Below, piece by piece: positions 1 to 64,000 of a DNA stretch of 64,000 bases; the first letter of the stretch is position 1; each line of letters starts with the position of its first letter. Below the pieces are notes generated by a model. It worked only from the letters and a program-made list of their open reading frames with translations. It was not told where the DNA came from and searched no databases. The DNA lies in contig BPKO01000004.1 in assembly GCA_026005175.1 (NCBI GenBank), forward strand, positions 124,001 through 188,000. Direction: 5' to 3'. The stretch is from Candidatus Tectimicrobiota bacterium (GTDB lineage: Bacteria > Tectomicrobia > Entotheonellia > Entotheonellales > Entotheonellaceae). Position numbers and translations under genes: made by a program.

Positions 1-3000
1 GGCCGGCACCAGCACCAAAGTGAGCAGGGTGGCGCCCATGAGGCCAAAGCTGATGGAGATGGCCATAGGAATGAGAAACTGCGCCTGGAAGCTCTTTTCG
101 GTAAGCAGCGGCAGCAGCCCGGCCACCGTGGTGAGGGTGGTGAGAATGATGGCGCGGAAGCGCGCCTGGCCGCCGGCCAGCACCGCCTGCAAGGGCGTGG
201 CCCCTTCTCGCCGGGCGCGGTTGATGAAGTCGATGAGCACCAGCGAATCGTTGACCACGATGCCGCTCAAGGCCACCAGGCCAAAGAGGCTCATCATGGT
301 GAGGTCGTGGCCCATGAGCAGGTGGCCGAGCACCGCCCCGGTAAGGCCAAAGGGAATGGCCGCCATGACGATGAGCGGCTGCACGGCGGAGCGAAAGATC
401 GTAGCCAGAATGGCGTAAATGAGCACCAGGGCGAGGGCAAAGCCGCGGTAGAGGCTGTCGAGGGAGCGCTGCGTTTCGCGGTGCTGCCCTTCAAAGGAGT
501 AGCGCATGCCCTCGTAGTTGGCCACCAGGTGGGGCAGAAAGCGGCGGTCGAGGTCGGCGAGGATCTTTTCGGCGTTGGCCACGGTGGGGTCGACGTCGGC
601 GGTGACCGAGACCTTGCGGCGCCGGCCGTCGTGCTTGATCACCGCGTAGCCCTGCGCCGCGGTGACGGTGGCCACCACGCCAAAGGGAAGCTGGCGGCCG
701 TCGGGGGTGCGGATGCGCATGCGCTCGAGATCGCCCAGGGCGCGGCGCTGCGCCGCCGGGTAGCGCAGCACCACGCGCACTTCGTCGCGCCCGCGCTGCA
801 CCCGCAGGGCCTCGGCGCCGTACAGCGCCTGCCGCACCTGGCGCGCCAGGTCGGCCAGGGTGAGGCCCAGGGCGCGGCCCGCGGGCGTCAAGGCCAGGTG
901 CAGCTCTCGCTTGCCCGGCCGCAGGTCGTCCTGGATGTCGAAGACCCCGGGGTAGGTGGCCAGCTCTGCCTTGAGGCGGTCGGCGGCCTGGCGCAGGTCG
1001 GCAAAGTGGTCGCTCATCAGGCGCACCTCGATGGGCGCGCCGCCCGGGCCGATGTCCGGGGTGCTAAAACTCAGGGCCAGGGCCTCGGGAATATCGCCGG
1101 TAAGCTCGCGCCAGCGGGCAATGAGCGTGGCGCTGGCGATGCCGCGCTGCTCCACGGGCAAAAGCTCCAGGGTAACTTCTGCCGCGTGGCTGCCCACTTC
1201 GGGGTTGTAGCCGCTCTGCGTGCCCACGATGCTCATGACGCGCTGCACCACCGGCTCGTTGCCCTGGCGGGCGCGAAACTCCCGGTTCAGCGCCCAGGCG
1301 GCCGCTTCCAGGCGCTCGACCGCCTTCAGGGTCTGCGCTAGCGGCGTGCCCGGGGGCAGCACCAGCCGCGCCAGCAGGGTATCGGCGTCGACTTTGGGAA
1401 AGAGGTAAAAGTTGAGATGGCCGCCCAGCACCAGGCCGAGCATGAACAGCAGCACGGCCAGCGCCGCCGCCGCCACCGGCAGCCGCCACTGCATGGCGCG
1501 CTGCAAGAGCGGCAGGTAGAGGCGCTGGATGCCCCACGCCACGGCGGCGTCGAGGCGCTGGCGCACGGCAAAGGCCCAGCGCCAGGGCGACTGCCGGGCC
1601 GAGGCGGGAAGCGAATGCGCCAGGTGGGGCGGCAGGATGACCAGGCTCTCCAGGAGCGAGGTGAGCAAGGCGGCGATCATGGCCACGGGCAGCACGGCGA
1701 TGAACTTGCCCAGGATGCCCTCCACGAGAAACAGCGGCACAAAGGCGGCCACGGTGGTGGTCACCGCCGCAATCACCGGCCAGGCCACCTCGCTGGCGCC
1801 GTCGATGGCCGCCTGCTGCGGCGGCTTGCCGCGGTGCCAGTGGGTGTAGACGTTTTCCCCCACCACGATGGCGTCGTCGACGAGCATGCCCAGGGCCATG
1901 ATGCAGGCAAAGAGGGTGATCATGTTCAGGGTGTCGCCGTGCGCCTCGAGCAGCCAGAAGGCGCCCATGAAGGCCACCGGCAAGCCAGCCGCCACCCAGA
2001 AGGCCAGGCGCAGGTTCATGAACAGCCATAGGGTCAGCAGCACCAGCACCAGGCCCATGAGGCCGTTGCGGGTAAGAAGCTGCAGGCGGTCTTTGATCAC
2101 CTGCGAGGTGTCGGCCCACACGCTCAGCGCCAGCCCTGGGGGCAGCCGCGGCGCCTGCTGCGCCACGTAGCGGCGCACCGTCTCGGCAATGGCAATGGCG
2201 TCCTCCTCGTCGGTTTTGAACACCATCACCAGCACCGCCGGCTGGCCCTTGACAGGGAGCGAGGCGTCCGCCGCGGCCACTGCGGAGAAGCGGCCCAGGC
2301 GCTCGGCTTCCTCGAAGCCGTCGCGGACGCGGGCGAGGTCGCCCAGGGTGAGGTAGGTGCCGTCGGGGCGCGTCAGGATGGGAAGGGCGGCGAACTCGGC
2401 GGCGGTGTAGCGCTGGCCGGCGGTGCGCACCACGATATCCTGGGTGGGGGTTTTGAGCTCGCCGCCGGGCAAGTCGAGGCTGCTGCGCCGTACCAGCTCG
2501 CGCAGCTGGTCAAACGTGAGGTGGTAGCGCTCGAGCGTCGCCTCGTCGACTTCGATGGTGATCTCGTAGTCCCGCGTGCCGTAAAGCGCCACCTGCGAGA
2601 TGGCCGGCGTGGCCAGGAGGTCGTCGCGGATGCGCGCCGCCACTTCCTTGAGCACCCGCTCGGGCTGCGCGCCGTAGACGGCCACGTTGATCACTTGCTG
2701 GCGGCGCACCAGCTCCACAAAGCGCGGCGTTTCGGCTTCCTGGGGGAAGGTGGTGATTTGCTCCACCGCCGTCTTGATGTCTTCCATCACCTGGCGGTTG
2801 TTCACCCCCGGCTCGAGCTCCGCCCACACGAAGCCCATACCCTCGTAAGAGTGGGAAAAGAGGCGGCGGATGCCTTCTACCCCCAGCAGGGCTTCCTCGA
2901 TTTTGACGACGATGCCCTCTTCCACTTCTGCCGGGGTGGCGCCTGCAAACGGCACGCTGATCTGGATGATGTCGAAGGAAAGCTGGGGGAGCGTCTCGCG

Positions 3001-3102
3001 CTTGAGGCGCACGGCGCTCAGGCTGCCGGCGACGATGAGGACCACCATGAGCAGGTTGGTGGCCACCGGATTGTGCACGGCGGCGGCAATCAGGCGGCGC
3101 AT
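1..3102 (-). CDS. RND-family efflux transporter, inner-membrane subunit (C-terminus cut by window edge)
   Basis: Proton-driven inner-membrane pump of a tripartite efflux system. The frame opens at the ATG at 3102 and is still open at base 1 after 1,034 codons, so only the last few residues are likely missing (family about 1,020-1,050). The N-terminus MRRLIAAAVHNPVATNLLMV is the typical TM1 entry; the TM4 segment contains ALGMLVDDAIVVGENV with the paired aspartates of the proton relay, which resembles the hydrophobe/amphiphile (HAE) class rather than the heavy-metal class; the second half repeats the fold with GLVALSGIVVNDSLVLIDF. The start lies one base after the stop of the membrane-fusion gene (TGAAATG), so the two are translationally coupled. 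No outer-membrane factor gene is visible; it may lie beyond the left edge. Substrate unknown. Confidence 0.93.
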   Translation of the reverse strand, partial: MRRLIAAAVHNPVATNLLMVVLIVAGSLSAVRLKRETLPQLSFDIIQISVPFAGATPAEVEEGIVVKIEEALLGVEGIRRLFSHSYEGMGFVWAELEPGVNNRQVMEDIKTAVEQITTFPQEAETPRFVELVRRQQVINVAVYGAQPERVLKEVAARIRDDLLATPAISQVALYGTRDYEITIEVDEATLERYHLTFDQLRELVRRSSLDLPGGELKTPTQDIVVRTAGQRYTAAEFAALPILTRPDGTYLTLGDLARVRDGFEEAERLGRFSAVAAADASLPVKGQPAVLVMVFKTDEEDAIAIAETVRRYVAQQAPRLPPGLALSVWADTSQVIKDRLQLLTRNGLMGLVLVLLTLWLFMNLRLAFWVAAGLPVAFMGAFWLLEAHGDTLNMITLFACIMALGMLVDDAIVVGENVYTHWHRGKPPQQAAIDGASEVAWPVIAAVTTTVAAFVPLFLVEGILGKFIAVLPVAMIAALLTSLLESLVILPPHLAHSLPASARQSPWRWAFAVRQRLDAAVAWGIQRLYLPLLQRAMQWRLPVAAAALAVLLFMLGLVLGGHLNFYLFPKVDADTLLARLVLPPGTPLAQTLKAVERLEAAAWALNREFRARQGNEPVVQRVMSIVGTQSGYNPEVGSHAAEVTLELLPVEQRGIASATLIARWRELTGDIPEALALSFSTPDIGPGGAPIEVRLMSDHFADLRQAADRLKAELATYPGVFDIQDDLRPGKRELHLALTPAGRALGLTLADLARQVRQALYGAEALRVQRGRDEVRVVLRYPAAQRRALGDLERMRIRTPDGRQLPFGVVATVTAAQGYAVIKHDGRRRKVSVTADVDPTVANAEKILADLDRRFLPHLVANYEGMRYSFEGQHRETQRSLDSLYRGFALALVLIYAILATIFRSAVQPLIVMAAIPFGLTGAVLGHLLMGHDLTMMSLFGLVALSGIVVNDSLVLIDFINRARREGATPLQAVLAGGQARFRAIILTTLTTVAGLLPLLTEKSFQAQFLIPMAISISFGLMGATLLTLVLVPA

Positions 3103-3103
3103 T

Positions 3104-4444
3104 TCAGGGCGTCTCCGCGGCAGCCAGGGTGGTCGGTTCTACTTCCAGCGCCCGCACCGGCATGCCCACCACCGGCACGGCGGGGGGCGAGACCACCACG
3201 CGGTCGCCGGCTTGCAGGCCGGCGGTGACCACGGCGTGCGCGCGCAGCAGGCGCGCCACCTGCACCCGGCGCTGCTGCAAGGTGCCCTTTTCGACCAAAA
3301 ACACCGTGTCGCCATCTTGCAAGGCGACGCGCGGCACCAGGAAGGCGTTGGGCAGGCGCACCGCCACGATTTCTACTTCGCAGAACATGCCCGGCTGCAA
3401 GGCTGGCGCCTCGCCCGGGCGAAAGCTCTGCCAGGGTGCCGGCACTTCCACCACCAGGGTGAGGGTGTGCGTCTGGGGATCGAGGCCGGCTTCCCAGCGC
3501 ACCACCCGCCCCTGCCAGGTGTAAGTGCGGGCGCCGTCGTGCCAGGAAACGGTGGCCGGCGGCAGCGACCCCGGCGGCTCGGGCCGGGCGGCGGCCTGCC
3601 GCAGCGCCGCTGGCGACAGCTGAGGCAGCCAGCGCAGGGCGTCGGGGGTCACCACCACCGGCACCTCCACCGCCGCGGTGTCGTAGAGGCGGGCCACCTC
3701 CTGCCCGGCGGCCACGAACTCGCCGAGCTCCACGCGGCGGCTGAGCACCTGCCCGGCAAAAGGCGCCACGAGGCGGGTCTTTTCCAGCTGCAGCTCGGCC
3801 TCGGCCAGCTGCACCCGCGTCACTGCCATGGCGGCCCGGATCTTCTCGCGCTGCAGGGGGATGAGCTTGAGGCTGTTTTCGGCCGTCAGGACGGCGTTGT
3901 GGTACTCGTTGCGCCACTGGCGCCGCAGGTCGAGCTCGCGCGGCGAGACGGTGCCTTTGCGGGCCAGGGCCTCGTCGCGCCGCAGCTGCTCCTCGGCAAG
4001 GGCGAGGTTCTGGCGGGCCAGGCGCAGGGTGGCTTCCAGGTTGGCGCGCTGCTGCTCGAGCTGGGCGATTTCGGCCTCGTACTGGGCGAGCTGCGCCCGC
4101 AGGCGCTGCACGGCGAGGCGAAATGGCTGCGGATCGATCTCCAGCAACAGCTCCCCTTGGCGCACGAAGAGGCCGGGGCGCAGGTTGGGCGACAGCTGCA
4201 CCACGCGCCCTGAGACCTCGGGCACCAGGCGCCACAGCGTCTTGGCGCGCACCGTGCCAAAGCCCTGTACCGGGATGGGGACTTCCTGCGGGCTGACGGC
4301 CACCACGCGCACCAGCGGCCTCTGGGGCACTTGCGCTTGGCGCGGCAGCGACGGCCGCAAGGCAATAAGGAGGCGCATGCCGGCCACGCCCAGGCCCAGG
4401 ATGGCCAGCGTTGCCAGGGCAAGCAGCAGGCCTCGGCGCATCAC
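3104..4444 (-). CDS. RND efflux periplasmic adaptor (membrane fusion protein, HlyD/AcrA family)
   Basis: Periplasmic adaptor that joins the downstream RND pump to an outer-membrane channel. 446 residues. Residues 5-30 are a hydrophobic N-terminal anchor (LLLALATLAILGLGVAGMRL). Next come the first lipoyl half (VQGFGTVRAKTLWRLVPEVS), a long alpha-hairpin coiled coil at about residues 105-200 rich in E, Q, L and R (LEQQRANLEATLRLARQNLA), the second lipoyl half (LVAPFAGQVLSRRVELGEFV), and beta-barrel and membrane-proximal domains (PGMFCEVEIVAVRLPNAFLV). It is the first gene of a two-gene operon with the RND transporter, its stop being one base before the transporter start. The family assignment is secure; substrate specificity cannot be read from the sequence. 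Confidence 0.93.
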   Translation of the reverse strand: MMRRGLLLALATLAILGLGVAGMRLLIALRPSLPRQAQVPQRPLVRVVAVSPQEVPIPVQGFGTVRAKTLWRLVPEVSGRVVQLSPNLRPGLFVRQGELLLEIDPQPFRLAVQRLRAQLAQYEAEIAQLEQQRANLEATLRLARQNLALAEEQLRRDEALARKGTVSPRELDLRRQWRNEYHNAVLTAENSLKLIPLQREKIRAAMAVTRVQLAEAELQLEKTRLVAPFAGQVLSRRVELGEFVAAGQEVARLYDTAAVEVPVVVTPDALRWLPQLSPAALRQAAARPEPPGSLPPATVSWHDGARTYTWQGRVVRWEAGLDPQTHTLTLVVEVPAPWQSFRPGEAPALQPGMFCEVEIVAVRLPNAFLVPRVALQDGDTVFLVEKGTLQQRRVQVARLLRAHAVVTAGLQAGDRVVVSPPAVPVVGMPVRALEVEPTTLAAAETP

Positions 4445-5368
4445 GCCCTCCGCGGCGCGGCAGGCAAGGCCAGGGCTTCTCTGCGCATGGCACCTTCTGG
4501 CCCTGGCGGCAGCGCTTCGCCCCCTGGCCTTCTGCCGCGCGGACAGATTCGGGACGTCTTAAGATACTACGGAGGGATCTCGCTTTTGTGCAAGGGGATT
4601 GTCGCACCAGCAAGGCACCGCAGAGGCCACCACAGCGCGGCCTGCACGTCAGCCCGGCGAGCCGCGCAGGCCCCTGGCGGCGGCTACGGCGTGGGTGCTG
4701 CCCGCTCGCGCTTTGCCAGCTCGGTGGCAATCCCCGCCAGCGCCCAGGCGCGATGGCCTGCATGCTCGATGCTGCGAGCCCTGGCCTGCGCCTGGGCAAG
4801 TACACAGGCGGCGCGCGGCTGGGCTTCGCCTAGCAGCTCCGGCGTGCGTGACCAGAGGACCCGCAAGCCCTGCCGGCACCTCAGGACAACAGAAACGGCT
4901 GCCCCCATAGTCTGGTTCCTCCCTGTTACCGACGCACCCCTTGTGCGCCGCTCTTTACACCAAGCCCCGTGCCGGCGCAACACGAACCGCCGCAGCCTCC
5001 CGCTGACGCCGTGGCGGCGCCAGCGGCCGGGTGTGCCCCGGCAGATCGTCGGCGCGCGGCCGGGCCGCACGGCCAGCGCGTAAGGGGAGCCCTCCCGGAG
5101 TGACCGCTTACCGAGAAGGCGCACTATGCCTCGGGCCAGAAATCTGCGGCAAGCACCTGCTCAGGCGCAAAAGGGCAAGTGGCAGGCAGAGCAGCAAGGC
5201 CAGCGCCGTGAGTGCCTTGGCACGGGCTACTGGATCATAGAGGAGGGTTGGCACCTGCGCCTGGAGGCTGGAGCTGTCCGGCAGGAGCAAAGCCAGCTCA
5301 CGCCGTTGGCTGCAAATCGCCTGGCGCCAGCGGCCACAGCGCTCTTCGGGCTGGGCCCACCAGAGAAG
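4445..5368. other. Gene-poor intergenic stretch
   Basis: About 920 bases between the efflux operon and the coiled-coil membrane protein. I find no frame with convincing protein character; the open frames are arginine/alanine/proline-rich, as expected of random GC-rich DNA. One weak candidate is a 74-residue minus-strand frame, 4684-4908, starting MGAAVSVVLRCRQGL, without a recognisable family. No tRNA, riboswitch or repeat was recognised. The promoter of the efflux operon should lie just right of 4444. Confidence 0.5.
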
Positions 5369-5409
5369 GAGGCGGACAAGAGGGCCGCCGCTGCCCTCTT
5401 GTCCGCCTC
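5369..5409. repeat. Perfect 17-bp inverted repeat (hairpin, 7-nt loop)
   Basis: GAGGCGGACAAGAGGGC at 5369-5385 is followed by a 7-base loop (CGCCGCT) and its exact reverse complement at 5393-5409. It sits about 90 bases upstream of the likely start of the coiled-coil protein. There is no T-run on either side, so a classical intrinsic terminator is not clear; a repetitive extragenic palindrome, a protein-binding site or a remnant of a small mobile element are alternatives. A short echo (GGGCAAGAGGGC) follows at about 5459. Confidence 0.85.
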
Positions 5410-5497
5410 TGGCGCCTGTGGTAGGTTCAGGGGCAGGTGCCAGAAGCATCGACAAACGGGCAAGAGGGCAGGGTGCGTGCGGGTTCATGGCCTTGGC

Positions 5498-5950
5498 ATG
5501 CTGGCCGTGGTGCTGCTTTGCCTGGGGGCGCCCGCGGGTCTCGGGGCGCAGACGGTCCCCTATACCCTGGAAGATCGCGAGCGGCTCGTGCGCATCGAAA
5601 CGAAGCTGGAAGAGATGAGCAAGCGGTTTGAACAGCGCTTCGAGCAAATCGACAAGCGCTTCGAACAGATCGACCGGCGCTTCGAGCAGGTTGACAAGCG
5701 CTTCGAGCAGGTCGAGGGGCGCTTTGGGCAGCTCACCACTTTGTTTTTGGGGATTGTGGGGGCCTTTGCCGGGGTGGTGGCCGCCACCATCGGGTTTGCC
5801 ATTTGGGACCGGCGTACGGCGCTGAGCCCGGCGCTGCGGCGCACACAGAGCCTCGAAGTGCGCCAGGAGCGGGTGGAGCGCGCCTTGCAGGAGTTGGCGG
5901 CCGGCGACCCCAAGGTCGCCGAGGTGCTGCGGCGGGTGGGGCTGCTGTAG
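5498..5950 (+). CDS. Secreted/membrane coiled-coil protein with KRFEQ heptad repeats
   Basis: 150 residues from the ATG at 5498, chosen because it begins directly with a signal-like segment (MLAVVLLCLGAPAGLGAQ). After a short linker (TLEDRERLVRIETKLEE), residues 45-80 are perfect 7-residue repeats of the form RFEQ(I/V)D(K/R), encoded by 21-base DNA repeats at 5636-5719; then a transmembrane segment (TLFLGIVGAFAGVVAATIGF) and a charged C-terminal helix. This resembles small coiled-coil/TM proteins of unknown function common in bacteria; the oligomerising helix may vary in length by unit gain or loss. The frame is open further upstream to 5126, but that part has no protein-like character and spans the 5369-5409 hairpin. 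No specific function can be assigned. Confidence 0.7.
   Translation: MLAVVLLCLGAPAGLGAQTVPYTLEDRERLVRIETKLEEMSKRFEQRFEQIDKRFEQIDRRFEQVDKRFEQVEGRFGQLTTLFLGIVGAFAGVVAATIGFAIWDRRTALSPALRRTQSLEVRQERVERALQELAAGDPKVAEVLRRVGLL
5636..5740 (+). repeat. Tandem 21-bp repeats inside the coiled-coil gene
   Basis: Four 21-base units (5636-5656, 5657-5677, 5678-5698, 5699-5719) plus a degenerate fifth (5720-5740), each beginning CGCTTCGA and encoding one heptad RFEQ(I/V)(D/E)x. Third-position differences (for example CAAATC, CAGATC, CAGGTT) show that the repeats are not brand-new duplications. Confidence 0.9.
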
Positions 5951-6105
5951 CCCTTGGCACCGGCCCGACACCTCCCTGGCTCGGCAAGCCCGCATGCTGC
6001 CCGCGGGAAGTGAGTGCTGCGAGCGGGCGAGCCTTCCCCAGGCGGGTGCCGGTATGCTACCATGCCAGGCCGGTGCGGTAACCACTCACGCCAAAGGAGC
6101 TTCCC

Positions 6106-6657
6106 ATGACCCGTCTTGCCCCCATCACCGCCAAGGCGCAGCTGCCAGCAGCACAGCAGCCCATTTTCGATGCCATCGTGCAGAGCCGCGGGCGCATCGC
6201 CGGCCCCTTCGGGGTGCTGCTGCACAGTCCCGAACTGGCCGGCCGCGTTGCCCACCTGGGCGCTTACGTGCGTTTTGACTCCGCCTTGCCGCCGGCGGTG
6301 CGCGAGCTGGCCATCCTCACCACAGCGCGTGAGCTGGACTGCCAATACGAGTGGACCGCCCACGTGCCCCTGGCCCGCCAGGCCGGCGTGCGCCCCGAAG
6401 CCATCGACGCCATCGGCCAGCGCACCGCCCCTGCCGGTCTCACCGAGGAAGAAGCGCTGGTGGTGCGCTTTGGACAGCAGCTGCTGCGCCAGCACCGCGT
6501 CGAGGAGGCCACGTTTCGGGCGGCCCTGGCGCGCTTTGGCCCGCAGGGGACCGTCGACCTCACCGCCACGGTGGGCTACTACGGCCTGGTGGCCTGCGTC
6601 CTCAACGCCTTTGAGGTGCCACTGGAGCCGGGCGTGGCGCCCCTGCTGCCGGCGTAA
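6106..6657 (+). CDS. Carboxymuconolactone decarboxylase (CMD)-family protein
   Basis: 183 residues. The body matches the AhpD/CMD-like all-alpha fold: FGVLLHSPELAGRVAHLGAY, then RELAILTTARELDCQYEWTA, where C-x-Y-E-W-x-x-H replaces the C-x-x-C of true AhpD, then EEEALVVRFGQQLL and VDLTATVGYYGLVACVLNAF. Proteins with this CxYEWxxH signature are usually annotated as CMD-family proteins of unknown substrate; lacking the CxxC they are unlikely to act as a disulfide peroxidase partner. A ribosome-binding site AAAGGAG lies about 8 bases before the ATG. It is monocistronic: a gap of about 155 bases lies to its left and a convergent gene to its right. Confidence 0.88.
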   Translation: MTRLAPITAKAQLPAAQQPIFDAIVQSRGRIAGPFGVLLHSPELAGRVAHLGAYVRFDSALPPAVRELAILTTARELDCQYEWTAHVPLARQAGVRPEAIDAIGQRTAPAGLTEEEALVVRFGQQLLRQHRVEEATFRAALARFGPQGTVDLTATVGYYGLVACVLNAFEVPLEPGVAPLLPA

Positions 6658-6830
6658 CCTGCCGGATACCGCGGCGCGCCGAGGAGGCCGGCAAGCAGGC
6701 CGCTTCGGTGCTCTCCAAGGCCGCTTCAATCCGGAAAAGCGGAGGGTCTCTCCCTAGGGGTGGGACTTCGCTCAGGCCATGTCGGGGAAGCGCGGGAGGC
6801 AACGACAAAGGGCCAGAGGCTTGGTCCAAG

Positions 6831-8436
6831 TCACTTCCACATCTCCGGAAAGCCGGCCAGCGATTCGGTCATGCGGCGCCAGCCTTCCATCTTCAGCAAC
6901 TCTTCTAGCTGGCTTTCCCGCTTCACCCCTCCCAGGATGGCGTCGCCGAACACGGGTTCACGCCAGAAATCGCCCGTCTCCCAAGAACGCTTGTACAGCC
7001 GGAAGATCTCGCCCGTGGCCGGATCCTTGACGTATGTCTGGTCGCTGAGCAGGTTGGTCCATGACCGAGCCATTTGGGAGTTGGCTTCCCGATGTTCTTG
7101 CAGCATCTGGCGAACAAGCCGGTTTTCTTCAACGTGTTGTTGCATCCAACTCTCCATCGTTCGTATGATCCACTCGGGGTTATAAAGAAAGCTGTCTTTG
7201 AAGCCGCTAAAGATGCTCATTGCCTGTTCCAGTTTGTGCTCCGCTACCTGGATGAGGGTGACTTCCATATTGAGGAAAGAATTCTGTGTGGCCGCTACCG
7301 AACTGGGATTTCCGCCTACCACAAACGATCCTGAAGCTGTGGCAATTCGAATCGTGCCCTCGCCTTCGGCAATAAAAGCATGATTGATAAATCCCTGCTG
7401 CGCACCCATATACGACATGGCACCCGCCATTTGTTGGCGCATCCCTTCTCGATAAGCGCTCACCAGCGGCGGCAGGGGGATTTCCATACTTTCCCGCACG
7501 CGCCACGCCGTGCCCGTTTCGGTTTGCCAAAGAGCGACCGCCAACTGGAGAGCGTCTTCCGGCGAGGGCCACCACGATGGGTTGCGGCTGCTGAGAGACC
7601 TGCCCGTTGATGATGAGGAAGCTCAGGGCATTGCCGCCGTAAGGCAACTGGATAATCTGCGTCTGGAGGTCCACATAATCTGTGCGGAGCATCGTCTCTC
7701 CCTGGCGCAAAAAGACCGCGACGCGGCGTTTTTTCCCCTGCCGGATAATGCCCGCATTAAACGCGAACCCTTCCGGGACGTGCATGGTGGCTGCAATCAA
7801 CCCCGTTTCGGAATCTCTCACTTCCTTTGCATGCCAGCCCATCCGTTCTTGCAGGGGAAGAAAGCGGAAACTTTTTACAATGTCGAGCATTTGCTTACGG
7901 CTGGTGTCATCGGATTCGGTAGGGAAAAGGAGGGTCACTAGCACTGCCATCGTCTCTCCGGGCAAGATCGCCGTGACCTCCCGGTAGTCATCTGGCAGCC
8001 GAAGGCCTCCGGCAGCAAGAAAAGAAAAGTTTATGGACGTTTGGGGATCCAAGGCATAAGGGTAACCCAGGCCCTCACCATAGATGACGAGGCCGTGCTG
8101 GGTTTGACGGAAGGCGAAGCGCGGGGGATTGCCTGCAACCCGAGTGGCAAAACCGATCCTTCTTTCCCGTTCCTCAACCCACTTTTGGGCGACTTGCTTG
8201 AGGTTGCCATCATAGCGAGTGCCTCGAATGATGATGAAGTGAAGTCCTTCGTCTTGAAGGATGATGGCATTGCCAAAGACTTTTGCTCTCCAGGGAGGAG
8301 GCAAGTGGGCAGAGAACCCGTGCATGCGGTCAATGAAAGCCTGTTTGCCTGACACCAAGTCGTTCAAAGTCGGTACTTGCGCACTGGAAAACCCCATCCA
8401 TAGGCCTAATAAGGCAACTGCCGTAATGGATCGCAT
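6831..8436 (-). CDS. Secreted protein of unknown function, interrupted by one frameshift
   Basis: Start ATG at 8436 gives a signal peptide (MRSITAVALLGLWMGFSSAQ). The frame runs to about 7595, where the coding sense jumps by one base (…VSQQPQP then SWWPSPEDALQLAVALWQ), continuing to the stop at 6831 (end …SLAGFPEMWK); together about 535 residues. I do not recognise a family. The first half is beta-rich (LHFIIIRGTRYDGN, LPGETMAVLVTLLFP); the second half is helical with aromatic residues (PEWIIRTMESWMQQHVEEN). Base composition is visibly lower in GC than its neighbours, with A/T-ending codons, suggesting transfer. Whether the frameshift is real or a sequencing error cannot be told here. It is not obviously in an operon. 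Confidence 0.6.
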
Positions 8437-8642
8437 CGTCCATCGCTTCCGGTGCCACCCAGGGGCATTGAGTTTTGCGCCGAGGGTTTTTCCGAACCCA
8501 GGCTGTTGCGTCTTTTCTCCACGGCCGGGCCAGGAGCCCTTGGCCTCCACACGCCTTGCCATCGTTTTTCTCATATACCGCCTCCTCTGAGGTCACTGCG
8601 GTCTAAAATTATAGTGGCTTGCCCGCAACCGAGAGTGCGCGC

Positions 8643-8807
8643 ATGGACAACCGCATTGTGATCGATCCCAAAATCCGGCACGGCAAGCCCGTCATTCGGG
8701 GCACCCGCGTTCCAGTCGTGCGTATGCTCGGCGGGCTGGCAGGAGGAATGACGGTTGAGGACATTACCCGGGAATATGGAGTCACAGAGGAAGACGGCTG
8801 GGGCTGA
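8643..8807 (+). pseudogene. DUF433-type antitoxin-like gene, 3' end replaced
   Basis: From ATG 8643 the product reads MDNRIVIDPKIRHGKPVIRG, then TRVPVVRMLGGLAGGMTVED and ITREYGVTEED: the DUF433 helix-turn-helix family, usually 70-80 residues and often paired with a DUF5615 PIN-like toxin. The family sequence stops after TEED at about 8794, exactly where a segment shared with 11356-11513 begins; only three foreign residues (GWG) follow before TGA. The last helix of the domain is therefore missing, and no DUF5615 partner follows. I infer a recombination breakpoint at 8794/8795 that joined this gene to a LuxR-type fragment. Confidence 0.8.
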
Positions 8808-8992
8808 CGCCGCGGGAAGCGGAAGTGCTATTCTGGGTGGCGCAGGGCAAAAGCAACGGCGAGATCGCGACGATTCTGGCGCTGCGGCCGCGCACGGTGG
8901 CCAAGCACCTGGAGCACATCTACGCCAAGCTGCTGGTGGAAAACCGCACCGCCGCCGCCCAGTGCGCCCTGGAGGTGCTGACGATGGGCTGA
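8795..8992 (+). pseudogene. LuxR-type helix-turn-helix fragment (copy 1 of duplicated segment)
   Basis: In the frame ending at the TGA 8990-8992 the sequence reads LGLTPREAEVLFWVAQGKSN, GEIATILALRPRTVAKHLEH, IYAKLLVENRTAAAQCALEV, LTMG: a complete GerE/LuxR DNA-binding domain including the usual C-terminal AAAQCALEVL tail. There is no start codon or effector domain; the segment begins abruptly inside the DUF433 gene. Bases 8795-8952 are nearly identical to 11356-11513 (three mismatches noted). Confidence 0.85.
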
Positions 8993-9161
8993 GGCGGGAA
9001 GCCAGGGGGGCCTGCGCCTAGACGGCCCATATGCCCCTGGCGCGCCTGGAATTCAACGATCCTCTTGCGGCTGCGCAGAGAAAGCAGGCCGGCACCCAGA
9101 CGCGGCGCCAGATGCCCGGGTGCAAACCTGACCACTTTCAGGAGGTTTTGTTTTTTTGAAG

Positions 9162-9599
9162 TTAAACATGCAGGCCCTCCGCTCGGGCAGCCTCACTGAG
9201 CCGGGTGTCGAAGCAGCAGAAGAAGAGAACCCCGTGTGTGCGATTCCTCAAGAGAATTGCGGATGCCAGGTGAATCGCATCGAACCCGCGAAGGGGATAC
9301 CTCCCGGTGAGTTCTCCACCCAAGCGGGTCAGGCCCTCCGTTACCTCGACGATGAAGTAGTTTTCCCAGTCCTGAGTAAAATCCTTAAGCAGACGCTGAT
9401 ATTCCTCTGCGGACCACTCCCCTTCCCGGCGCTTGCGCGCCATCCCGGCACGGGCTTCCACGTAGGCTACCCGCGACGTGGCGACAATCTGTGCGTCTGC
9501 CACCTTTGCCCAAACCTCTGCGGAGCCCGGCTCTTCGATGTAGAGCTTGATCAAAGCGCTGGTGTCGAGGTAGAGCAAGGAGAATGAGGGTGAGGTCAT
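9162..9599 (-). CDS. VapC-family PIN-domain ribonuclease toxin
   Basis: 145 residues. Typical PIN domain: LLYLDTSALIKLYIEE (Asp12), RVAYVEARAGMARKRREG (Glu49), YPLRGFDAIHLASAI (Asp107) and CFDTRLSEAARAEGL (Asp131) supply the acidic Mg2+-binding site of an RNA-cleaving toxin. Its ATG overlaps the stop of the upstream antitoxin by 4 bases (ATGA), the usual toxin-antitoxin coupling. Family members cleave tRNA or rRNA; the target cannot be predicted. GC is lower than in the core genes around it. Confidence 0.92.
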   Translation of the reverse strand: MTSPSFSLLYLDTSALIKLYIEEPGSAEVWAKVADAQIVATSRVAYVEARAGMARKRREGEWSAEEYQRLLKDFTQDWENYFIVEVTEGLTRLGGELTGRYPLRGFDAIHLASAILLRNRTHGVLFFCCFDTRLSEAARAEGLHV

Positions 9600-9862
9600 C
9601 GGCGGTCTTCAACGATGAGCTCGGAGAGAGGGCGCCCGCGTCCCTGCACGGGAGGAGAAGCGCCGCGAGGTTTGCCGCCTTTCCAGGAGACGATTCCCTC
9701 TGCGACCAAGGCCCAAAGCCCCTTATGCACCCGTTTTCCTCTCGCCGGGATGAGCAGGGCAATGACCCTACCCCGCTTGGCCACCTCGATTTCCTGTCCC
9801 TTCTCGACCTGCCGGAGATAGAAACTGAGTTTATCCTTGAGTTCCCGGATGCCAACGGCCAT
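9596..9862 (-). CDS. Phd/YefM-family antitoxin
   Basis: 88 residues from the ATG at 9862 (MAVGIRELKDKLSFYLRQVE), preferred over an upstream start because Phd/YefM proteins begin with this segment. KGQEIEVAKRGRVIALLIP is the conserved DNA-binding/dimerisation strand pair; the C-terminal tail (GRGRPLSELIVEDRR) is the flexible toxin-neutralising region. First gene of the bicistronic operon with the PIN toxin at 9162-9599. Such pairs usually autoregulate through an operator in the region right of 9862. Confidence 0.88.
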   Translation of the reverse strand: MAVGIRELKDKLSFYLRQVEKGQEIEVAKRGRVIALLIPARGKRVHKGLWALVAEGIVSWKGGKPRGASPPVQGRGRPLSELIVEDRR

Positions 9863-10146
9863 TCTGCCAGTTCCTTCTGTGCAAGCCCACACCTTCTGCA
9901 CCCTGAGAGGGAGCGCCCGTACAAGCCCCCGCAATCCCGATTACTTCCACCCACGTACCCCGGCTATCCCCGCGCGAGGCAGGCCGCCCGCTTCCTCCCT
10001 GGCAGGACGCCTTGGCTGGGGCGCGCCTCCGCTCATCCCTTCATCATGCCCTTGGAGAGCATCGGGCCGCTTGCTCTTGCTGGCGCAAAGCATTTCCATT
10101 GTACCACTGTTTCACCACCGGCGTGATAGTTCCACGTGAACTTGCC
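9863..10146. other. Intergenic region between two toxin-antitoxin-like operons
   Basis: About 280 bases with no convincing gene. It should hold the promoter/operator of the minus-strand phd-vapC pair (a TACAAT hexamer reads on the minus strand near 10100) and the end of the HEPN-like gene on the right. No repeat or RNA gene recognised. Confidence 0.4.
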
Positions 10147-10359
10147 CTATCCGTAGAGCCCCCTGGCGCGCGAAAGATCAATCACAGCGAGTCTTATCGC
10201 GCTTTCTTCAAAGAGGCGGGCTGTGCCCGCCACGATGCCGCCAGAAATTGCGGCCTGCCCTCGTCTACTCCCTCTCCTCTTCTTTAGATAGGCCTTGGCC
10301 GCCAGGATGAATTCTTCAGCCGCCTTTTCGATCAGGGCCCGGATGTCATCGAGGCTCAT
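10147..10359 (-). CDS. Short protein after MNT gene, possible degraded HEPN toxin
   Basis: 70 residues starting MSLDDIRALIEKAAEEFILA, AKAYLKKRR. The first 30 residues resemble helix 1 of HEPN proteins, which normally follow an MNT nucleotidyltransferase, but the expected second half (an R-x4-6-H motif such as RAYYAMFH) is absent and the rest (GGIVAGTARLFEESAIRLAV) is not HEPN-like. It overlaps the MNT gene by 4 bases, so translation is coupled. Either a remnant of the HEPN partner or a divergent small protein; function uncertain. Confidence 0.5.
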   Translation of the reverse strand: MSLDDIRALIEKAAEEFILAAKAYLKKRRGSRRGQAAISGGIVAGTARLFEESAIRLAVIDLSRARGLYG

Positions 10360-10682
10360 ACCGCTATTCCTTCCCGCCGTACATTCATGAGAAAGGGGGT
10401 ATTGCGGGACCGGTAATCCTGACTCGTCACAAAGGCCCGGGAAAGCACCACGTCGTACTTGAGGCTGATCTCAGCAGTGAGCTTCGAGGTCCGCTCGATG
10501 AGCTCTCCGTAGTCGAACGGCCCCCTCATCACACAAAGCACGTCGATATCCGAGCCTTCTGCGGCATCCCCGCGAGCCTGAGAGCCATAAAGCACGAGGG
10601 CTTCCAGCTCGTCCCCGAGCACTTCGGTCAGCCGGACCCGGTATTCTTCAAGGATCGGGCGCAAGCGATGCGGAAGCGGCAT
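10356..10682 (-). CDS. MNT-type minimal nucleotidyltransferase
   Basis: 108 residues. The pol-beta-like signature LYGSQARGDAAEGSDIDVLC (GSxARG…SDxD) supplies the metal-binding aspartates; the remainder (GELIERTSKLTAEISLKYDV, VVLSRAFVTSQDYRS) is the usual MNT C-terminal half. In MNT-HEPN systems this enzyme acts as antitoxin by AMPylating the HEPN ribonuclease. Here the downstream partner looks truncated, which would leave the transferase without its toxin. Confidence 0.88.
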   Translation of the reverse strand: MPLPHRLRPILEEYRVRLTEVLGDELEALVLYGSQARGDAAEGSDIDVLCVMRGPFDYGELIERTSKLTAEISLKYDVVLSRAFVTSQDYRSRNTPFLMNVRREGIAV

Positions 10683-11193
10683 CTCGCTCTCTTCACTCCC
10701 TCTAGTAACTCAAAGTTGACAGGTTGAGGGAGGGGGGATCGCCGCAGCCCTTTACCGTCCAGGCCCTCCTGGGGATACGCGATCACAAACGGCTTGCCTG
10801 TCGCGTATCCCGTAGGAGGCCCGGACCATGCGGCTGACGGGTCTACCCCTGCGCGTGACGCCACCGCCATCACCGGGTGTGGTGCTGGCGCCTGGCGCTC
10901 CATATCCTATACGGCCAGCGGGCCACCCGCAAGCCCCTCGCTCGCCATGGCCCGGGGCATCTGGCCGCCCAGCACGACCGCCGCCTGCGCTGTGCTGCCT
11001 CCTGGTGCCGCCAAGGAATCGTGGTGGCCGCTGCCGCCTCGGCGGCACGGGACAGAAACGAAACGCATTCAGAAACTGGACTGGTGGTGCGTCTGTGCCC
11101 TGCCACGCCCCTAGAAGCTGGCCGATGGTCTCAAGGACCTGGTGCAGCCTCTCGTTCCTGGAGCGCCTTTGGCACGAGCAGGCATTTGCCTAG
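10683..11193. other. Intergenic stretch with an inverted repeat, no gene seen
   Basis: About 510 bases. It contains the inverted repeat at 10772-10811 and otherwise no frame with protein character. The tail near 11080-11190 may include degenerate 5' sequence of the LuxR-type gene whose readable part starts at 11194, but no homology can be shown by eye. Confidence 0.4.
10772..10811. repeat. 11-bp perfect inverted repeat with 18-nt spacer
   Basis: GGGATACGCGA (10772-10782) and TCGCGTATCCC (10801-10811) are exact reverse complements. The flanks continue the symmetry imperfectly (CCTCCT at 10765-10770 versus AGGAGG at 10814-10819). It lies upstream of the minus-strand MNT gene, so it may be its operator, or an end of a lost mobile element. 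Confidence 0.8.
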
Positions 11194-11520
11194 GCCACCC
11201 AGCCCGCCCACCGGGCGCGCCTTCTGCCAGCCCAGCCCCTGCGCCTGGCGCAGCCCGAGGGCTGCCTGGTGGTGCGCGCCCTGCCCGGCGAGGCCGGCAG
11301 CGTCACTTTGCTGCTCGAAGAGCACCGCCAGGCCCTCTCGCCAGAGCCGCTGCGCCGGCTGGGGCTGACGCCGCGGGAAGCGGAAGTGCTGTTCTGGGTG
11401 GCGCAGGGCAAGAGCAACGGCGAGATCGCCACGATTCTGGCGCTGCGGCCGCGCACGGTGGCCAAGCACCTGGAGCACATCTACGCCAAGCTGCTGGTGG
11501 AAAACCGCACCGCGGGCTGA
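11194..11520 (+). pseudogene. LuxR-family regulator lacking its N-terminus (copy 2 of duplicated segment)
   Basis: The frame is open from just after a stop at 11191-11193 and reads QPLRLAQPEGCLVVRALPGE, AGSVTLLLEEHRQALSPEPL, RRLGLTPREAEVLFWVAQGK, ending NRTAG and stop. This is the C-terminal half of a LuxR-type regulator with the short beta-strand region that precedes the GerE domain. No in-frame ATG or effector domain is present, and relative to copy 1 the last helix has lost 11 codons in frame (33 bases between ACCGC and GGGCTGA), so it is probably not functional. Bases 11356-11513 match 8795-8952. Confidence 0.8.
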
Positions 11521-11538
11521 GGCGGGCGCGAAAAACGC

Positions 11539-11567
11539 TTGACAGGCGGCGCGCGGCGCGCTAGCAT
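11539..11567 (+). promoter_or_regulatory. Sigma70-type promoter for the first barrel gene
   Basis: TTGACA at 11539-11544, 17-base spacer, TAGCAT at 11562-11567; a Shine-Dalgarno AAGGAG (about 11622) precedes the GTG at 11637. Confidence 0.65.
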
Positions 11568-11636
11568 GCGTTGTCTCGTGGCCGCTCCCCCGGCGCGCCA
11601 CACCTTCCCCGCTGCCCTGCCAAGGAGAAGGGTCTC

Positions 11637-13090
11637 GTGCGCTTTCTGGGCGTCGCCTTGCTGCTTGCCTGCCCTCGCCGCGGCCGCCCTGCCCGGCCCC
11701 CGCCGCCGCGCAGGGGGTGTCGGTGTTTGCCAAGGAGGACATCCTCCTGGTGGGCGGCGACTTCCGCCTGCGCAGCGTGCTCAGCAACATCGCCGCCGCC
11801 GATGCCACGGGGGGCGGCGAAAGCGGCGGCTTCCCCACCCAGGACGGCGACGTCAAGTCCTTTTTTGACACCCGCCTGCGCCTCTACTGGGACTTTCGCC
11901 CCAGCGCCGAGCTGGGCGAAAGGCTGCGCGTCCACTACCGCATGGAAATCGGCGACGTGCGCTTTGGCGGCGGGGTGGCAGAGGGCAGCGACGTGAGCGG
12001 CAACCTCTTTCCGGTGATCGGCCCGGGTTCGGGCGGCGGCGTGGGCGCCGACGGGGTCAATGTGGAGACAAAAAATATCTTCCTGGAGTTCGCGATCCCG
12101 CCGCTGCGCGGACTCTCTTTCCGCGGCGGCATTTTTGGCTACGGCGACCGCTACGACTTCAACATCCTGGCCGACGACTTTGCCGGCCTGCAGCTTGCTT
12201 ACCGCCGCGGCGCCGTGCAGGCCCACTTCGTGTACTTCAAGTTCTTCGAGGGCGACACCCGCGACAATGCCGATGACAGCGACTGGTTCGGCGTCGACGG
12301 CGAGCTGCGCCTGGGGGCGGCCACCACAGCGGCGGCAACGTTTTACTACTGGCTCGACCGCGAGCACCGCGATGCCCTGGGCTTTGACCCGTTTCAGTTC
12401 TGGCTCGGCGGCGAGGTGACCACGGTGCTGGGACCGCTGCAGCTCAACGGCTACGTGATTTACAACCAGGGCAAGGGCTTCTTTGGCCGCCGCCGGGGTA
12501 AAAACCGCGGCTTCAACCTCAGCCTGGCCGGCGACTGGCAGCTGCGCTTTGCCACCGTGGGGCTGCAGGTGCAGTACATCAGCGGCGAGGAGGGCAGCAA
12601 GCAGCAGCTCGAAGGCGGCGCCAAGGACGGGGCGACCATCGACGCCTGGCTCAGCTACTTCAACCGCATGTACCAGGGACCAGAAATTCTCTCCCTGGGG
12701 CCCCATCATCGACGTGGGCGACGGCTTTAGCAGCAAGTGGGGCACCGGCAACGGCTTTTTCAACGGCGACTACAACGGCCGCCTGCTGCTCATCGCCCGC
12801 AGCGCCTTTCCCCTCGCCCGCGGCTTGACCCTGCACCTGGTGGGCGCCTACGACCGCGCCGCCGCCGCCAACGTCAACGGCGATCACGTGCGCGGCTTCG
12901 AGCTCGACGTGTGGGCGCAGTGGGATATCCTGCCCAAGCTCTGGCTGCGCTGTTGGCGGCGGCTACTACTTTACCGGCGACTGGTGGCGCAACAACCCCG
13001 ACGCCTCGCCGACGGGGCGCGGGCCCCGGGGTGGCCGATCCGGACAACGTCTGGCAGTTTGGCACGCGCTTGCAGTATGACTTTGGCTAA
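11637..13090 (+). CDS. Outer-membrane beta-barrel protein, copy 1 (several frameshifts)
   Basis: Starts at GTG 11637 with a signal-like segment (VRFLGVALLLAC) preceded by AAGGAG. Reading sense jumps within the signal region near 11680-11710, again near 12690 (…NRMYQGPE to FSPWGPIIDVGDGF) and near 12950-13030 (LWLR to GGGYYFTGDWWRNNPD), ending DNVWQFGTRLQYDFG. The body (KEDILLVGGDFRLRS, FDTRLRLYWDFRPSAELG, VNVETKNIFLEF, GLSFRGGIFGYGDRYDF) aligns segment by segment with the intact barrel at 13510-14979. Alternating aromatic/polar strands and the C-terminal LQYDF suggest an outer-membrane porin-like barrel of about 480 residues. Substrate unknown. The breaks may be sequencing errors in G/C runs or genuine decay. 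Confidence 0.75.
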
Positions 13091-13496
13091 CGCACCGCAC
13101 CTGCTGGGCTTCCTGGCTTGCCTGGCAGCCGCCCTGGCGGGCTGCCGCAGCATCTCCGCGCTGCGCCCGCCCGCCTACGGCCCCACCCACCCCGGCGGCT
13201 ATACCGTGCAGGTTACCCCCCTGCGCCTGACCGTAAGCCCTCCCCAGCGGCCGCGCCTGACAGTGCGCGTCACCGACGCGGCGGGCCGGCCGGCCGAGGG
13301 CGTGGCGGTGGCCTTTTTCCCTTCCGAAGGCAGTGTCACCCCGGCCACCACCCGCACCCACCAGGGCGTGGCCACGGCCACCTTCTCCCCCGCCTCCGGT
13401 AGCGACCACCCGCGCACCGCCACGGTGCGTGTCCAGGTAGAAGACGTCACCGTGGTCGTTTTCCTTGACCTGGTGCCGGCGGTCTTCGGGCGCTGA
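13077..13496 (+). CDS. Lipoprotein with bacterial Ig-like (Big_1/invasin-type) domain
   Basis: 139 residues from ATG 13077, which overlaps the last 14 bases of the preceding barrel gene. Residues 1-23 form a lipoprotein signal with lipobox LAGC (LLGFLACLAAALAGCRS). The rest is one Ig-like domain: YTVQVTPLRLTVSPPQRPRL, TVRVTDAAGRPAEGVAVAFF, PSEGSVTPATTRTHQGVATA, TFSPASG, ending VQVEDVTVVVFLDL, the pattern of invasin/intimin Big_1 repeats. It lies between two paralogous barrel genes, 13 bases before the second, so an accessory role with those barrels (surface anchoring or assembly) is plausible but inferred only from position. Confidence 0.8.
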   Translation: MTLANAPHLLGFLACLAAALAGCRSISALRPPAYGPTHPGGYTVQVTPLRLTVSPPQRPRLTVRVTDAAGRPAEGVAVAFFPSEGSVTPATTRTHQGVATATFSPASGSDHPRTATVRVQVEDVTVVVFLDLVPAVFGR

Positions 13497-13509
13497 CGAG
13501 GACTCCCCG

Positions 13510-14979
13510 ATGCCGCGCGCGCTTCTGGGCCTCCTGCTGGCGCTGGCGGTGCTGGCCAAGGCGGCCGCCGCGCAAGAGCGCCTGCTGCTGGTGGGGGGCA
13601 ACTACCGCCTGCGCTTTAACCTGCACACCATGCAGGACGGCTTTTTTGGCGCCCCCCAGCCCGAAGGCGAGGTGGACACGCAGAGTTTTCTCGATACGCG
13701 CCTGCGGCTTTTCTTCGACTTGCGCCCGCACCCGCTGCTGCGCCTCAACTACAAGCTGGAAATCGGCGACATCACGTTTGGCGCGGCCGGGCCGCCGCTG
13801 GTGGATGCCGAAGGGCGGCGGCTGGTCAACGTGGGACGCAGCAGCGGCGGCGGCCCCGGCGCCGACGCGGTCAACGTGGAGACCAAAAACGCCTACCTCG
13901 ACGTGCAGCTGCCCTGGCTGCCAGGGCTCTCCTTCCGCGGCGGCATCCTCGGCTGGGGCGACCAGTTCGACTGGACCATCCTGGCCACCGACTTTACCGG
14001 CTTCCAGGTCACTTACACGCGCCAGGCGCTGTGGGCCCAGTTTACGTTTCTCAAGTTCGCCGAGGGCAGCCTGCGCCGCGGCGACGACTCCGACTGGTTC
14101 GCCCTCGACACCCGCTTTGGCCTGGCGCCGCGCACGGCGCTGGGCGCCAGCTTCTACTTCTGGAACGACAACGCCAACGACAACCCCGCCAGCGGCCGCG
14201 ACGCCTACCAGCTCTACGCCGGCCTCAAGCTGAGCACCACCATCCTGGGCAAAGGCCTGCTGGAAGTGGCCGGCGTGTACAACCGCGGCCAGGAGTTCCT
14301 GGGCCAGACGCGCCGCCAGGGCCCCGACGGCCTGGTGCGCGGCGGCCTTACCGGCTCGCGCAACCAGGGCTTCCTCGCCCAGCTGCACTTCGACTACCCC
14401 CTGGGCCGGCACTGGCTGGGCCTTACCCTGCAGTACCTCTCGGGGGAAGCCGGCAGCCGCGCCCAGCTCGACGGCAGCGGCAAAGACATCGACGCCTTCC
14501 TGAGCCTGTTCAACTCGCAGTACAGCGGCTTTGGGCTTTCTCGCTTCAGCGAGGGCGGCGGCCTGGAGCTGCTTACCTTCGGGCAGCTCAACGACTCCAC
14601 CGCCGGCCTCAACAACGTCAGCGTGTCGCCTTTCTTCGGCGGCGGCTACAACGGCCGCATCCTGGCCGTCCTGCGCTCCAAGTTCCGCCTCACCCCGGTG
14701 GTCTTTCTCTTTGGCGCCGTGGGCCTCGACTGGGCGGCGCAGCAAAACATCAACGGCGAGACCTTCCGCGGCGCCGAGCTGGCCACCTACCTCCACTGGG
14801 ACCTCTTCCCCAAGCTCTGGCTGCGCCTGGGCGGCGCCTTCCTGCTCACCGGCCCCTGGTGGGACAACAACCCCGACCTGGCGCTGCAGGGCTTTCCCGA
14901 CCCGCTGGGGTTAGAAAGCGAAGGGAAAATGGGCAACATCCTGCAGCTTATCTTGCGGCTGCAATACGACTTTGGCTAG
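13510..14979 (+). CDS. Outer-membrane beta-barrel protein, copy 2
   Basis: 489 residues from ATG 13510, with a signal peptide cleaved after AAAA (MPRALLGLLLALAVLAKAAA). The mature part alternates amphipathic strands and short turns: LLLVGGNYRLRFNLHTMQ, FLDTRLRLFFDLRPHPLLRL, VNVETKNAYLDVQLPWL, GLSFRGGILGWGDQFDWTIL, HWLGLTLQYLSGEAG, ending ILQLILRLQYDFG. Length and strand pattern suggest a 16-18-strand porin or exporter barrel; I see no match to a characterised porin. It is paralogous to the frameshifted gene at 11637-13090, and the Ig-like lipoprotein lies between them; the three genes form a tight plus-strand cluster. Confidence 0.8.
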   Translation: MPRALLGLLLALAVLAKAAAAQERLLLVGGNYRLRFNLHTMQDGFFGAPQPEGEVDTQSFLDTRLRLFFDLRPHPLLRLNYKLEIGDITFGAAGPPLVDAEGRRLVNVGRSSGGGPGADAVNVETKNAYLDVQLPWLPGLSFRGGILGWGDQFDWTILATDFTGFQVTYTRQALWAQFTFLKFAEGSLRRGDDSDWFALDTRFGLAPRTALGASFYFWNDNANDNPASGRDAYQLYAGLKLSTTILGKGLLEVAGVYNRGQEFLGQTRRQGPDGLVRGGLTGSRNQGFLAQLHFDYPLGRHWLGLTLQYLSGEAGSRAQLDGSGKDIDAFLSLFNSQYSGFGLSRFSEGGGLELLTFGQLNDSTAGLNNVSVSPFFGGGYNGRILAVLRSKFRLTPVVFLFGAVGLDWAAQQNINGETFRGAELATYLHWDLFPKLWLRLGGAFLLTGPWWDNNPDLALQGFPDPLGLESEGKMGNILQLILRLQYDFG

Positions 14980-15001
14980 AGTTCTCTTGGCACGCCACGG
15001 C

Positions 15002-15030
15002 TTGACGCGCGTGGGGAGTTCTGCTACCCT
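15002..15030 (+). promoter_or_regulatory. Sigma70-type promoter for serA
   Basis: TTGACG at 15002-15007, 17-base spacer, TACCCT at 15025-15030, about 95 bases before the serA start. The leader 15031-15125 shows no riboswitch I recognise. Confidence 0.55.
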
Positions 15031-15125
15031 TCGCTCCCGGCGCCGCTTCCTTTCCTCCACGTGCCTTTTCCCAAAGACACCCGTGGCTTGCGGGAGCGCC
15101 AGCAGAGCGAGGAAGTGAGGAAACG

Positions 15126-16715
15126 ATGAAAGCACGCATTCTGGTTGCCGACGAAATTGCCGCCAGCGGCATCGCCTTGCTCGAGGCGCACCCGGCGGTG
15201 GAGGTGACGGTCAAAACCGGCCTGTCGCCGGCGCAGCTGCGGGCCGAGCTGCCCCACTACAGCGGCCTGATCGTGCGCAGCAGCACGCGGGTGACCGCCG
15301 AGCTGCTCGAAGCGGCGCCGGCGCTCAAAGTCATCGGCCGCGCCGGCATCGGGGTGGACAACATCGACGTGGAGGCGGCAACGCGGCGCGGTATCGTCGT
15401 CATGAACACCCCTGAGGGCAACACCAACACCGCTGCCGAGCACACGATTTCGCTGCTGCTGGCCCTGTCGCGCCACATCCCCCAGGCCACGGCGGCGGTC
15501 AAGGCGGGGCGCTGGGAGCGGCACCGCTTCCTGGGCGTGGAGGTGGTGAACAAAGTGCTCGGGGTCATCGGCCTTGGGCGCATCGGCAGCCTGGTGGCGC
15601 GCAAGGCCCAGGGGCTGGGCATGGTGACAGTGGCTTACGACCCCTTTATTTCTTCGGAAGCGGCGAATAAGCTTGGGGTGGAGCTGCTCGAGCTGCCGGC
15701 GCTGCTCGAGCGCGCCGACTACATCAGCGTGCACACGCCGCTGACTGCCGAAACGTACCATCTGCTGGGCCGCGACCAGTTCAAGCACGTGCGCCCCGGG
15801 GTGCGCATCATCAACTGCGCCCGCGGCGGCATCATCGACGAAGCGGCGCTCTACGAGGCGCTGCTCAACGGCACGGTGGCCGGCGCCGCCCTCGACGTCT
15901 TCGAGCAGGAGCCGCCGCCCCCCGACCACCCCCTGCTGCAGCTCGACACCGTGATCTGCACGCCGCACCTGGGGGCGCAGACCGGCGAGGCGCAGGAGCG
16001 GGTGGCCATTGGCATTGCCGAGCAGATGCTCGACTTTTTCGTGCGCGGCCAGATCCGCAACGCCGTCAACATGCCCAGCATCGATGCCGAGAGCTACCAG
16101 GCGCTGCAGCCCTATATGACGCTGGCGGAAAAGCTGGGGGCGTTTCGCATGCAGCTGCTCGAAGGCGGCCTTACGGAAATCACCGTGAGCTACAGCGGCA
16201 CGGTGACCGCTTACGACACCAAGCCGCTCACCATCGCCGTGCTGCGCGGCATCCTGGGCCACTTCCTGGGGCCGCAGGTGAACTACGTCAATGCCCCCCT
16301 GCTGGCCAAAGAGCGCGGCATCCGCGTCGTGGAGCGGCAGCTGCACGACAGCGAGGACTATGCCAGCCTGGTGGAAGTGGAAATCGTCACCGAGCGCCAG
16401 CGCGGCAGCGTGGCCGGCACGCTCTTTGGCAAGAGCGACCCGCGCATCGTGCGCATCGACCACTTCCCCATCGAGGCCATCCCTTCCGGGCACATGCTGG
16501 TCTTTTCCAACCGCGACTTGCCCGGGGTGATTGGCCGCATCGGGACCATTTTGGGCAATGCGCAGATCAACATTGCCGGCTTCCACCTCGGCCGCCTGGC
16601 CCCGGGCGGGCTTGCCGTGTGCGTGGTCAACGTCGACTCGCCGATTCCGGCCGAGGTGCTGGCCGCCATCCGCGCGCTGCCCAACCTCGTCTACGCCAAG
16701 ACCGTGACCCTGTGA
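15126..16715 (+). CDS. serA: D-3-phosphoglycerate dehydrogenase
   Basis: First step of serine synthesis: 3-phosphoglycerate to 3-phosphohydroxypyruvate with NAD+. 529 residues, the long form. The Rossmann motif VIGLGRIGSLVARK is at about 148-160; catalytic Arg233 (NCARGGIIDEA), Glu262 and His281 (CTPHLGAQTGE) are all present. Residues 310-440 form the intervening domain and 455-529 an ACT domain (LVFSNRDLPGVIGRIGTILG, NAQINIAGFHLGR) for serine feedback control. A purine-rich sequence (GAGGAAGTGAGGAAACG) precedes the ATG. The stop overlaps the hisZ start by one base (TGATG), so serA-hisZ-purA form an operon. Confidence 0.97.
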   Translation: MKARILVADEIAASGIALLEAHPAVEVTVKTGLSPAQLRAELPHYSGLIVRSSTRVTAELLEAAPALKVIGRAGIGVDNIDVEAATRRGIVVMNTPEGNTNTAAEHTISLLLALSRHIPQATAAVKAGRWERHRFLGVEVVNKVLGVIGLGRIGSLVARKAQGLGMVTVAYDPFISSEAANKLGVELLELPALLERADYISVHTPLTAETYHLLGRDQFKHVRPGVRIINCARGGIIDEAALYEALLNGTVAGAALDVFEQEPPPPDHPLLQLDTVICTPHLGAQTGEAQERVAIGIAEQMLDFFVRGQIRNAVNMPSIDAESYQALQPYMTLAEKLGAFRMQLLEGGLTEITVSYSGTVTAYDTKPLTIAVLRGILGHFLGPQVNYVNAPLLAKERGIRVVERQLHDSEDYASLVEVEIVTERQRGSVAGTLFGKSDPRIVRIDHFPIEAIPSGHMLVFSNRDLPGVIGRIGTILGNAQINIAGFHLGRLAPGGLAVCVVNVDSPIPAEVLAAIRALPNLVYAKTVTL

Positions 16716-18034
16716 TGTTGCACGCCGAGATTCCGCGCGGCACCCGCATCCTCCTGCCGCCTCTGGCCGCCAAGAAGCGGCGGCTGGAGGAGCGGCTGCT
16801 GGCCGTCTTTTTCCGCTGGGGCTTCCAGGAAGTGGTCACCCCGACCCTGGAGTACCTGGAAGGGCTCACCCGCGGGCTGGGGGCGCCGTACGCCGAGCAC
16901 CTGCTGAAGCTGGAGGAGCGGCGCACCGGGCGCCTGCTCGCCCTGCGCCCCGACCTCACCACCCAGGTGGCACGCCTGGCCGCCACGCTGCTCAAGGAGC
17001 AGCCACGGCCGCTGCGCTTCTGCTACGTGGCCAGCGTCTTTCGCTACCACGACTCGGCCACCCGCAACCTGGTGGAGCGGCACCAGGCAGGGGTGGAGCT
17101 CATCGGTCTCGAGTCCCCCGAAGCCGACGCCGAAATGGTGGCCATGGCGGTCGAGTGCATGCAGGAAGTGGGCCTGCCCAGCTTTCGCCTTGCCGTAGGA
17201 CAGCCGGAGTTCTTCCGCAGCCTGCTCAGCGAGGCCGGCCTCGGCGAGGCCGAGCGCCAGCAGATCCAGGCCGCCCTGCAGAAAAAAGACGCCTCGGCCC
17301 TCGAAGCGCTGGTGGCCCGCGCCTCGCTGCGCCCCCGCGACCGGGAGGCGCTGCTGCAGCTGCCCGCCCTCTTTGGCAAAGCCGAGGTGCTGGAGAGAGC
17401 CGCTGCCCTGGTGCAGAGCCGCGCCGCCCACGCCGCCCTGGAAAACCTCCGGCAGGTGTACGAGATGCTCAAGACGTACGGCCTCGAAGACCACGTGCTC
17501 ATCGATCTTAGCGACATCCGCGGCTTTGACTACTATACCGGCATCACCTTTGAGGGCTTCACGCCGGCGCTGGGCTACCGCATCTGCAGCGGCGGCCGCT
17601 ACGATCACCTGCTGGGCTGCTACGGGCGCAGCGACCCGGCCACCGGCTTTGCCATCGACGTCGACGCGGTGCTCGAGGCGCTGGAAAACGTGCAGCCGCT
17701 GGCGGTGCGCACCGGCGCCGACTGCCTGCTCATGGACTTTCGCCCCGACAAGCGCGAGGCGCTGCGCATCAGCCGCGAGCTGCGGCGCCGCGGCCACCGC
17801 ATTGCCCGCGACATCATCAGCCGCGATTTGCAAGGCTCCCTCGACTACGCCCGCCAGAGCGGCATTCGCTTTGGCCTGCTCATGGGCCTGCCGCCCCTGG
17901 GCGACGACCAGGCGGTGCTCTACGACGTGCAGCGCGGCACGCACATCCAGGTGGCGATGGCCGAAGTGGTCGAGCGCGTCGATGCCGCCATCCGCCACGC
18001 GTGCGGCGAGGAGAGCGCCCCGCCGCATCGCTAA
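16715..18034 (+). CDS. hisZ: ATP phosphoribosyltransferase regulatory subunit
   Basis: 439 residues from the ATG overlapping the serA stop. HisZ is a catalytically inactive paralogue of histidyl-tRNA synthetase that activates the short form of HisG in histidine synthesis. Class II synthetase core pieces are recognisable: LLALRPDLTTQVARLAATLL (motif 2 region), FRYHDSATRNLVERHQAGVE, DLSDIRGFDYYTGITFEGFT and GYRICSGGRYDHLLGCYGR. The anticodon-binding domain of a real HisRS is not evident, and the position before purA is the usual one for hisZ. It implies that a short-form hisG is encoded elsewhere. Confidence 0.93.
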   Translation: MLHAEIPRGTRILLPPLAAKKRRLEERLLAVFFRWGFQEVVTPTLEYLEGLTRGLGAPYAEHLLKLEERRTGRLLALRPDLTTQVARLAATLLKEQPRPLRFCYVASVFRYHDSATRNLVERHQAGVELIGLESPEADAEMVAMAVECMQEVGLPSFRLAVGQPEFFRSLLSEAGLGEAERQQIQAALQKKDASALEALVARASLRPRDREALLQLPALFGKAEVLERAAALVQSRAAHAALENLRQVYEMLKTYGLEDHVLIDLSDIRGFDYYTGITFEGFTPALGYRICSGGRYDHLLGCYGRSDPATGFAIDVDAVLEALENVQPLAVRTGADCLLMDFRPDKREALRISRELRRRGHRIARDIISRDLQGSLDYARQSGIRFGLLMGLPPLGDDQAVLYDVQRGTHIQVAMAEVVERVDAAIRHACGEESAPPHR

Positions 18035-18057
18035 AGCCCAGTCCGTGGAGAGACATC

Positions 18058-19344
18058 ATGGCAATTGTGGCCGTTGTGGGTCTGCAATGGGGAGACGAGG
18101 GCAAGGGCAAAATCATCGACTTGCTGACGCCGCAGGTGGAGCTGGTCATCCGCTGCCAGGGCGGGGCCAATGCCGGCCATACCGTGGTGGTGGGCGAGGA
18201 GCGCTACGTCTTCCACCAGATCCCCTCGGGCATCCTGCACGCCCACACCCGCTGCATCCTGGGCGCCGGCACGGTGATCGACCCCGAGGCCCTCGTAGAA
18301 GAAATCGCGCAGCTGCAAGCGCGCGGCGTGCCGCTGCACGAGCGCCTGTTCATCAGCCCCAAAGCGCACCTCTCGCTGCCCTACCACCGCCTGCTCGACC
18401 AGGGACGCGAGGCGTGGCGCGGCGAGCAGCGGATCGGCACCACCGGACGCGGCATCGGCCCCACCTACGCCGACAAGGCCACCCGCTGCGGCCTGCGGGT
18501 GCACCACTTGTTGCACCCCGAGCAGTTTCGCACCGCCGTGACGCCGGTGCTGGCGGAAAAGAACTTTCTCCTCGAGCACTTCTTCCACCTGCCGCCCGTG
18601 GACCTCGAGGCCCTGTGCCGCGCCTATGCCGCTTACGGCGAAACCCTGCGCCCTTTTGTGCGCGACACCGATTCGCTGGTGCGCGACGCCTTGCAGCGCG
18701 GCGCCCACGTGCTGCTCGAGGGCGCCCAGGGGACGCTGCTCGACCTCGACCACGGCACGTACCCCTACGTCACCTCGTCCAACACCTGCGCCAGCGGCCT
18801 GTGCTCGGGAGCCGGCATTGCCCCCACGCGCCTTACCCACGTGCTGGGGGTGCTCAAAGCCTACACCACGCGCGTCGGCATGGGCCCCTTCCCCACCGAG
18901 CTGCACGACGCCACGGGGGCGCTGCTGCGCGAGCGCGGCCAGGAGTACGGCGCCACCACCGGACGCTCGCGCCGCTGCGGCTGGTTCGATGCGGTCAGCG
19001 TGCGCTACAGCGTGTGGCACAACGGGGTAACCAGCCTGGCGCTCACCAAGCTCGACGTGCTCGACCCGTTGCCGCGCGTGGCGCTGTGCACGGCATACCG
19101 CTACAAGGGAACGCTGCTGCGCGAGCTGCCAGGCGACACTGCAGTACTGGCCAAAGTGGAGCCAGTCTATGAGGAGCTGCCGGGCTGGCAGCACAGCACG
19201 CGCGGCCTGACCGACTACACGGCCTTTCCGGCTGCGGCGCAGCGCTACATCGAGCGCATCGCCGAGCTCGTCGAGTGCGACATCGCCATCGTCTCGACCG
19301 GCGACAGCCGCACCGAGACGGTGGTGCGCCGGCCGCTGTTCTAG
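18058..19344 (+). CDS. purA: Adenylosuccinate synthetase
   Basis: 428 residues, the usual length. GTP-dependent ligation of IMP and aspartate, the first committed step to AMP. The start [18 protein letters not shown] holds the P-loop-like [63 protein letters not shown] and [11 protein letters not shown] are family motifs in order. It follows hisZ by 23 bases in the same operon. Its stop meets the convergent acyP stop within 4 bases. Confidence 0.98.
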
Positions 19345-19625
19345 TCCCCATAGCGGATGGTAAAAGGCGGCAGGTCGCCCCGCGCCGCTTCCCAGGAGAC
19401 CTCCACCTGGGTGACGCGCGCCGCCGGCGGCCCCTGGTGGCACCACTGCACCAGCTGCTCGACCGCTGCCGCTTCGCCCTCAGCCACCACCTCCACCGTG
19501 CCGTCGGGGCAGTTGCGCACCCAGCCGTGCAGCCCCAGGCGGCGCGCTTGCTGCCGGGTGGCGGCGCGGAAGTTGACGCCCTGCACGCGTCCGTGGACCA
19601 GGCAGCGTACCCGCACCGGCGGCAT
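19341..19625 (-). CDS. acyP: Acylphosphatase
   Basis: 94 residues from ATG 19625 ([20 protein letters not shown]); the catalytic Arg and Asn of the family are in [17 protein letters not shown] and [17 protein letters not shown]. Hydrolyses carboxyl-phosphate bonds such as acetyl phosphate or 1,3-bisphosphoglycerate. The start overlaps the last base of the pyrE stop, so it is the last gene of the minus-strand tatB-tatC-pyrE-acyP run. An unusual feature is VNFR where VGFR or VFFR is more common; several families have this substitution. Confidence 0.93.
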
Positions 19626-20227
19626 CAGCGCTGGCGACTCCCCGGCTTGCTCAAAGGCCGCCCCTGGCGGCACAGCGGGCAATCCTGGGGGGAATAGACC
19701 GGCACCTCCAGAGTGGCCAGGGCGTGCAGGGGCACCGCAAACCGCACCTGCCCGCCGCTGCGGTCAAGGATGGCCCCCACGCCAACCGCCTCGCCCCCGT
19801 GCCGCGCCACCAGCGCGAGCACCTCGCGCACCGAACCCCCGGTGGTGATCACGTCTTCCACCACCAGCACGCGCTCTCCGGGCTGCAATTCCAGCCCCCG
19901 GCGCAGGGTCATCACCCCCGCTTCGCGCTCCCCAAACAGGGCGCGGGCGCCCAGGGCGCGCGCCACCTCGTGGCCAATGAGGATGCCGCCCAGGGCCGGA
20001 GAGACCACGGCGCGCACCGCAGCCCCGGCAAAGCGCGCCGCCAGCCAGCGCCCCAGCGCCTCGGCGTGCGGCGGGTACTGCAGCAGGCGGGCGCACTGCA
20101 CGTAGCGGTCGCTGTGCAGGCCCGAAGAGAGCAGGAAGTGACCCTCGAGCAGGGCGCCGGTGGTCCGCAGCAGGTGCAAGACTTGCGCTGCCACCGCTTC
20201 AGGCGCCGCCGCGTCCCGCTCAGGCAC
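19625..20227 (-). CDS. pyrE: Orotate phosphoribosyltransferase
   Basis: 200 residues from a GTG start at 20227 that overlaps the tatC stop (GGTGCCTGA). Converts orotate and PRPP to OMP. The PRPP-binding loop [20 protein letters not shown] is the type I PRTase signature; [20 protein letters not shown] and [20 protein letters not shown] are the substrate-site segments. A C-terminal extension [20 protein letters not shown] carries a CxxC pair common in this subgroup. Translation is likely coupled to tatC. Confidence 0.95.
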
Positions 20228-20953
20228 CGTCTTGCTCCCGCTGCTGCGCGCGGCGCTGCTCGATGCGCCGCGCCAGGAGGATGCTGATGCCATAAAGAAA
20301 CAGGGTGGGCACCGCCATGAACGTCTGTGACACCACGTCGGGCGGGGTGAGAATGGCGGCCACGATGAAAGTGAGCACCACGGCGTAGCGAAAGTGCTTG
20401 ATCAGGGTGCGCGAGGAGAGAAGCTCCAGCTGGACGAGGAAAAATCACCACCATGGGCAGCTGGAAGACGACGCCAAAGGCGATCATCAGGCGCACGCAG
20501 AACGAGACGTAGTAGCCAACCGAGAGCTGCGCTTTGATGTCGGCACTCGAAAAGCTGAGAAGAAAGTCAATAATGATGGGCAGCAGGAAGTAAAACATCA
20601 TGCCGCCCAGGTAGAAGAGCACCGTCGAGCCGATAAGAAACGGCACCGTGTATTTTTTTTCGTGCTCGAGCAGGCCCGGGGCGACAAACTTCCAGAGCTG
20701 GTGCAGCACCACCGGCAAGGCAAGAAAAAGGCCGGCCAGGAAGCTGATTTTGAGGTAGGTGAGAAAGGCCTCGGCGGGGGCGATCATTTGCAGCGGCACC
20801 GTCACCCGCTTGCCAAACAGCGCCGGAGGGGGACTGCAGGGCGGCGATGATGTAATCTGACAGCGCGTAGCAGATAGAAAAGCCGACGGCAATGGCGAGG
20901 ACGCTGGCCAGCAGGCGGGAGCGCAGCTCGGCCAGGTGCGCCGTCAGGGGCAT
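20220..20953 (-). CDS. tatC: Sec-independent protein translocase TatC (two apparent frameshifts)
   Basis: Polytopic receptor of the twin-arginine translocase. Read from ATG 20953 (MPLTAHLAELRSRLLASVLA; a TTG at 20965 overlapping the tatB stop is an alternative). The frame breaks at a run of five Gs near 20825 (…IIAALQSP to ALFGKRVTVPLQMIAPAEAF) and at a run of five As near 20443 (…VVFQLPMVVIF to FLVQLELLSSRTLIKHF), ending [17 protein letters not shown]. Restoring one base at each run gives a full-length TatC of about 245 residues with six TM segments (FLAGLFLALPVVLHQLWKFV, YGISILLARR). Sequencing error is the simplest explanation, because an isolated tatB with broken tatC would be odd. Confidence 0.88.
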
Positions 20954-20961
20954 GGGGGGTG

Positions 20962-21246
20962 TCAACCATGGACGTCGCGCTCCTTGATCGCCGTCTGCAC
21001 GTCTACCAAGTCGGCGACGCGGCTGCGGATCTCCTGGGCCAGGGCGCGGTTGCGCTGCCCCTCTTCCTGCCGCTCCAGGGCGGCGATGTCGCGCTGGATG
21101 GTGCGCTGGAACTCTTCGCTGGCCCGCCGGAGCTGCGCGTAGGCACGCCCGAGCATGCGCGCCACTTCCGGCAGACGCTGTGGCCCAGAAACCAGCAGGG
21201 CCAGGATGAAGATCACAATGAGCTCGGGCAGGCCAATGCCAAACAT
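20962..21246 (-). CDS. tatB: Sec-independent translocase TatA/TatB protein
   Basis: 94 residues from ATG 21246: MFGIGLPELIVIFILALLVS, then GPQRLPEVARMLGRAYAQLR and a long amphipathic, charged helix (EEFQRTIQRDIAALERQEEG). One N-terminal TM with the polar residue Glu at position 8 and a hinge GP; length and position before tatC favour TatB over TatA. Forms the substrate receptor with TatC. First gene of tatB-tatC-pyrE-acyP. Confidence 0.9.
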   Translation of the reverse strand: MFGIGLPELIVIFILALLVSGPQRLPEVARMLGRAYAQLRRASEEFQRTIQRDIAALERQEEGQRNRALAQEIRSRVADLVDVQTAIKERDVHG

Positions 21247-21351
21247 CGTCCCCTCGCTCTCAGGGGAAAGCACACGGTACAGCGCTCAAGTGGTAGTCCA
21301 GTATAGCCCTCCCCTGCCGCCTCGGCAAGGGACTCCCCGGGCGTCTTGCCC

Positions 21352-21380
21352 TTGACACCCTCGCCGCAGGCGTGTATGCC
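21352..21380 (+). promoter_or_regulatory. Sigma70-type promoter for the TRAP binding-protein gene
   Basis: TTGACA at 21352-21357, 17-base spacer, TATGCC at 21375-21380; AAGGAGAAG precedes the ATG at 21428. Confidence 0.65.
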
Positions 21381-21427
21381 TAGAACCACAGAGCAGGACA
21401 TCCCATCGACAGGGAAGGAGAAGCGAG

Positions 21428-22563
21428 ATGTGCGCAAGCGAAAGACGGACCCTGTCCCTGCTTGCCGCTCTGGCCGGGGCAATCGTGCTGGCCCTGGTCC
21501 CGGCTGCGGCGGCGCAGAAGATTACCTGGAAAATGCAGAGCACCTGGTCGGCAGGAGACTTCCACCACCAGAACCCCACTTTTCTGGTCAACGCGATCAA
21601 AGAGATGTCGGGGGGACGTCCTCAACATCGAGCTGTTGCCTGCTGGGGCGGTGGTGGCGCCCTTTGAGGTGCTTGACGCCGTCAACCGCGGCGTGCTGGA
21701 CGCCGGCCACGCCTGGCCCGGCTACTGGACGGGCAAGCACCCGGCGGCCACCCTCTTTGCCAGCGCCGCCGGCGGTCCCTTCGGGATGAACGCCGAGGAC
21801 TTCCTGGCCTGGATGTACCGCGGCGGGGGGCTGGAGCTCTACCACGAACTCCTCCAGAAGGAGCTGAAGCTCAACGTCGTGGCTTTCCCCACCTTCGGTG
21901 AGGTGCCCGAGCCCCTGGGCTGGTTTCCGCGGCCCATCAAGACCGTCGAAGAGTTCAAAGGGCTCAAGTTTCGCGCCGCGGGCATGGCCGCCGAGGTGTT
22001 CAAAGAAATCGGCATGACGGTGGTGACGCTGCCCGGAGGCCGAGATCATCCCCGCGCTGGAGCGCGGCATCATCGACGCTGCCGAGTACAGCGAGCCCAG
22101 CTCCGACCTGAGCATCGGCTTTCCCGAGATCCGCAAGTTCTACCACTTGCCGGGCATCCACCAGCCCACGGGGATCATGGAGTTCCTCATCAACAAGGAT
22201 CGCTGGGACGCCCTGCCCGAGGACTTAAAGGCGGTGGTGCGCTACGCGTCGATGGCCGCGGCCCTGGAGTTCACGCTCAAGATCCGGGACCTCAACAGCA
22301 GCGACCTCAAGAAAATCGTGGAAGAGAAAAAAGTGCAGGTCATCGAGACGCCGCGCGAGATCCTCGTCGAGGTGCTCAAAGCCTGGGACAAGGTGGCGGC
22401 GCGGCACGCCCAGGCCAATCCTTTCTTCAAGAAAGTGCTGGAGTCGCAGCGCGCCTGGGCCGAGCGCCTGGTGCCTTACCGGCGGGTGGCCGATCCCCCC
22501 TATGACCTGGCCGCCGACTACTACTGGGGCGAGATCAACCCCTACAAGGTAAGGAAGCCCTAA
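21428..22563 (+). CDS. TRAP transporter substrate-binding protein DctP, copy 1 (two frameshifts)
   Basis: Periplasmic solute receptor. Signal peptide SLLAALAGAIVLALVPAAAA, then QKITWKMQSTWSAGDFHHQN. The frame slips at a run of six Gs near 21610 (KEMSGG to DVLNIELLPAGAVVAPFEV) and near 22037 (VVTLPGG to EIIPALERGIIDAAEYSEP); with both repaired the product is about 378 residues and ends PPYDLAADYYWGEINPYK. DctP hallmarks: GLKFRAAGMAAEVFKEIG, the substrate-site arginine in that segment, and GIIDAAEYSEP. No DctQ/DctM membrane subunits are nearby, so it is an orphan receptor. It faces the VOC-solA-DUF1177-aroM-pepE operon and is similar to the receptor at 57432-58562. Confidence 0.88.
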
Positions 22564-22663
22564 GCGCGCTGGCGGGGCTACTGGCCGCGGCGACGGCTGG
22601 TAGCCCTTCGCCGCCTCGCCTTGCACGTCGACGCCGATCCCGAAAGCCCCTGGCTCAGTCCCC

Positions 22664-23398
22664 TCAAGCGGAAGCAGGCGCAGAGGTCCAGAGAAACGCC
22701 AGGGGGTCGTGGGGAGCGTAGTCGGCAGGCACCTGCCCCTTGCAGAAGACCGTAAGCTTGTGCGGCCCCAGAAGCTGGATCTGCGTGCCTTCGATGCGCA
22801 GCAGGCTGCCCTCGCGCAGCCCCACCACGTAAACGCCGGGGTGGAGCTCTACGAACTCGGCCAGCCGCTCGGCCCGCGTCTCGCCGGCATAGCCCGGCAG
22901 GGTGGCGTCGGTGTAGTGGGGGTTGATCTGAAAGGGCACCAGGCCCAGGGCCCTGAGGCTGGGCGGCGCGACGATGGGCATGTCGTTGGTGGTCTTGATC
23001 GTCGGGCAGGCGACATTGGCCCCGGCGCTCCAGCCAAGATAAGGCACGCCCGCCGCCACGCGCTGGCGAATAGGCTCGAGCAGCCCGGCGGCGTACAGGC
23101 GCTGCAGCAAGACGAAAGTATTGCCCCCGCCCACCACCAGCGCCTCAGCCTCGCCCACCGCTGCCTGAGGGTCGGCCACCTCGTGCAGCGAGGTTACGGC
23201 ATACCCCAGCGGCGCCAGCGCCGCGCGCACCCGCTCTGCGTACGCTGCCGGCGTGAGGCGCACCGCGGCAAAAGGCACAAAGAGCACGCGCTTGACGCCT
23301 TGGCCCAGGAAGTCCTGGATCGCCGCCCTGGCGTGCTCCAGGTAGCCGCCACCGTAGTTGGTCGAGTTGCTCAGCAGGAGGAGGCGCTTTTCTGCCAT
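22664..23398 (-). CDS. pepE: Alpha-aspartyl dipeptidase PepE (peptidase family S51)
   Basis: 244 residues from ATG 23398 (MAEKRLLLLSNSTNYGGGYL). Serine peptidase that splits Asp-X dipeptides in the cytoplasm. Family motifs: LVVGGGNTFVLLQRLYAAGL, the nucleophile elbow VPYLGWSAGANVACPTIKTT, NDMPIVAPPSLRALGLVPFQ and the active-site INPHYTD. Length agrees with E. coli PepE (229). Last gene of the five-gene minus-strand operon; 16 bases separate it from aroM. Co-occurrence with AroM and DUF1177 suggests a role in degrading small aspartyl/isoaspartyl or cyclic peptides, which is inference. Confidence 0.92.
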   Translation of the reverse strand: MAEKRLLLLSNSTNYGGGYLEHARAAIQDFLGQGVKRVLFVPFAAVRLTPAAYAERVRAALAPLGYAVTSLHEVADPQAAVGEAEALVVGGGNTFVLLQRLYAAGLLEPIRQRVAAGVPYLGWSAGANVACPTIKTTNDMPIVAPPSLRALGLVPFQINPHYTDATLPGYAGETRAERLAEFVELHPGVYVVGLREGSLLRIEGTQIQLLGPHKLTVFCKGQVPADYAPHDPLAFLWTSAPASA

Positions 23399-23414
23399 TG
23401 GCTTCGGGTCTCCC

Positions 23415-24077
23415 CTACAGCAGCTCGTGCAGGAGGCGCGCCAGAAGGGCGTGGGCAAGAAGCACCGGCACCCCGGTGATGGCCTTGAGGCGCGCTTTCA
23501 TGGCCGCAGTATAGCCAATGCAGTCGAGCACCACCAGGGTGACGCCGGCAGCACGCAGCGCCTCCCCGGCCTGCTCGAGCGCGGCCGGCGCCCCGTAGGG
23601 GGAAGCCGCCACCACCACCGCTTCTACCCCCATGGCCTGCCATTTCTTCTGGGTTTGCAGGCGCTGCGCCGGGCTGGGGGTCAGCACGCCGACTGCGCCC
23701 CGGCCGGCAAGGCTCTGCACCAGCGCGTGCAGGAGAGGCTCGGGCTTGAGCAGCGGCACGCGACTGGCAAGGCGAGGAAAGGAGCCGGTGCAGAGAAGCC
23801 CGATGACGCGTACCCCGCGCGCTTCGAGCTCCTGGATGCGCTGCTCGAGCCGCGGCACGATCTGCTCTCTGGCCACCAGCACTTCCGTGCCGTCGCGCAG
23901 GCGCGTCGCCAGCACGTAGTCCCCCGGCCCCGGGGCCAGGGCCTTGATCTCTTCCAGTGTCAGGCCATCGAGTGCCCCCGCTTCCAGCACCGTCACCTGC
24001 GGTCCGAGGATGGCCTGCATTTCCGGCACCACGTCCGCCCGCGGCGCCTGCCCGATGGTCAGCAGTCCGATCTGCAT
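23415..24077 (-). CDS. AroM-family protein
   Basis: 220 residues. Starts MQIGLLTIGQAPRADVVPEM, the characteristic AroM N-terminus. Two cysteines in conserved settings, Cys96 (RVIGLLCTGSF) and Cys186 (VTLVVLDCIGYTAAMK), resemble the catalytic pair of the Asp/Glu/hydantoin racemase superfamily, with GVLTPSPAQRLQTQKKW in the middle. AroM was named for its position next to aroL in enterobacteria but has no demonstrated function. Here it lies 10 bases after DUF1177 and 16 before pepE, so it is transcribed with them. A racemase/isomerase role on an amino-acid derivative is an inference from fold and context. Confidence 0.88.
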   Translation of the reverse strand: MQIGLLTIGQAPRADVVPEMQAILGPQVTVLEAGALDGLTLEEIKALAPGPGDYVLATRLRDGTEVLVAREQIVPRLEQRIQELEARGVRVIGLLCTGSFPRLASRVPLLKPEPLLHALVQSLAGRGAVGVLTPSPAQRLQTQKKWQAMGVEAVVVAASPYGAPAALEQAGEALRAAGVTLVVLDCIGYTAAMKARLKAITGVPVLLAHALLARLLHELL

Positions 24078-24087
24078 GTTTCCTCCC

Positions 24088-25026
24088 TCATGCCTCCTGT
24101 CCCAGCGTTTGCAAGTGCTTCATCGAGCCGTAGCGCCGCACGAGGCGGGCGAATTCCTCGGCATCGTAAAACTGGCAGCGGCCTTCGCCAAAGGCCTTGG
24201 CCACCTCCAGGCAAAAGCGCGCCGCCGCCGCGACATCCTCCAGCTGGTTGGCGCCGGTGGCGCAGCCTGCCACGGGGACCTCGGCGGTGGTGGCCACCCC
24301 CACCACCGGGGCGTCGGTGGCCACCGCGGGCTGCACGATGCTGTTGAGGTGATACAGGCCGTTGCCGTATGGGGTAATGTCCTGCGTGGTCAGGGGAAGC
24401 ACCACCGGGAGCTGGCCGGTGACCTGCTGCAGGATGGTGAGCAGATCCTCGGCCACCCGCAAGATGTAGCCTTCCTTGACCGTGGGGGTGATGGCGATGC
24501 CGCGCCGGTTGAGGATGCGGTTGCCCTTGGTGGCGTCTACAGAGAGGATGGCCTCCATGGCCGCGTCCACCTCGTAGCGGTTCATCACCGCCATCTCTAC
24601 CGGAGACATCATGAACGGCACCGGGTCGTGCGGCCGGATAGGGGCAGCAGGGCAGATATGGGTAGCGATGCGCACGTCGCCAGCCAGCACCTCGCCCTGG
24701 CGCCGCATGTCCGCCAGCTTGAGGGCACAGGTGAGGGCGGCCAGGGCGCCGTCGGCGTCCGAAACCATGCCCCGCACCGCCGGCCGCGCCCCGATGCCGC
24801 CCAGGCGGCCGATGATTCCCAGGGTGGGGGCCTGGCCGCCGGCGCTCTTGCCTGCTGCGCCCGGCACCAGCACTTTGACAAAGTCGGTCTTGCCGGCCTC
24901 CCCGGCCACCGGCTGCACCTCGACGGCGTCCAGCCCGCGGGCAGTGAGCAGCGCCGCCACCGCCTCGCCGCTGGCCCGCGGGCTGTCGAGCAGTTCGTAA
25001 ATCTCCAGCAGCTGCTTGAGCATCAC
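24088..25026 (-). CDS. DUF1177-family protein
   Basis: 312 residues; start MMLKQLLEIYELLDSPRASG. The family has no known activity. Visible conserved blocks: TLGIIGRLGGIGARPAVRG, GDVRIATHICPAAPIRPHDP, VPFMMSPVEMAVMNRYEVDA, LSVDATKGNRILNRRGIAIT and VVGVATTAEVPVAGCATGAN. Several His, Asp and Cys residues in these blocks could bind a metal or form an active site. Soluble, no signal peptide. Located between solA and aroM (gaps of 24 and 10 bases), the partnership usual for this family as far as I know. I cannot assign a reaction. Confidence 0.85.
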   Translation of the reverse strand: MMLKQLLEIYELLDSPRASGEAVAALLTARGLDAVEVQPVAGEAGKTDFVKVLVPGAAGKSAGGQAPTLGIIGRLGGIGARPAVRGMVSDADGALAALTCALKLADMRRQGEVLAGDVRIATHICPAAPIRPHDPVPFMMSPVEMAVMNRYEVDAAMEAILSVDATKGNRILNRRGIAITPTVKEGYILRVAEDLLTILQQVTGQLPVVLPLTTQDITPYGNGLYHLNSIVQPAVATDAPVVGVATTAEVPVAGCATGANQLEDVAAAARFCLEVAKAFGEGRCQFYDAEEFARLVRRYGSMKHLQTLGQEA

Positions 25027-25050
25027 GCCTCTCCAGAGGCCGCCCGCCGG

Positions 25051-26181
25051 CTACCCAAAGCGCGCCAGGCGAAAGCGCGACAGGTCGTGGCGCGAATCGC
25101 CGCGATGGGCCAGCTCGGCCAGGATTTCCCCTACCACGCTGCAAAACTTGAAGCCGTGGCCCGAAAAGCCCGCTGCCAGGATCACCTGCGGCCACTGCGG
25201 ATGTACGTCAAGGATAAAGTGCTCGTCGGGGCTGTTGGTGAACAGGCAGGTCTTGAGCGTCAGGGTGGGGCCGGCTGCCTCGGGGAAGTAGCGCTGCGTG
25301 AAGGCCCGCAGCACCTCCTCGTCTTGGCGCTCGAGCGCCTCGCGGTCCAGGGTGTCGGGGTCGACCTGCTGGCCCAGGTGGTGGTAGCGGCCCACCTTGA
25401 AGCCCGGCACCCCGTAGACAGGGCAGCCGTAGTAGCGGCCTTCTTCCACCAGGACGTTGAAGACGGGGAACACGCCGGGGTGAAAGAGGGCGGGACGCCG
25501 GGGCTGGAACCACGCCAGCACCTGCCGCTCGGCCACCGCCAGCCCCGCGAGCTGCGGCACTAGCTTGCCCGCCCAGGCCCCGGCGGTCACCACCAGCCGC
25601 GCCGCCAAGTAGTCGCCGCGGTCAGTGCGCACCCGCACGCCCTCGCCAGCCGGCTCCCAGGCCTCGACCCGCTCGCAGCCGTGCACCGTGGCCCCCAGCT
25701 CCAGGGCCGCCATCACGTGGGCCACAACGCAGCGCTCGGCAAGCAGAAAGCCGCCATCGGGCTGGTAGACGGCCCAGGCGTCGGCAGGCAGCTGATAGCC
25801 GGGAAAGCGCCGCTGCACCTCGCGCGCTTCTAGCACCTCGTGCGGCAGGGCGTGCAGCTCGCACGAGCGCCGGGAGCCGGCAAAGACCTCGCTGTCGGCC
25901 GGGCCGGCGTCAATAGAGCCGGTAATGAACAGCAGCCGCTCGCCAACCGTGTGCTCGAGCTGCCGCCACAGCTCGTAAGCGCGCCGTAGCAGCGGCACGT
26001 AGGAAGGGTGCTCGTAGTAGGCCAGGCGGATGATGCGGGTGACGCCGTGCGAAGAGCCCATGGTGTGAGGAATACCGTAACGCTCCAGGCCCCAAACGCG
26101 CAGCCCGCGGCGCGCCAGGTGGTAAACCGCGGCGCTGCCCATCCCCCCCACCCCGAGGACGATGGCGTCGTAGCGCTCCAT
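25051..26181 (-). CDS. solA: SolA-like FAD-dependent amine oxidase (monomeric sarcosine oxidase / N-methyltryptophan oxidase family)
   Basis: 376 residues from ATG 26181 (MERYDAIVLGVGGMGSAAVY), whose GxGxxG binds the FAD ADP moiety. Typical blocks: IPHTMGSSHGVTRIIRLAYY, YVPLLRRAYELWRQLEHTVG, LVVTAGAWAGKLVPQLAG, and LKTCLFTNSPDEHFILDVHP, where the Cys of KTC(L/M)(Y/F)T is the covalent flavin attachment site of this family. Oxidises N-methyl or secondary amino acids (sarcosine, N-methyltryptophan, pipecolate) with release of H2O2. The substrate in this operon is unknown; the neighbours suggest an unusual amino acid or peptide-derived amine. Confidence 0.9.
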   Translation of the reverse strand: MERYDAIVLGVGGMGSAAVYHLARRGLRVWGLERYGIPHTMGSSHGVTRIIRLAYYEHPSYVPLLRRAYELWRQLEHTVGERLLFITGSIDAGPADSEVFAGSRRSCELHALPHEVLEAREVQRRFPGYQLPADAWAVYQPDGGFLLAERCVVAHVMAALELGATVHGCERVEAWEPAGEGVRVRTDRGDYLAARLVVTAGAWAGKLVPQLAGLAVAERQVLAWFQPRRPALFHPGVFPVFNVLVEEGRYYGCPVYGVPGFKVGRYHHLGQQVDPDTLDREALERQDEEVLRAFTQRYFPEAAGPTLTLKTCLFTNSPDEHFILDVHPQWPQVILAAGFSGHGFKFCSVVGEILAELAHRGDSRHDLSRFRLARFG

Positions 26182-26227
26182 GGGGCTCTCCTCTGCCGGC
26201 CTTGCCACCCCGCGCCGAAGACGGCCC

Positions 26228-26620
26228 TTACGGCGCCGCCGGCTGGCGCCGGGCATAGCTCACCGTGAGCACTTCCCAGACGTGGCCGTCGGCGTCTGTC
26301 CAGTAGAAGTTGCGCCCGCCCAGGCGCGTGTTGAGCCGCATGTCGTCGGGGCCCTGCGGCGTGCTGCGGTACTTGATGCCCGCTGCCTGCACGCGCGCCA
26401 GGATCTGGTCAAACTCCGCCTCGCTCACGTGAAAGCAGTAGTGGTGGCTCTCAAACGTCTCGCGCCGGGCAAAGTCCAGGGTCAGGGTGTCGTTCACGTA
26501 CACGGGGGTAAAGGGGCCCTGCGCCTCATCCCACGGCACGCCCAGCACCTCGGCCAGGGCACGCGCCGCTGCGACGGGATCGCGCGAAGGAACGATGAGA
26601 TGGTCGAGCTGGATGGTCAT
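26228..26620 (-). CDS. VOC-superfamily (glyoxalase/dioxygenase-like) protein
   Basis: 130 residues from ATG 26620 (MTIQLDHLIVPSRDPVAAAR). One beta-alpha-beta-beta-beta repeat pair with His7 (LDHLIVP), FHVSEAEFDQILARV, and NFYWTDADGHVWEVLTVSYA with the C-terminal Glu of the metal site. Cytoplasmic single-domain VOC protein; substrate cannot be told. It is the first gene of the operon with solA, DUF1177, aroM and pepE. A fragment of its 5' end recurs at about 30018-30066. Confidence 0.88.
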   Translation of the reverse strand: MTIQLDHLIVPSRDPVAAARALAEVLGVPWDEAQGPFTPVYVNDTLTLDFARRETFESHHYCFHVSEAEFDQILARVQAAGIKYRSTPQGPDDMRLNTRLGGRNFYWTDADGHVWEVLTVSYARRQPAAP

Positions 26621-26874
26621 GGCACACCTCCTGGGGCGCCGCTTGCGGGCGCCCGCCGGGCCATCCTCTGAAGCCCCCGGTGGTCCGCCTCCCTCCACCG
26701 GATGTCCAGGGCCAGGGCGTCCTCTAAAGCTTCCAGCAATTCCCGGGCAAAGGCAGGATACCGCAACGCTTTCTTCCTGACAATACTGGCCAGCGCATAA
26801 GCCAGCAGGGCGATCGCCTCGGCACGCCAGGGCTCCTGGAAGGCCACGGCGCCCAGGAGAGAAGCATCAACCAC
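26617..26874 (-). pseudogene. Decayed VapC toxin (copy 1 of duplicated vapBC)
   Basis: 85 residues: MVDASLLGAVAFQEPWRAEA, then ALLAYALASIVRKKALRYPA, FARELLEALEDALALDIRW, ending with unrelated sequence. Against the longer copy at 28906-29454 it lacks the segment EGMELYAPTLLAYE (about 38 bases), which removes the second acidic residue, and everything after DHRG including the third and fourth acidic residues, so it cannot form a PIN active site. Its 3' end runs into the VOC gene. Confidence 0.85.
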
Positions 26875-26879
26875 CCTGG

Positions 26880-27093
26880 GGCATCCCGGTCTTCCTGCAC
26901 CATGGCCACCGACTCATCCCCTGTGCGGACGCCCCGCTCCCGGACCCTCTGAACCAGCTCCTGGAGGCTCAGCTTCGGGGAAGCCAGGGCCTCCTCCAGG
27001 ATAGTCATCAGTTCCCCCTGCAGGGAACGGTGGTGGCGCCTCGCCCTCTGTCTGAGCTTCTCTGCCAGCTCGTCGGGGACGTTCTTGCATGGA
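26880..27093 (-). pseudogene. VapB antitoxin remnant (copy 1), start lost
   Basis: The frame reads NVPDELAEKLRQRARRHHRS, LQGELMTILEEALASPKLSL, QELVQRVRERGVRTGDESVA, MVQEDRD: a FitA/ribbon-helix-helix-type antitoxin nearly identical to the intact copy at 29435-29677. The first residues (MPVTLSIK in the intact copy) are replaced at about 27088 by unrelated DNA, and the only nearby ATG is out of frame. A two-base loss near 26882 also shifts the junction with vapC. Confidence 0.85.
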
Positions 27094-27260
27094 GATGACC
27101 TGCCCCCTAAAACTGCCGTGAAGCTTAGTCGATGCCCCTTGCTGGCTTCACCTCTGCTCTGTAATGCTGACCGCGGGCGCTCCCAGCAATCGGGTTGCCT
27201 TCCCTCCTGGGCAAGCGCCACTGGCTGCGAAGGCGTGAACCTGGCAGGGCGGGCGCCTAA
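27094..27260. other. Junction DNA in shuffled island
   Basis: No gene. Bases about 27174-27203 (GCGGGCGCTCCCAG…TCGGGTTGCC) resemble 29777-29806, the region upstream of the intact vapB copy, so part of this stretch is also duplicated upstream DNA of vapBC. Confidence 0.5.
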
Positions 27261-27587
27261 GGGCCACGCGCCCCACTGCCCTACCAGCGCTCAAGGGTGC
27301 GGTACTGCAGGTGGGCTGTGCGATGCGCTCTTCGCCGGCCAGATCGGCAATGGTGCACGCCACCTTGCAGATGCGGTCACAGGCGCGGGCGCTCAAGCCA
27401 AAGTGGCGCATGGCCTGCGCCAGCAGCTGCTCTCCGGCGCTGTCCAGCGCGCAGTAGCGCCGGATTTCGCGCACCCCCATGGCGGCGTTGTGGGGCAGCG
27501 CCTCGCCAAAGCGCGCCGGAAAGGTCGAGTGGTGGGGCGCGCGAAAGGGGTGGGTGGCCACCAGCGCCTTTTCGCAGCTGAGCAACT
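27261..27587 (-). pseudogene. comM fragment with internal deletion
   Basis: 27261 to about 27516 closely matches the 3' end of the intact comM gene (from 30975): on the minus strand it reads [53 protein letters not shown]. It is then joined to about 60 bases matching comM near 31680-31743 ([20 protein letters not shown]), with the roughly 450 bases between them in comM missing. A deletion of 10-15 bases near 27306 disrupts the C-terminal [11 protein letters not shown]. Not functional. Confidence 0.85.
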
Positions 27588-27771
27588 CGGCGTCCGGACG
27601 GATACGGTGACCAACTGGGAACTCGGCCGATCCCGTCCTGCCCTCCGGTACCGGCCGGAGCTTCTCGCCTTCCTGGGAGACAGTCGATGGCTTCCGGTCC
27701 CCCAGGCCGACCACCCACCTACGCTTGGTGAAGCCCTCAAGGAAATGCATCGGGAAAAGCGAGAGCCTTAA
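27583..27771 (+). pseudogene. XRE-type HTH protein fragment
   Basis: Plus-strand frame [55 protein letters not shown], stop at 27771. This resembles the recognition-helix half of XRE/Cro-type regulators found next to mobile elements (…TVxxWExGRxxP…YRPxIxxFLG…TLGExL). The N-terminal half is replaced by the comM fragment. Confidence 0.65.
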
Positions 27772-27789
27772 AGGCGGATCAAGGCCTTC

Positions 27790-28272
27790 TTACCGACCCA
27801 GCCGCTCCATCAGGGGAAGCTCAGGAAAATACGTCCGGTAATACCCCCGGTCCCGGGTGAGGAGTCGATCCGCCTGGGCCGCCGCATGGGCCCCGACGAG
27901 GAAGTCGCTGACCAGATGCTGCCGTCCCCGAAGCAGAGCGCCACAATGCCGGCAGGAGAGCCGCTGGACCCGGCCGCAAGAAGGGCAGAGCATCCCCCCG
28001 CCCCGACGCCGGGTGTAGGCCGCCCAGGCCCGCCCGGCCCGGGCGAGAGCCGTTGGCTCGGAAGGGGTGAACCGAAGGCCTGTCTCGGCCAGGAAGCGGT
28101 CCAGCTCCTCTTGCGTGGGGAAATGGGCGGCCAGCTCCGCATAGACGACCTCGCCGATCACCAGCTTCCCCTGCCGGAGGGCAGCTTCGAGGAGCGCTTG
28201 GGAGGCTTCCCCCTCCGGCGCATCCGGGATCAGGAGGTCCAGGAGGATGTTGGTATCAACGGCGGTGATCAT
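27790..28272 (-). CDS. PIN-domain toxin with inserted zinc ribbon
   Basis: 160 residues. PIN acidic residues: Asp6 ([15 protein letters not shown]), Glu46 ([12 protein letters not shown]), Asp123 ([20 protein letters not shown]) and Asp141 ([12 protein letters not shown]). Between the second and third, residues 90-112 insert a four-cysteine zinc ribbon ([19 protein letters not shown]; Cys96, 99, 107, 110). The ATG overlaps the antitoxin stop by 4 bases. Zinc-ribbon PIN proteins form a recognisable VapC subgroup; the ribbon may bind nucleic acid or stabilise the fold. About 80 bases of this gene, including the ribbon, recur in altered form at 29938-30017. Confidence 0.9.
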
Positions 28273-28496
28273 CGGCCGCGCATGGCTTCCAGGAGGGCGT
28301 CAGGGTCCTGTCCCTTCAGATGGCGGAGGTAGCCCCGGTACCGGGCGAAAGGGGACTCCCCCAGCCGCTTCTTGAGCCGGAGGCCTCCTTCGACCTCGAC
28401 GAACTCGACCTCGTCCCCGGGACGGAGGCCCAGGCGCTCGCGAAGGGCTTTGGGGATCGTGACCTGGCCTTTTGCCGTCATCCGGCTGGTGGGCAT
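28269..28496 (-). CDS. AbrB/MazE-type antitoxin
   Basis: 75 residues from ATG 28496: [40 protein letters not shown], a swapped-hairpin AbrB DNA-binding domain, followed by a C-terminal toxin-binding helix ([17 protein letters not shown]). It precedes the zinc-ribbon PIN toxin with a 4-base ATGA overlap. Expected to repress its own promoter, located right of 28496. Confidence 0.92.
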
Positions 28497-28557
28497 TGTC
28501 TTACCTCCAAAGTATGTCTGGAAAATCTTACCCAAGAGATACCCGGCTTCGCCCCGG

Positions 28558-28787
28558 CCGTCAACCGGAGGACGGGCCCAACCTTGTGGAGGAGGTCTTG
28601 GCCTACATGCCGCCCGAGCCCTGGCGGGGGAACCACGCCACGAACGTCTTGGAAGCGGCTGAATCGGGAACGGCGGCGCGACGTGGTGGGCATCTTCCCC
28701 AACATGGCGGCGGTCCTGCGCCTACTCGGGGCCCTGCTGGAGGAGCAGCAGGACGAGTGGCTGGCTATGGGTTCCTCCACACGGTGA
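28558..28787 (+). pseudogene. IS256-family transposase remnant (C-terminal end)
   Basis: Plus strand: [24 protein letters not shown] in one frame, then, after a one-base shift at about 28652, [39 protein letters not shown]. The string TNVLERLNRE…R(T)…VVGIFPN…LRL is diagnostic of the C-terminus of IS256/mutator-type transposases. The catalytic part and terminal repeats are absent. It marks past transposition in the island. Confidence 0.85.
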
Positions 28788-28905
28788 AGAACCCTCACGC
28801 GGCGATGTCGGCGGGGTTGCTCTGGTGTGGGGCCTCTTTGAGCGCGGCGCTGCACTCGCCGTCGCCTGGCTCGCTGGCCAGCCACACGCTGTCGTGGCCA
28901 CGGCC

Positions 28906-29454
28906 TCAAACTGGCTCCCCGCCCTGCGATGGCTTGGCCGCCTTCTGTTTGCCGCCACCCTTGTTGGCACCGCCGTAGCGTTGCTCAACGACCGCGCTAC
29001 CGTCCGCTGCCATACTGCCGCGACGGCCCCGCCCGCGGCCAGATAGCAGCCAGCGTGCGCCCTCCCTGGCAGCCTGGCCTCCTGACTCCTGGGGCACCCT
29101 CTGAAGCACCTGGTCGAAAGTCACCAAGGGGATGCCCAGGGCACGGGCTAGATACAGATAGCTGGCGTCATAGGTGCTTAGACCCGTGGCTAGGGAGAGC
29201 GCCACCACACCCCGGTGGTCCACCTCCATCCACCGGATGTCCAGGGCCAGGGCGTCCGCCAAGGCTTCCAGCAGTTCCCGGGCAAAGGCAGGATACCGCA
29301 ACGCTTTCTTCCTGGCAATGCTGGCCAGCTCATAGGCCAGCAGGGTGGGGGCGTATAGCTCCATACCCTCCAGCAGGGCGACCGCCTCGGCCGACCTGGG
29401 CTCCTGGAAGGCCACCGCTCCCAGGAGGGAAGCGTCAACCACCCTGGCGGGCAT
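28906..29454 (-). CDS. VapC-family PIN toxin (copy 2), with run-on C-terminus
   Basis: 182 residues. PIN core: ARVVDASLLGAVAFQEP (Asp7), PTLLAYELASIARKKALRYP (Glu42), LSTYDASYLYLARALGIPLV (Asp96), TFDQVLQRVP (Asp114). The domain ends near residue 122; the last 60 residues (Gly, Arg, Ala-rich) look like translation into non-coding DNA, so the original stop was probably lost, perhaps when the 3' flank was replaced. It overlaps vapB by 20 bases. All four acidic residues are present, so the toxin may be active. Confidence 0.85.
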   Translation of the reverse strand: MPARVVDASLLGAVAFQEPRSAEAVALLEGMELYAPTLLAYELASIARKKALRYPAFARELLEALADALALDIRWMEVDHRGVVALSLATGLSTYDASYLYLARALGIPLVTFDQVLQRVPQESGGQAAREGARWLLSGRGRGRRGSMAADGSAVVEQRYGGANKGGGKQKAAKPSQGGEPV

Positions 29455-29677
29455 CCCGGTCCTCCCTTACCATGGCCACCGATTCATCCTCTGTACGGAC
29501 GCCCCGCTCCCGGACCCTCTGGACCAGCTCCTGGAGGCTCAGCTTCGGAGAAGCCAGGGCCTCCTCCAGGATAGTCATCAGTTCCCCCTGCAGGGAACGG
29601 TGGTGGCGCCTCGCCCTCTGTCTGAGCTTCTCTACCAGCTCGTCGGGGACGTTCTTGATAGAGAGGGTGACCGGCAT
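29435..29677 (-). CDS. VapB/FitA-type antitoxin (copy 2)
   Basis: 80 residues from ATG 29677: MPVTLSIKNVPDELVEKLRQ, RARRHHRSLQGELMTILEEA, the ribbon-helix-helix FitA-like DNA-binding domain, then LQELVQRVRERGVRTEDESV and a short tail. Its 3' end overlaps vapC. A decayed near-identical copy lies at 26880-27093. Confidence 0.92.
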   Translation of the reverse strand: MPVTLSIKNVPDELVEKLRQRARRHHRSLQGELMTILEEALASPKLSLQELVQRVRERGVRTEDESVAMVREDRDARQGG

Positions 29678-29937
29678 AGCGTATCCTCCATTATGGATAT
29701 GTTTTCCGGTAAGGAGAAGCAGGGAAAGTTCGCCGATGACAAGGCCCGCAAAGCCCTGGTGCAGCCTCTGCCCTGCGGGCGCTCCCAGCGCTCGGGTTGC
29801 CCTCCCTGAGCCCACCGCGCACCTTTTCAAGGGCAGCCCGTCCCCCCGGGAGCCGGCTGCATTCGAGAGCCGTGGTCGGCATGTGGTGGCAGCTCATGCC
29901 ATGGGTGGGGGGATAATCAGCCCGGGCACGGGTTCCT
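29678..29937. other. Upstream region of vapBC copy 2
   Basis: About 260 bases without a gene. The minus-strand promoter/operator of vapBC copy 2 must lie at the left end (a palindromic A/T-rich stretch ATCCTCCATTATGGATAT at about 29685-29702). Bases 29777-29806 resemble 27174-27203. Confidence 0.45.
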
Positions 29938-30066
29938 CGACCCGACTGCAAGAGGGGCACAACAGCCCTCTACCCCGGCGCCGGATGTAGGCCGCCCAGG
30001 CCTGTCCGGCCCGGGCGCACGCCGCCGCGACGGGATCGCGCGAAGCAACGACGAGATAGTCGAGCT
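29938..30066 (-). pseudogene. Composite of a zinc-ribbon PIN fragment and a VOC-gene fragment
   Basis: 29938-30017 is a diverged copy of 27966-28045 (middle of the zinc-ribbon PIN gene; shared core GGATGTAGGCCGCCCAGGCC versus GGGTGTAGGCCGCCCAGGCC). It continues directly into 30018-30066, which resembles 26567-26615, the 5' part of the VOC gene (GACGGGATCGCGCGAAG…GAGAT.GTCGAGCTG). The two parents are separated by about 1.4 kb elsewhere in the island. Non-coding. Confidence 0.75.
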
Positions 30067-30075
30067 GAAAAGACG

Positions 30076-30786
30076 TTATTCCGTGGCCAGCGTCTGTCGC
30101 CGTTTGCGGTGGTATTCGAACAACTTCATGTTGGCCGCGGCGATGGTCTGGGCCTCCTCGGCAATTCTGGGCAGGTCTCTTCCAGGAACAGCCACATACA
30201 GTTCGTCCTCACCCACGTCGGTATAGACGCGGTTTCCGATACATCCCGTACTGGCCACAACGCCGTGGGCGAGGGCGGCAGGAAGCGCCATACACGTCGG
30301 GCGGCCGAAAAGCGGAACCTGTGTCCCAACCCCTGCGCGCAAGGCCGCCTCTTGTAGGAGCATCATGCGTCCGGGCCGACCCGAAAAGAGCACAACGTCC
30401 GGCTCGAGCGGCGTATCCCCAAGAGGCGCGTAGATCACGACGCCAGGTGGCTGAGGCAAGCGCAGGAGCCCGGGAACCTCGTCCCCCTTGAGGTAGCCGA
30501 TCCCGACCATGAAGGAGAGCGTCTGGTCGAGCTCTTGAGCGCGGTCCTGTGGGAGGGAGATGTGGTGGGTATAGCAGCCAATCGGGCAGTTGTAATGGTC
30601 GCTGGGAACGGTATAGAAGGTCCGCCCCCCTGCGGCAATCCGCCAGAAGCTGCACCCTGAAGGCTCTGCGCCGGTGAACTTGGGTACCCCCGCAGGGGGG
30701 AGCTCCCGGAACGAAACCGCCACTGGGCGTCGCTGAAGGTTAAGGAGCTCAGAGAGCCGCTGCTCTATGAGCCGATAGTCCGTCAT
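30076..30786 (-). CDS. DUF169-family protein
   Basis: 236 residues from ATG 30786 (MTDYRLIEQRLSELLNLQRR, PVAVSFRELPPAGVPKF). DUF169 proteins carry several conserved cysteines; here SGCSFWRIAAGGRTFYTV, YNCPIGCYTHH, FGRPTCMALPAAL and VASTGCIGNRVYTDVGEDEL are visible, with CxxxC and isolated Cys that could hold a metal or Fe-S centre. No signal peptide. Function unknown in the literature known to me. It stands alone at the right side of the shuffled island; base composition is slightly less GC-rich than that of the core genes. Confidence 0.87.
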   Translation of the reverse strand: MTDYRLIEQRLSELLNLQRRPVAVSFRELPPAGVPKFTGAEPSGCSFWRIAAGGRTFYTVPSDHYNCPIGCYTHHISLPQDRAQELDQTLSFMVGIGYLKGDEVPGLLRLPQPPGVVIYAPLGDTPLEPDVVLFSGRPGRMMLLQEAALRAGVGTQVPLFGRPTCMALPAALAHGVVASTGCIGNRVYTDVGEDELYVAVPGRDLPRIAEEAQTIAAANMKLFEYHRKRRQTLATE

Positions 30787-30992
30787 CTTAGCGCCGCCCT
30801 CCTCGACCGCAATCCCGAAGCACCAGCGCTCGCGCCGGGCCTTGCCGTGTGTCACAGATTTACCCGACTTCGCCCGCAGCCGTCAACCAACCTCCGGTTG
30901 CCACTTGCCAAATCCGAGGACAAAATAGCAGCCCTTTCTGGCAGATTATCGGCGGTGGCAGTGCGGGCACTTGAGGGCCACGCCCCACTGCC

Positions 30993-32513
30993 CTACCAGC
31001 GCTCAAGGGTGCGGTACTGAATGGCTTCGGCCAGGTGGGCTGCTGCGATGCGCTCTTCGCCGGCCAGATCGGCAATGGTGCGCGCCACCTTGCAGATGCG
31101 GTCACAGGCGCGGGCACTCAAGCCAAAGTGGCGCATGGCCTGCGCCAGCAGCTGCTCCCCGGCGCTGTCCAGCTTGCAGTAGCGCCGGATTTCGCGCACC
31201 CCCATGGCGGCGTTGTGGGGCAGCGCGCCGCCAAAGCGCGCCCGCTGCCGTGCGCGCGCCGCGTTGACGCGGGCGCGGATGGCGGCCGAGGGCTCGCCTG
31301 GCGCCGCGGTGCGCAGCTCGGCATAAGGCACCGGCGGCACTTCCACATGCAGGTCGATGCGGTCGAGCAGGGGACCGGAGAGGCGGGCGCGGTAGCGCTG
31401 CAGCTGCTGCGTCGAGCAAAGGCACGTGCGCTGCGGGTCGCCGCGCCAGCCACAGGGACAGGGATTCATTGCCGCCACCAGCATGAAGCGCGCCGGGAAG
31501 GTGACGCTAAGCGCCGCCCGCGCAATGGTGACCTGGGCGTCTTCGAGGGGCTGGCGCAGCACTTCCAGGGTGCTGCGGCGAAACTCCGGTAGCTCGTCAA
31601 GGAACAAGACGCCGTTGTGCGCCAGGCTCACCTCGCCCGGAGTGGGCATGGCGCCGCCGCCCACCAGCCCAGCGTCAGAAGTTGAGTGGTGGGGCGCGCG
31701 AAAAGGGCGGGTGGCCACCAGCGCCTTTTCGCGGCTGAGCAACCCGGCTACGCTGTGGATCTTCGAGGTCTCGATGGCTTCTTCCAGGGTCATGTCGGGC
31801 AGGATGGAGGGCAGGCGCCGCGCCATCAAGGACTTGCCCGCTCCAGGCGGGCCGATGAGAAGCACATTGTGGCCACCGGCTGCTGCTACTTCTAGGGCCC
31901 GCTTGACGTGCGCCTGCCCCCGCACGTCGGCAAAGTCCTCCTCGTAGACGGCCGTGCGGCGAAACAGCGCCGCCACGTCGCACACCGTTGGCGTGAGGGT
32001 CTCGCTGCCGGTAAAAAAGCCCACGGCCTGCGCCAGGGTGGCCACGCCAAACACCGGCGCCACGCCGCTTACGGCCGCCTCGGTGGCGTTTTCCGCCGGC
32101 ACCAGGAGGCCGGCCACCTCGGCCTGGCGCGCGGCAAAGCTCATCGGCATCACCCCGGCCACCGCTTTTACCCGCCCGTCTAGCGACAGCTCCCCCAGCA
32201 CCAGGTAGCGGTGCAGGGCGTCGCCGGGCAAGTAGCCGGCAGCGCGCAGAATGCCCAGGGCAATGGGCAAGTCAAAGGCGGTGCCTTCCTTGCGCAGGTG
32301 GGCCGGCGCCAGGTTGACGGTGATGCGCTTGAGGGGAAAGGGAAAGCCGCTGTTGGCCAGCGCCGCTTTGACCCGCTCGCGGCTTTCGCGAATGGCGGCG
32401 TCAGGCAGGCCCACGGTGGTAAACGTGGGCAAGCCGGACGCCAGGTCGACTTCGACTTCTACCAGATGGGCCTCGACGCCCAGCAGCGTGCTGCTCAGGA
32501 CCTTGGCCAGCAC
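30993..32513 (-). CDS. comM: ComM/YifB-family Mg-chelatase-like AAA+ ATPase
   Basis: 506 residues, full length. Hexameric helicase that extends branch migration during natural transformation. Order: N-terminal Lon-like domain ([40 protein letters not shown]), Walker A at about 220 ([20 protein letters not shown]), Walker B ([20 protein letters not shown]), the four-Cys NPCPCGW…TCLCS motif and the C-terminal Mg-chelatase domain ([20 protein letters not shown]). Pieces of this gene are found as a decayed fragment at 27261-27587. Its presence hints at, but does not prove, competence for DNA uptake. Confidence 0.95.
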
Positions 32514-32590
32514 CGCCTCCCTCCTTACCGGCTTTGGCTGTCGATTTAGCCCCTTAAGGCCGCGCTTGTCAAGTCAGGCGGGAAAGGTGC

Positions 32591-32619
32591 TTGACAGGGC
32601 CGGCCTTTGTCACTACAGT
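32591..32619 (+). promoter_or_regulatory. Sigma70-type promoter for the polyprenyl synthase gene
   Basis: TTGACA at 32591-32596, exactly 17 bases, TACAGT at 32614-32619; the start codon is 38 bases downstream. Confidence 0.7.
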
Positions 32620-32656
32620 TTGTGCGCCGAGGCCTTACAGCAAAGGAAGCGCTTAC

Positions 32657-33631
32657 ATGTCGCTGCACCACATTGCCCAGCTCATTGCCGCCGATTTGGA
32701 GCGCGTCGAGGAGGCCATCGCCCAGCACCTCGAGTCTGACGTGCGCTTCATTTCGGACATCGCCCGCTACGTGCTCTCTAGCGGCGGCAAGCGCATTCGC
32801 CCGGCGCTGCTCATCCTCACCGCCCGGCTGTGCAACTACATGGGTGACCGCGTCTACGACCTGAGCGCCGTCATCGAGTTCATCCACACCGCCACCTTGC
32901 TCCACGACGACGTCATCGACAATTCTCCGCTGCGCCGCGGCCGCCCTACGGTGAACTCGCGCTGGGGCAACGAGATCTCGATTCTCCTTGGCGACTACCT
33001 CTACGCCAAGGCCATGTCGCTCTCCCTGGCCGACAAGGACCACCTGGTGATGCAGACCATTTCCGACGTCACCATGGAGATGGCCAAGGGGCAGATCATC
33101 GAAACCCTGAAGCAGCGCGACCTGGGCATCACCGAGGCGGACTACTTCCGCATCATTTCGCTCAAAACGGCATCGCTGTTTGCCGCCAGCTGCACCATCG
33201 GCGCCGTGCTGGGCGGCGTCTCTCCCCAGCAGCGCAGCCGCGTCGCCGCCTTTGGCCGCCACCTGGGGATGGCCTTCCAGATGGCCGACGACACCCTCGA
33301 CTTCGTCGCCCCTTCGGCACGGCTGGGCAAGCCGGTGAACAACGACCTCAAAGAGGGCAAAATCACCTTGCCCATCATCATGGCCATGCGGCAGGCCACG
33401 CCCAGCGAAGTGCAGCTCATTGCCGACTACCTGCACGACGGCGAGGACAGCCCGGCGGCTTTTCAGCGCATCGTCGATCTCCTCCACAAGTACGGCGCCT
33501 TGCAGTCGACCATGGCCAAGGCGCGCGAGCACGTGACGCTGGCCAAGCAGCACCTGCAAGGCTTTCCTCCTTCCCCGGTCCTGGACACCCTCTACACCCT
33601 GGCCGATTACGTCGTCACCCGCGATGTCTGA
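32657..33631 (+). CDS. Polyprenyl diphosphate synthase (octaprenyl/heptaprenyl type)
   Basis: 324 residues from ATG 32657. Builds the all-trans side chain of the respiratory quinone by adding isopentenyl diphosphate units. First Asp-rich motif LLHDDVIDNSPLRRGRPTVN, second MADDTLDFVAPSARLGKPVN, and SGGKRIRPALLILTARLCNY for substrate binding. No bulky residues close in front of the first motif beyond TATL, consistent with a long-chain product. Chain length and quinone type cannot be fixed. It overlaps maf by 8 bases. Confidence 0.93.
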   Translation: MSLHHIAQLIAADLERVEEAIAQHLESDVRFISDIARYVLSSGGKRIRPALLILTARLCNYMGDRVYDLSAVIEFIHTATLLHDDVIDNSPLRRGRPTVNSRWGNEISILLGDYLYAKAMSLSLADKDHLVMQTISDVTMEMAKGQIIETLKQRDLGITEADYFRIISLKTASLFAASCTIGAVLGGVSPQQRSRVAAFGRHLGMAFQMADDTLDFVAPSARLGKPVNNDLKEGKITLPIIMAMRQATPSEVQLIADYLHDGEDSPAAFQRIVDLLHKYGALQSTMAKAREHVTLAKQHLQGFPPSPVLDTLYTLADYVVTRDV

Positions 33632-34214
33632 AGGCCCTGCGCTCATCCTGGCCTCGGCTTCGCCGCGGCGCCAGGCCCTGCTGCGCCAGCTGCACGTCCC
33701 CTTTACCGTGGTGGCCGCCGACATCGACGAGGGGCAGCGGCCGGGGGAAGCGCCCCTGGCCTACGCCTTGCGCGTGGCGCAGGACAAAGCGCGGCACGTG
33801 GTGCAGCGCTTTCCGCACGCCCTGGTGCTGGCCGCCGACACCATCGTCGTCCTCGATGACGAGGTGCTGGGCAAGCCGCCCGACGCCGAGGCCGCTCGCC
33901 GCATGCTGCAGCGGCTCAGCGGCCGCCAGCACACGGTGATCACCGCCCTCGCCCTGCACCGGGAAGCGCCGCCGCTGGCGCTGCAGGCGGCGGTGGAGAC
34001 CCGCGTACGCTTTCGGACGCTGAGCGCTGAAGAAATCGAGGCTTATGTGGCCAGCGGAGAGCCGCTTGACAAAGCCGGCGCTTACGCCATCCAGGGCGGC
34101 GCGGCGGCCTTCGTCGTTGCCCTCGAGGGCTGCTACAGCAACGTCGTGGGCCTGCCCCTGCGCCGCACGGCGGCGCTGCTGCGCCAGGCGGGGATGGCCG
34201 TGCGCCTTAGCTGA
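33624..34214 (+). CDS. maf: Maf-family nucleoside triphosphate pyrophosphatase
   Basis: 196 residues. The start [20 protein letters not shown] is the Maf signature; [32 protein letters not shown] and [20 protein letters not shown] are the remaining active-site blocks. Hydrolyses dTTP/UTP or modified nucleotides (house-cleaning) and is linked to septation arrest in Bacillus. It overlaps the upstream synthase (8 bases) and is convergent with the EF-G gene, sharing 8 bases at the 3' ends. Confidence 0.94.
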
Positions 34215-36234
34215 CCGGCGCGTAGTGGGAAAACTGCATGGTAAAGGTGCCGCGGCCCTGGCTGGCCGAGCGCAGGTCGGTGCTGTAGCCAAACATCGCC
34301 GCCAGCGGCACCAGCGCCGTGATCACCCGCAGCTGCCCCTGCAGCTCGATGCCCTCGATGGTGCCGCGGCGGCTCTGCAAGCTGGCGATGACGCCGCCGA
34401 TGAAGGCTTCGGGGACCAGCACCTCGAGGCGCATGATGGGCTCGAGCAGCACCGGCTGCGCCAGCGCCAAGGCCCGGCGCAGCGCCTGCCCGGCGGCGAT
34501 CTGAAAGGCCAGCGGCGTGCTGTCTTCCTGGCGATAGGTGGCCTCGAGCAACAGCACGTGCACGTCGACCACGGGATAGCCCTGCACTACCCCCGAAGTG
34601 GCGGCATCCCGCACCCCCTGCTCGACCGCGGCAAGGCACTCGGGGGGCAGCGCCTCGGGTGCCACCAGGGCGTGGAAGGCCAGGCCGCTGCCGCGGGCCG
34701 CCGGCTTCACCGCCAGGCGCAGGCTGGCGAAGTGGTGCTTGCCGGCAATGTCGCGCTCGAAGGTCTCGGTGACTTCGGCCTCGCCCAGGATGGTCTCGCG
34801 GTAGAGCACCTGTGGTTTGCCCACGTGCACCTGCAGGTTGAATTCGTCGCGCAGGCGGCGCAGGAGGACCTCCAGGTGCAGCTCGCCCATGCCCGAAAGC
34901 AGGATCTGCCCGCGCTCCTCGTCGCAGGTCATGTGCAGCGTCGGGTCCTCGTCGACGAGCTTGCGCAGCGCCTCTTCCAGCTTGGGCTGCTCGGCGAGGC
35001 TGCGCGGCTCCACGGCAATCGAGATCACCGGCTCGGGGAAAGGAATGGGCTCGAGGCGAATGGGATGGGCAGCTTCGCAGAGGGTATCGCCGGTGGTGGT
35101 CTCTTTGAGGCCGGTCACCGCCACGATGTCCCCGGCGCTGGCGCGCTCGAGCCGCTCGCGCCGGTTGGCATACATGCGCAGCAGGCGGGCAATGCGCTCC
35201 GTCTTGCCGGTGCGGGAGTTATAGACTACTGCCCCCGGGGTGAGGGTGCCGGCGTAGAGGCGCAGGTAGGTCAGGCGCCGGCCCTGGTCGAGGGCGATTT
35301 TAAACGCCAGGGCCACCAGCGGTGCCTTGGCGTCGCAGGGGCGCTCCACCTGCCGGCCGTCGCGCGGGTCAACACCGACGATGGCCGGCACGTCGGTGGG
35401 CGCCGGCAAGTACCAGACCACGGCATCCAGCAGGGGCTGGATGCCGCGGTTGCGCAGCCCGGCGCCCAGCAGCACCGGCACCAGGGCGCGGGCCAGGGTG
35501 GCACGGCGCACCGCGGCGCGCAGGCGCTCCGGGGCAATGGGCCCGCCGCTCAAGTAGCTCTCAAGCAGCGCGTCATCGTACTCGGCCACTGCCTCGAGCA
35601 GCGCCTCGCGCTGCCGCGCGGCCTCTTCTTGCAGCTCGGGCGGCACCGGCCCCACTTCCGGGGTGCGGCCCAGGTCGTGGTCGTGCCACACCACGCTGCA
35701 CATCTCAATGAGGTCGATGACGCCACGGAAGTGCTCCTCCGTGCCCAAGGGCAACTGCAGCAAGAGGGGCACGGCGCCCAGCTTGTCACGCATCTGCCGC
35801 AGCACCCGCTGGTAATCGGCGCCCAGGCGGTCCATTTTGTTGATAAAGGCCAGGCGCGGCACGCGGTAGCGGTCGGCCTGGTGCCAGACCGACTCGGACT
35901 GCGGCTGCACGCCTTCCACAGCGGCAAAGAGCATGATGGCGCCGTCGAGCACGCGCAGGCACCGCTCCACTTCGACGGCAAAGTCGACGTGCCCCGGGGT
36001 GTCGATGAGGTTGATCTGGTGGTCCTTCCACAGGCAGGTGGTGGCGGCGGCGGTGATGGTGATGCCGCGCTCGCGCTCCTGCGGCATCCAGTCCATTACC
36101 GCCTCGCCGTCATGCACCTCGCCGATTTTGTGCGTGAGGCCGGTGTAGTAAAGAATGCGCTCGCTGACCGTGGTCTTGCCGGCGTCGATGTGGGCGATAA
36201 TGCCGATGTTGCGGATGCGCTGAAGCGGAACCAT
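34207..36234 (-). CDS. fusA: Elongation factor G (stand-alone paralogue)
   Basis: 675 residues from ATG 36234, chosen because AAAGGA lies 5 bases ahead; an in-frame ATG at 36255 is also possible. Ribosomal translocase GTPase. G1 [21 protein letters not shown]2 [17 protein letters not shown]3 [21 protein letters not shown]4 [18 protein letters not shown]; domains II-V follow ([20 protein letters not shown]). It is not next to rpsL, rpsG or tuf, so it may be the second EF-G rather than the str-operon one; EF-G2-type paralogues can act in ribosome recycling. The symbol denotes the family. Confidence 0.93.
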
Positions 36235-36270
36235 GGCGTCCTTTGCGGCCATCATTGAGGCTTATCTGCT

Positions 36271-36299
36271 ATTATACCCGCCCCCCGGCGCGGCAGCCA
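36271..36299 (-). promoter_or_regulatory. Promoter of the EF-G gene
   Basis: On the minus strand TATAAT (36276-36271) is a perfect -10; 17 bases upstream lies a weak -35, TGGCTG (36299-36294). It is divergent to the promoter of the cyclase gene. Confidence 0.55.
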
Positions 36300-36308
36300 G
36301 CGCCGCCG

Positions 36309-36337
36309 TTGACTCCCCCCCGGCCATCGACTACACT
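36309..36337 (+). promoter_or_regulatory. Promoter of the diadenylate cyclase gene
   Basis: TTGACT at 36309-36314, 17-base spacer, TACACT at 36332-36337; ATG at 36372. Confidence 0.6.
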
Positions 36338-36371
36338 CAGGGCACGTGTGACCCTGGGGTGGGGCTGCCCG

Positions 36372-37241
36372 ATGCGTCCGCTCAACGCTGTCATTTTCGA
36401 GTCGGCCTGCCAGATCGCCAACGCCATCCACGCCAAAGCCCTCTTCGTGCACGCCGACCTCATCAAAGACTATCCCCTCCCCAGCGGCATGCTCGAGCAG
36501 ACCGACGTGGTGCTGGTGACGCAGCAGGAAAAGATGCCCGAGCCGAGCGCCGAGGTGACCTCCATCCTGCGCCTGCCGCCCATTCCCCTCACCCGCATGG
36601 CGCGCATCAAGCTGGCGGTGGTGATGGGCCTCTCCGAAGGCTACGTGAGCACCGGCGACAAAGTCGTCTGCCTCACCGGCGTGCCTTCCCTCAATTACCT
36701 CGACTGCATCGTGGTCATCGACATCGGCAAGGAGCACGAGCTGCTCACCGCCTCGGATTTCTCGCGCATCGCCGAGCACATCCCCTCGCAAGTCTTCGAA
36801 GCGGTGCTCAACCTCGCCGTGGAGCTGGCCAGCCAGGGCCGAGAAGGCAAGCCGGTGGGCACGATTTTCGTCATTGGCGACCACGAAAAGGTCCTGCAGT
36901 TTTCGCGGCAGACGATTTTCAACCCCTTCCACGGCTACCCGGAAGAGGAGCGCAACGTCCTCAACCCGCAGCTGCGTGATACCCTGAAGGAGTTTTCTGC
37001 CCTCGACGGCGCCTTTATCATCCGCGAAGACGGGGTGGTGCTCTGCGCCGGCCGCCACCTCAATGTGGGCCCCGCCCCCAACATCGACCTGCCCCAGGGC
37101 CTGGGCTCGCGCCATGTGGCCGCCGCCGGCATCACTGCCATCACCGACGCCATCGCCATCGTCATCTCCGAATCTACCGGCGACGTGCGGGTCTTCCAAA
37201 ACGGCGCCGTCTTCCTCGAAATCGAAAAACCCCCGCGCTAA
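36372..37241 (+). CDS. DacZ-like diadenylate cyclase (c-di-AMP synthase)
   Basis: 289 residues. The C-terminal third is a DAC (DisA_N) domain with both catalytic motifs: DGA at 212-214 (FSALDGAFIIREDGVVLCAG) and RHxAA at 247-251 (GLGSRHVAAAGITAITDAIA), plus SESTGDVRVF. It should make c-di-AMP from two ATP. The N-terminal 190 residues form an alpha/beta domain (LVTQQEK, KLAVVMGLSEGYVSTGDKVV, CLTGVPSLNYLDCIVVIDIG) resembling the pyruvate-kinase C-terminal-like domain of the DacZ/CdaZ class best known from archaea; there are no TM helices as in CdaA and no DisA linker. It lies just upstream of the HspR heat-shock operon, in the same direction. Confidence 0.85.
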   Translation: MRPLNAVIFESACQIANAIHAKALFVHADLIKDYPLPSGMLEQTDVVLVTQQEKMPEPSAEVTSILRLPPIPLTRMARIKLAVVMGLSEGYVSTGDKVVCLTGVPSLNYLDCIVVIDIGKEHELLTASDFSRIAEHIPSQVFEAVLNLAVELASQGREGKPVGTIFVIGDHEKVLQFSRQTIFNPFHGYPEEERNVLNPQLRDTLKEFSALDGAFIIREDGVVLCAGRHLNVGPAPNIDLPQGLGSRHVAAAGITAITDAIAIVISESTGDVRVFQNGAVFLEIEKPPR

Positions 37242-37251
37242 TCCCCCCAAA

Positions 37252-37283
37252 CTTGACAACAGCGCACTCAGATATGCTATGAT
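37252..37283 (+). promoter_or_regulatory. Heat-shock promoter with HAIR-like HspR operator
   Basis: CTTGACA-N7-ACTCAGA at 37252-37272 matches 10 of 14 positions of the HspR inverted repeat (HAIR, CTTGAGT-N7-ACTCAAG). It overlaps a -35 TTGACA (37253-37258); the best -10 is TATGAT (37278-37283) with a 19-base spacer, or TATGCT (37273-37278). The encoded HspR is the second gene of the operon, so autoregulation is expected. Confidence 0.7.
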
Positions 37284-37313
37284 TACGGCGCGCAGCCGGT
37301 CTGGGAGCAGGGT

Positions 37314-38249
37314 ATGGCAAGCAAAGACTACTATGCCATTTTGGGGGTGCGGCGTGACGCCTCGGCCAAGGAGATCAAGCAGGCCTACCGCCGCCTGGCG
37401 CGCCGCTACCATCCCGATGTCAACCCCGGCGACCCGACGGCGGAGCAGAAGTTCAAGGAGATCTCGGAAGCCTACGCGGTGCTGGGCAACCCCGAAAGCC
37501 GCCGCCAGTATGACCGGCTCGGGGCGCAGGCTTTTGCCGGGGACACGACCTCGACGCGAGACCCGCGAGGCGGCTTCTGGGGCTTTCGTCCCGGCAATCT
37601 GGGCGACTTTTTTAGCGGCCGCGGCCCGTTTGGCGAAGGCCTGGGCCACCTGCTCGAGGAACTCTTTCGCGGCGGCGCCTCGCGGGGGCAGGCCACCGCC
37701 AGCAAAGGGCAGGACGTGGAGCAGACGCTCGACATCAGCTTCGAGGAGGCGGTGCGCGGCACCACAAAGGAAATCCACGTGGCCCGGCGCGGGGGCAGCG
37801 AACGCCTCTCGGTGAAGATCCCCCCGGGGGTGGATACCAACTCCCGGGTGCGCCTCGCCGGCAAGGGGGAAGCGGGCAAGTTCGGCGGCCCCCCGGGCGA
37901 CCTCTACATCGTCATCCGCGTGCGCCCGCATCCTTACTTTGTGCGCCAGGGCAACGACATCCACTGCGAGGTGCCGGTGACGCTCGCCGAAGCCCTGCTG
38001 GGGGCCAAGATCGAGGTGCCGACCCTCGACGGCAAGATCACCATGACCGTGCCTCCCGGCACGCAAAACGGCCGGGTCTTCCGCCTGCGCGGCAAGGGGG
38101 TGCCGTATCTCAAGGGCGACGGCCGCGGCGACCAGTACGTCACCCTGCGCGTCGTGCTGCCCGAGACCCTCGACGAGCGCTCGCGCGAGCTGATTGCCGA
38201 ATTCGAGCGCCGCAATCCCCTGCAGCCGCGCGCGCAGATGAGGTGGTAG
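37314..38249 (+). CDS. CbpA-type DnaJ co-chaperone (no zinc finger)
   Basis: 311 residues. J domain at 1-70 (DYYAILGVRRDASAKEIKQA) with the HPD tripeptide in RRYHPDVNPGD, which stimulates DnaK ATPase; a G/F linker (RGGFWGFRPGNLGDFF); then the two beta-sandwich substrate-binding domains ([40 protein letters not shown]). The CxxCxG zinc modules are missing, as in CbpA/type II DnaJ. First gene of cbpA-hspR-htpX-dnaJ; 3 bases separate its stop from hspR. Confidence 0.93.
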   Translation: MASKDYYAILGVRRDASAKEIKQAYRRLARRYHPDVNPGDPTAEQKFKEISEAYAVLGNPESRRQYDRLGAQAFAGDTTSTRDPRGGFWGFRPGNLGDFFSGRGPFGEGLGHLLEELFRGGASRGQATASKGQDVEQTLDISFEEAVRGTTKEIHVARRGGSERLSVKIPPGVDTNSRVRLAGKGEAGKFGGPPGDLYIVIRVRPHPYFVRQGNDIHCEVPVTLAEALLGAKIEVPTLDGKITMTVPPGTQNGRVFRLRGKGVPYLKGDGRGDQYVTLRVVLPETLDERSRELIAEFERRNPLQPRAQMRW

Positions 38250-38252
38250 GCC

Positions 38253-38597
38253 ATGCAGAAAGGGAAAGAGTACTTCACCATCAGTGCCGTGGCGAGCATG
38301 TTCAACATCCACCCGCAGACGCTGCGGCTTTACGAGCGCGAGGGGCTGCTGCGCCCGCAGCGCTCCCCGGGCAACACCCGCCTCTACTCGCGGCAGGATC
38401 TCGAGCACTTGAGCACCATTCTCAACCTGACGCGCGAGATGGGGGTCAACCTGGCCGGGGTGAGCGTCATCTTGCACCTGCTCAAGAAGCTGCGCGAGGT
38501 GCAGGAGGAAAAGCAGGTGCTGCTCACCATGCACGAGGCGCTGGCTGCCCGCCGCGCCACCCATGCCCAGAAGTCGCCTGCTGAGGAGGAGGTGTAG
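38253..38597 (+). CDS. hspR: HspR-type MerR-family heat-shock regulator
   Basis: 114 residues. Winged-helix start KEYFTISAVASMFNIHPQTL, RLYEREGLLRPQRSPGNTRL, YSRQDLEHLSTILNLTREMG, then a coiled coil (LLKKLREVQEEKQVLL). HspR represses heat-shock genes by binding HAIR repeats, with DnaK as co-repressor in actinobacteria. Its position right after a dnaJ-type gene, with a HAIR-like site in the operon promoter, supports the assignment over other MerR members. dnaK and grpE are not in the window. Confidence 0.9.
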   Translation: MQKGKEYFTISAVASMFNIHPQTLRLYEREGLLRPQRSPGNTRLYSRQDLEHLSTILNLTREMGVNLAGVSVILHLLKKLREVQEEKQVLLTMHEALAARRATHAQKSPAEEEV

Positions 38598-38600
38598 TCG

Positions 38601-39458
38601 ATGTACAACACGCTGAAAACCGGGATTCTGCTCGTCCTGCTTGCCGCCTTGCTCATGGCCATCGGCGGTGCCGTGGGGGGGCGCAGCGGCGTGACCATCG
38701 CCCTGCTGCTGGCCCTGGCGATGAACGCCATCAGCTACTGGTACGCCGATAAGATCGTGCTGGGCATGTACGGCGCCCGCCCCATTTCCGAAGCAGAGGC
38801 GCCGGGCCTTTACCGCACGGTGCGCCACCTGGCGCAGCGGGCAGGGTTGCCCATGCCGCGCGTTTACCTGTTGCCCTCGGAAGCCCCCAACGCCTTTGCC
38901 ACCGGCCGCAACCCGCGCCACGCGGCGGTGGCGGTGACGCAGGGCTTGCTGCGGCTGCTCGACCAGCGCGAAGTGGAAGGGGTGCTGGCGCACGAGCTGG
39001 CCCACATCAAGAACCGCGATACTCTGATCATGACGGTGACCGCCACCATTGCCAGCGCCATTATGTTCCTGGCCAACATGGCGCAGTGGGCGGCGTTTTG
39101 GGGTGGCTTTTCGCGTGACGACGAAGAGCGCGGCGGCGGCGTTCTGGGCCTGCTGGTGGCCGCCATCGTGGCGCCCCTGGCGGCCACGCTGATCCAGCTG
39201 GCGGTGTCGCGCTCCCGCGAGTTTGCTGCCGACGCCACCGGGGCGCAGATTGCCGGCTCGCCCCTGGGCCTGGCCGACGCGCTGGAAAAGCTGGCTTACG
39301 CCGCCGAGCGCATCCCCGCCCACGTGGCGCCGGCCACCGCGCACCTCTTCATTGTCAACCCCCTGCGCGGGCAGCAGCGCCTGGCAACGCTGTTTAGCAC
39401 CCATCCGCCCATTGAGGAGCGCGTGCGCCGGCTGCGGCGGATGGCGCGGGGCTTCTAA
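38601..39458 (+). CDS. htpX: HtpX-family membrane zinc metalloprotease
   Basis: 285 residues, M48B family. N-terminal TM helices ([39 protein letters not shown]), the zinc site HELAH in [18 protein letters not shown], a third glutamate in [15 protein letters not shown], and C-terminal [18 protein letters not shown]. Degrades misfolded membrane proteins under envelope stress. It is three bases downstream of hspR, so probably HspR-controlled. Confidence 0.96.
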
Positions 39459-39504
39459 CCCGGAAGAAGGACGCGGCGACTACTCCTGACAGGGACGGGA
39501 CATC

Positions 39505-40623
39505 ATGGCCAAACGGGATTACTACGAGGTCCTGGGCGTACCGCGCACGGCCACCGAGGAGGAAATTAAAAAAGCCTACCGCCGGCTGGCGCTCAAGTAC
39601 CACCCGGACCGCAATCCCAACAACCCCGAGGCGGAGGAGAAGTTCAAAGAAGCGGCGGAAGCCTACGAGGTGCTGCACGATCCGGAAAAGCGCAGCCTCT
39701 ACGACCGCTACGGCCACGACGGGTTGCAGAGCACCGGCTTTCAGGGCTTCCGCGGCTTTGACGACATCTTTGCCAGCTTTGGCAGCCTCTTCGAGGAGTT
39801 CTTCGGCTTTGGCCCGCGCCCTGGCGGACGTGCCGCCCCGCGGGCCGGAGCCGACCTGCGCTACGATTTGGAGATTAGCTTCGAGGAGGCTGCCTTTGGG
39901 GCCGAGAAGCTCCTGGAGTTCGAGAAGCTCGAGACGTGCATCGACTGCTTGGGCAAGCGCACGGCGCCGGGCACGCAGCCGGTGCCTTGCCGCCTCTGCG
40001 GCGGCCTGGGGCAGGTGGAGCGCCGCCAGGGCTTCTTTGCCCTGCGCACCACCTGCCCGCAGTGCCACGGCGAGGGCCAGCACATTCCCCATCCCTGTCC
40101 CAAGTGCCGCGGGCGGGGCATGGTGCGGGCCACCAAGCGGCTCTCGGTGAAGATCCCCGCCGGCGTCGACGACGGCGCCCGCCTGCGCCTGGTGGGCGAA
40201 GGGGAAGAGGGCCAGCATGGCGGCCCGCCGGGCGACCTCTACGTGGTGGTGCACGTGGCGCCGCACGCCTTTTTTGAGCGCCACGGCACCGACGTCCACT
40301 GCCAGGTGCCGATTTCCTTCCCGCAGGCCGCCCTGGGCGCCGAGGTGGAAGTACCGTCGCTCTACGGGCCGCAGAAGCTCACCATTCCCCGCGGCACGCA
40401 AACGGGCGACACGCTGCGGCTGCGCGGCTGTGGCATCCCCGACGTGCGCACCGGGCGGCGCGGCGATCAGATCGTGCACGTGGTGGTGCGCACCCCCACC
40501 CACCTGACGCCGCGCCAGGAAGAGCTGCTGCGCGAGCTGGCCGCCCTCGAAGAGACCGCCTCGACGCTCACCGCCGAGCCGCCGCGGGCGAAAAAACGCT
40601 GGCCCTGGTCCAAAGGGCAGTAA
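39505..40623 (+). CDS. dnaJ: Chaperone protein DnaJ (type I)
   Basis: 372 residues. J domain with HPD in [14 protein letters not shown] region ([20 protein letters not shown]), four CxxCxG zinc modules (CIDCLG, CRLCGG, CPQCHG, CPKCRG) at about 145-210 and the C-terminal substrate-binding domains ([20 protein letters not shown]). Partner of DnaK/GrpE. It follows htpX by 46 bases in the heat-shock operon, and a hairpin follows its stop. Confidence 0.96.
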
Positions 40624-40627
40624 GGCG

Positions 40628-40654
40628 CGCCCGTGCCGCTGGGCGGCACGGGCG
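40628..40654 (+). terminator. Hairpin terminator after dnaJ
   Basis: GCCCGTGCCGC (40629-40639), loop TGG, GCGGCACGGGC (40643-40653), extended by a C-G pair at 40628/40654: 12 bp, followed by the modestly T-rich TTGTCT. Confidence 0.75.
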
Positions 40655-40742
40655 TTGTCTGCGGCGGCAAAATGTGCTAGATCCTTGTCGCACTTTCCAG
40701 GGCCAGGGTTCCCCTTTCATGCCCCGGGCGGAGCCGCAAGAC

Positions 40743-40756
40743 CATGGGTACCCATG
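40743..40756. promoter_or_regulatory. Perfect 14-bp palindrome upstream of the HU gene
   Basis: CATGGGTACCCATG is its own reverse complement and lies 47 bases before the HU start. It could be an operator; no regulator is identified. The rest of 40655-40803 shows no gene. Confidence 0.5.
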
Positions 40757-40803
40757 CGGACCGAGGCGGGGAAAGTCCCTCCTTGTGCGCCGAGGAGAAG
40801 CGC

Positions 40804-41088
40804 ATGAGAAAAAGCGAAATCGTCAGCCGTATCGCCGAAGCCACCGGCCTCACCAAAGTCAAAGCCGAAGAGGCGGTGGACGCCATTTTGGAGCAGGTCA
40901 AGGAAGAGCTGCGGCGCGGAGAGCCAGTGATTCTGCGGCGGTTTGGCTCCTTTGAGGTGCGGCAAAAGCGCGCCCGCGTCGGCCGCAACCCCAGAACCGG
41001 TGAGGAAGCTGCTATTCCAGCCCGCCGGGTGGTGCGCTTCAAGTCCGGCAAGCACTTCCGCGACGCCGTCAACACCGAACCGTCTTAG
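40804..41088 (+). CDS. HU/IHF-family DNA-binding protein
   Basis: 94 residues from ATG 40804, preceded by GAGGAG. MRKSEIVSRIAEATGLTKVK, AEEAVDAILEQVKEELRRGE, VILRRFGSFEVRQKRARVGR, NPRTGEEAAIPARRVVRFKS: the helical dimerisation half and the beta-arm with RNPxTGE and the intercalating proline loop. The sequence style is close to IHF-alpha/HU; the two cannot be separated here. Convergent with queA, leaving 5 bases between stops. Confidence 0.93.
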   Translation: MRKSEIVSRIAEATGLTKVKAEEAVDAILEQVKEELRRGEPVILRRFGSFEVRQKRARVGRNPRTGEEAAIPARRVVRFKSGKHFRDAVNTEPS

Positions 41089-41093
41089 GCCCT

Positions 41094-42128
41094 TTAGAGA
41101 ATGAGCATGGCGTCGCCGTAGCTGTAGAAGCGGTAGCGTGCGGCAATGGCTTCCTGGTAGGCTTCGAGCATCAGCTCGCGATCGGCAAAGGCGCAGACGA
41201 GCAGAAAGAGGGTCGAGCGCGGCAGGTGGAAGTTAGTGATCAGGGCGTCGACGACGCGGAAGCGATAGCCGGGATAGATGAAGAGCTCGGTCCAGCCGCT
41301 GCTGGCCACCACACGGCCGCTTTGCTGGCCAATGGTTTCCAGGGCGCGGGTGGTGGTGGTGCCTACTGCCACCACCCGCCCGCCGGCAGCGCGGGCTTCT
41401 TCGATGGTGGCCGCTGCGTCCTCGCCAAGGCGGTAAAACTCCGCTTCCATGCGGTGCGCTTCGACTTCCTCGCTGCGCACCGGCTGAAAGGTGCCCCAGC
41501 CCACGTGCAAGGTCAGCGTCGCCCGCCGGACGCCCTGCTGCGCCAGGCGGGCCAGCAGCTCGGGGGTAAAGTGCAGGCCGGCGGTGGGCGCCGCCACCGC
41601 CCCGGGCTGGGCGGCGTAGACCGTCTGGTAGCGCTCGCGGTCGTGCGGGGTGCTGCCTGCCGGACGCCGGATGTAAGGCGGCAGCGGCACCTCGCCGCAG
41701 CGCTCAAGCAGCGGGTAAATGTCGGGCGGAGAAAAGCGCACCCGCACCGGGCCCGCGGCTTGGCGCGCGCAGACCTCGGCCCGCAGCACCCCCTCGCCAA
41801 AAAGCAGCACGGTGCCCGCGCGCACCCGCGCCGCCGGGCGCAGCAGGGCCTCCCACACCCCGTCCCCATGGTCGTGCAGGAGCAGCAGCTCCACCCGCCC
41901 CCCGGTATCCGCCTTGCGGCCGCGCAGGCGCGCCGGAATCACCCGCGTGTCGTTCACCACCAGCACGTCGCCAGGGCGCAAGTAAGCGCCCAGGTTGGCA
42001 AACACGTCGTGCGTGAAGCGGCGCGTGGCGCGCTCGACCACCAGCAAGCGGGAGCGGTCGCGCTGCGGCGCCGGCTCCTGGGCGATGAGCTCGGGCGGCA
42101 GGGCAAAGTCAAAGTCGGACAGGCGCAT
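41094..42128 (-). CDS. queA: S-adenosylmethionine:tRNA ribosyltransferase-isomerase
   Basis: 344 residues from ATG 42128 (MRLSDFDFALPPELIAQEPA). Transfers the ribosyl part of SAM to preQ1 in tRNA to give epoxyqueuosine. Blocks: DVLVVNDTRVIPARLRGRKA, ERYQTVYAAQPGAVAAPTAG, LHFTPELLARL, LHVGWGTFQPVRSEEVEAHR and LITNFHLPRSTLFLLVCAFA. Last gene of the yebC-ruvC-ruvA-ruvB-queA run, 11 bases after ruvB. Confidence 0.97.
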   Translation of the reverse strand: MRLSDFDFALPPELIAQEPAPQRDRSRLLVVERATRRFTHDVFANLGAYLRPGDVLVVNDTRVIPARLRGRKADTGGRVELLLLHDHGDGVWEALLRPAARVRAGTVLLFGEGVLRAEVCARQAAGPVRVRFSPPDIYPLLERCGEVPLPPYIRRPAGSTPHDRERYQTVYAAQPGAVAAPTAGLHFTPELLARLAQQGVRRATLTLHVGWGTFQPVRSEEVEAHRMEAEFYRLGEDAAATIEEARAAGGRVVAVGTTTTRALETIGQQSGRVVASSGWTELFIYPGYRFRVVDALITNFHLPRSTLFLLVCAFADRELMLEAYQEAIAARYRFYSYGDAMLIL

Positions 42129-42139
42129 CGGCAAAGCGG

Positions 42140-43162
42140 TCACAGCAGGCGCGGCTGGGCATCGGCCGGCGGCTGCCGCCGCAGGTGGCGGTAAGCCAAA
42201 GGGGTGGCGGTGCGCCCCCGCGGTGTGCGCTGCAGGTAGCCGCTCTGCAAGAGGAAAGGCTCGTAGACGTCCTCGATGGTGTCTTTGTCCTCGTTCAGCG
42301 AAGCGGCCAGGGTTTCGAGGCCCACCGGGCCGCCGCCAAACTTGTCGATGATGGTGAGCAGCAGCTGCCGGTCCATTTTGTCCAACCCTTCGGCATCGAC
42401 GTCGAGCAGCGCCAGCGCCTGGCAAGCCACCTCGCGGGTGATGAGGCCATCGGCCCGCACCTGGGCGTAGTCGCGCACCCGGCGCAGGAGGCGGTTGGCG
42501 ATGCGCGGCGTGCCGCGGGCGCGGCGGGCAATCTCGGCAACACCACCAGCGTCGATCTCCACCCCCAGCAGGCGTGCCGTACGGGCAACGATCACCTCTA
42601 GCTCTTCTTGGCGGTAAAAGTCGAGGCGGCAGACGACGCCGAAGCGGTCGCGCAGCGGGGAGGTGAGCAGGCCGGTGCGCGTGGTGGCCCCGATGAGGGT
42701 AAAGCGCGGCACTTCTAGCTTGATGGTGCGGGCGCTGGGCCCCTGGCCGATGACGATGTCGAGCTGGAAGTCCTCCATTACCGGGTAAAGCGTCTCTTCG
42801 ACCACGTGCGGCAAGCGGTGGATCTCGTCGATGAAAAAGACGTCGCCGCGCTCCAGGCTGGTGAGAATGGCGGCCAGGTCGCCCGGGCGCTCCAGCGCCG
42901 GCCCCGAGGTGCTGCGCAGGTTGACCCCCATTTCCGCTGCCACGATGTGGGCCAGGGTGGTCTTGCCCAGCCCCGGCGGGCCACAGAGCAGGACGTGGTC
43001 CAGGGCCTCGCCGCGGTAGCGGGCCGCCTCGATGGCAATGCGCAGGGTCTCCTTGCTCGCCGCCTGCCCCACGAAGTCGTCCAGGCGCTGCGGGCGCACG
43101 TGGCGCTCGAAGCGCTCTTCTTCTGGGGAAAGCGGGGAGCGGTCTACGGGGCGCTTGCCCAC
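42140..43162 (-). CDS. ruvB: Holliday junction branch migration helicase RuvB
   Basis: 340 residues. AAA+ motor that drives branch migration with RuvA. Start [20 protein letters not shown], Walker [21 protein letters not shown], Walker [21 protein letters not shown], sensor [20 protein letters not shown] and the C-terminal winged helix ([20 protein letters not shown]). Ten bases after ruvA. Confidence 0.98.
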
Positions 43163-43172
43163 AGGATGCTCC

Positions 43173-43772
43173 TTAGGAGGTCTGTGCCAGCTGCTGCAGC
43201 GACGCTTTCAGCAGCGCCTCCAGCGTCCAGGCTTCCTGGCGGCGCGCCTGCGCCCGCTGCACCGCGCGCTCGGCCTCGCTGCGCTTGTAGCCCAGGTTGA
43301 GCAGCGCCGACACCACGTCACCCACCAGCGGCTCGGCCACCGCCAGCCCCGGCCGCGGCGCGGGGACCGGAGCCGCCACCTTCTCTTGCAGCTCCAGCAC
43401 GATGCGCTCTGCCGTCTTGCGGCCAATGCCCGGAATGGCCTGCAGCCGCGCCACGTCTCCGCAGGCAATGGCCTGCTGCACCTCTGCGGCGCTGAGCGCC
43501 GACAGCACGTTGAGGGCCAGGCGCGGGCCAATCGAGGCCACCGTCAAGAGCAGCTCAAAAAGTGTGCGCTCCTCGGCGGTGGCAAAGCCGTAAAGGCGCA
43601 AGGCGTCGTCGCGCACCAACAAGGTGGTAAGCAGTGTCACCGGTTGCTGCAGCGGGGGCAACGCGAGGTACGTCGACAAGGGGATGAAGAGGCGATAGCC
43701 CACCCCCTGCACGTCGACGACCACCTGCTCGAGGCTCTTGGCCAGCAACAGGCCGCGCACCTGGGCGATCAT
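43173..43772 (-). CDS. ruvA: Holliday junction DNA-binding protein RuvA
   Basis: 199 residues. OB-fold domain I ([38 protein letters not shown]), helix-hairpin-helix domain II ([39 protein letters not shown]) and the C-terminal RuvB-contacting domain ([20 protein letters not shown]). Start overlaps the ruvC stop by 4 bases. Confidence 0.97.
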
Positions 43773-44260
43773 GGCAGGGCCTGCCTCCGCAGGCGGTAAG
43801 TGTGCAGGTGGCAGATCGCCGCCGCCAGGGCGTCGGCGGCATCAGGGGGCTGCGGCAGAGCGTCGAGCCGCAAGAGCGCCTGCACCATGCGCTGCACTTG
43901 CTGCTTGTCGGCCCGGCCATAGCCAACGACCGCCATCTTGATCTCCAGCGCCGAGTACTCCACCAGGGGCAGCGCCGCCTGCGCCACCGCCAGCAGCACC
44001 ACCCCACGCGCGTGGCCAAGCGCCAGGGCCGTTTGCGGGTTGTGGGCACAGAAGACCCGCTCCACCACCACCACCTCGGGCTGCCAGGTGCGCACCGCCT
44101 CGCACACCCCGGCATAGAGGCGCTGCAAGCGCTCGCCCAGGGGATAGCGCGAAGCGGCGCGGATGGCGCCCCAGGCCTGCGCCTGTAAGCCCCTTCCCCT
44201 TTCCTCCACCACGCCGTAGCCGGTCAGGACCGTCCCCGGATCGATGCCCAACACCCGCAC
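43769..44260 (-). CDS. ruvC: Holliday junction resolvase RuvC
   Basis: 163 residues. RNase H-like nuclease that cuts the RuvAB-bound junction. Asp7 in MRVLGIDPGTVLTGYGVVEE, Glu in EVVVVERVFCAHNPQTALAL, QVQRMVQALLRLDALPQPP and the C-terminal acidic pair DAADALAAAICHLHTYRL. Follows yebC by 9 bases. Confidence 0.97.
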   Translation of the reverse strand: MRVLGIDPGTVLTGYGVVEERGRGLQAQAWGAIRAASRYPLGERLQRLYAGVCEAVRTWQPEVVVVERVFCAHNPQTALALGHARGVVLLAVAQAALPLVEYSALEIKMAVVGYGRADKQQVQRMVQALLRLDALPQPPDAADALAAAICHLHTYRLRRQALP

Positions 44261-44269
44261 GGTTCTGGC

Positions 44270-45022
44270 TCATTCGGCATTGAGTTCGGCCATCACCGCT
44301 TCCGGGATGTCGAAGTTGGCGTAGGCCTTGCGCACGTCGTCGTGCTCGTCGAGGGCTTCCATGAGGCGCAGCACCTGCTCGGCCTGCCGCCCTTCCACCG
44401 ACACCGTGCTCTGAGGCACCAGGGTGACTTCGGCCACGTCCAGCTTGAGTCCCCGCCCTTCCAGGGCGCGGCGCACGTCTTCAAAGGCCTCAGGGGACGT
44501 GTGGATCTCGTATACCTCCCCTTCGGTCTTGACGTCGTCGCCGCCTGCTTCCAGCACCAGCTCTAGCAAGGCATCCTCGTCGATCTGCTTGGTCTCGAGG
44601 GTAATCAGGCCTTTGCGGGTGAACATCCAGGCTACGCAGCCGCTTTCGCCCAGGTTGCCGCCGTGCTTGGCAAAGAGGTGGCGCAGCTCGGCCACGGTGC
44701 GGTTCTTGTTGTCGGTCAGGGCCTCCACCAGAATGGCCACCCCGCCCGGGCCATAGCCCTCGTACGTCACTTCCTCGTACACCTCGCCCGGCAGCTCGCC
44801 GGTGCCTTTCTTGATGGCCCGCTGGATGGTCTCGGCCGGCATATTGGCGCTTTTGGCCGCCGCAATGGCGGTGCGCAGGCGGGGATTGGCACTGGGGTCG
44901 CCGCCGCCCAGGCGGGCAGCGGAGGTGATTTCACGGATGAGCTTGGTAAAGAGCTTGCCCCGGCGGGCGTCGACCACCGCTTTCTTGTGCTTGATCTGGG
45001 CCCATTTGGAATGACCAGCCAT
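44270..45022 (-). CDS. yebC: YebC/PmpR-family regulator (translational/transcriptional)
   Basis: 250 residues, the standard length. [60 protein letters not shown] and [19 protein letters not shown] are the family blocks. YebC proteins have been described as DNA-binding regulators and, for some, as factors relieving ribosome stalling at proline runs. First gene of yebC-ruvCAB-queA. Confidence 0.97.
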
Positions 45023-45075
45023 CGCTTTATCCCCTCTGCTCGGCGCCTCCCTCAGCTCTCATTATACCATCTCCG

Positions 45076-45597
45076 CTACGACCCCAAATCGACGAGGGCG
45101 TGCACCACCCCGCCCAGCAGCAGCCCTGCCAGCAGAGGGACACTGAGGTGCGGGTGCGCCACCAGGAAAGGCAAGACCTGGGCCGTCAGGCGCAGCCCGG
45201 CCTCGGCCACCTGCGTCGGGTAGCCGGCCAGCGACGCCAGGCGGTAACCAATGAGGAGCAGCAGCTCGACCACGCCGTAGAGGTAAGCAAGGCGTAGCAG
45301 CGGCCCCAGCAGGCCGTGGGAGAGGAAGCTGCGGTGGGCCACCAGCCGCTGGTAGGGGTACCACAGCAAGCGCAGCGGTCCCCAGCGCCGGTAAACGCGC
45401 GATGCCGTGTCGAGGTCGCTCGAAAGCAGCAGGCCGGAGAAGAGGTACGCTCCCAGAAACAGCAAGGTGGTGCGCCAGGGCCGCGCCTGCAGCCGTGCGT
45501 CCCACAGCGGCAGGTGGGTCACCGCCCCGTAGCAGGCCGGCCCCAGCAGCAGCGCCGTGTACAGCGTCAGGCGGTCGTGCGTTTTGTAGCCGGCCAT
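45076..45597 (-). CDS. DUF2227-family membrane protein (putative metal binding)
   Basis: 173 residues. The conserved signature LLLSSDLDTASRVYRRWGPL, RLLWYPYQRLVAHRSFLSH gives the family; its Asp/His cluster (MAGYKTHDR, DLD, HRSFLSH, VVHALVDLG) resembles the metal site of the YdjM/LexA-regulated hydrolase superfamily. Four or five hydrophobic helices (TTLLFLGAYLFSGLLLSS, LYGVVELLLLIGYRLASLAG). No known function. Lies 17 bases upstream of the glnS stop side in the same direction, between yebC and glnS. Confidence 0.85.
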   Translation of the reverse strand: MAGYKTHDRLTLYTALLLGPACYGAVTHLPLWDARLQARPWRTTLLFLGAYLFSGLLLSSDLDTASRVYRRWGPLRLLWYPYQRLVAHRSFLSHGLLGPLLRLAYLYGVVELLLLIGYRLASLAGYPTQVAEAGLRLTAQVLPFLVAHPHLSVPLLAGLLLGGVVHALVDLGS

Positions 45598-45614
45598 GGC
45601 ATGCCGTCGCGAGG

Positions 45615-47303
<1,689 letters not shown>

Positions 47304-47465
47304 GGCGGGAATTCTCCTTTGCCTCCCGTTCGTCTCTCTCACCCATGATATTAGCACATTCGCCACCGGCTGCCCGCCCGGCCCCCACCGCCCTTGACGC
47401 TCGCGGCGCCGGTCATGAATAATAAGAAGTCTGCAAGCGGCAACCGCCAGCGCGGAGAGGCAAGC

Positions 47466-48176
47466 ATGGCCAGTGAAGTGGTGGTGGTGGTGTTCGGGGC
47501 CCACCCCGACGACCTCGACTGGGGCAGCGGCGGCACGGTGGCCCGCTGGGCCCGCGAAGGCAAAGAAGTCTACTACGTCCTGGCCACCAGCGGCGAAAAC
47601 GGCGAGGATCACCTAAACGGCCGGGTGCTGCCGGCGCCGGAAATGGCTGAGCTGCGCCAGGCCGAACAGCGCCAGGCCGCCGCGGTTCTCGGCGTCAAGG
47701 ACGTGATTTTTCTCGGCCAGCCCGACGGCAAGGTGCAGCCCAGCCTGGCCTTCCGCGATCAGATCGTGAACGTGCTGCGCCGCCTGCGCCCGCATATCGT
47801 GGTCAGTCTCGATCCGGGCCACTGGGCCTTTGACAACTTCCGCCTCTACCACCCCGACCACCGCGCCATGGCGCTGGCCGTCTACGACGCCATTTACCCG
47901 GCGGCCGGCACCGCCACCTACCGGCCACAGCCCGACGAGGGCTGGCCGCCCCACAAAGTGCGCGAAGTTTACTTTACCGGCAGCAGCCATCCCGATACCT
48001 ACGTCGACATCACCCACACGATTGACTTAAAGATCCAGGCCCTCAGCTGCCACCGCAGCCAGATCACCAATCCGGTGGCCCTGGCCCAACACGTGCGCGA
48101 GGTGGCGGCGCGCTACGGCGAGCGCATCGGCTGCCGCTACGCCGAGGCGTTCCGCCGCCTGGACGTTCCCCAGTAA
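47466..48176 (+). CDS. PIG-L/LmbE-family N-acetylglucosaminyl-type deacetylase
   Basis: 236 residues from ATG 47466, with GAGAGG upstream. Zinc hydrolase motif AHPDD in [40 protein letters not shown], and HPDH in [20 protein letters not shown]. Members remove acetyl groups from GlcNAc-like sugars, including in bacillithiol and mycothiol synthesis; without a neighbouring glycosyltransferase the substrate is open. Divergent from glnS. 16 bases upstream of the carboxylase cluster, so perhaps co-transcribed. TTGACG at 47394-47399 is a possible -35. Confidence 0.92.
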
Positions 48177-48192
48177 TCCCGGAAGCCGCGCC

Positions 48193-49803
<1,611 letters not shown>

Positions 49804-49807
49804 GGCC

Positions 49808-51322
49808 ATGCGCAAGCTGCTGATTGCCAACCGCGGCGAAATCGCCGTGCGCATCCTGCGCGCTGCCCGCGAGCTGGGGCTGCGCACCGTGGCCGTGTAC
49901 TCCGAGGCGGACCGCGATGCCCTGCACGTGCGCCTAGCCGACGAGGCTTACCCGCTGGGGCCGCCGGAGCCGGCGGCAAGCTACCTGAATGTGGCGCGCC
50001 TGCTCGAGGTGGCCCGCGCCTGCGGCGCCGACGCCGTGCACCCCGGCTACGGCTTCCTGGCAGAAAACCCCGACTTTGCCGAAGCCTGCCAACAGGCCGG
50101 CCTGACTTTTGTCGGCCCCTCGCCGCAGGCCATGCGCCGGCTGGGCTCGAAGATCGCCGCCAAAACCCTGGCGCAGGCAGCTGGCGTGCCGGTGATCCCC
50201 AGCTTTCACGCCCCTGATGCCGCCACCCTGGCGCAGCAGGCTCCGGCTGCCGCCGCCCGCCTTGGCTACCCGGTGCTGATCAAAGCCGCTGCCGGCGGCG
50301 GCGGCAAAGGCATGCGCCTCGTGCAGCGGCCCGAAGACCTGCAGCCGGCGCTGGAAGCCAGTGCGCGCGAGGCGCAGCAGGCTTTTGGCGACCCCACGCT
50401 GCTGCTGGAAAAGTACTTGGTGCGGCCGCGGCACGTGGAGGTGCAGGTGCTGGGCGACCTCCACGGCAACCTGGTCCACCTGGGCGAGCGCGAGTGCTCT
50501 ATCCAACGCCGCCACCAGAAAATCATCGAGGAAGCGCCTTCGCCGGCGGTGACGCCGCCGTTGCGGGCCCGCCTGGCCGAGGCGGCGCTGCGCCTGGCGG
50601 CAGCGGCCGGGTACACCAATGCCGGCACGGTGGAGTTCCTGCTCGACGGCGACGGCCAGTTTTACTTTCTGGAAGTGAATACCCGCCTGCAAGTGGAGCA
50701 CCCCGTGACCGAGCTGGTAACCGGCATCGACCTGGTGCACCAGCAGCTGCGCATCGCCCGCGGCGAACCCCTGGCCTTTACCCAAGGCGACGTGGTGCTG
50801 CGCGGCCACGCCATCGAGTGCCGCCTCTACGCCGAGGACCCGGCGCGGGACTTCCTGCCGGCCAGCGGCCGCGTGGCCGTGCTGCGCGAGCCGGTGGCGC
50901 CAGGCTGCCGCATCGACAGCGGCCTGGTGCCCCAGGGCGAGATTACCCCTTACTACGACCCCATTCTCGCCAAGCTGATTGCTTATGGCCGCACCCGCCA
51001 GGAAGCCATTCTGCGCTTGCAGGCGCTGCTGCGCGACTACGTGCTGCTGGGCGTCACCACCAACCGGCAGTTCCTCCTCGAGGTGATCAGCTCCCCGGCG
51101 TTTGGCGCTGCAGACCTCGACGTGACGTTTGTGGAGCGCCACTTTGCCCACTGGCAGCCCGACGGCACGGCGCCTGACGAGGTGGTGGCCCTGGCAGCGC
51201 TGGCCGAGTTCTTGCAGCGCCGCGGGCGGCTGGCCGAGCCGCCGGCTGCAGCCGCCGCCCCGCAGGCGGTGCTGACGCCCTGGCACCGCTACGACGGCTG
51301 GCGGCTGGGAGGGAGCCGATGA
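49808..51322 (+). CDS. Acyl-CoA carboxylase, biotin carboxylase subunit
   Basis: 504 residues. ATP-grasp enzyme that carboxylates biotin. MRKLLIANRGEIAVRILRAA, VHPGYGFLAENPDFAEACQQ, IKAAAGGGGKGMRLVQRPED (ATP loop), ERECSIQRRHQKIIEEAPSP and EVNTRLQVEHPVTELVTGID. It ends TPWHRYDGWRLGGSR, the point where MccA/PccA proteins normally continue into the carrier domain; here the carrier is a separate frame beginning with a 4-base ATGA overlap. Confidence 0.95.
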   Translation: MRKLLIANRGEIAVRILRAARELGLRTVAVYSEADRDALHVRLADEAYPLGPPEPAASYLNVARLLEVARACGADAVHPGYGFLAENPDFAEACQQAGLTFVGPSPQAMRRLGSKIAAKTLAQAAGVPVIPSFHAPDAATLAQQAPAAAARLGYPVLIKAAAGGGGKGMRLVQRPEDLQPALEASAREAQQAFGDPTLLLEKYLVRPRHVEVQVLGDLHGNLVHLGERECSIQRRHQKIIEEAPSPAVTPPLRARLAEAALRLAAAAGYTNAGTVEFLLDGDGQFYFLEVNTRLQVEHPVTELVTGIDLVHQQLRIARGEPLAFTQGDVVLRGHAIECRLYAEDPARDFLPASGRVAVLREPVAPGCRIDSGLVPQGEITPYYDPILAKLIAYGRTRQEAILRLQALLRDYVLLGVTTNRQFLLEVISSPAFGAADLDVTFVERHFAHWQPDGTAPDEVVALAALAEFLQRRGRLAEPPAAAAAPQAVLTPWHRYDGWRLGGSR

Positions 51323-51801
51323 AGTTTGCCTATCGCCGCCGCCCCGATGATCCCGAGCGCCTCGAGGTGGAGGTGACGCCCCTGCCCGGCGAGGAGGAGC
51401 GCTTCTGCGTCCGCGTTGGCGACAAGGCCTTCGAGCTGGCGGCCCGTCTTCTGCACCGCGTGGCCTGGCTCAAGCAGGGCGGAGAGATCCTCCTGCAGTA
51501 CGAGGGCCGGGAATACCGCCTCTACGACGCCGCCGGCCAGCGGCCGCCGGCCCCGCCCGCTAGCGACGGCCAGGTGCGGGCGCCCATGGCCGGGAAAATC
51601 GTCCGCGTCTGCGTGCAGGCAGGCGAGCGGGTGCAGGCCGGAGACGTGCTGGTGATTCTGGAAGCGATGAAAATGGAGCAGCCGCTCACCGCGCCCCACG
51701 ACGGCGTGGTGCAGGAGGTGCGGTGCACCGCCGGCGAGCAGGTCAGCGCCGGCAGCACCCTGGTCCTCCTCGCCCCGGCTGCCGCATCCCATAGCCCCTG
51801 A
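51319..51801 (+). CDS. Acyl-CoA carboxylase, biotin carboxyl carrier subunit
   Basis: 160 residues. The N-terminal 80 residues correspond to the BT-like linker of MccA (MKFAYRRRPDDPERLEVEVT); the C-terminal biotinyl domain has the modified lysine in LVILEAMKMEQPLTAPHDGV. Separate from the biotin carboxylase by an ATGA overlap, so this is either a genuinely split alpha subunit with coupled translation or one gene with a frameshift. Confidence 0.93.
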   Translation: MKFAYRRRPDDPERLEVEVTPLPGEEERFCVRVGDKAFELAARLLHRVAWLKQGGEILLQYEGREYRLYDAAGQRPPAPPASDGQVRAPMAGKIVRVCVQAGERVQAGDVLVILEAMKMEQPLTAPHDGVVQEVRCTAGEQVSAGSTLVLLAPAAASHSP

Positions 51802-51816
51802 AGCAGGACCATTCCC

Positions 51817-53286
51817 ATGAGTGAGACCCCAGTTCGCGTTCGCATTGCTCCGAGTCCCACGGGACCGCCCCACGTGGGCACGGCGTACATCGCCCTTTTC
51901 AACTACGCCTTTGCCCGCTCGCAGGGGGGGAAGTTCGTGGTGCGCATCGAGGACACCGACCAGGCGCGCTCCTCCCGCCACTACGAAGAGGCCATCCTGC
52001 GCGCTTTGCGCTGGCTGGGGCTGGCGTGGGACGAGGGGCCCGACGTGGGCGGGCCCTACGGCCCTTACCGCCAGTCCGAGCGCCTGCCCCTTTACCAGCA
52101 CTACGCCCAGGAGCTGCTCGAGCGCGGCGCCGCCTACCGCTGCTGGTGCTCGCCCGAGCGCCTGGAAGCGGTGCGGCAGCAGCAGCGCCAGGCCAAGCTG
52201 CCGCTGCGCTACGACGGCCACTGCCGGACACTGTCGGCTGCCGAAATCGCCGCCTGCCTGCGGCAGGGGCAGCCGTACGTGGTGCGGCTGAAAGTGCCAA
52301 GCCGCGGCGAGACGGTGGTGCACGACGCCTTTCGCGGCGCTATCGCCTTTGACAACCAGCAACTCGACGACCAGATCCTGCTCAAGTCCGACGGCTTTCC
52401 CACGTACCACCTGGCCAACGTCGTCGACGACCATCTCATGCGCATCTCGCACGTCATCCGCGCCGAGGAGTGGATTGCCTCCACGCCCAAGCACGTGCTC
52501 CTCTACCAGGCCTTTGGCTGGCAGCCGCCGGTGTTCATGCACATGCCGCTGCTGCGCAACCCGGACCGCAGCAAAATCAGCAAGCGCAAGAACCCGGTGT
52601 CGCTCGATTACTATCGCCGTCAGGGCTACCTGCCCGAGGCCATTTGCAACTTCCTGGGCCTCATGGGCTGGTCCATGCCCGACGAGCGCGAGATCTTTTC
52701 CCTGGAAGAAATGGTGCAGGCGTTTACGTTCGAGCGCATCCGCCTGGGGGGGCCGATTTTCGACTTGCAGAAGCTCGACTGGCTCAACGGCGTTTACATT
52801 CGCCGCCTGCCTCCCGAGGAGCTGGTGCGCCGCCTTTACGACCAGCTCATCACCCCCCTGCTGCACCGCCTGCGCGACACGCTGTACCTGCGGCGCCTCA
52901 TCCCCCTGTTGCAGGAGCGCCTGCCCACCCTGGGTGATTTTCATTCCCTGGCGGCGTACTTTTACCAGACGCCGCTGCGCTACGACCCGGCCCTGCTGGT
53001 GCCCAAAGGCCGCAGCGCGCGCGAGACGGCCAACGTGCTGGCCGGCGCTGCCGAGTGGCTGCAGCGCTACGAGGGGCCATGGCAAGATGCCGAACTGGAG
53101 AGCTGCCTGCGCGCTTACCTCGAGAGCACCAAGTGGGATGCCCGCAGCCTGTTTATGAGCCTGCGCGTCGCCCTCACCGGGCGCACTGCCTCCCCGCCCC
53201 TCTTTGCCACCATGGAAGTGCTGGGGCGTGAGCTGTGCCTGACGCGCCTGGAAGACGCCGTGGCAGCGTTGCAGAAACAGTCATGA
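51817..53286 (+). CDS. gltX: Glutamyl-tRNA synthetase
   Basis: 489 residues. Class Ib: HIGH-type VRIAPSPTGPPHVGTAYIAL, FVVRIEDTDQARSSRHYEEA, FPTYHLANVVDDHLMRISHV, and KMSKS equivalent NPDRSKISKRKNPVSLDYYR, followed by the helical anticodon-binding domain. The GluRS-specific blocks GEEW-like IRAEEWIASTPKHVLLYQAF are present. Overlaps the rnz start by 4 bases. Confidence 0.96.
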   Translation: MSETPVRVRIAPSPTGPPHVGTAYIALFNYAFARSQGGKFVVRIEDTDQARSSRHYEEAILRALRWLGLAWDEGPDVGGPYGPYRQSERLPLYQHYAQELLERGAAYRCWCSPERLEAVRQQQRQAKLPLRYDGHCRTLSAAEIAACLRQGQPYVVRLKVPSRGETVVHDAFRGAIAFDNQQLDDQILLKSDGFPTYHLANVVDDHLMRISHVIRAEEWIASTPKHVLLYQAFGWQPPVFMHMPLLRNPDRSKISKRKNPVSLDYYRRQGYLPEAICNFLGLMGWSMPDEREIFSLEEMVQAFTFERIRLGGPIFDLQKLDWLNGVYIRRLPPEELVRRLYDQLITPLLHRLRDTLYLRRLIPLLQERLPTLGDFHSLAAYFYQTPLRYDPALLVPKGRSARETANVLAGAAEWLQRYEGPWQDAELESCLRAYLESTKWDARSLFMSLRVALTGRTASPPLFATMEVLGRELCLTRLEDAVAALQKQS

Positions 53287-54197
53287 GCACCACGTTTCGC
53301 ATCACTTTCCTGGGAACCTCGGCCGCCGTACCCACGGTGCGGCGCAACGTGTCGGCCACGCTGGTCGCCTACCAGGACCTCAAGTGGCTCATCGACTGCG
53401 GTGAGGGCACGCAGCGGCAAATCATGCGCACGGGTGCCGGCTTTAAGAATCTCACCCACATCGTGCTCAGCCACGAGCACCTCGACCACATCCTGGGCAT
53501 TGGCGGCCTGCTGGCCACCTTCAACATGCTGCTGCCGGTGTCCCAGGTGACCGTGTTCGGCAGCCCTGCCACGCTCGAGCGCGTGCGCCAGCTGGCCAGC
53601 TTCATCGGCCGCTCGCTGCAGTACAAGCTGCACCTGCAGCCCATCGAGCAGGGGCTGGTCTTCAGCCACCGCCAGCTGGAGTGCTACGCCTTTCCCACCC
53701 GCCACCGGCTGAAGCGCTCTTACGGCTTTATTTTTCAGGAAAAGCCCAAGCGGCGCTTTCTGGCCGAGGTGGCCGAGCGCCTGGGCATCCCTGCGGGGCC
53801 GGAGCGGCGGCGGCTTTTGGCCGGGGAAAGCGTACAGAGCCCCACGGGACGCTGGGTGCACCCCGACGAGGTGCTGGCACCGCCGGTGCCGGGCAAGAAG
53901 CTGGTGTATATAAGCGATACGCTTTATTTTCCGGAGCTGAGCACTTATGCCGCCGAGGCCGACTGCCTCATCGCCGAGGCCACCTTTCTCAGCAGCGACG
54001 CCGAGCTGGCGGCAGAAGTGGGCCACATGACGGCCGCGCAGGCGGCCACCGTGGCCCGCGATGCCGGCGCCAAGCGGCTGTACCTCAACCACCTGTCGCA
54101 GCGCTACGCCCAAGCCGAGCACCTCATCCTGGAAGAGGCGCGGCACATCTTCCCCGATACACACCTGGCCAGCGACTTGCTCACCGTCGAGGTGTAG
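53283..54197 (+). CDS. rnz: Ribonuclease Z
   Basis: 304 residues from ATG 53283. Removes the 3' trailer of tRNA precursors. Metallo-beta-lactamase fold: STTFRITFLGTSAAVPTVRR, ECGEGTQRQIM-like IDCGEGTQRQIMRTGAG, zinc motif HxHxDH in IVLSHEHLDHILGIGGLLAT, and LYISDT-like VYISDTLYFPELSTYAAEAD, GHMTAAQAATVARDAGAKRL. Translationally coupled to gltX, which makes sense as both act on tRNA. Confidence 0.95.
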   Translation: MSTTFRITFLGTSAAVPTVRRNVSATLVAYQDLKWLIDCGEGTQRQIMRTGAGFKNLTHIVLSHEHLDHILGIGGLLATFNMLLPVSQVTVFGSPATLERVRQLASFIGRSLQYKLHLQPIEQGLVFSHRQLECYAFPTRHRLKRSYGFIFQEKPKRRFLAEVAERLGIPAGPERRRLLAGESVQSPTGRWVHPDEVLAPPVPGKKLVYISDTLYFPELSTYAAEADCLIAEATFLSSDAELAAEVGHMTAAQAATVARDAGAKRLYLNHLSQRYAQAEHLILEEARHIFPDTHLASDLLTVEV

Positions 54198-54199
54198 GC

Positions 54200-54877
54200 T
54201 TACGCGTCGGCCGCCGCCGGCGGGGCAGCGCGCTGGCGCAAGGCCTGCCAGACAGGGTAGAGCGACTGCAGCCACTGCCTGCCGACTTGCGGGACAAAGT
54301 TGACGGCTTTGACCCGCACCCAGTCGTCAAACAGCTCGAGCACGGAAATGGCGCCGGTGTCGAGAGTAAGGCGGCGGTACTCGTTGAAAGGCATGCCGAG
54401 GTAGTGGGCCAGTGCCGTGCGGAGGACGTCGCCGTGCGACACCAGCACCGTCACCTGCTGCGGATACTGCCGGCGCACCCACTCGATTACCCGCACGGCG
54501 CGCTGCTGCACCGCCAGCAGGCGCTCGCCGTTGGGAAAGGCCACGCTGGCGGGATCCTGAAAGACTTGAAGAGTAATGGGATGCTGACGCAGGTCGCGAA
54601 AGAGCTTGCCCTCCCAGTCACCGTAGTCCACCTCGCGCAGATCCACGACTTCTTCGAGGGCCACGCCCAGCTGGGCGGCCAGGATCTCTGCCGTCTGCCG
54701 TGCCCGCCACACCGGGCTGGAGAAAATGCGGTGCACGCCGAGCCCAGCCAGCACCTGGGCCACCGCGCGCGCCTGCTCCTGGCCACGAGCGTTGAGCGGT
54801 ACGGCGGCCTGGCCGGAAATGCGCCCCGCAAGGTTATCGTCCGTCTGCCCGTGGCGGACGAGCAGCAGCAGTGCCAC
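54200..54877 (-). CDS. Histidine-phosphatase-family protein (phosphoglycerate mutase-like)
   Basis: 225 residues. Catalytic RHG in MALLLLVRHGQTDDNLAGRI, RIFSSPVWRARQTAEILAAQ, LREVDYGDWEGKLFRDL and the second His in VTVLVSHGDVLRTALAHYLG. Phosphatases of this type act on sugar phosphates, cobalamin or nucleotide intermediates; the substrate is undetermined. Convergent with rnz (2 bases apart) and divergent from the ChaN-like gene. Confidence 0.92.
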   Translation of the reverse strand: MALLLLVRHGQTDDNLAGRISGQAAVPLNARGQEQARAVAQVLAGLGVHRIFSSPVWRARQTAEILAAQLGVALEEVVDLREVDYGDWEGKLFRDLRQHPITLQVFQDPASVAFPNGERLLAVQQRAVRVIEWVRRQYPQQVTVLVSHGDVLRTALAHYLGMPFNEYRRLTLDTGAISVLELFDDWVRVKAVNFVPQVGRQWLQSLYPVWQALRQRAAPPAAADA

Positions 54878-54957
54878 GTCTTTCTCCTTGTCGTCTCTTG
54901 CCTGTCGTGAGCCAACCCGCTACGATGCCTCCAGAACACGCCCTCCGGAGGTCTGCC

Positions 54958-55959
54958 ATGGTGATGCGCCTTGTCTTGCTGCTGGTTTTCCTCCTGCCAG
55001 CCTGTAGCGTGCGCTCTCCCGCGCTTTCTTCCAGCACCCCCCTGCCTGCCACCGTCCGCGGCCAGGACCTCTACGGCACCCTCCTCGACCTGCGCACCCT
55101 GCAAGCGATTAGCTTCGAGGCCATGCTAGCAGCCGTGGCCCAAGTGCAGGTGGTGGCCGTGGGCGAGGAGCACTACCACCCCGACATCCAGGCTTTCGAG
55201 CTCGAGCTGCTGCAGGCCCTGACCCGGTGCCGGCCGCAGCGGCTGGCGCTGGCCATGGAGTTTCTCGAGCGCCACCAGCAGCCAATTGTGGATGCGTACC
55301 TGGCCGGCGCGCTCGACCCGCAAGCGCTGCAGCGGCGGCTTCAGGCCTCTGAAGCCTTCATGCGCCTTTACTTTCCCCTGCTGCGCTACGCCCGCCAGGC
55401 GGGCCTGCCGGTGATTGCCATGAACACTCCCCGGCGCCTGGCGCGCCAGATTGCCCGGGAAGGGCTGCAAGCGACCCTCAGGCGCCTCAGCCCTGAGGAG
55501 CGAGCTTACCTGCCCGAGGCCCTTCCGGCCCTGCCGCCCGCGTACCGGACGTACTTTCTGGAGGCCGTGGCCGGCTCTCACCGGCTCGAAGGCGAGCAAA
55601 GCGAGCGCTTCGTCGAGGCGTCCTTCGTCAAGGACGTGACCATGGCCCTGGCCCTGGCCACTTTTCTCAAGGCCCATCCCGAGCACGCCGTGCTGGCCAT
55701 CGCCGGCCGCTTCCACATGAGCTACGACAAAGCCGTGCCTTTCTTCCTCCGCCAGTACGCGCCGCGCCTGGCGCTGCGCCGCCTTATCACCCTGGCCGTA
55801 GAACCCGAAGAAACCCTCGATCTGGACAAGCTGCGGGCCGAAGACGCTGCCGACTACCTACGGCTGTTTCCTCCCGCACCCGAGGAGACCAAACGGCAGG
55901 CCCTGAGCGAGCCTGCCGCCAAAAACGGGGACGGCAGCAAAGAAGGGCGCCCCCGGTGA
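54958..55959 (+). CDS. ChaN-like lipoprotein
   Basis: 333 residues from ATG 54958 (a second ATG at 54964 is equally possible). Lipoprotein signal with lipobox LLVFLLPACSVRS. The ChaN/TIKI-superfamily domain follows: VVAVGEEHYHPDIQAFELEL, LAMEFLERHQQPIVDAYLAG, LPVIAMNTPRRLARQIAREG and AIAGRFHMSYDKAVPFFLRQ. Campylobacter ChaN binds haem at the outer membrane, while related TIKI proteins are metalloproteases; either role is possible. The C-terminus ends with a charged tail. Confidence 0.85.
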   Translation: MVMRLVLLLVFLLPACSVRSPALSSSTPLPATVRGQDLYGTLLDLRTLQAISFEAMLAAVAQVQVVAVGEEHYHPDIQAFELELLQALTRCRPQRLALAMEFLERHQQPIVDAYLAGALDPQALQRRLQASEAFMRLYFPLLRYARQAGLPVIAMNTPRRLARQIAREGLQATLRRLSPEERAYLPEALPALPPAYRTYFLEAVAGSHRLEGEQSERFVEASFVKDVTMALALATFLKAHPEHAVLAIAGRFHMSYDKAVPFFLRQYAPRLALRRLITLAVEPEETLDLDKLRAEDAADYLRLFPPAPEETKRQALSEPAAKNGDGSKEGRPR

Positions 55960-55979
55960 GGCACCTGGCCTCACCGGGG
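55951..55979. terminator. Hairpin between convergent ChaN-like and peroxiredoxin genes
   Basis: CCCCGGTGAGGC (55951-55962), loop ACCTG, GCCTCACCGGGG (55968-55979): 12 perfect pairs. It contains the TGA of the ChaN-like gene and lies 11 bases from the peroxiredoxin stop, so it can serve both strands, although neither side has a strong T-run. Confidence 0.75.
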
Positions 55980-55990
55980 CCTCGGGAGGC

Positions 55991-56461
55991 TTAGTTCAGG
56001 CTGCGCAGCGTTTCTTGAATCTTCTCGAAGTTGGGCAGCTGGCGGGCGTCTTCCAGCACTTCCGCATAGCGCACCTTGCCCTCCTTGTCGATCACGAAGG
56101 CGGCGCGCTTGGCCACCCCCTTAAAACCCAGCAGCTGGTCGTACTGGGCGCCGTAGGCCTTGACCACCTCGCGGTTGAAGTCGCTGAGCAGGGTAAAGTT
56201 GAGGTTCTCCTTTTCCTTCCACTGCTTGAGGGCAAAGGGGCTGTCGACGCTGATGCCCAGCACCTCGGCGTTGAGGCTGGCATACTGGTTGAGATTGTCG
56301 CGCACCGAGCACAGCTCGTTGGTGCAGACGCTGGTAAAGGCCAGGGGCACGAAGAGGAGCACGACGTTTTTCTGGCCGCGGAAGGAACTCAGCGTGACGT
56401 CCTGCATGTCGGTGTTTTTCAGGGTAAAATCCGGCGCTGGTTGACCAACCTGCACGCTCAT
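55991..56461 (-). CDS. Peroxiredoxin (AhpE/PrxQ-like)
   Basis: 156 residues from ATG 56461 (MSVQVGQPAPDFTLKNTDMQ). Peroxidatic Cys in PLAFTSVCTNELCSVRDNLN with a second Cys five residues later (CxxxxC), as in atypical 2-Cys PrxQ/BCP, although the overall sequence is of the AhpE/redoxin type. GISVDSPFALKQWKEKENLN and LLSDFNREVVKAYGAQYDQL complete the fold. Reduces hydroperoxides in the cytoplasm. Downstream of, and in the same direction as, the Crp/Fnr gene (95-base gap). Confidence 0.93.
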   Translation of the reverse strand: MSVQVGQPAPDFTLKNTDMQDVTLSSFRGQKNVVLLFVPLAFTSVCTNELCSVRDNLNQYASLNAEVLGISVDSPFALKQWKEKENLNFTLLSDFNREVVKAYGAQYDQLLGFKGVAKRAAFVIDKEGKVRYAEVLEDARQLPNFEKIQETLRSLN

Positions 56462-56555
56462 ACACGGTCCTCCTTGCAACAAAAGCGAGAATGGCCAGGG
56501 AAGACGGCGCACACGGGTAATGTAGCGGGTCGGTAGGGACGGCGTCAACCGCCGC

Positions 56556-57245
56556 TCAGGCGCGGCGCAGCTCGCGCTCGAGCATTTCGATTTCCAAAAT
56601 GGTGATGATCCCCGACTCCACGCGCAGGCAGCCGGCTTGCTGGAAGTCGCGCAGGGTGCGGGTCATGGTCTCGCGCGACATGCCGGCCAGCTCGGCCAGC
56701 TCCTGCTGCGTCAGGCGCATGTCGATGACCGTGCCTTCTTCTGTGGCGCGGCCTTTTTCCGCTGCCAGGGTGAGGAGGACGCGCGCCACTTTGCCGTAGA
56801 CGTCAGAAAAGGCCAAGCTGTAGATGAGCTCGTTTACTTTGCGCAGGCGGCGGCTGAGCACCGCGGCAATGTGCAGGAGGATGCGTGGCGACTTGTCGAT
56901 GATGTGCAGGAAGTGGTCGCGGTAGAGGATCAGCGCCGTGCTGGGCTCCTGGGCCACGATGGTGGCCGAGCGCGGCATGCCGTCGATGAGGGACATCTCG
57001 CCGAAGAAGTCCATCGGGTAGAGCATGCGCAGGATCATTTCGCGGCCGTGGCGGTCCTCGATGGTCACTTTGACCAAGCCGCTTTTGAGAATGAACAGGG
57101 CGTTGCCCGGGTCGCCAATGTGGAAGATGGTAGCGTGCTTGCGGTAGTGGTGCTCGCGCATGACCACGGCCAGCTGCTGCAACTCTGCGTCGGAGAGCTC
57201 CTCAAACAGCGGCACTTTTTTGAGAAAGTCAATATGCGGGTGCAT
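56556..57245 (-). CDS. Crp/Fnr-family transcriptional regulator
   Basis: 229 residues. N-terminal cyclic-nucleotide-binding-like barrel (KVPLFEELSDAELQQLAVVM, GNALFILKSGLVKVTIEDRH, PMDFFGEMSLIDGMPRSATI), dimer helix, and HTH_Crp DNA-binding domain (MRLTQQELAELAGMSRETMT, RTLRDFQQAGCL). FGEMSLIDGMPRSAT resembles the cAMP phosphate-binding cassette; there are no Fnr-type N-terminal cysteines. The target may be the adjacent peroxiredoxin or the transport operon to the right, both within 200 bases. Confidence 0.94.
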   Translation of the reverse strand: MHPHIDFLKKVPLFEELSDAELQQLAVVMREHHYRKHATIFHIGDPGNALFILKSGLVKVTIEDRHGREMILRMLYPMDFFGEMSLIDGMPRSATIVAQEPSTALILYRDHFLHIIDKSPRILLHIAAVLSRRLRKVNELIYSLAFSDVYGKVARVLLTLAAEKGRATEEGTVIDMRLTQQELAELAGMSRETMTRTLRDFQQAGCLRVESGIITILEIEMLERELRRA

Positions 57246-57431
57246 GGCGCTTCTCCGCTTTAAGAGTCGTGTGGGGTATTCTATGGCAGAGATCCCCCGG
57301 GGTCAATCGGGGGTCAGGGTTGCACTTGGCAGGAGCCGCTGCTAAGTTGCGACAAAGCACCCCCACGTCCGGCGGCAGACGTGCCACAGGGCGCCCCGCG
57401 GGCGGCGTTCACAACGAGGGAGAGTCCAGCT

Positions 57432-58562
57432 ATGCAGAAAACCGTGTCTGCCCCCTTTGCGCTGGCCGTTCTGTTTGGCCTCCTCCTGGGCAGCCTGGAG
57501 CCGGCAGCGGCCCAGGCGCCCTCCCAGCCCATCACCCTGAAGGTTCAGGCCAGCTGGGGCCCGGCCATTCGCCACTTCGATGCCTTTAATGCCATCTTTG
57601 TCGAGCGGGTGGCCAAGCTCTCTGGCGGCCGGGTAAAAATCGAACAGCTCGCCGGCGGCGCGGTCGTTGGGCCCCTGGAGGTGCTGGACGCCACCAGCCG
57701 CGGCGTCATCGACGGGGCCGTGACGTACGCGCCCTACTGGGTGGGCAAACATAAGGCGGCCGTCCTCTTTGGCGGGGCGCCCGGGGGGCCGTTTGGCATG
57801 GATCCGACCGACTTCGTGGGCTGGCTGATCGACGGCGGGGGCCTTGAGCTCTACCGGGAACTGTATCAGGAGGTGCTGAAGCTAAACGTGGTGCCCTTCC
57901 CGATCATGTCCCAGAACCCCCAGGTCTTTGGGTGGTTCAAGCGGCCGATCCGCGGCTGGGAGGACCTCAAGGGCCTCAAGATCCGCATGTCGGGCATTGC
58001 TGCCGACATCTACAAAGAAGCGGGCATGGCCGTGGTCACCCTGGCGGCAGGGGAGATCCTCCCGGCAGCCGAGCGGGGGGTAATCGATGCCGCCGAAATC
58101 CAGGGCGGCGACCCGGACCTCAAGCTGGGCTTCCACCAGGTGTGGAAGTACCACTACGCCCCCGGGATGGCCGAAGCCAACAACGTCCAGGAACTGGTCA
58201 TCAACAAGGGGGTGTGGGACAGGCTGGGGCCGCAGCTTCAAGAAGTCATCCGCTCGGCGGTGATGGAGAGCCTGCTGCGGAGCGCTTTCTTTTTCAGGCG
58301 GATCGATGCCGAGGCTTACCAGGAGCTGGTTCACAAGCACGGCGTCGAAGTCCGCCAGACCCCTTCCGACATCCTCCTCAAAACCCTGGAGGTCTGGGAC
58401 AAGATGGTCGCCGAGGAGTCGGCCCGGGACCCCTTCTTCAAGAAAGTGATCGAATCCCAGCGGCGGTATGCGGGCCTCATTGTGCCTTACCGCCTCTCGA
58501 TCTGGCCTCCCTATGACTTGGCGGGCAACTATTACTGGAAGGACGCGGTTTATCGGAAGTAA
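57432..58562 (+). CDS. TRAP transporter substrate-binding protein DctP, copy 2
   Basis: 376 residues. Signal peptide FALAVLFGLLLGSLEPAAAQ; DctP body with QPITLKVQASWGPAIRHFDA, AGGAVVGPLEVLDATSRGVI, LKGLKIRMSGIAADIYKEAG (binding-site Arg) and ERGVIDAAEIQGGDPDL, ending IWPPYDLAGNYYWKD. Similar along its length to the frameshifted copy at 21428. No TRAP membrane subunits follow; 57 bases downstream an ABC-type receptor begins, so this TRAP receptor seems to share an operon with a different transporter class. It could be a secondary receptor, or be served by DctQM encoded elsewhere. Confidence 0.92.
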   Translation: MQKTVSAPFALAVLFGLLLGSLEPAAAQAPSQPITLKVQASWGPAIRHFDAFNAIFVERVAKLSGGRVKIEQLAGGAVVGPLEVLDATSRGVIDGAVTYAPYWVGKHKAAVLFGGAPGGPFGMDPTDFVGWLIDGGGLELYRELYQEVLKLNVVPFPIMSQNPQVFGWFKRPIRGWEDLKGLKIRMSGIAADIYKEAGMAVVTLAAGEILPAAERGVIDAAEIQGGDPDLKLGFHQVWKYHYAPGMAEANNVQELVINKGVWDRLGPQLQEVIRSAVMESLLRSAFFFRRIDAEAYQELVHKHGVEVRQTPSDILLKTLEVWDKMVAEESARDPFFKKVIESQRRYAGLIVPYRLSIWPPYDLAGNYYWKDAVYRK

Positions 58563-58619
58563 GCGCGGCGGGCAGGCGCCGCGCGGAAGGGCGCTGTCGC
58601 TTAAGGGGAGGAAAAGGCG

Positions 58620-59840
58620 ATGAAAAAGTCTCCTTTCGTGATGCTGGCGATCCTGCTTTCTGTCGCCATGGCGCGTGTCGTCTTGGCGGCTGAACCGATC
58701 CGCATCGGCTGGGTGGGCCCCCTCTCGGCGCCGGGAGCCTATGCCGGCGGGCAAGAGATGAAGTGGGCAGCAGAGCTGGCCGCGGATGAGATCAACCGCG
58801 CCGGTGGCGTCTTGGGGCGGCCGCTCGAGCTCGTGTACGAAGACACGCGGGGGATGCCGGAACAGGGAACCGCGGCCATGGAGCGCCTGATCACCGGCAA
58901 GAAGGTGGTGGCGGTCTTTGGCGAGTTCCACAGCTCGGTCGGGCTGGCAGAAATCGAGGTGGCGCACAAGTATGGCATCCCGTTCATTGCCTCGGAAGTC
59001 TGGGCCGATGACATCACGGCCCGCCAGTACCCGGAAGTATTCCGGGTGGCGCCGGCCAACTCCATGATTTACGACATTGTGGCTGCCTGGGTGGTGGCTG
59101 CCGGCTTTAAGAACGTGGCCATCATGCAGGAGACGACCGACTGGGGGGTGGGCGCGGTAAAGGTTCTGACCCAGAAGTTCGACCAGCACGGCGTGAAGTA
59201 CAGCGTAACCACGGTAGAGCTGACCCAGCAGGATTTTACCGCCCAGATCCTGCGCTTCATGAACCAGAAGCCGCGCCCCGACCTGTTCATGAACATGCTG
59301 GCCGGGGAAGGCTCCTATCGCATCACGCGCCAGTCCTGTGAACTGGGCTTCACTCCCACTCCCCAGACCGCCCTCTACTCGGGCGGCAGCCCTTCCCTCT
59401 ACCCGGAGTTCTGGGAAAACGTGGGAGAATGCGGCGTCTACCTGATGGCCGAGCTGGTGGGGCTGCCCAAGGCGCTCTGGAACGACAAGACTCGCGCCTT
59501 TATTGAGGCTTTCAAGCAGCGCTTCAACCGGACGCCTTCGGCAGTCGGGATGGAGGCGTACGATTCCCTCTATCTCCTCGTTGAAGCGATCCGCAAAACC
59601 GGCACCACAGACCCCAAGGCCCTGATTCAGGCGCTGGAGACGCTCCGCTGGACCGGCACGCGGGGAGAGTACTGGTTCTCCACCCAGCGCGAGCCGGCCT
59701 GGGCGTACCACCAGTTCCTGGACGCCCCGGTGGTGGTGATCCAGTACGACCGGGTCAACCAGGGCACCGACGAGGCCCGGATCCTCTGGCCCAGGCGCTG
59801 GGCCACCACCGAGGCGCTTTACCTGAAGGTGAAGAAATAA
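58620..59840 (+). CDS. ABC transporter substrate-binding protein, branched-chain amino acid type (LivJ/K-like)
   Basis: 406 residues. Signal peptide VMLAILLSVAMARVVLAAE; type I periplasmic fold with EPIRIGWVGPLSAPGAYAGG, AAELAADEINRAGGVLGRPL, VYEDTRGMPEQGTAAMERLI and VAVFGEFHSSVGLAEIEVAH, FNRTPSAVGMEAYDSLYLLV. Receptors of this family bind hydrophobic amino acids but also amides, aromatic acids and urea. GGAGG precedes the ATG. First ABC gene of the livKHMGF-like operon. Confidence 0.93.
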   Translation: MKKSPFVMLAILLSVAMARVVLAAEPIRIGWVGPLSAPGAYAGGQEMKWAAELAADEINRAGGVLGRPLELVYEDTRGMPEQGTAAMERLITGKKVVAVFGEFHSSVGLAEIEVAHKYGIPFIASEVWADDITARQYPEVFRVAPANSMIYDIVAAWVVAAGFKNVAIMQETTDWGVGAVKVLTQKFDQHGVKYSVTTVELTQQDFTAQILRFMNQKPRPDLFMNMLAGEGSYRITRQSCELGFTPTPQTALYSGGSPSLYPEFWENVGECGVYLMAELVGLPKALWNDKTRAFIEAFKQRFNRTPSAVGMEAYDSLYLLVEAIRKTGTTDPKALIQALETLRWTGTRGEYWFSTQREPAWAYHQFLDAPVVVIQYDRVNQGTDEARILWPRRWATTEALYLKVKK

Positions 59841-59879
59841 CCGGGGTGTGAGGACACAGGGCAGGGGGAGCGTGGCGGT

Positions 59880-60779
59880 ATGGAATACCTTCTCCTTCAG
59901 GCGATGAACGGGCTGGTGGTGGGGATGATTTATGCCCTGGCCGCCGCCGGACTCACGGTGATTTTCTCGATCCTGAAGATCGTGAACTTTGCGCACGGTG
60001 AGCTGTACATGATGGGCGCCTATACTGCCTACTACGCCATCCGCCTCCTGCACCTTCCCCCTGCCCTCGCCGTCCTGGTTGCCATGGCCGCCATGTTTGG
60101 ATTGGGCGTCCTCTACGAGCGCCTCTTTCTTACCCCGCTCTATACGGGAGCGGTCGAGCGCAAGGACGAATATGCCCTCATCGTGACGTTTGGCTTGGCC
60201 CTCCTGCTGCAGAATCTGGCCATTGTGGCGTTTGGCCCCTTCAGCAGGCGCCCCCCGTCGTTTTTACCGGGGGCCTGGCACTGGGGGCTGCTCACGCTCA
60301 CTTATGACCGGCTGATCGCGGTGGCCATGGCGGCCGGCTTTCTCCTCGCCCTGGTGGCCTTTCTGCGCTACACCGCCTGGGGACACGCCCTCGATGCGGT
60401 GAGCCAGAGCCGAGAATCGGCCGCCATTGTGGGAATTAACCCGCATCGCCTCTACACGCTGGCGTTTGGCGTGGGCGCGGCGCTGGCCGGGGCGGCCGGC
60501 GCGCTCATTGCCCCCATTTTCTCGATTTCCCCCACCATGGGGGTTCTCCCCGCCGTGAAGTCGTTTATCATCGTCGTCCTGGGCGGCATGGGGTCGGTTG
60601 CTGGAAGCATCCTGGGGGGACTTCTCATCGGGGTCGGCGAAGGCCTGGGGGTTGGCCTCTTTCCCGACCCGGGGCGGGCGCTGGCCTACAGCAATGCCTT
60701 TGGCGTGTTGATTCTGGCCATGACGCTGCTCATCCGGCCCACCGGGCTTCTTGGCCGGGAGCACGTGCGTATGGAGTGA
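59880..60779 (+). CDS. livH: ABC transporter permease, LivH family
   Basis: 299 residues with about eight TM helices: NGLVVGMIYALAAAGLTVIF, SILKIVNFAHGELYMMGAYT (the conserved NFAHGE), GHALDAVSQSRESAAIVGIN (EAA-like cytoplasmic loop), AGAAGALIAPIFSISPTMGV and KSFIIVVLGGMGSVAGSILG. Forms the channel with LivM. Stop overlaps the next start by 4 bases. Confidence 0.94.
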   Translation: MEYLLLQAMNGLVVGMIYALAAAGLTVIFSILKIVNFAHGELYMMGAYTAYYAIRLLHLPPALAVLVAMAAMFGLGVLYERLFLTPLYTGAVERKDEYALIVTFGLALLLQNLAIVAFGPFSRRPPSFLPGAWHWGLLTLTYDRLIAVAMAAGFLLALVAFLRYTAWGHALDAVSQSRESAAIVGINPHRLYTLAFGVGAALAGAAGALIAPIFSISPTMGVLPAVKSFIIVVLGGMGSVAGSILGGLLIGVGEGLGVGLFPDPGRALAYSNAFGVLILAMTLLIRPTGLLGREHVRME

Positions 60780-62496
60780 CCCGGGTGCGGCGCTTTCACC
60801 TGGCCGGCGCGGCGGCGGTGTTGGGCGTCTTGCTCCTGCCGCTTGTCGGCAACGACTACTTGCTGCACGTCGGCACCATCTCCTGGTACTACGGGATTCT
60901 GGCCGCAAGCTGGGTGCTGCTGGCCGGCTATGCGGGACAGTTCTCCTTTGCCCACATGGCCCTGGCCGCCCTGGGTGGTTACACTTCTGCCCTCCTCCTC
61001 CACTTCCTCCAGCCCCCCCTGCCCCTGGCGCTGCTGAGCGGCGTTGTGACCCCGGCCCTCGTCGGGGGACTCATCGGCTGGCTCTGCCTGCGCATGAGCG
61101 GCCCTTACCTGGCCCTGTTCACCGTGGCGTTCTCCGAGATCTTTCGCATCCTGCTGGTTGCCGAATACCGCTTTACCCGGGGAAGCCTCGGCCTCCACGT
61201 CCCCCCGCTTTTCCCCGGGGCAAGCAAGCGGGTTTACTTTTACGCCGGCTTTGGCTTGCTCCTGGCCAGCCTCGCGTTGATGCAGCGGGTGTTGCGCTCG
61301 CGCATTGGCCTCTTCCTGCGGGCGCTACGCGAGGACGAGCGCGCTGCGGCGGCCTGCGGGGTCAACACGGTCCGGTACAAAATCCTCGCCTTTGTGTTGG
61401 CCAGCGGCTTTGCCGGGCTGGCCGGAGTCTTCTACGGGCACTACGTGGGCATCCTGACGCCCAACATCGCGGCGATTCCCCAGATGGGGCTCCTTATTGC
61501 CATGGCGGTGATCGGCGGCGTGGAGAGCCTCTACGGGGCGGTCGTCGGCGCGGTGTTCGTAGAGGTCCTCTCCGAAGGCCTGCGGGAGTACGGGCAGTGG
61601 CGGCTGGTCCTCTTCGGCCTGATTCTTCTTCTCACCCAGCGCTTTACCCGCAACGGCCTGGTGGCCCCGCTCCTTGCTCGCCTGCGGCGTCCCGCCGCCC
61701 GGCGTACGCCGCGCGAGGCGAAGCAGGTCCCGGTGGTGGTGCTTGGCGAGCCGCGTCTCCCCGCGGCAGCGCGGCCCGAAGTCCCCTTGCTGGAAGCAGA
61801 GGGGCTGGTCAAGCGCTTCGGTGGCGTGGTGGCCGTAAACCACCTCTCCCTGACCCTCTCGCGCGGGGAGCTGGTTGGCCTCATCGGGCCGAACGGTTCG
61901 GGAAAGACGACGTTCATCAACCTAGTGAGCGGGGCGCTGGCGCCGGACCGGGGGCAGATCCGCCTGGCCGGCACGCTCATGCAGCAGCGTCCTCCCTATG
62001 AGTTTGCCAGACGCGGGGTGGCACGCACCTTCCAGATCACCCGGCCCTTTCGGCGCCTGACGGTGCTCGAAAACCTGCTCGTTCCTGCCCTGACCCGCCC
62101 CGAGGGCCCCGCGGCAAGGCGGCGCGCGAGAAAGGGGAAGCGATTCTCGAGTTCCTTGGCCTCTTGCCCCTGGCGCAGGAAGAGGCGCGCAACCTCTCCG
62201 GGGGCCAGCAGAAGCTCCTGGAGCTGGGACGCGCCCTCATGCTGGACCCGGTGCTCCTGCTGCTGGACGAACCCTTTGCCGGCGTCCATCCCCGCCTGCG
62301 CGATCAGCTCATTGAGTGCCTGCTGGCCCTGCACCAGCGAGGGCACACCCTGCTCGTGGTCGATCACAACGTGGAGGCCATCCAGAAAGTGGCGCGGCGT
62401 CTGGTGGTCATGGCGCGGGGGGAGAAAATTGCCGATGGCGCGCCCGAAGTGGTCCTGCAGGATCAGGCCGTGATTGCCGCCTATACCGGCCGCTGA
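60776..62496 (+). CDS. LivM permease-LivG ATPase fusion (one frameshift)
   Basis: N-terminal 300 residues are LivM: WYYGILAASWVLLAGYAGQF, SFAHMALAALGGYTSALLLH, LREDERAAAACGVNTVRYKI, AVIGGVESLYGAVVGAVFVE. After a 35-residue linker an ATPase domain follows: LLEAEGLVKRFGGVVAVNHL, Walker A LIGPNGSGKTTFINLVSGAL. At the run AAAGGGGAA near 62137 the frame slips by one; the second part (EAILEFLGLLPLAQEEARNL) holds the ABC signature LSGGQQKLLELGRAL and Walker B PVLLLLDEPFAGVHPRLRDQ, ending DQAVIAAYTGR. Repaired length about 573. LivM-LivG fusions are known in many bacteria; the frameshift is probably an error. Confidence 0.9.
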
Positions 62497-62505
62497 GGAG
62501 GCAGG

Positions 62506-63265
62506 ATGGAAGGCCAGCAGAGCACCGCGCCCGCCATCTTGGTGGCCGAAGACCTGGTGGCGGGGGTACTTCGAGGACATCCCCATCTTGCAGGGCATTT
62601 CGGTCCAGGCCTGGCCAGGGCGCATCGCCTGCGTGCTCGGGCCCAACGGAACCGGGAAATCGACGCTGCTGAAAACCCTCTTTGGCTTCCTGCGGCCGGT
62701 GCGGGGACGGGTCCTCTACCGGGGAGAGGACATCACCGGCCTTCCCCCTTACGCGATGCCCTACCGGGGCATCGCCTACCTGCCGCAGCGGCCCAGCATT
62801 TTTCCCTTTCTCTCGGTAGAGGTCAATCTGCGGCTGGGCGCCTGGCACGAGCGCCGCCAGCGCAAGCAGATCCAGGAGAAGATCGAGGCGCTCTATGCCC
62901 AGTTTCCCCTCCTGCGGGAAAAACGGGCGCAGCCGGCAGGGCAGCTTTCAGGCGGGCAGCAGCGCCAGCTGGAGCTGGCACGCAGCCTGATGGCCGACCC
63001 GGCGCTTTACCTGATCGACGAGCCAACGGCCGGGATCGATCCCCAGACCAGCGAAGCGATCTACCGGACGATCCAACACCTGGCCCGCGAGCAGGGAAAG
63101 GCGATCCTGCTCGTCGACCAGAACATCCAAAAAGCGCTCGAGATCGCCGACTACCTCTACGTGGTGCGGGTAGGAACCCTCTTTGCCGAAGGCCCCCGGG
63201 AGGCCTTTGGGCAAGACACCGAAGCGCTAGTAGCCCGCTGGCTCTACGCCAGCGGCGAGCCGTAG
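62506..63265 (+). CDS. livF: ABC transporter ATP-binding protein, LivF family (one frameshift)
   Basis: Start MEGQQSTAPAILVAEDLVAG at ATG 62506 (GGAGG 5 bases before); the frame slips at the run of five Gs at about 62566, then YFEDIPILQGISVQAWPGRI, Walker A VLGPNGTGKSTLLKTLFGFL, Q-loop GIAYLPQRPSIFPFLSVEVN, signature QLSGGQQRQLELARSLMADP, Walker B LYLIDEPTAGIDPQTSEAIY and H-loop-equivalent ILLVDQNIQKALEIADYLYV. About 253 residues when repaired. Second nucleotide-binding subunit of the Liv-type transporter. Confidence 0.92.
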
Positions 63266-63402
63266 CTGCGGCGCCACCGGGCGCCCAAGAAGCCGGTGAT
63301 CTGCTTATGGCGCTTTTGCTTCCAGGTGACATGCCGGGTATAGTTAGCAGCGCCCGCACGGCGGGCCGTGTCTAGAACACTCCCACCTACAGGAGGCCTC
63401 CT

Positions 63403-63714
63403 ATGGCAGAAGCACGACCGGCGATTTACGATCACTTCCCGCAGCTCGGGCGCCTGCGCGACGAGGTGCTCTTTGGCGACGTGTGGGAGCAGCCCGAACT
63501 GTCCAAGCGCGACCGCAGCCTCATCACCGTGGCCGTGCTGACGGCGCTCTACCGCACCGAAGAGCTGCGGGGCCACCTGCGGCGCGCCCTGCGTAACGGC
63601 GTAACCAAGGACGAAATCCGCGGCCTCATCACCCACCTGGCCTTTTACGCCGGCTGGCCTACCGCGGTCAACGCCGCGCGCGTGGCCCTGGAAGTGTTTG
63701 CCGAAAGCGAGTGA
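63403..63714 (+). CDS. Small carboxymuconolactone decarboxylase (CMD)-family protein
   Basis: 103 residues. FPQLGRLRDEVLFGDVWEQP, ELSKRDRSLITVAVLTALYR, TEELRGHLRRALRNGVTKDE, IRGLITHLAFYAGWPTAVNA: the gamma-CMD type with the R(S)LxTVAxLxAL and HLAFYAGWPxAxxA signatures. No CxxC, so not an AhpD-type peroxidase. AGGAGG lies 9 bases before the ATG. Substrate unknown. Its stop abuts the convergent BtpA-like gene. Confidence 0.92.
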   Translation: MAEARPAIYDHFPQLGRLRDEVLFGDVWEQPELSKRDRSLITVAVLTALYRTEELRGHLRRALRNGVTKDEIRGLITHLAFYAGWPTAVNAARVALEVFAESE

Positions 63715-64000
63715 CTACTGCAGGCGGGACACGAGGTCGACGTAGGCCCGCACGCGGTCGACGTCGACCCGGGCCTCGCCAGGCCCGGCTTTCAGGCACG
63801 TGCCGACAAAGACCCCGTCGGCCTCGGCAAGGCGGCGGGCGACGTTTTCGTGGGTTGTGTAGCCGCCCAGCAGCACCGGCACCTGCGGCAGCGCCTCCTT
63901 GACTTCCCGCACCAGGCGGGCGTTGGTGGCCTCGTCGGGGTGGGCCACTTCCACCGCGTCGGCGCCGGCGCGCACCGCCATGCGCGCCACCTCGGCCACC
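63715..64000 (-). CDS. BtpA-family protein, C-terminal part (5' end beyond window)
   Basis: The last 95 codons, open at the right edge: ADAVEVAHPDEATNARLVRE, VKEALPQVPVLLGGYTTHEN, VARRLAEADGVFVGTCLKAG, RVDVDRVRAYVDLVSRLQ. The TIM-barrel end with G-G-Y-T-x-x-N and ADGVFVGTxLK is typical of BtpA/SgcQ proteins (BtpA was linked to photosystem I stability in cyanobacteria, but most members are non-photosynthetic and of unknown function). A distant alternative is another phosphate-binding TIM barrel. Confidence 0.8.
   Translation of the reverse strand, partial: VAEVARMAVRAGADAVEVAHPDEATNARLVREVKEALPQVPVLLGGYTTHENVARRLAEADGVFVGTCLKAGPGEARVDVDRVRAYVDLVSRLQ

Follow-up and report, generated by a model that had tools for sequence, protein, structure and literature searches.

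In the window, by which we mean the whole 64,000-nucleotide stretch of DNA that was analysed, one minus-strand locus has at its core the genes for DUF1177, AroM and the dipeptidase PepE, and we read these three as a cassette that breaks down small peptides or cyclic amides taken up from outside. We put the probability of this reading at roughly 0.5; the reactions, their order and the substrate are what we infer from computed evidence, namely gene linkage, two predicted folds, conserved cysteines and intact motifs in PepE and in an adjacent SolA-like oxidase. The chances also seem about even that the cassette is a shortened form of a widespread type of operon, comprising an importer, DUF917/S-Me-THD, DUF1177, AroM, a racemase and a peptidase. 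In operons of this type the importer is one for peptides or cyclic amides, the peptidase is M29, M20 or PepE, and IclR or PucR regulators are often present.

Gene content of the locus

Five minus-strand genes are present in positions 22664-26620 (Table 1). The original prediction had described them as tightly spaced, and their order, gaps and cysteines were all confirmed; the intergenic gaps of 46, 24, 10 and 16 bases hold if DUF1177 starts at the GTG at 25026, the other candidate start being the ATG at 25023. A TRAP receptor had also been proposed to face the operon. A DctP gene does lie on the plus strand and converges on the operon, but the transporter is not intact, the gene running through three frames. 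No TRAP membrane genes were seen beside DctP among the open reading frames, which were inspected as a list without profiles, and the receptor is no more than a candidate member of the operon.

Table 1. Features of the locus and its flank in the window
Feature	Position	Strand	Description
VOC-fold protein	26228-26620	-	Related to All3014/ChaP; accessory, outside the recurrent cassette
SolA-like monomeric sarcosine / N-methyl amino acid oxidase	25051-26181	-	Covalent-flavin Cys312; accessory, outside the recurrent cassette
DUF1177 (PF06675)	24088-25026	-	Predicted M28/M42-type aminopeptidase fold, altered metal motif
AroM (PF07302)	23415-24077	-	Predicted two-cysteine racemase/epimerase, Asp/Glu/hydantoin racemase fold; Cys96, Cys186
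PepE, S51 alpha-aspartyl dipeptidase	22664-23398	-	PF03575, NF003642
DctP-type TRAP solute receptor	about 21428-22563	+	Converges on the operon; two frameshifts

PepE matched PF03575 with 220.7 bits and the NCBIfam model for dipeptidase PepE (NF003642) with 306.9 bits against a cut-off of 156, and its solved relatives include 7c9b (E 6e-65) and the aspartyl dipeptidase 1fy2 (E 4e-61). The protein retains the Ser of GWSAGAN, the Asp of TTNDMP and the His of INPHY, the Ser and His motifs recurring in PepE of solved structure and in nine PepE proteins from operons, and it is 43-49% identical to the nine PepE genes in DUF1177 loci. The oxidase matched PF01266 and the NCBIfam N-methyl-L-tryptophan oxidase model PRK11259 (506.6 bits, cut-off 257). 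The covalent-flavin cysteine claimed for it was verified by alignment to monomeric sarcosine oxidase, in which Cys312 falls on the covalent-flavin Cys315. The VOC protein had no Pfam match at E<1e-3; among solved structures its closest relative is All3014 (E 1e-33).

Linkage of DUF1177 and AroM across genomes

The genes for DUF1177 and AroM are linked in both Bacteria and Archaea. We examined 86 DUF1177 loci, comprising the best-matching 80 of 563 DUF1177 places together with plasmids, many of them near contig ends. AroM was present in 63 of these loci, drawn from many bacterial and archaeal phyla; it lay downstream on the same strand in 54, and the gap between the two genes was 100 bases or less in 37. 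Among 398 Bacillota genomes, 46 carried DUF1177, 41 carried AroM and 36 carried both (Fisher p 1.3e-36), and in 28 of the 36 the two genes stood within 5 kb of each other. In four Brevibacillus genomes the first DUF1177 locus had no AroM but AroM was present elsewhere, and the three of these AroM regions that we inspected contained OPT and DUF917, then a second DUF1177, then AroM. Pairwise distances of the two families were correlated (r 0.69, a value reached by 0 of 2000 permutations), a result that shared descent also gives.

Within 7 kb, the 86 loci contained DUF917/S-Me-THD in 33 cases, an M29-like peptidase in 33, an Asp/Glu racemase in 27, OPT in 27, peptide-type ABC permeases in 21, IclR in 17, the purine-catabolism-type regulator PucR in 16, M20 in 13, an NCS1-type permease in 13, PepE in nine and hydantoinase A in five. 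The predicted recurrence of DUF1177 and AroM as neighbours was thus observed, with PepE in a subset and OPT or dipeptide ABC transporters alongside. The order OPT-DUF1177-AroM-PepE-racemase, with a racemase of the Asp/Glu type, was found in Serratia and on plasmids of Sodalis and Klebsiella. DUF917, the second racemase and OPT are all missing from the window cassette, and a search of the host genome, whose assembly is 77% complete, turned up no OPT gene.

Predicted folds of AroM and DUF1177

For both AroM and DUF1177, sequence-only searches of solved structures gave nothing useful; fold comparison alone was informative. AroM, known by name through the aroL-aroM transcription unit of E. coli but as yet without a function, matched PF07302 with 278.8 bits, and its structure was predicted at a pLDDT of 97.1. 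The top 50 structural matches listed for the model were enzymes of the Asp/Glu racemase superfamily. Hydantoin racemase ranked best (2eq5: Z 17.5, 189 residues aligned, rmsd 2.9 A), followed by allantoin racemase. Cys96 and Cys186 were invariant in 39 aligned AroM sequences and stood in register with the two cysteines of neighbouring PF01177 racemases (Prob 95.5, E 1.5e-8). AroM is therefore predicted to adopt the Asp/Glu/hydantoin-racemase fold with two cysteines, one per domain, at matching positions, as the original prediction had supposed from the placing of the cysteines, and may act as a racemase or isomerase.

DUF1177 matched PF06675 with 448 bits, and its model suggests an M28/M42 aminopeptidase fold. 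It aligned with the M42 TET aminopeptidase 5ds0 over 231 residues (Z 17.9, rmsd 3.2 A), and Foldseek gave E values of 3.5e-8 to 8svm (M17) and 5.6e-8 to the S. griseus aminopeptidase. In a strand register that was inferred and not taken from coordinates, the position of the zinc His-x-Asp reads R74-L75-G76. This altered motif is itself conserved, with G76 in 38/38 and R74 in 37/38 aligned sequences, and D90, D92, H133, D164, D216 and H226 are invariant. Model confidence is low (58-73) in the loops of the putative active site. No peptidase-family profile matched DUF1177, whose members share PF06675 only, and hhalign against a neighbouring M20 peptidase gave no support (Prob 0.4). With the canonical zinc motif absent and no sequence similarity to peptidases, DUF1177 may not be a hydrolase. 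Homologues from bacterial and archaeal phyla are about 57-71% identical to the window protein, a level of conservation suggestive of a single, specific reaction. We tentatively propose, at somewhat less than even confidence, that DUF1177 is a new enzyme class with an M28/M42 fold and a rebuilt, non-canonical site, which partners AroM in an undescribed catabolic pathway across Bacteria and Archaea and of which the window locus is a PepE-type member.

Proposed function and relation to known systems

The catabolic cassette would begin with uptake of a small compound derived from a peptide, whose alpha-carbon is wrong or unstable; candidates are a D- or isoaspartyl dipeptide, a diketopiperazine or a hydantoin-like ring. 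AroM would invert the alpha-carbon, a proton passing between Cys96 and Cys186, and DUF1177 would then cleave or open the amide on an M28/M42 scaffold in which the metal or acid-base site is rearranged. The amino acids would be freed by a peptidase that differs between loci, in this one PepE with Asp-X as its substrate. A secondary or N-methyl amino acid released in this way may, in the host genome, be oxidised by the product of the neighbouring SolA-like gene. To our knowledge, no substrate or activity has been described for DUF1177 or AroM, which counts against this reading. Also on that side are the missing DUF917, racemase and OPT partners, the frameshifted transporter gene nearby and the non-recurrent SolA and VOC genes, as well as the lack in DUF1177 of both the canonical zinc His-x-Asp and peptidase similarity, and the low-confidence loops of its site.

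The original prediction had joined all five genes in a single route; in the form considered here, an unusual or N-methyl amino acid is imported, SolA is the key oxidase and VOC acts at a later step. The shared strand, the gaps of 10-46 bases and the intact covalent-flavin cysteine and sarcosine-oxidase-type motifs agree with this. However, a SolA-like or VOC homologue occurred in 0/86 DUF1177 loci (the best-matching 80 plus plasmids), and two sister genomes carry a 61%-identical SolA orthologue elsewhere, without AroM, DUF1177, PepE or VOC. We consequently rejected the five genes as a recurrent system, only DUF1177, AroM and PepE being recurrent, and consider a single five-gene pathway very unlikely; the N-methyl amino acid route is weak, since SolA was its sole basis. 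It also seems improbable that DUF1177 is a dead or binding protein, a scaffold or sensor on a peptidase fold, with AroM working with the neighbouring peptidases alone. The first zinc motif is lost in all 38 aligned sequences and the loops around the expected site are poorly modelled, as such a role would have it, but column identity averages 67% over bacterial and archaeal phyla and Asp, His, Asn and Gln are invariant at many positions, a pattern usual for an active site and not for decay. In many loci that have no AroM, moreover, DUF1177 sits beside an M20 peptidase and ABC transporters of the dipeptide type.

The nearest structures of AroM, hydantoin and then allantoin racemase, raise the further possibility of hydantoin/allantoin-type ring catabolism, with AroM as a hydantoin-like racemase, DUF917 or hydantoinase A/B opening the ring, DUF1177 resembling an N-carbamoyl-amidohydrolase (M20/M28-fold) and the peptidases secondary. 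The NCS1-type permease, PucR, hydantoinase A and DUF917 counts given above fit this, and related clusters have been so read (PMC11055893). Nevertheless, no hydantoinase, DUF917 or NCS1 permease lies beside the window operon, hydantoinase A/B is a rarer partner than OPT, dipeptide ABC transporters or peptidases, and IclR is as common as PucR; we regard ring catabolism as rather unlikely. Least probable in our estimate is detoxification or repair, in which racemised, isomerised or cyclised aspartyl peptides, or peptide-nucleotide antibiotics, are removed rather than fed upon. A racemase with an aspartyl peptidase would suit damaged aspartyl residues, and the S51 family to which PepE belongs includes a clade, MccG, that confers microcin C-type resistance (PMC9239234). 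The window PepE, however, is closest to the PepE aspartyl dipeptidases, E. coli PepE gave no protection from microcin C (PMC9239234), and the importers and IclR/PucR regulators of related loci favour catabolism. Microcin-C-type detoxification by PepE was placed low.

If the catabolic reading is true, two protein families gain a function and an old fold is extended to new chemistry. One conserved cassette for AroM and DUF1177 also yields a short, testable list of substrates: D-/isoaspartyl dipeptides, diketopiperazines and hydantoins. The supposed novelty of the pathway held in part. A 2024 study, the one relevant report on AroM and hydantoin among the papers searched, had already noted the racemase-like predicted structure of AroM and its hydantoin/peptide neighbourhoods and had proposed isomerase activity (PMC11055893). 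For the DUF1177 fold and the DUF1177-AroM pairing, no description was found in the literature searched.

Among known systems, the non-CDPS cyclodipeptide-oxidase-type clusters are likewise enriched for AroM, DUF917, hydantoin racemases, OPT/dipeptide transporters and peptidases, whereas DUF1177 is unmentioned there (PMC11055893). A link to cyclodipeptide oxidase itself was rejected, its B subunit (PF19585) being absent from the host genome and present in 2/29 DUF1177 genomes searched. AroM resembles the Asp/Glu/hydantoin racemase superfamily (PF01177) in predicted fold (Z 16.8 to AllR 5lg5, besides 2eq5) and in both cysteines, but forms a separate Pfam family at about 16% identity. DUF1177 shares about 230 residues of predicted fold with the M28/M42 di-zinc aminopeptidases (5ds0, Vibrio 1amp, S. 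griseus), and from motif order two Asp positions appear kept; it differs in having Arg-x-Gly for His-x-Asp, no visible Glu-Glu motif and no sequence-family match. The SolA-like oxidase is akin to monomeric sarcosine oxidase and N-methyltryptophan oxidase over its full length and in the covalent-flavin cysteine, and is set apart by its physical pairing with DUF1177, seen only here. The enterobacterial operons (Sodalis pHS1, Klebsiella pRHB26-C08_2, Serratia) share the DUF1177-AroM-PepE order, the genes lying 1 to 13 bases apart. In place of the SolA and VOC genes of the window they have OPT, IclR and a second racemase.

The five-gene stretch and its surroundings

The five minus-strand genes of the original prediction were all found in the proposed order, with gaps of 46, 24, 10 and 16 bases from VOC to PepE. 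Profile searches gave direct family confirmation for four of them (PepE, AroM, DUF1177 and the SolA-like oxidase), and the VOC assignment held through solved relatives. The covalent-flavin cysteine that had been read in the oxidase was confirmed by alignment to solved relatives, among which monomeric sarcosine oxidases (7exs, E 1e-95) are closer than the E. coli N-methyltryptophan oxidase (2uzz, E 7e-60). PepE, predicted to be an aspartyl dipeptidase, retains the serine-hydrolase motifs of the solved enzymes.

Positions of the operon genes and neighbouring features in the window
Feature	Position	Strand	Basis
TatC-like reading	20300-20965		reading of the ORFs
DctP-type TRAP receptor	21428-22563	+	profile pieces; reading over three frames
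PepE	22664-23398	-	PF03575/PepE
AroM	23415-24077	-	PF07302
DUF1177	24088-25026	-	PF06675
SolA-like oxidase	25051-26181	-	PF01266 and N-methyltryptophan oxidase model
VOC-fold protein	26228-26620	-	nearest solved relatives All3014, ChaP
Patchwork upstream of VOC	26675-27591		88-96% identical copies of pieces of 29210-31748
DUF169 gene	30076-30855	-	PF02596

A TRAP receptor gene does face the operon, so that the two units converge, but its reading is broken over three frames by two shifts, with profile pieces matching in two of them, which may reflect decay or assembly error. The neighbouring TatC-like reading seems to shift frame as well (ORFs 20567-20965 and 19912-20892), and the assembly may thus carry indel errors. 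No TRAP membrane genes were seen among the ORFs beside the receptor, which should not be taken as evidence for the operon's substrate. On the other side, the patchwork suggests a past rearrangement adjoining the operon. The source region of the copied pieces (29.2-31.7 kb) carries antitoxin/toxin-like and ComM/YifB-like genes, and the DUF169 gene also lies close to the operon.

Recurrence of DUF1177 with AroM

Species-representative genomes were scanned with the window's DUF1177 protein, giving 563 relatives, and the best 80 loci were kept together with six plasmid loci. Of the 86 loci, 63 contained AroM and 10 contained PepE; none contained SolA or VOC. The survey thus sustains the DUF1177-AroM pairing, with PepE in a subset, and not the proposal that all five genes form one unit. 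Partners within 7 kb were AroM (60 loci), DUF917 (current Pfam name S-Me-THD) and an M29-like peptidase (33 each), Asp/Glu racemase and OPT transporter (27 each), peptide-type ABC permeases (21), IclR (17), PucR (16), M20 and NCS1-type permease (13 each) and PepE (9).

As a sample not built on best-scoring loci, 398 Bacillota genomes were drawn evenly. DUF1177 occurred in 46, a clear AroM in 41 and both in 36 (Fisher p 1.3e-36, with relatedness of the genomes ignored); the two genes lay at most 5 kb apart in 28 of the 36. Three Brevibacillus genomes carry a first DUF1177 copy without AroM and a second directly before AroM, behind OPT and DUF917. Pairwise distances of the two proteins correlate (r 0.69), as expected from co-inheritance but also from shared descent.

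By our reading of the neighbour tables, DUF1177 occurs in no fewer than four settings: OPT-DUF917-DUF1177-AroM-M29 plus a racemase (Firmicutes, Synergistetes, spirochaetes and Thermococcus); dipeptide ABC-DUF1177-M20-IclR without AroM (Brevibacillus, Lysinibacillus and Alkalihalobacillus); NCS1-type permease-DUF1177-AroM (Aminicenantes and B38); and OPT-DUF1177-AroM-PepE-racemase (Sodalis, Klebsiella and Serratia), whose order DUF1177-AroM-PepE is identical to the window's. What these settings share is thus DUF1177; AroM usually accompanies it, and the peptidase is exchangeable.

On a 44.7 kb Paenibacillus guangzhouensis plasmid (locus L005), an ABC transporter, M20, DUF1177 and AroM adjoin phage tail genes, and the cassette may thus travel on phage-plasmids. 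A Klebsiella pneumoniae conjugative plasmid (L006) carries IclR-OPT-DUF1177-AroM-PepE-racemase flanked by transposases. Directly after DUF1177, 9 of the 86 loci (including L025:9378-10202, L013, L030, L043, L044, L050 and L064) encode an unnamed, roughly 275-residue protein with the motif SESKRLIAKAV...LKGGTTVS and no Pfam match.

Predicted folds of AroM and DUF1177

The AroM model (34 sequences; pLDDT 97, pTM 0.92) matched hydantoin racemase 2eq5 best (Z 17.5, 189 residues). Next came allantoin racemases, maleate isomerase and Asp/Glu racemases, and the fungal relative OpaE was also among the matches. Cys96 and Cys186, invariant across 39 sequences, align with both cysteines of PF01177 racemases from the same operons. 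The model thus agrees with the racemase-like fold and cysteines originally proposed, the fold having already been noted (PMC11055893).

Sequence conservation in DUF1177 is striking: across phyla of Bacteria and Archaea, relatives share 57-71% identity with the protein of the window, and mean column identity is 67%. Its predicted fold (pLDDT 88, pTM 0.91) is that of M28/M42/M20 aminopeptidases, matching an M42 TET aminopeptidase (Z 17.9, 231 residues), Vibrio aminopeptidase (Z about 17) and, with similar values, M20 enzymes; profile and sequence searches gave no trace of this relation. Judged by strand register, Arg74-Leu-Gly76 stands in place of the His-x-Asp zinc motif (Arg74 in 37 and Gly76 in 38 of 38 sequences). 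Invariant residues are D90, D92, H133, D164, D216 and H226; H123 is almost invariant. D90 and D164 would correspond to the fold's two conserved metal aspartates, with the rest of the site probably rebuilt; model confidence is lowest in the loops at this putative site.

Possible role and history of the cassette

We give a probability of about 0.5 to a catabolic role of the cassette for an imported, small peptide-derived compound. After uptake, AroM would invert an alpha-carbon using Cys96 and Cys186, DUF1177 would cleave an amide or open a ring, and PepE would release free amino acids. A secondary amino acid among the products could be a substrate of the SolA-like oxidase, which is not a conserved partner. 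We computed the linkage, the partner transporters and both folds (racemase and peptidase), and infer the reactions and substrate. The main rival is a hydantoin-type substrate, as the solved structures matched by AroM include enzymes of the Asp/Glu-racemase fold that act on hydantoins and allantoin.

Among five genomes of the phylum, DUF1177, AroM, PepE and VOC occur only in the window's genome, and two sister genomes carry SolA orthologues (61% identity) whose surroundings lack the other four genes. Together with the patchwork upstream of VOC, in which copies of sequence from 29-32 kb are 81-96% identical, this fits acquisition of the cassette beside a resident SolA gene; its loss in the sister genomes is a possible alternative.

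The individual folds, the PepE and SolA families and the racemase likeness of AroM are already known, the last from a published study. In the literature searched, we found no description of the conserved DUF1177-AroM pairing, the DUF1177 fold or its altered metal motif, and there is a real chance that DUF1177 represents a new type of enzyme.

Follow-up and report, generated by a model that had tools for sequence, protein, structure and literature searches.

The locus between tatA and comM of a Candidatus Tectimicrobiota bacterium raises the question of whether gene fragments that lie close to their own parents come from shuffling of neighbouring sequence or from ordinary duplication and decay. 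The window is a stretch of 64,000 nucleotides (assembly GCA_026005175.1, contig BPKO01000004.1, positions 124,001-188,000 of the forward strand), and all positions below are counted in it. A literature search for context found nothing specific to the tatA-comM locus.

Repeats of the locus and the order of their blocks

Self-BLAST of the window between 25 and 34 kb returns exactly six repeat pairs, all of them direct, with E-values from 1e-156 to 1e-6. They are the vapCB pair (26675-27095 and 29210-29664, E 1e-156), the comM 3' end (27242-27517 and 30956-31242, E 8e-115), the comM middle (27524-27591 and 31681-31748, 93%), an upstream scrap (27173-27205 and 29775-29807, 91%), a PIN pair (27964-28045 and 29936-30017, 83%), and a VOC pair (26551-26611 and 30007-30067, 89%). 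The original prediction proposed a dot plot and listed vapBC with a decayed copy, pieces of comM, of the PIN gene and of the VOC gene, and matching upstream bits; the self-alignment recovers all of these, far above chance and with essentially the same coordinates. The pieces are local duplicates, since a whole-genome search finds close copies of them nowhere else. Outside the locus, DNA of the island matches only the end of an IS256-type transposase, in two places, and an AbrB gene, the latter weakly; no close copies are found there. The vapC, zinc-ribbon PIN and VOC proteins have no further close copies in the genome, so an origin of the scraps from dispersed paralogs is rejected.

In plus-strand order, copy A is formed by vapC' (26658), vapB', the scrap (27173), the comM 3' end (27242-27517), and the comM middle (27524-27591). 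Copy B is formed by vapC (29091), vapB, the scrap (29775), the PIN''/VOC'' fusion and DUF169, the comM 3' end (30956), and the comM middle (31681-31748). The main blocks (vapC-vapB, scrap, comM 3' end and comM middle) have identical order and strand in both copies, and the offset between matching blocks only rises (2535, 2570, 2602, 3714 and 4157), so copy A has lost DNA stepwise relative to copy B. The locus had been described as a shuffled island, a name that does not suit its large blocks: their collinearity on the same strand rules out random shuffling, and one duplication followed by deletions explains them. Copy A (about 26658-27591) thus very probably arose from a single local and direct duplication of copy B (about 29091-31748) and was then shortened by deletions. 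The divergence of the vapBC and comM pieces is indistinguishable (29/420 versus 16/342, p 0.22), and this equality, within error, fits a single event. The locus is a case of ordinary duplication and decay, not of a special shuffling machinery.

Table 1. Features of the tatA-comM locus, with positions in the window
Feature	Position	Strand	Evidence
VOC (glyoxalase-like) gene, intact; parent to the VOC'' scrap	26228..26620	-	ORF; weak Glyoxalase match, E 0.0075; single copy in genome
Copy A, decayed vapC' and vapB'	26658..27095	-	Self-alignment; FitA-like RHH still detectable, E 1e-10
Copy A, upstream scrap	27173..27205	-	91% to 29775-29807
Copy A, comM 3' end and ~30 bp of downstream non-coding DNA	27242..27517	-	Self-alignment; 12-bp deletion, small indels
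Copy A, piece from the middle of comM, brought next to the 3' end by deletion(s)	27524..27591	-	Self-alignment
XRE-like remnant directly beside comM'; putative new joint created by the duplication	27592..27768	+	Reading only
PIN-domain toxin with zinc-ribbon-like insert	27790..28272	-	PIN E 2e-9; weak zinc-ribbon match, E 0.01
AbrB/MazE-type antitoxin, partner of the PIN gene	28269..28535	-	MazE_antitoxin E 3e-13
IS256 transposase C-terminal remnant	28608..28784	+	Transposase_mut E 5e-8, profile 340-377 of 379
Copy B, vapC, PIN domain complete; ORF continues to 28906	29091..29454	-	PIN E 5e-12
Copy B, vapB (FitA-like ribbon-helix-helix antitoxin)	29435..29689	-	E 2e-13
Copy B, upstream scrap	29775..29807	-	Self-BLAST
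PIN''/VOC'' fusion scrap; parents overlap at 30007-30024	29936..30067	-	83% and 89% to parents
DUF169 gene, in copy B only	30076..30855	-	DUF169 E 6e-21
Intact comM, conserved position beside polyprenyl synthase gene	30993..32513	-	Mg_chelatase E 4e-97; synteny

The sole break in block order is the PIN''/VOC'' scrap, in which PIN precedes VOC, the reverse of the parental order. At its joint the parents agree at 14/18 positions (about 2 in 10,000 for random sequence). This scrap is probably older than the main duplication because it is more diverged (21/143 versus 45/762, p 0.0007), and it is best taken as a separate microhomology joint. A tandem duplication of a VOC-to-PIN segment would leave a PIN-before-VOC joint, and later losses hide whether this was so.

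Direction of change and ends of the deletions

The comM fragment (comM') was aligned piecewise with the intact comM and with comM of three family members as outgroups. In comM', arginine is changed to cysteine twice and to histidine once at positions where 3/3 outgroups have arginine, lysine is changed to alanine where 2/3 have lysine, and there are small indels. About three changes can be assigned to the side of the intact comM and these look silent, so amino-acid changes at conserved residues are found in the fragment only. The non-coding DNA downstream of comM is duplicated as well, and this common DNA together with the fragment-side changes identifies comM' as a decayed copy of the comM of this genome. 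It is closest to that gene, and a comM search of genome contigs returns only distant relatives, with 50-61% identity.

Two deletions end cleanly at short repeats. In comM', 252 bp are absent between two 9-bp direct repeats of AAGCGCGCC (31234 and 31486), and in vapC', which also has a deletion of ~95 bp and is followed by a vapB' with altered N-terminus, 33 bp are absent between two 9-bp direct repeats of CCAGCAGGG (29337 and 29370). For breakpoints paired at random in copy B, at least 9 bp are shared in about 1 of 10,000 cases. The original prediction of short-homology joins, with comM as its example, agrees with these 9 bp in comM' and vapC' and with the PIN/VOC joint; the repeat it placed at 31235 and 31488 is real, but the exact shared stretch is the one given above. 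After the 252-bp deletion, comM' has a second loss that extends up to 31681, and between the two the short stretch GGGAAGGT (31495-31502) can still be made out, with a mismatch. The other losses (~95 bp in vapC', 1.1 kb before comM' and 12 bp in comM') show no clear repeat of 9-bp length at their ends.

These observations are consistent with a mechanism in which the segment from about vapC into mid-comM would have been duplicated once, directly and locally. Copy B, at the conserved comM position, would have retained a working comM, and copy A, released from selection, would have accumulated point changes and lost DNA by deletion, in two cases with a 9-bp direct repeat at each clean end; replication slippage is the mechanism that we infer for the deletions. 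The best-fitting unit would be 27592-31748 (4157 bp), its exact limits, like the timing, being a reconstruction, and the novel joint would be the equivalent of comM position 31748 against 27592, exactly where comM' meets the XRE-like remnant. At this proposed joint the comM end GAGCAACCCGGC reads GAGCAACTCGGC, which would also encode Glu-Gln-Leu-Gly of an XRE helix, a possible homology seen by eye. The 1.5 kb between 27591 and 29091 may belong to the unit or have been inserted later. Since the stretch with XRE, PIN, AbrB and IS lies between the copies, and no close relative shows an intermediate state, a tandem model in its simple form has to be supplemented by an insertion or by further losses: later loss of this stretch from the left copy would bring copy A beside VOC, as observed, and the proposed unit would also require later loss of the DUF169 stretch of copy A.

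The locus resembles known cases of tandem duplication and pseudogene decay via deletions between short direct repeats (replication slippage), as the copies are direct, collinear and local, one is kept and one decayed, and 9-bp repeats are present at two clean deletion ends. It differs from a plain case by the second toxin-antitoxin pair and the IS scrap between the copies and by the older PIN/VOC joint superimposed on them. It shows cleanly how a duplicated toxin-antitoxin segment decays next to a conserved gene, the intact copy serving as an internal control, and gives no evidence for a new mechanism.

Alternative origins of the locus

The original prediction also suggested an actively hypervariable site that re-uses neighbouring sequence via microhomology joins. 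In two complete genomes from another genus of the family, the order is pyrE-tatC-tatA-comM-polyprenyl synthase-maf-fusA and the tatA-comM gap is ~150 bp, while it is ~9.7 kb in the window, where the interval holds a split TRAP-type binding protein, an S51 peptidase, AroM, DUF1177, an FAD oxidoreductase (located elsewhere in the genome in relatives), VOC, the toxin-antitoxin pairs and DUF169. This difference in the gap, a minimum of two events at this place that differ in age, and the short homologies at the clean joints are in favour of such a site. It is nevertheless improbable, since the large blocks are collinear, ordinary slippage deletion leaves the same signatures, and the two complete relatives, both of another genus, carry no trace of the insert. 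A wider form of the idea, in which the interval would be prone to recombination in this lineage, duplicating and trimming its neighbours time after time via short homologies and making new toxin-antitoxin arrangements between strains, is very unlikely.

Copy A could instead be left over from an element, mobile or integrative, that brought a comM fragment with it or inserted at one, leaving comM ends in direct repeat. The gene is a known target of Tn7-like elements, such as Tn6022, and of Tsy (PMC10293859), comM of one relative is interrupted by a Tn7-like transposon, and an IS256 scrap lies within the region. Such an origin is quite unlikely, because comM is intact in the window, neither a tns nor an integrase gene is present among the proteins scanned, the duplication takes in vapBC and enters comM without a defined end or target duplication, and the fragment is closest to comM of its own genome. 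An element carrying comM is rejected for want of element ends and, in the proteins scanned, of an integrase or transposase set, and because of the intact comM. IS256 as driver is unsupported, since just the last 38 profile positions are left and they are not located at a repeat boundary. The likeness to Tn6022/AbaR-type Tn7-like insertions in comM (PMC10293859) is that comM is involved and that a relative carries such an element in it; here, in contrast, comM is uninterrupted, no transposon is present, and the comM fragment comes from duplication.

In that relative (genome G003), the features expected of a Tn7-like insertion of the Tn6022 type (interrupted comM, TnsA/B/C and TniQ genes, 5-bp target duplication) are all found, while the window, with its intact comM, does not show them. 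The comM of G003 is split by a ~26-kb element (L116:7989 to L117:15942, contig C1 about 3937990-3963942) with TnsA, TnsB-like, TniB-type and TniQ proteins, ends TGTCAG...CTGACA, and a 5-bp target duplication, GCGGC. Among the cargo are an AAA ATPase (HEC-01A-like), an OloB match and a ResIII helicase. A 542-aa zinc-ribbon-rich protein of the element (L117:9654-11282), which has no Pfam match, might be a TnsF-type target selector, a guess made by eye. Insertions of this sort are already known, and this one did not give rise to the comM fragment in the window. With it, the known targeting of comM by Tn7-like elements extends to a member of this sparsely sampled family.

An assembly artefact, by chimeric joins or collapsed repeats, is extremely unlikely, for although the assembly is rated only 77% complete and the neighbouring tatC has homopolymer frameshifts resembling base-call errors, the copies differ by 5-17% with polarised and coding-aware changes, there are no Ns at 19-37 kb, the repeats are shorter than 500 bp, and the region lies inside contig C4, away from its end.

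Toxin-antitoxin pairs and neighbouring genes

Profile search finds two VapBC-type pairs, PIN with FitA-like RHH (28906-29689) and PIN with MazE (27790-28535), in which toxin and antitoxin genes adjoin and overlap. VapBC-type modules combine a PIN toxin with a FitA-like or AbrB/MazE-like antitoxin, as do these two predicted pairs; the differences here are that one extra copy is decayed and that the second PIN toxin has a zinc-ribbon-like insert. The vapBC of copy B had been called intact, and its PIN domain is indeed complete, but the vapC ORF (28906-29454) overruns the domain by ~60 residues, which suggests that the native stop was lost. In the second pair, the zinc-ribbon-like segment sits inside the domain of the PIN toxin (27790-28272), which has the AbrB/MazE antitoxin as partner. 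A relative of this toxin in genome G001 (C130:1715-2098) matches in two pieces flanking residues 95-120, and may be a version without the insert. Of the predicted IS256 and XRE remnants, IS256 is confirmed by its profile match, but the XRE-like remnant is plausible by eye only, with no Pfam match at E<=0.05 and no relative in 41 genomes.

Compared with two relatives, tatC (20230-21273) has additional bases in runs of C and of T that break its reading frame, and these breaks are likely base-call errors. Because of these runs and of the incomplete assembly, single-base frameshifts may be sequencing errors; neither the larger deletions nor the divergence between copies is of that type. The TRAP-type (DctP) binding protein (21462-22563) is split over two frames and has a paralogous stretch at ~57636-58096 (69% DNA identity). 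Elsewhere in the window, a 158-bp direct repeat is found at 8795-8952 and 11356-11513, with 98% identity between its copies, which are 2.6 kb apart.
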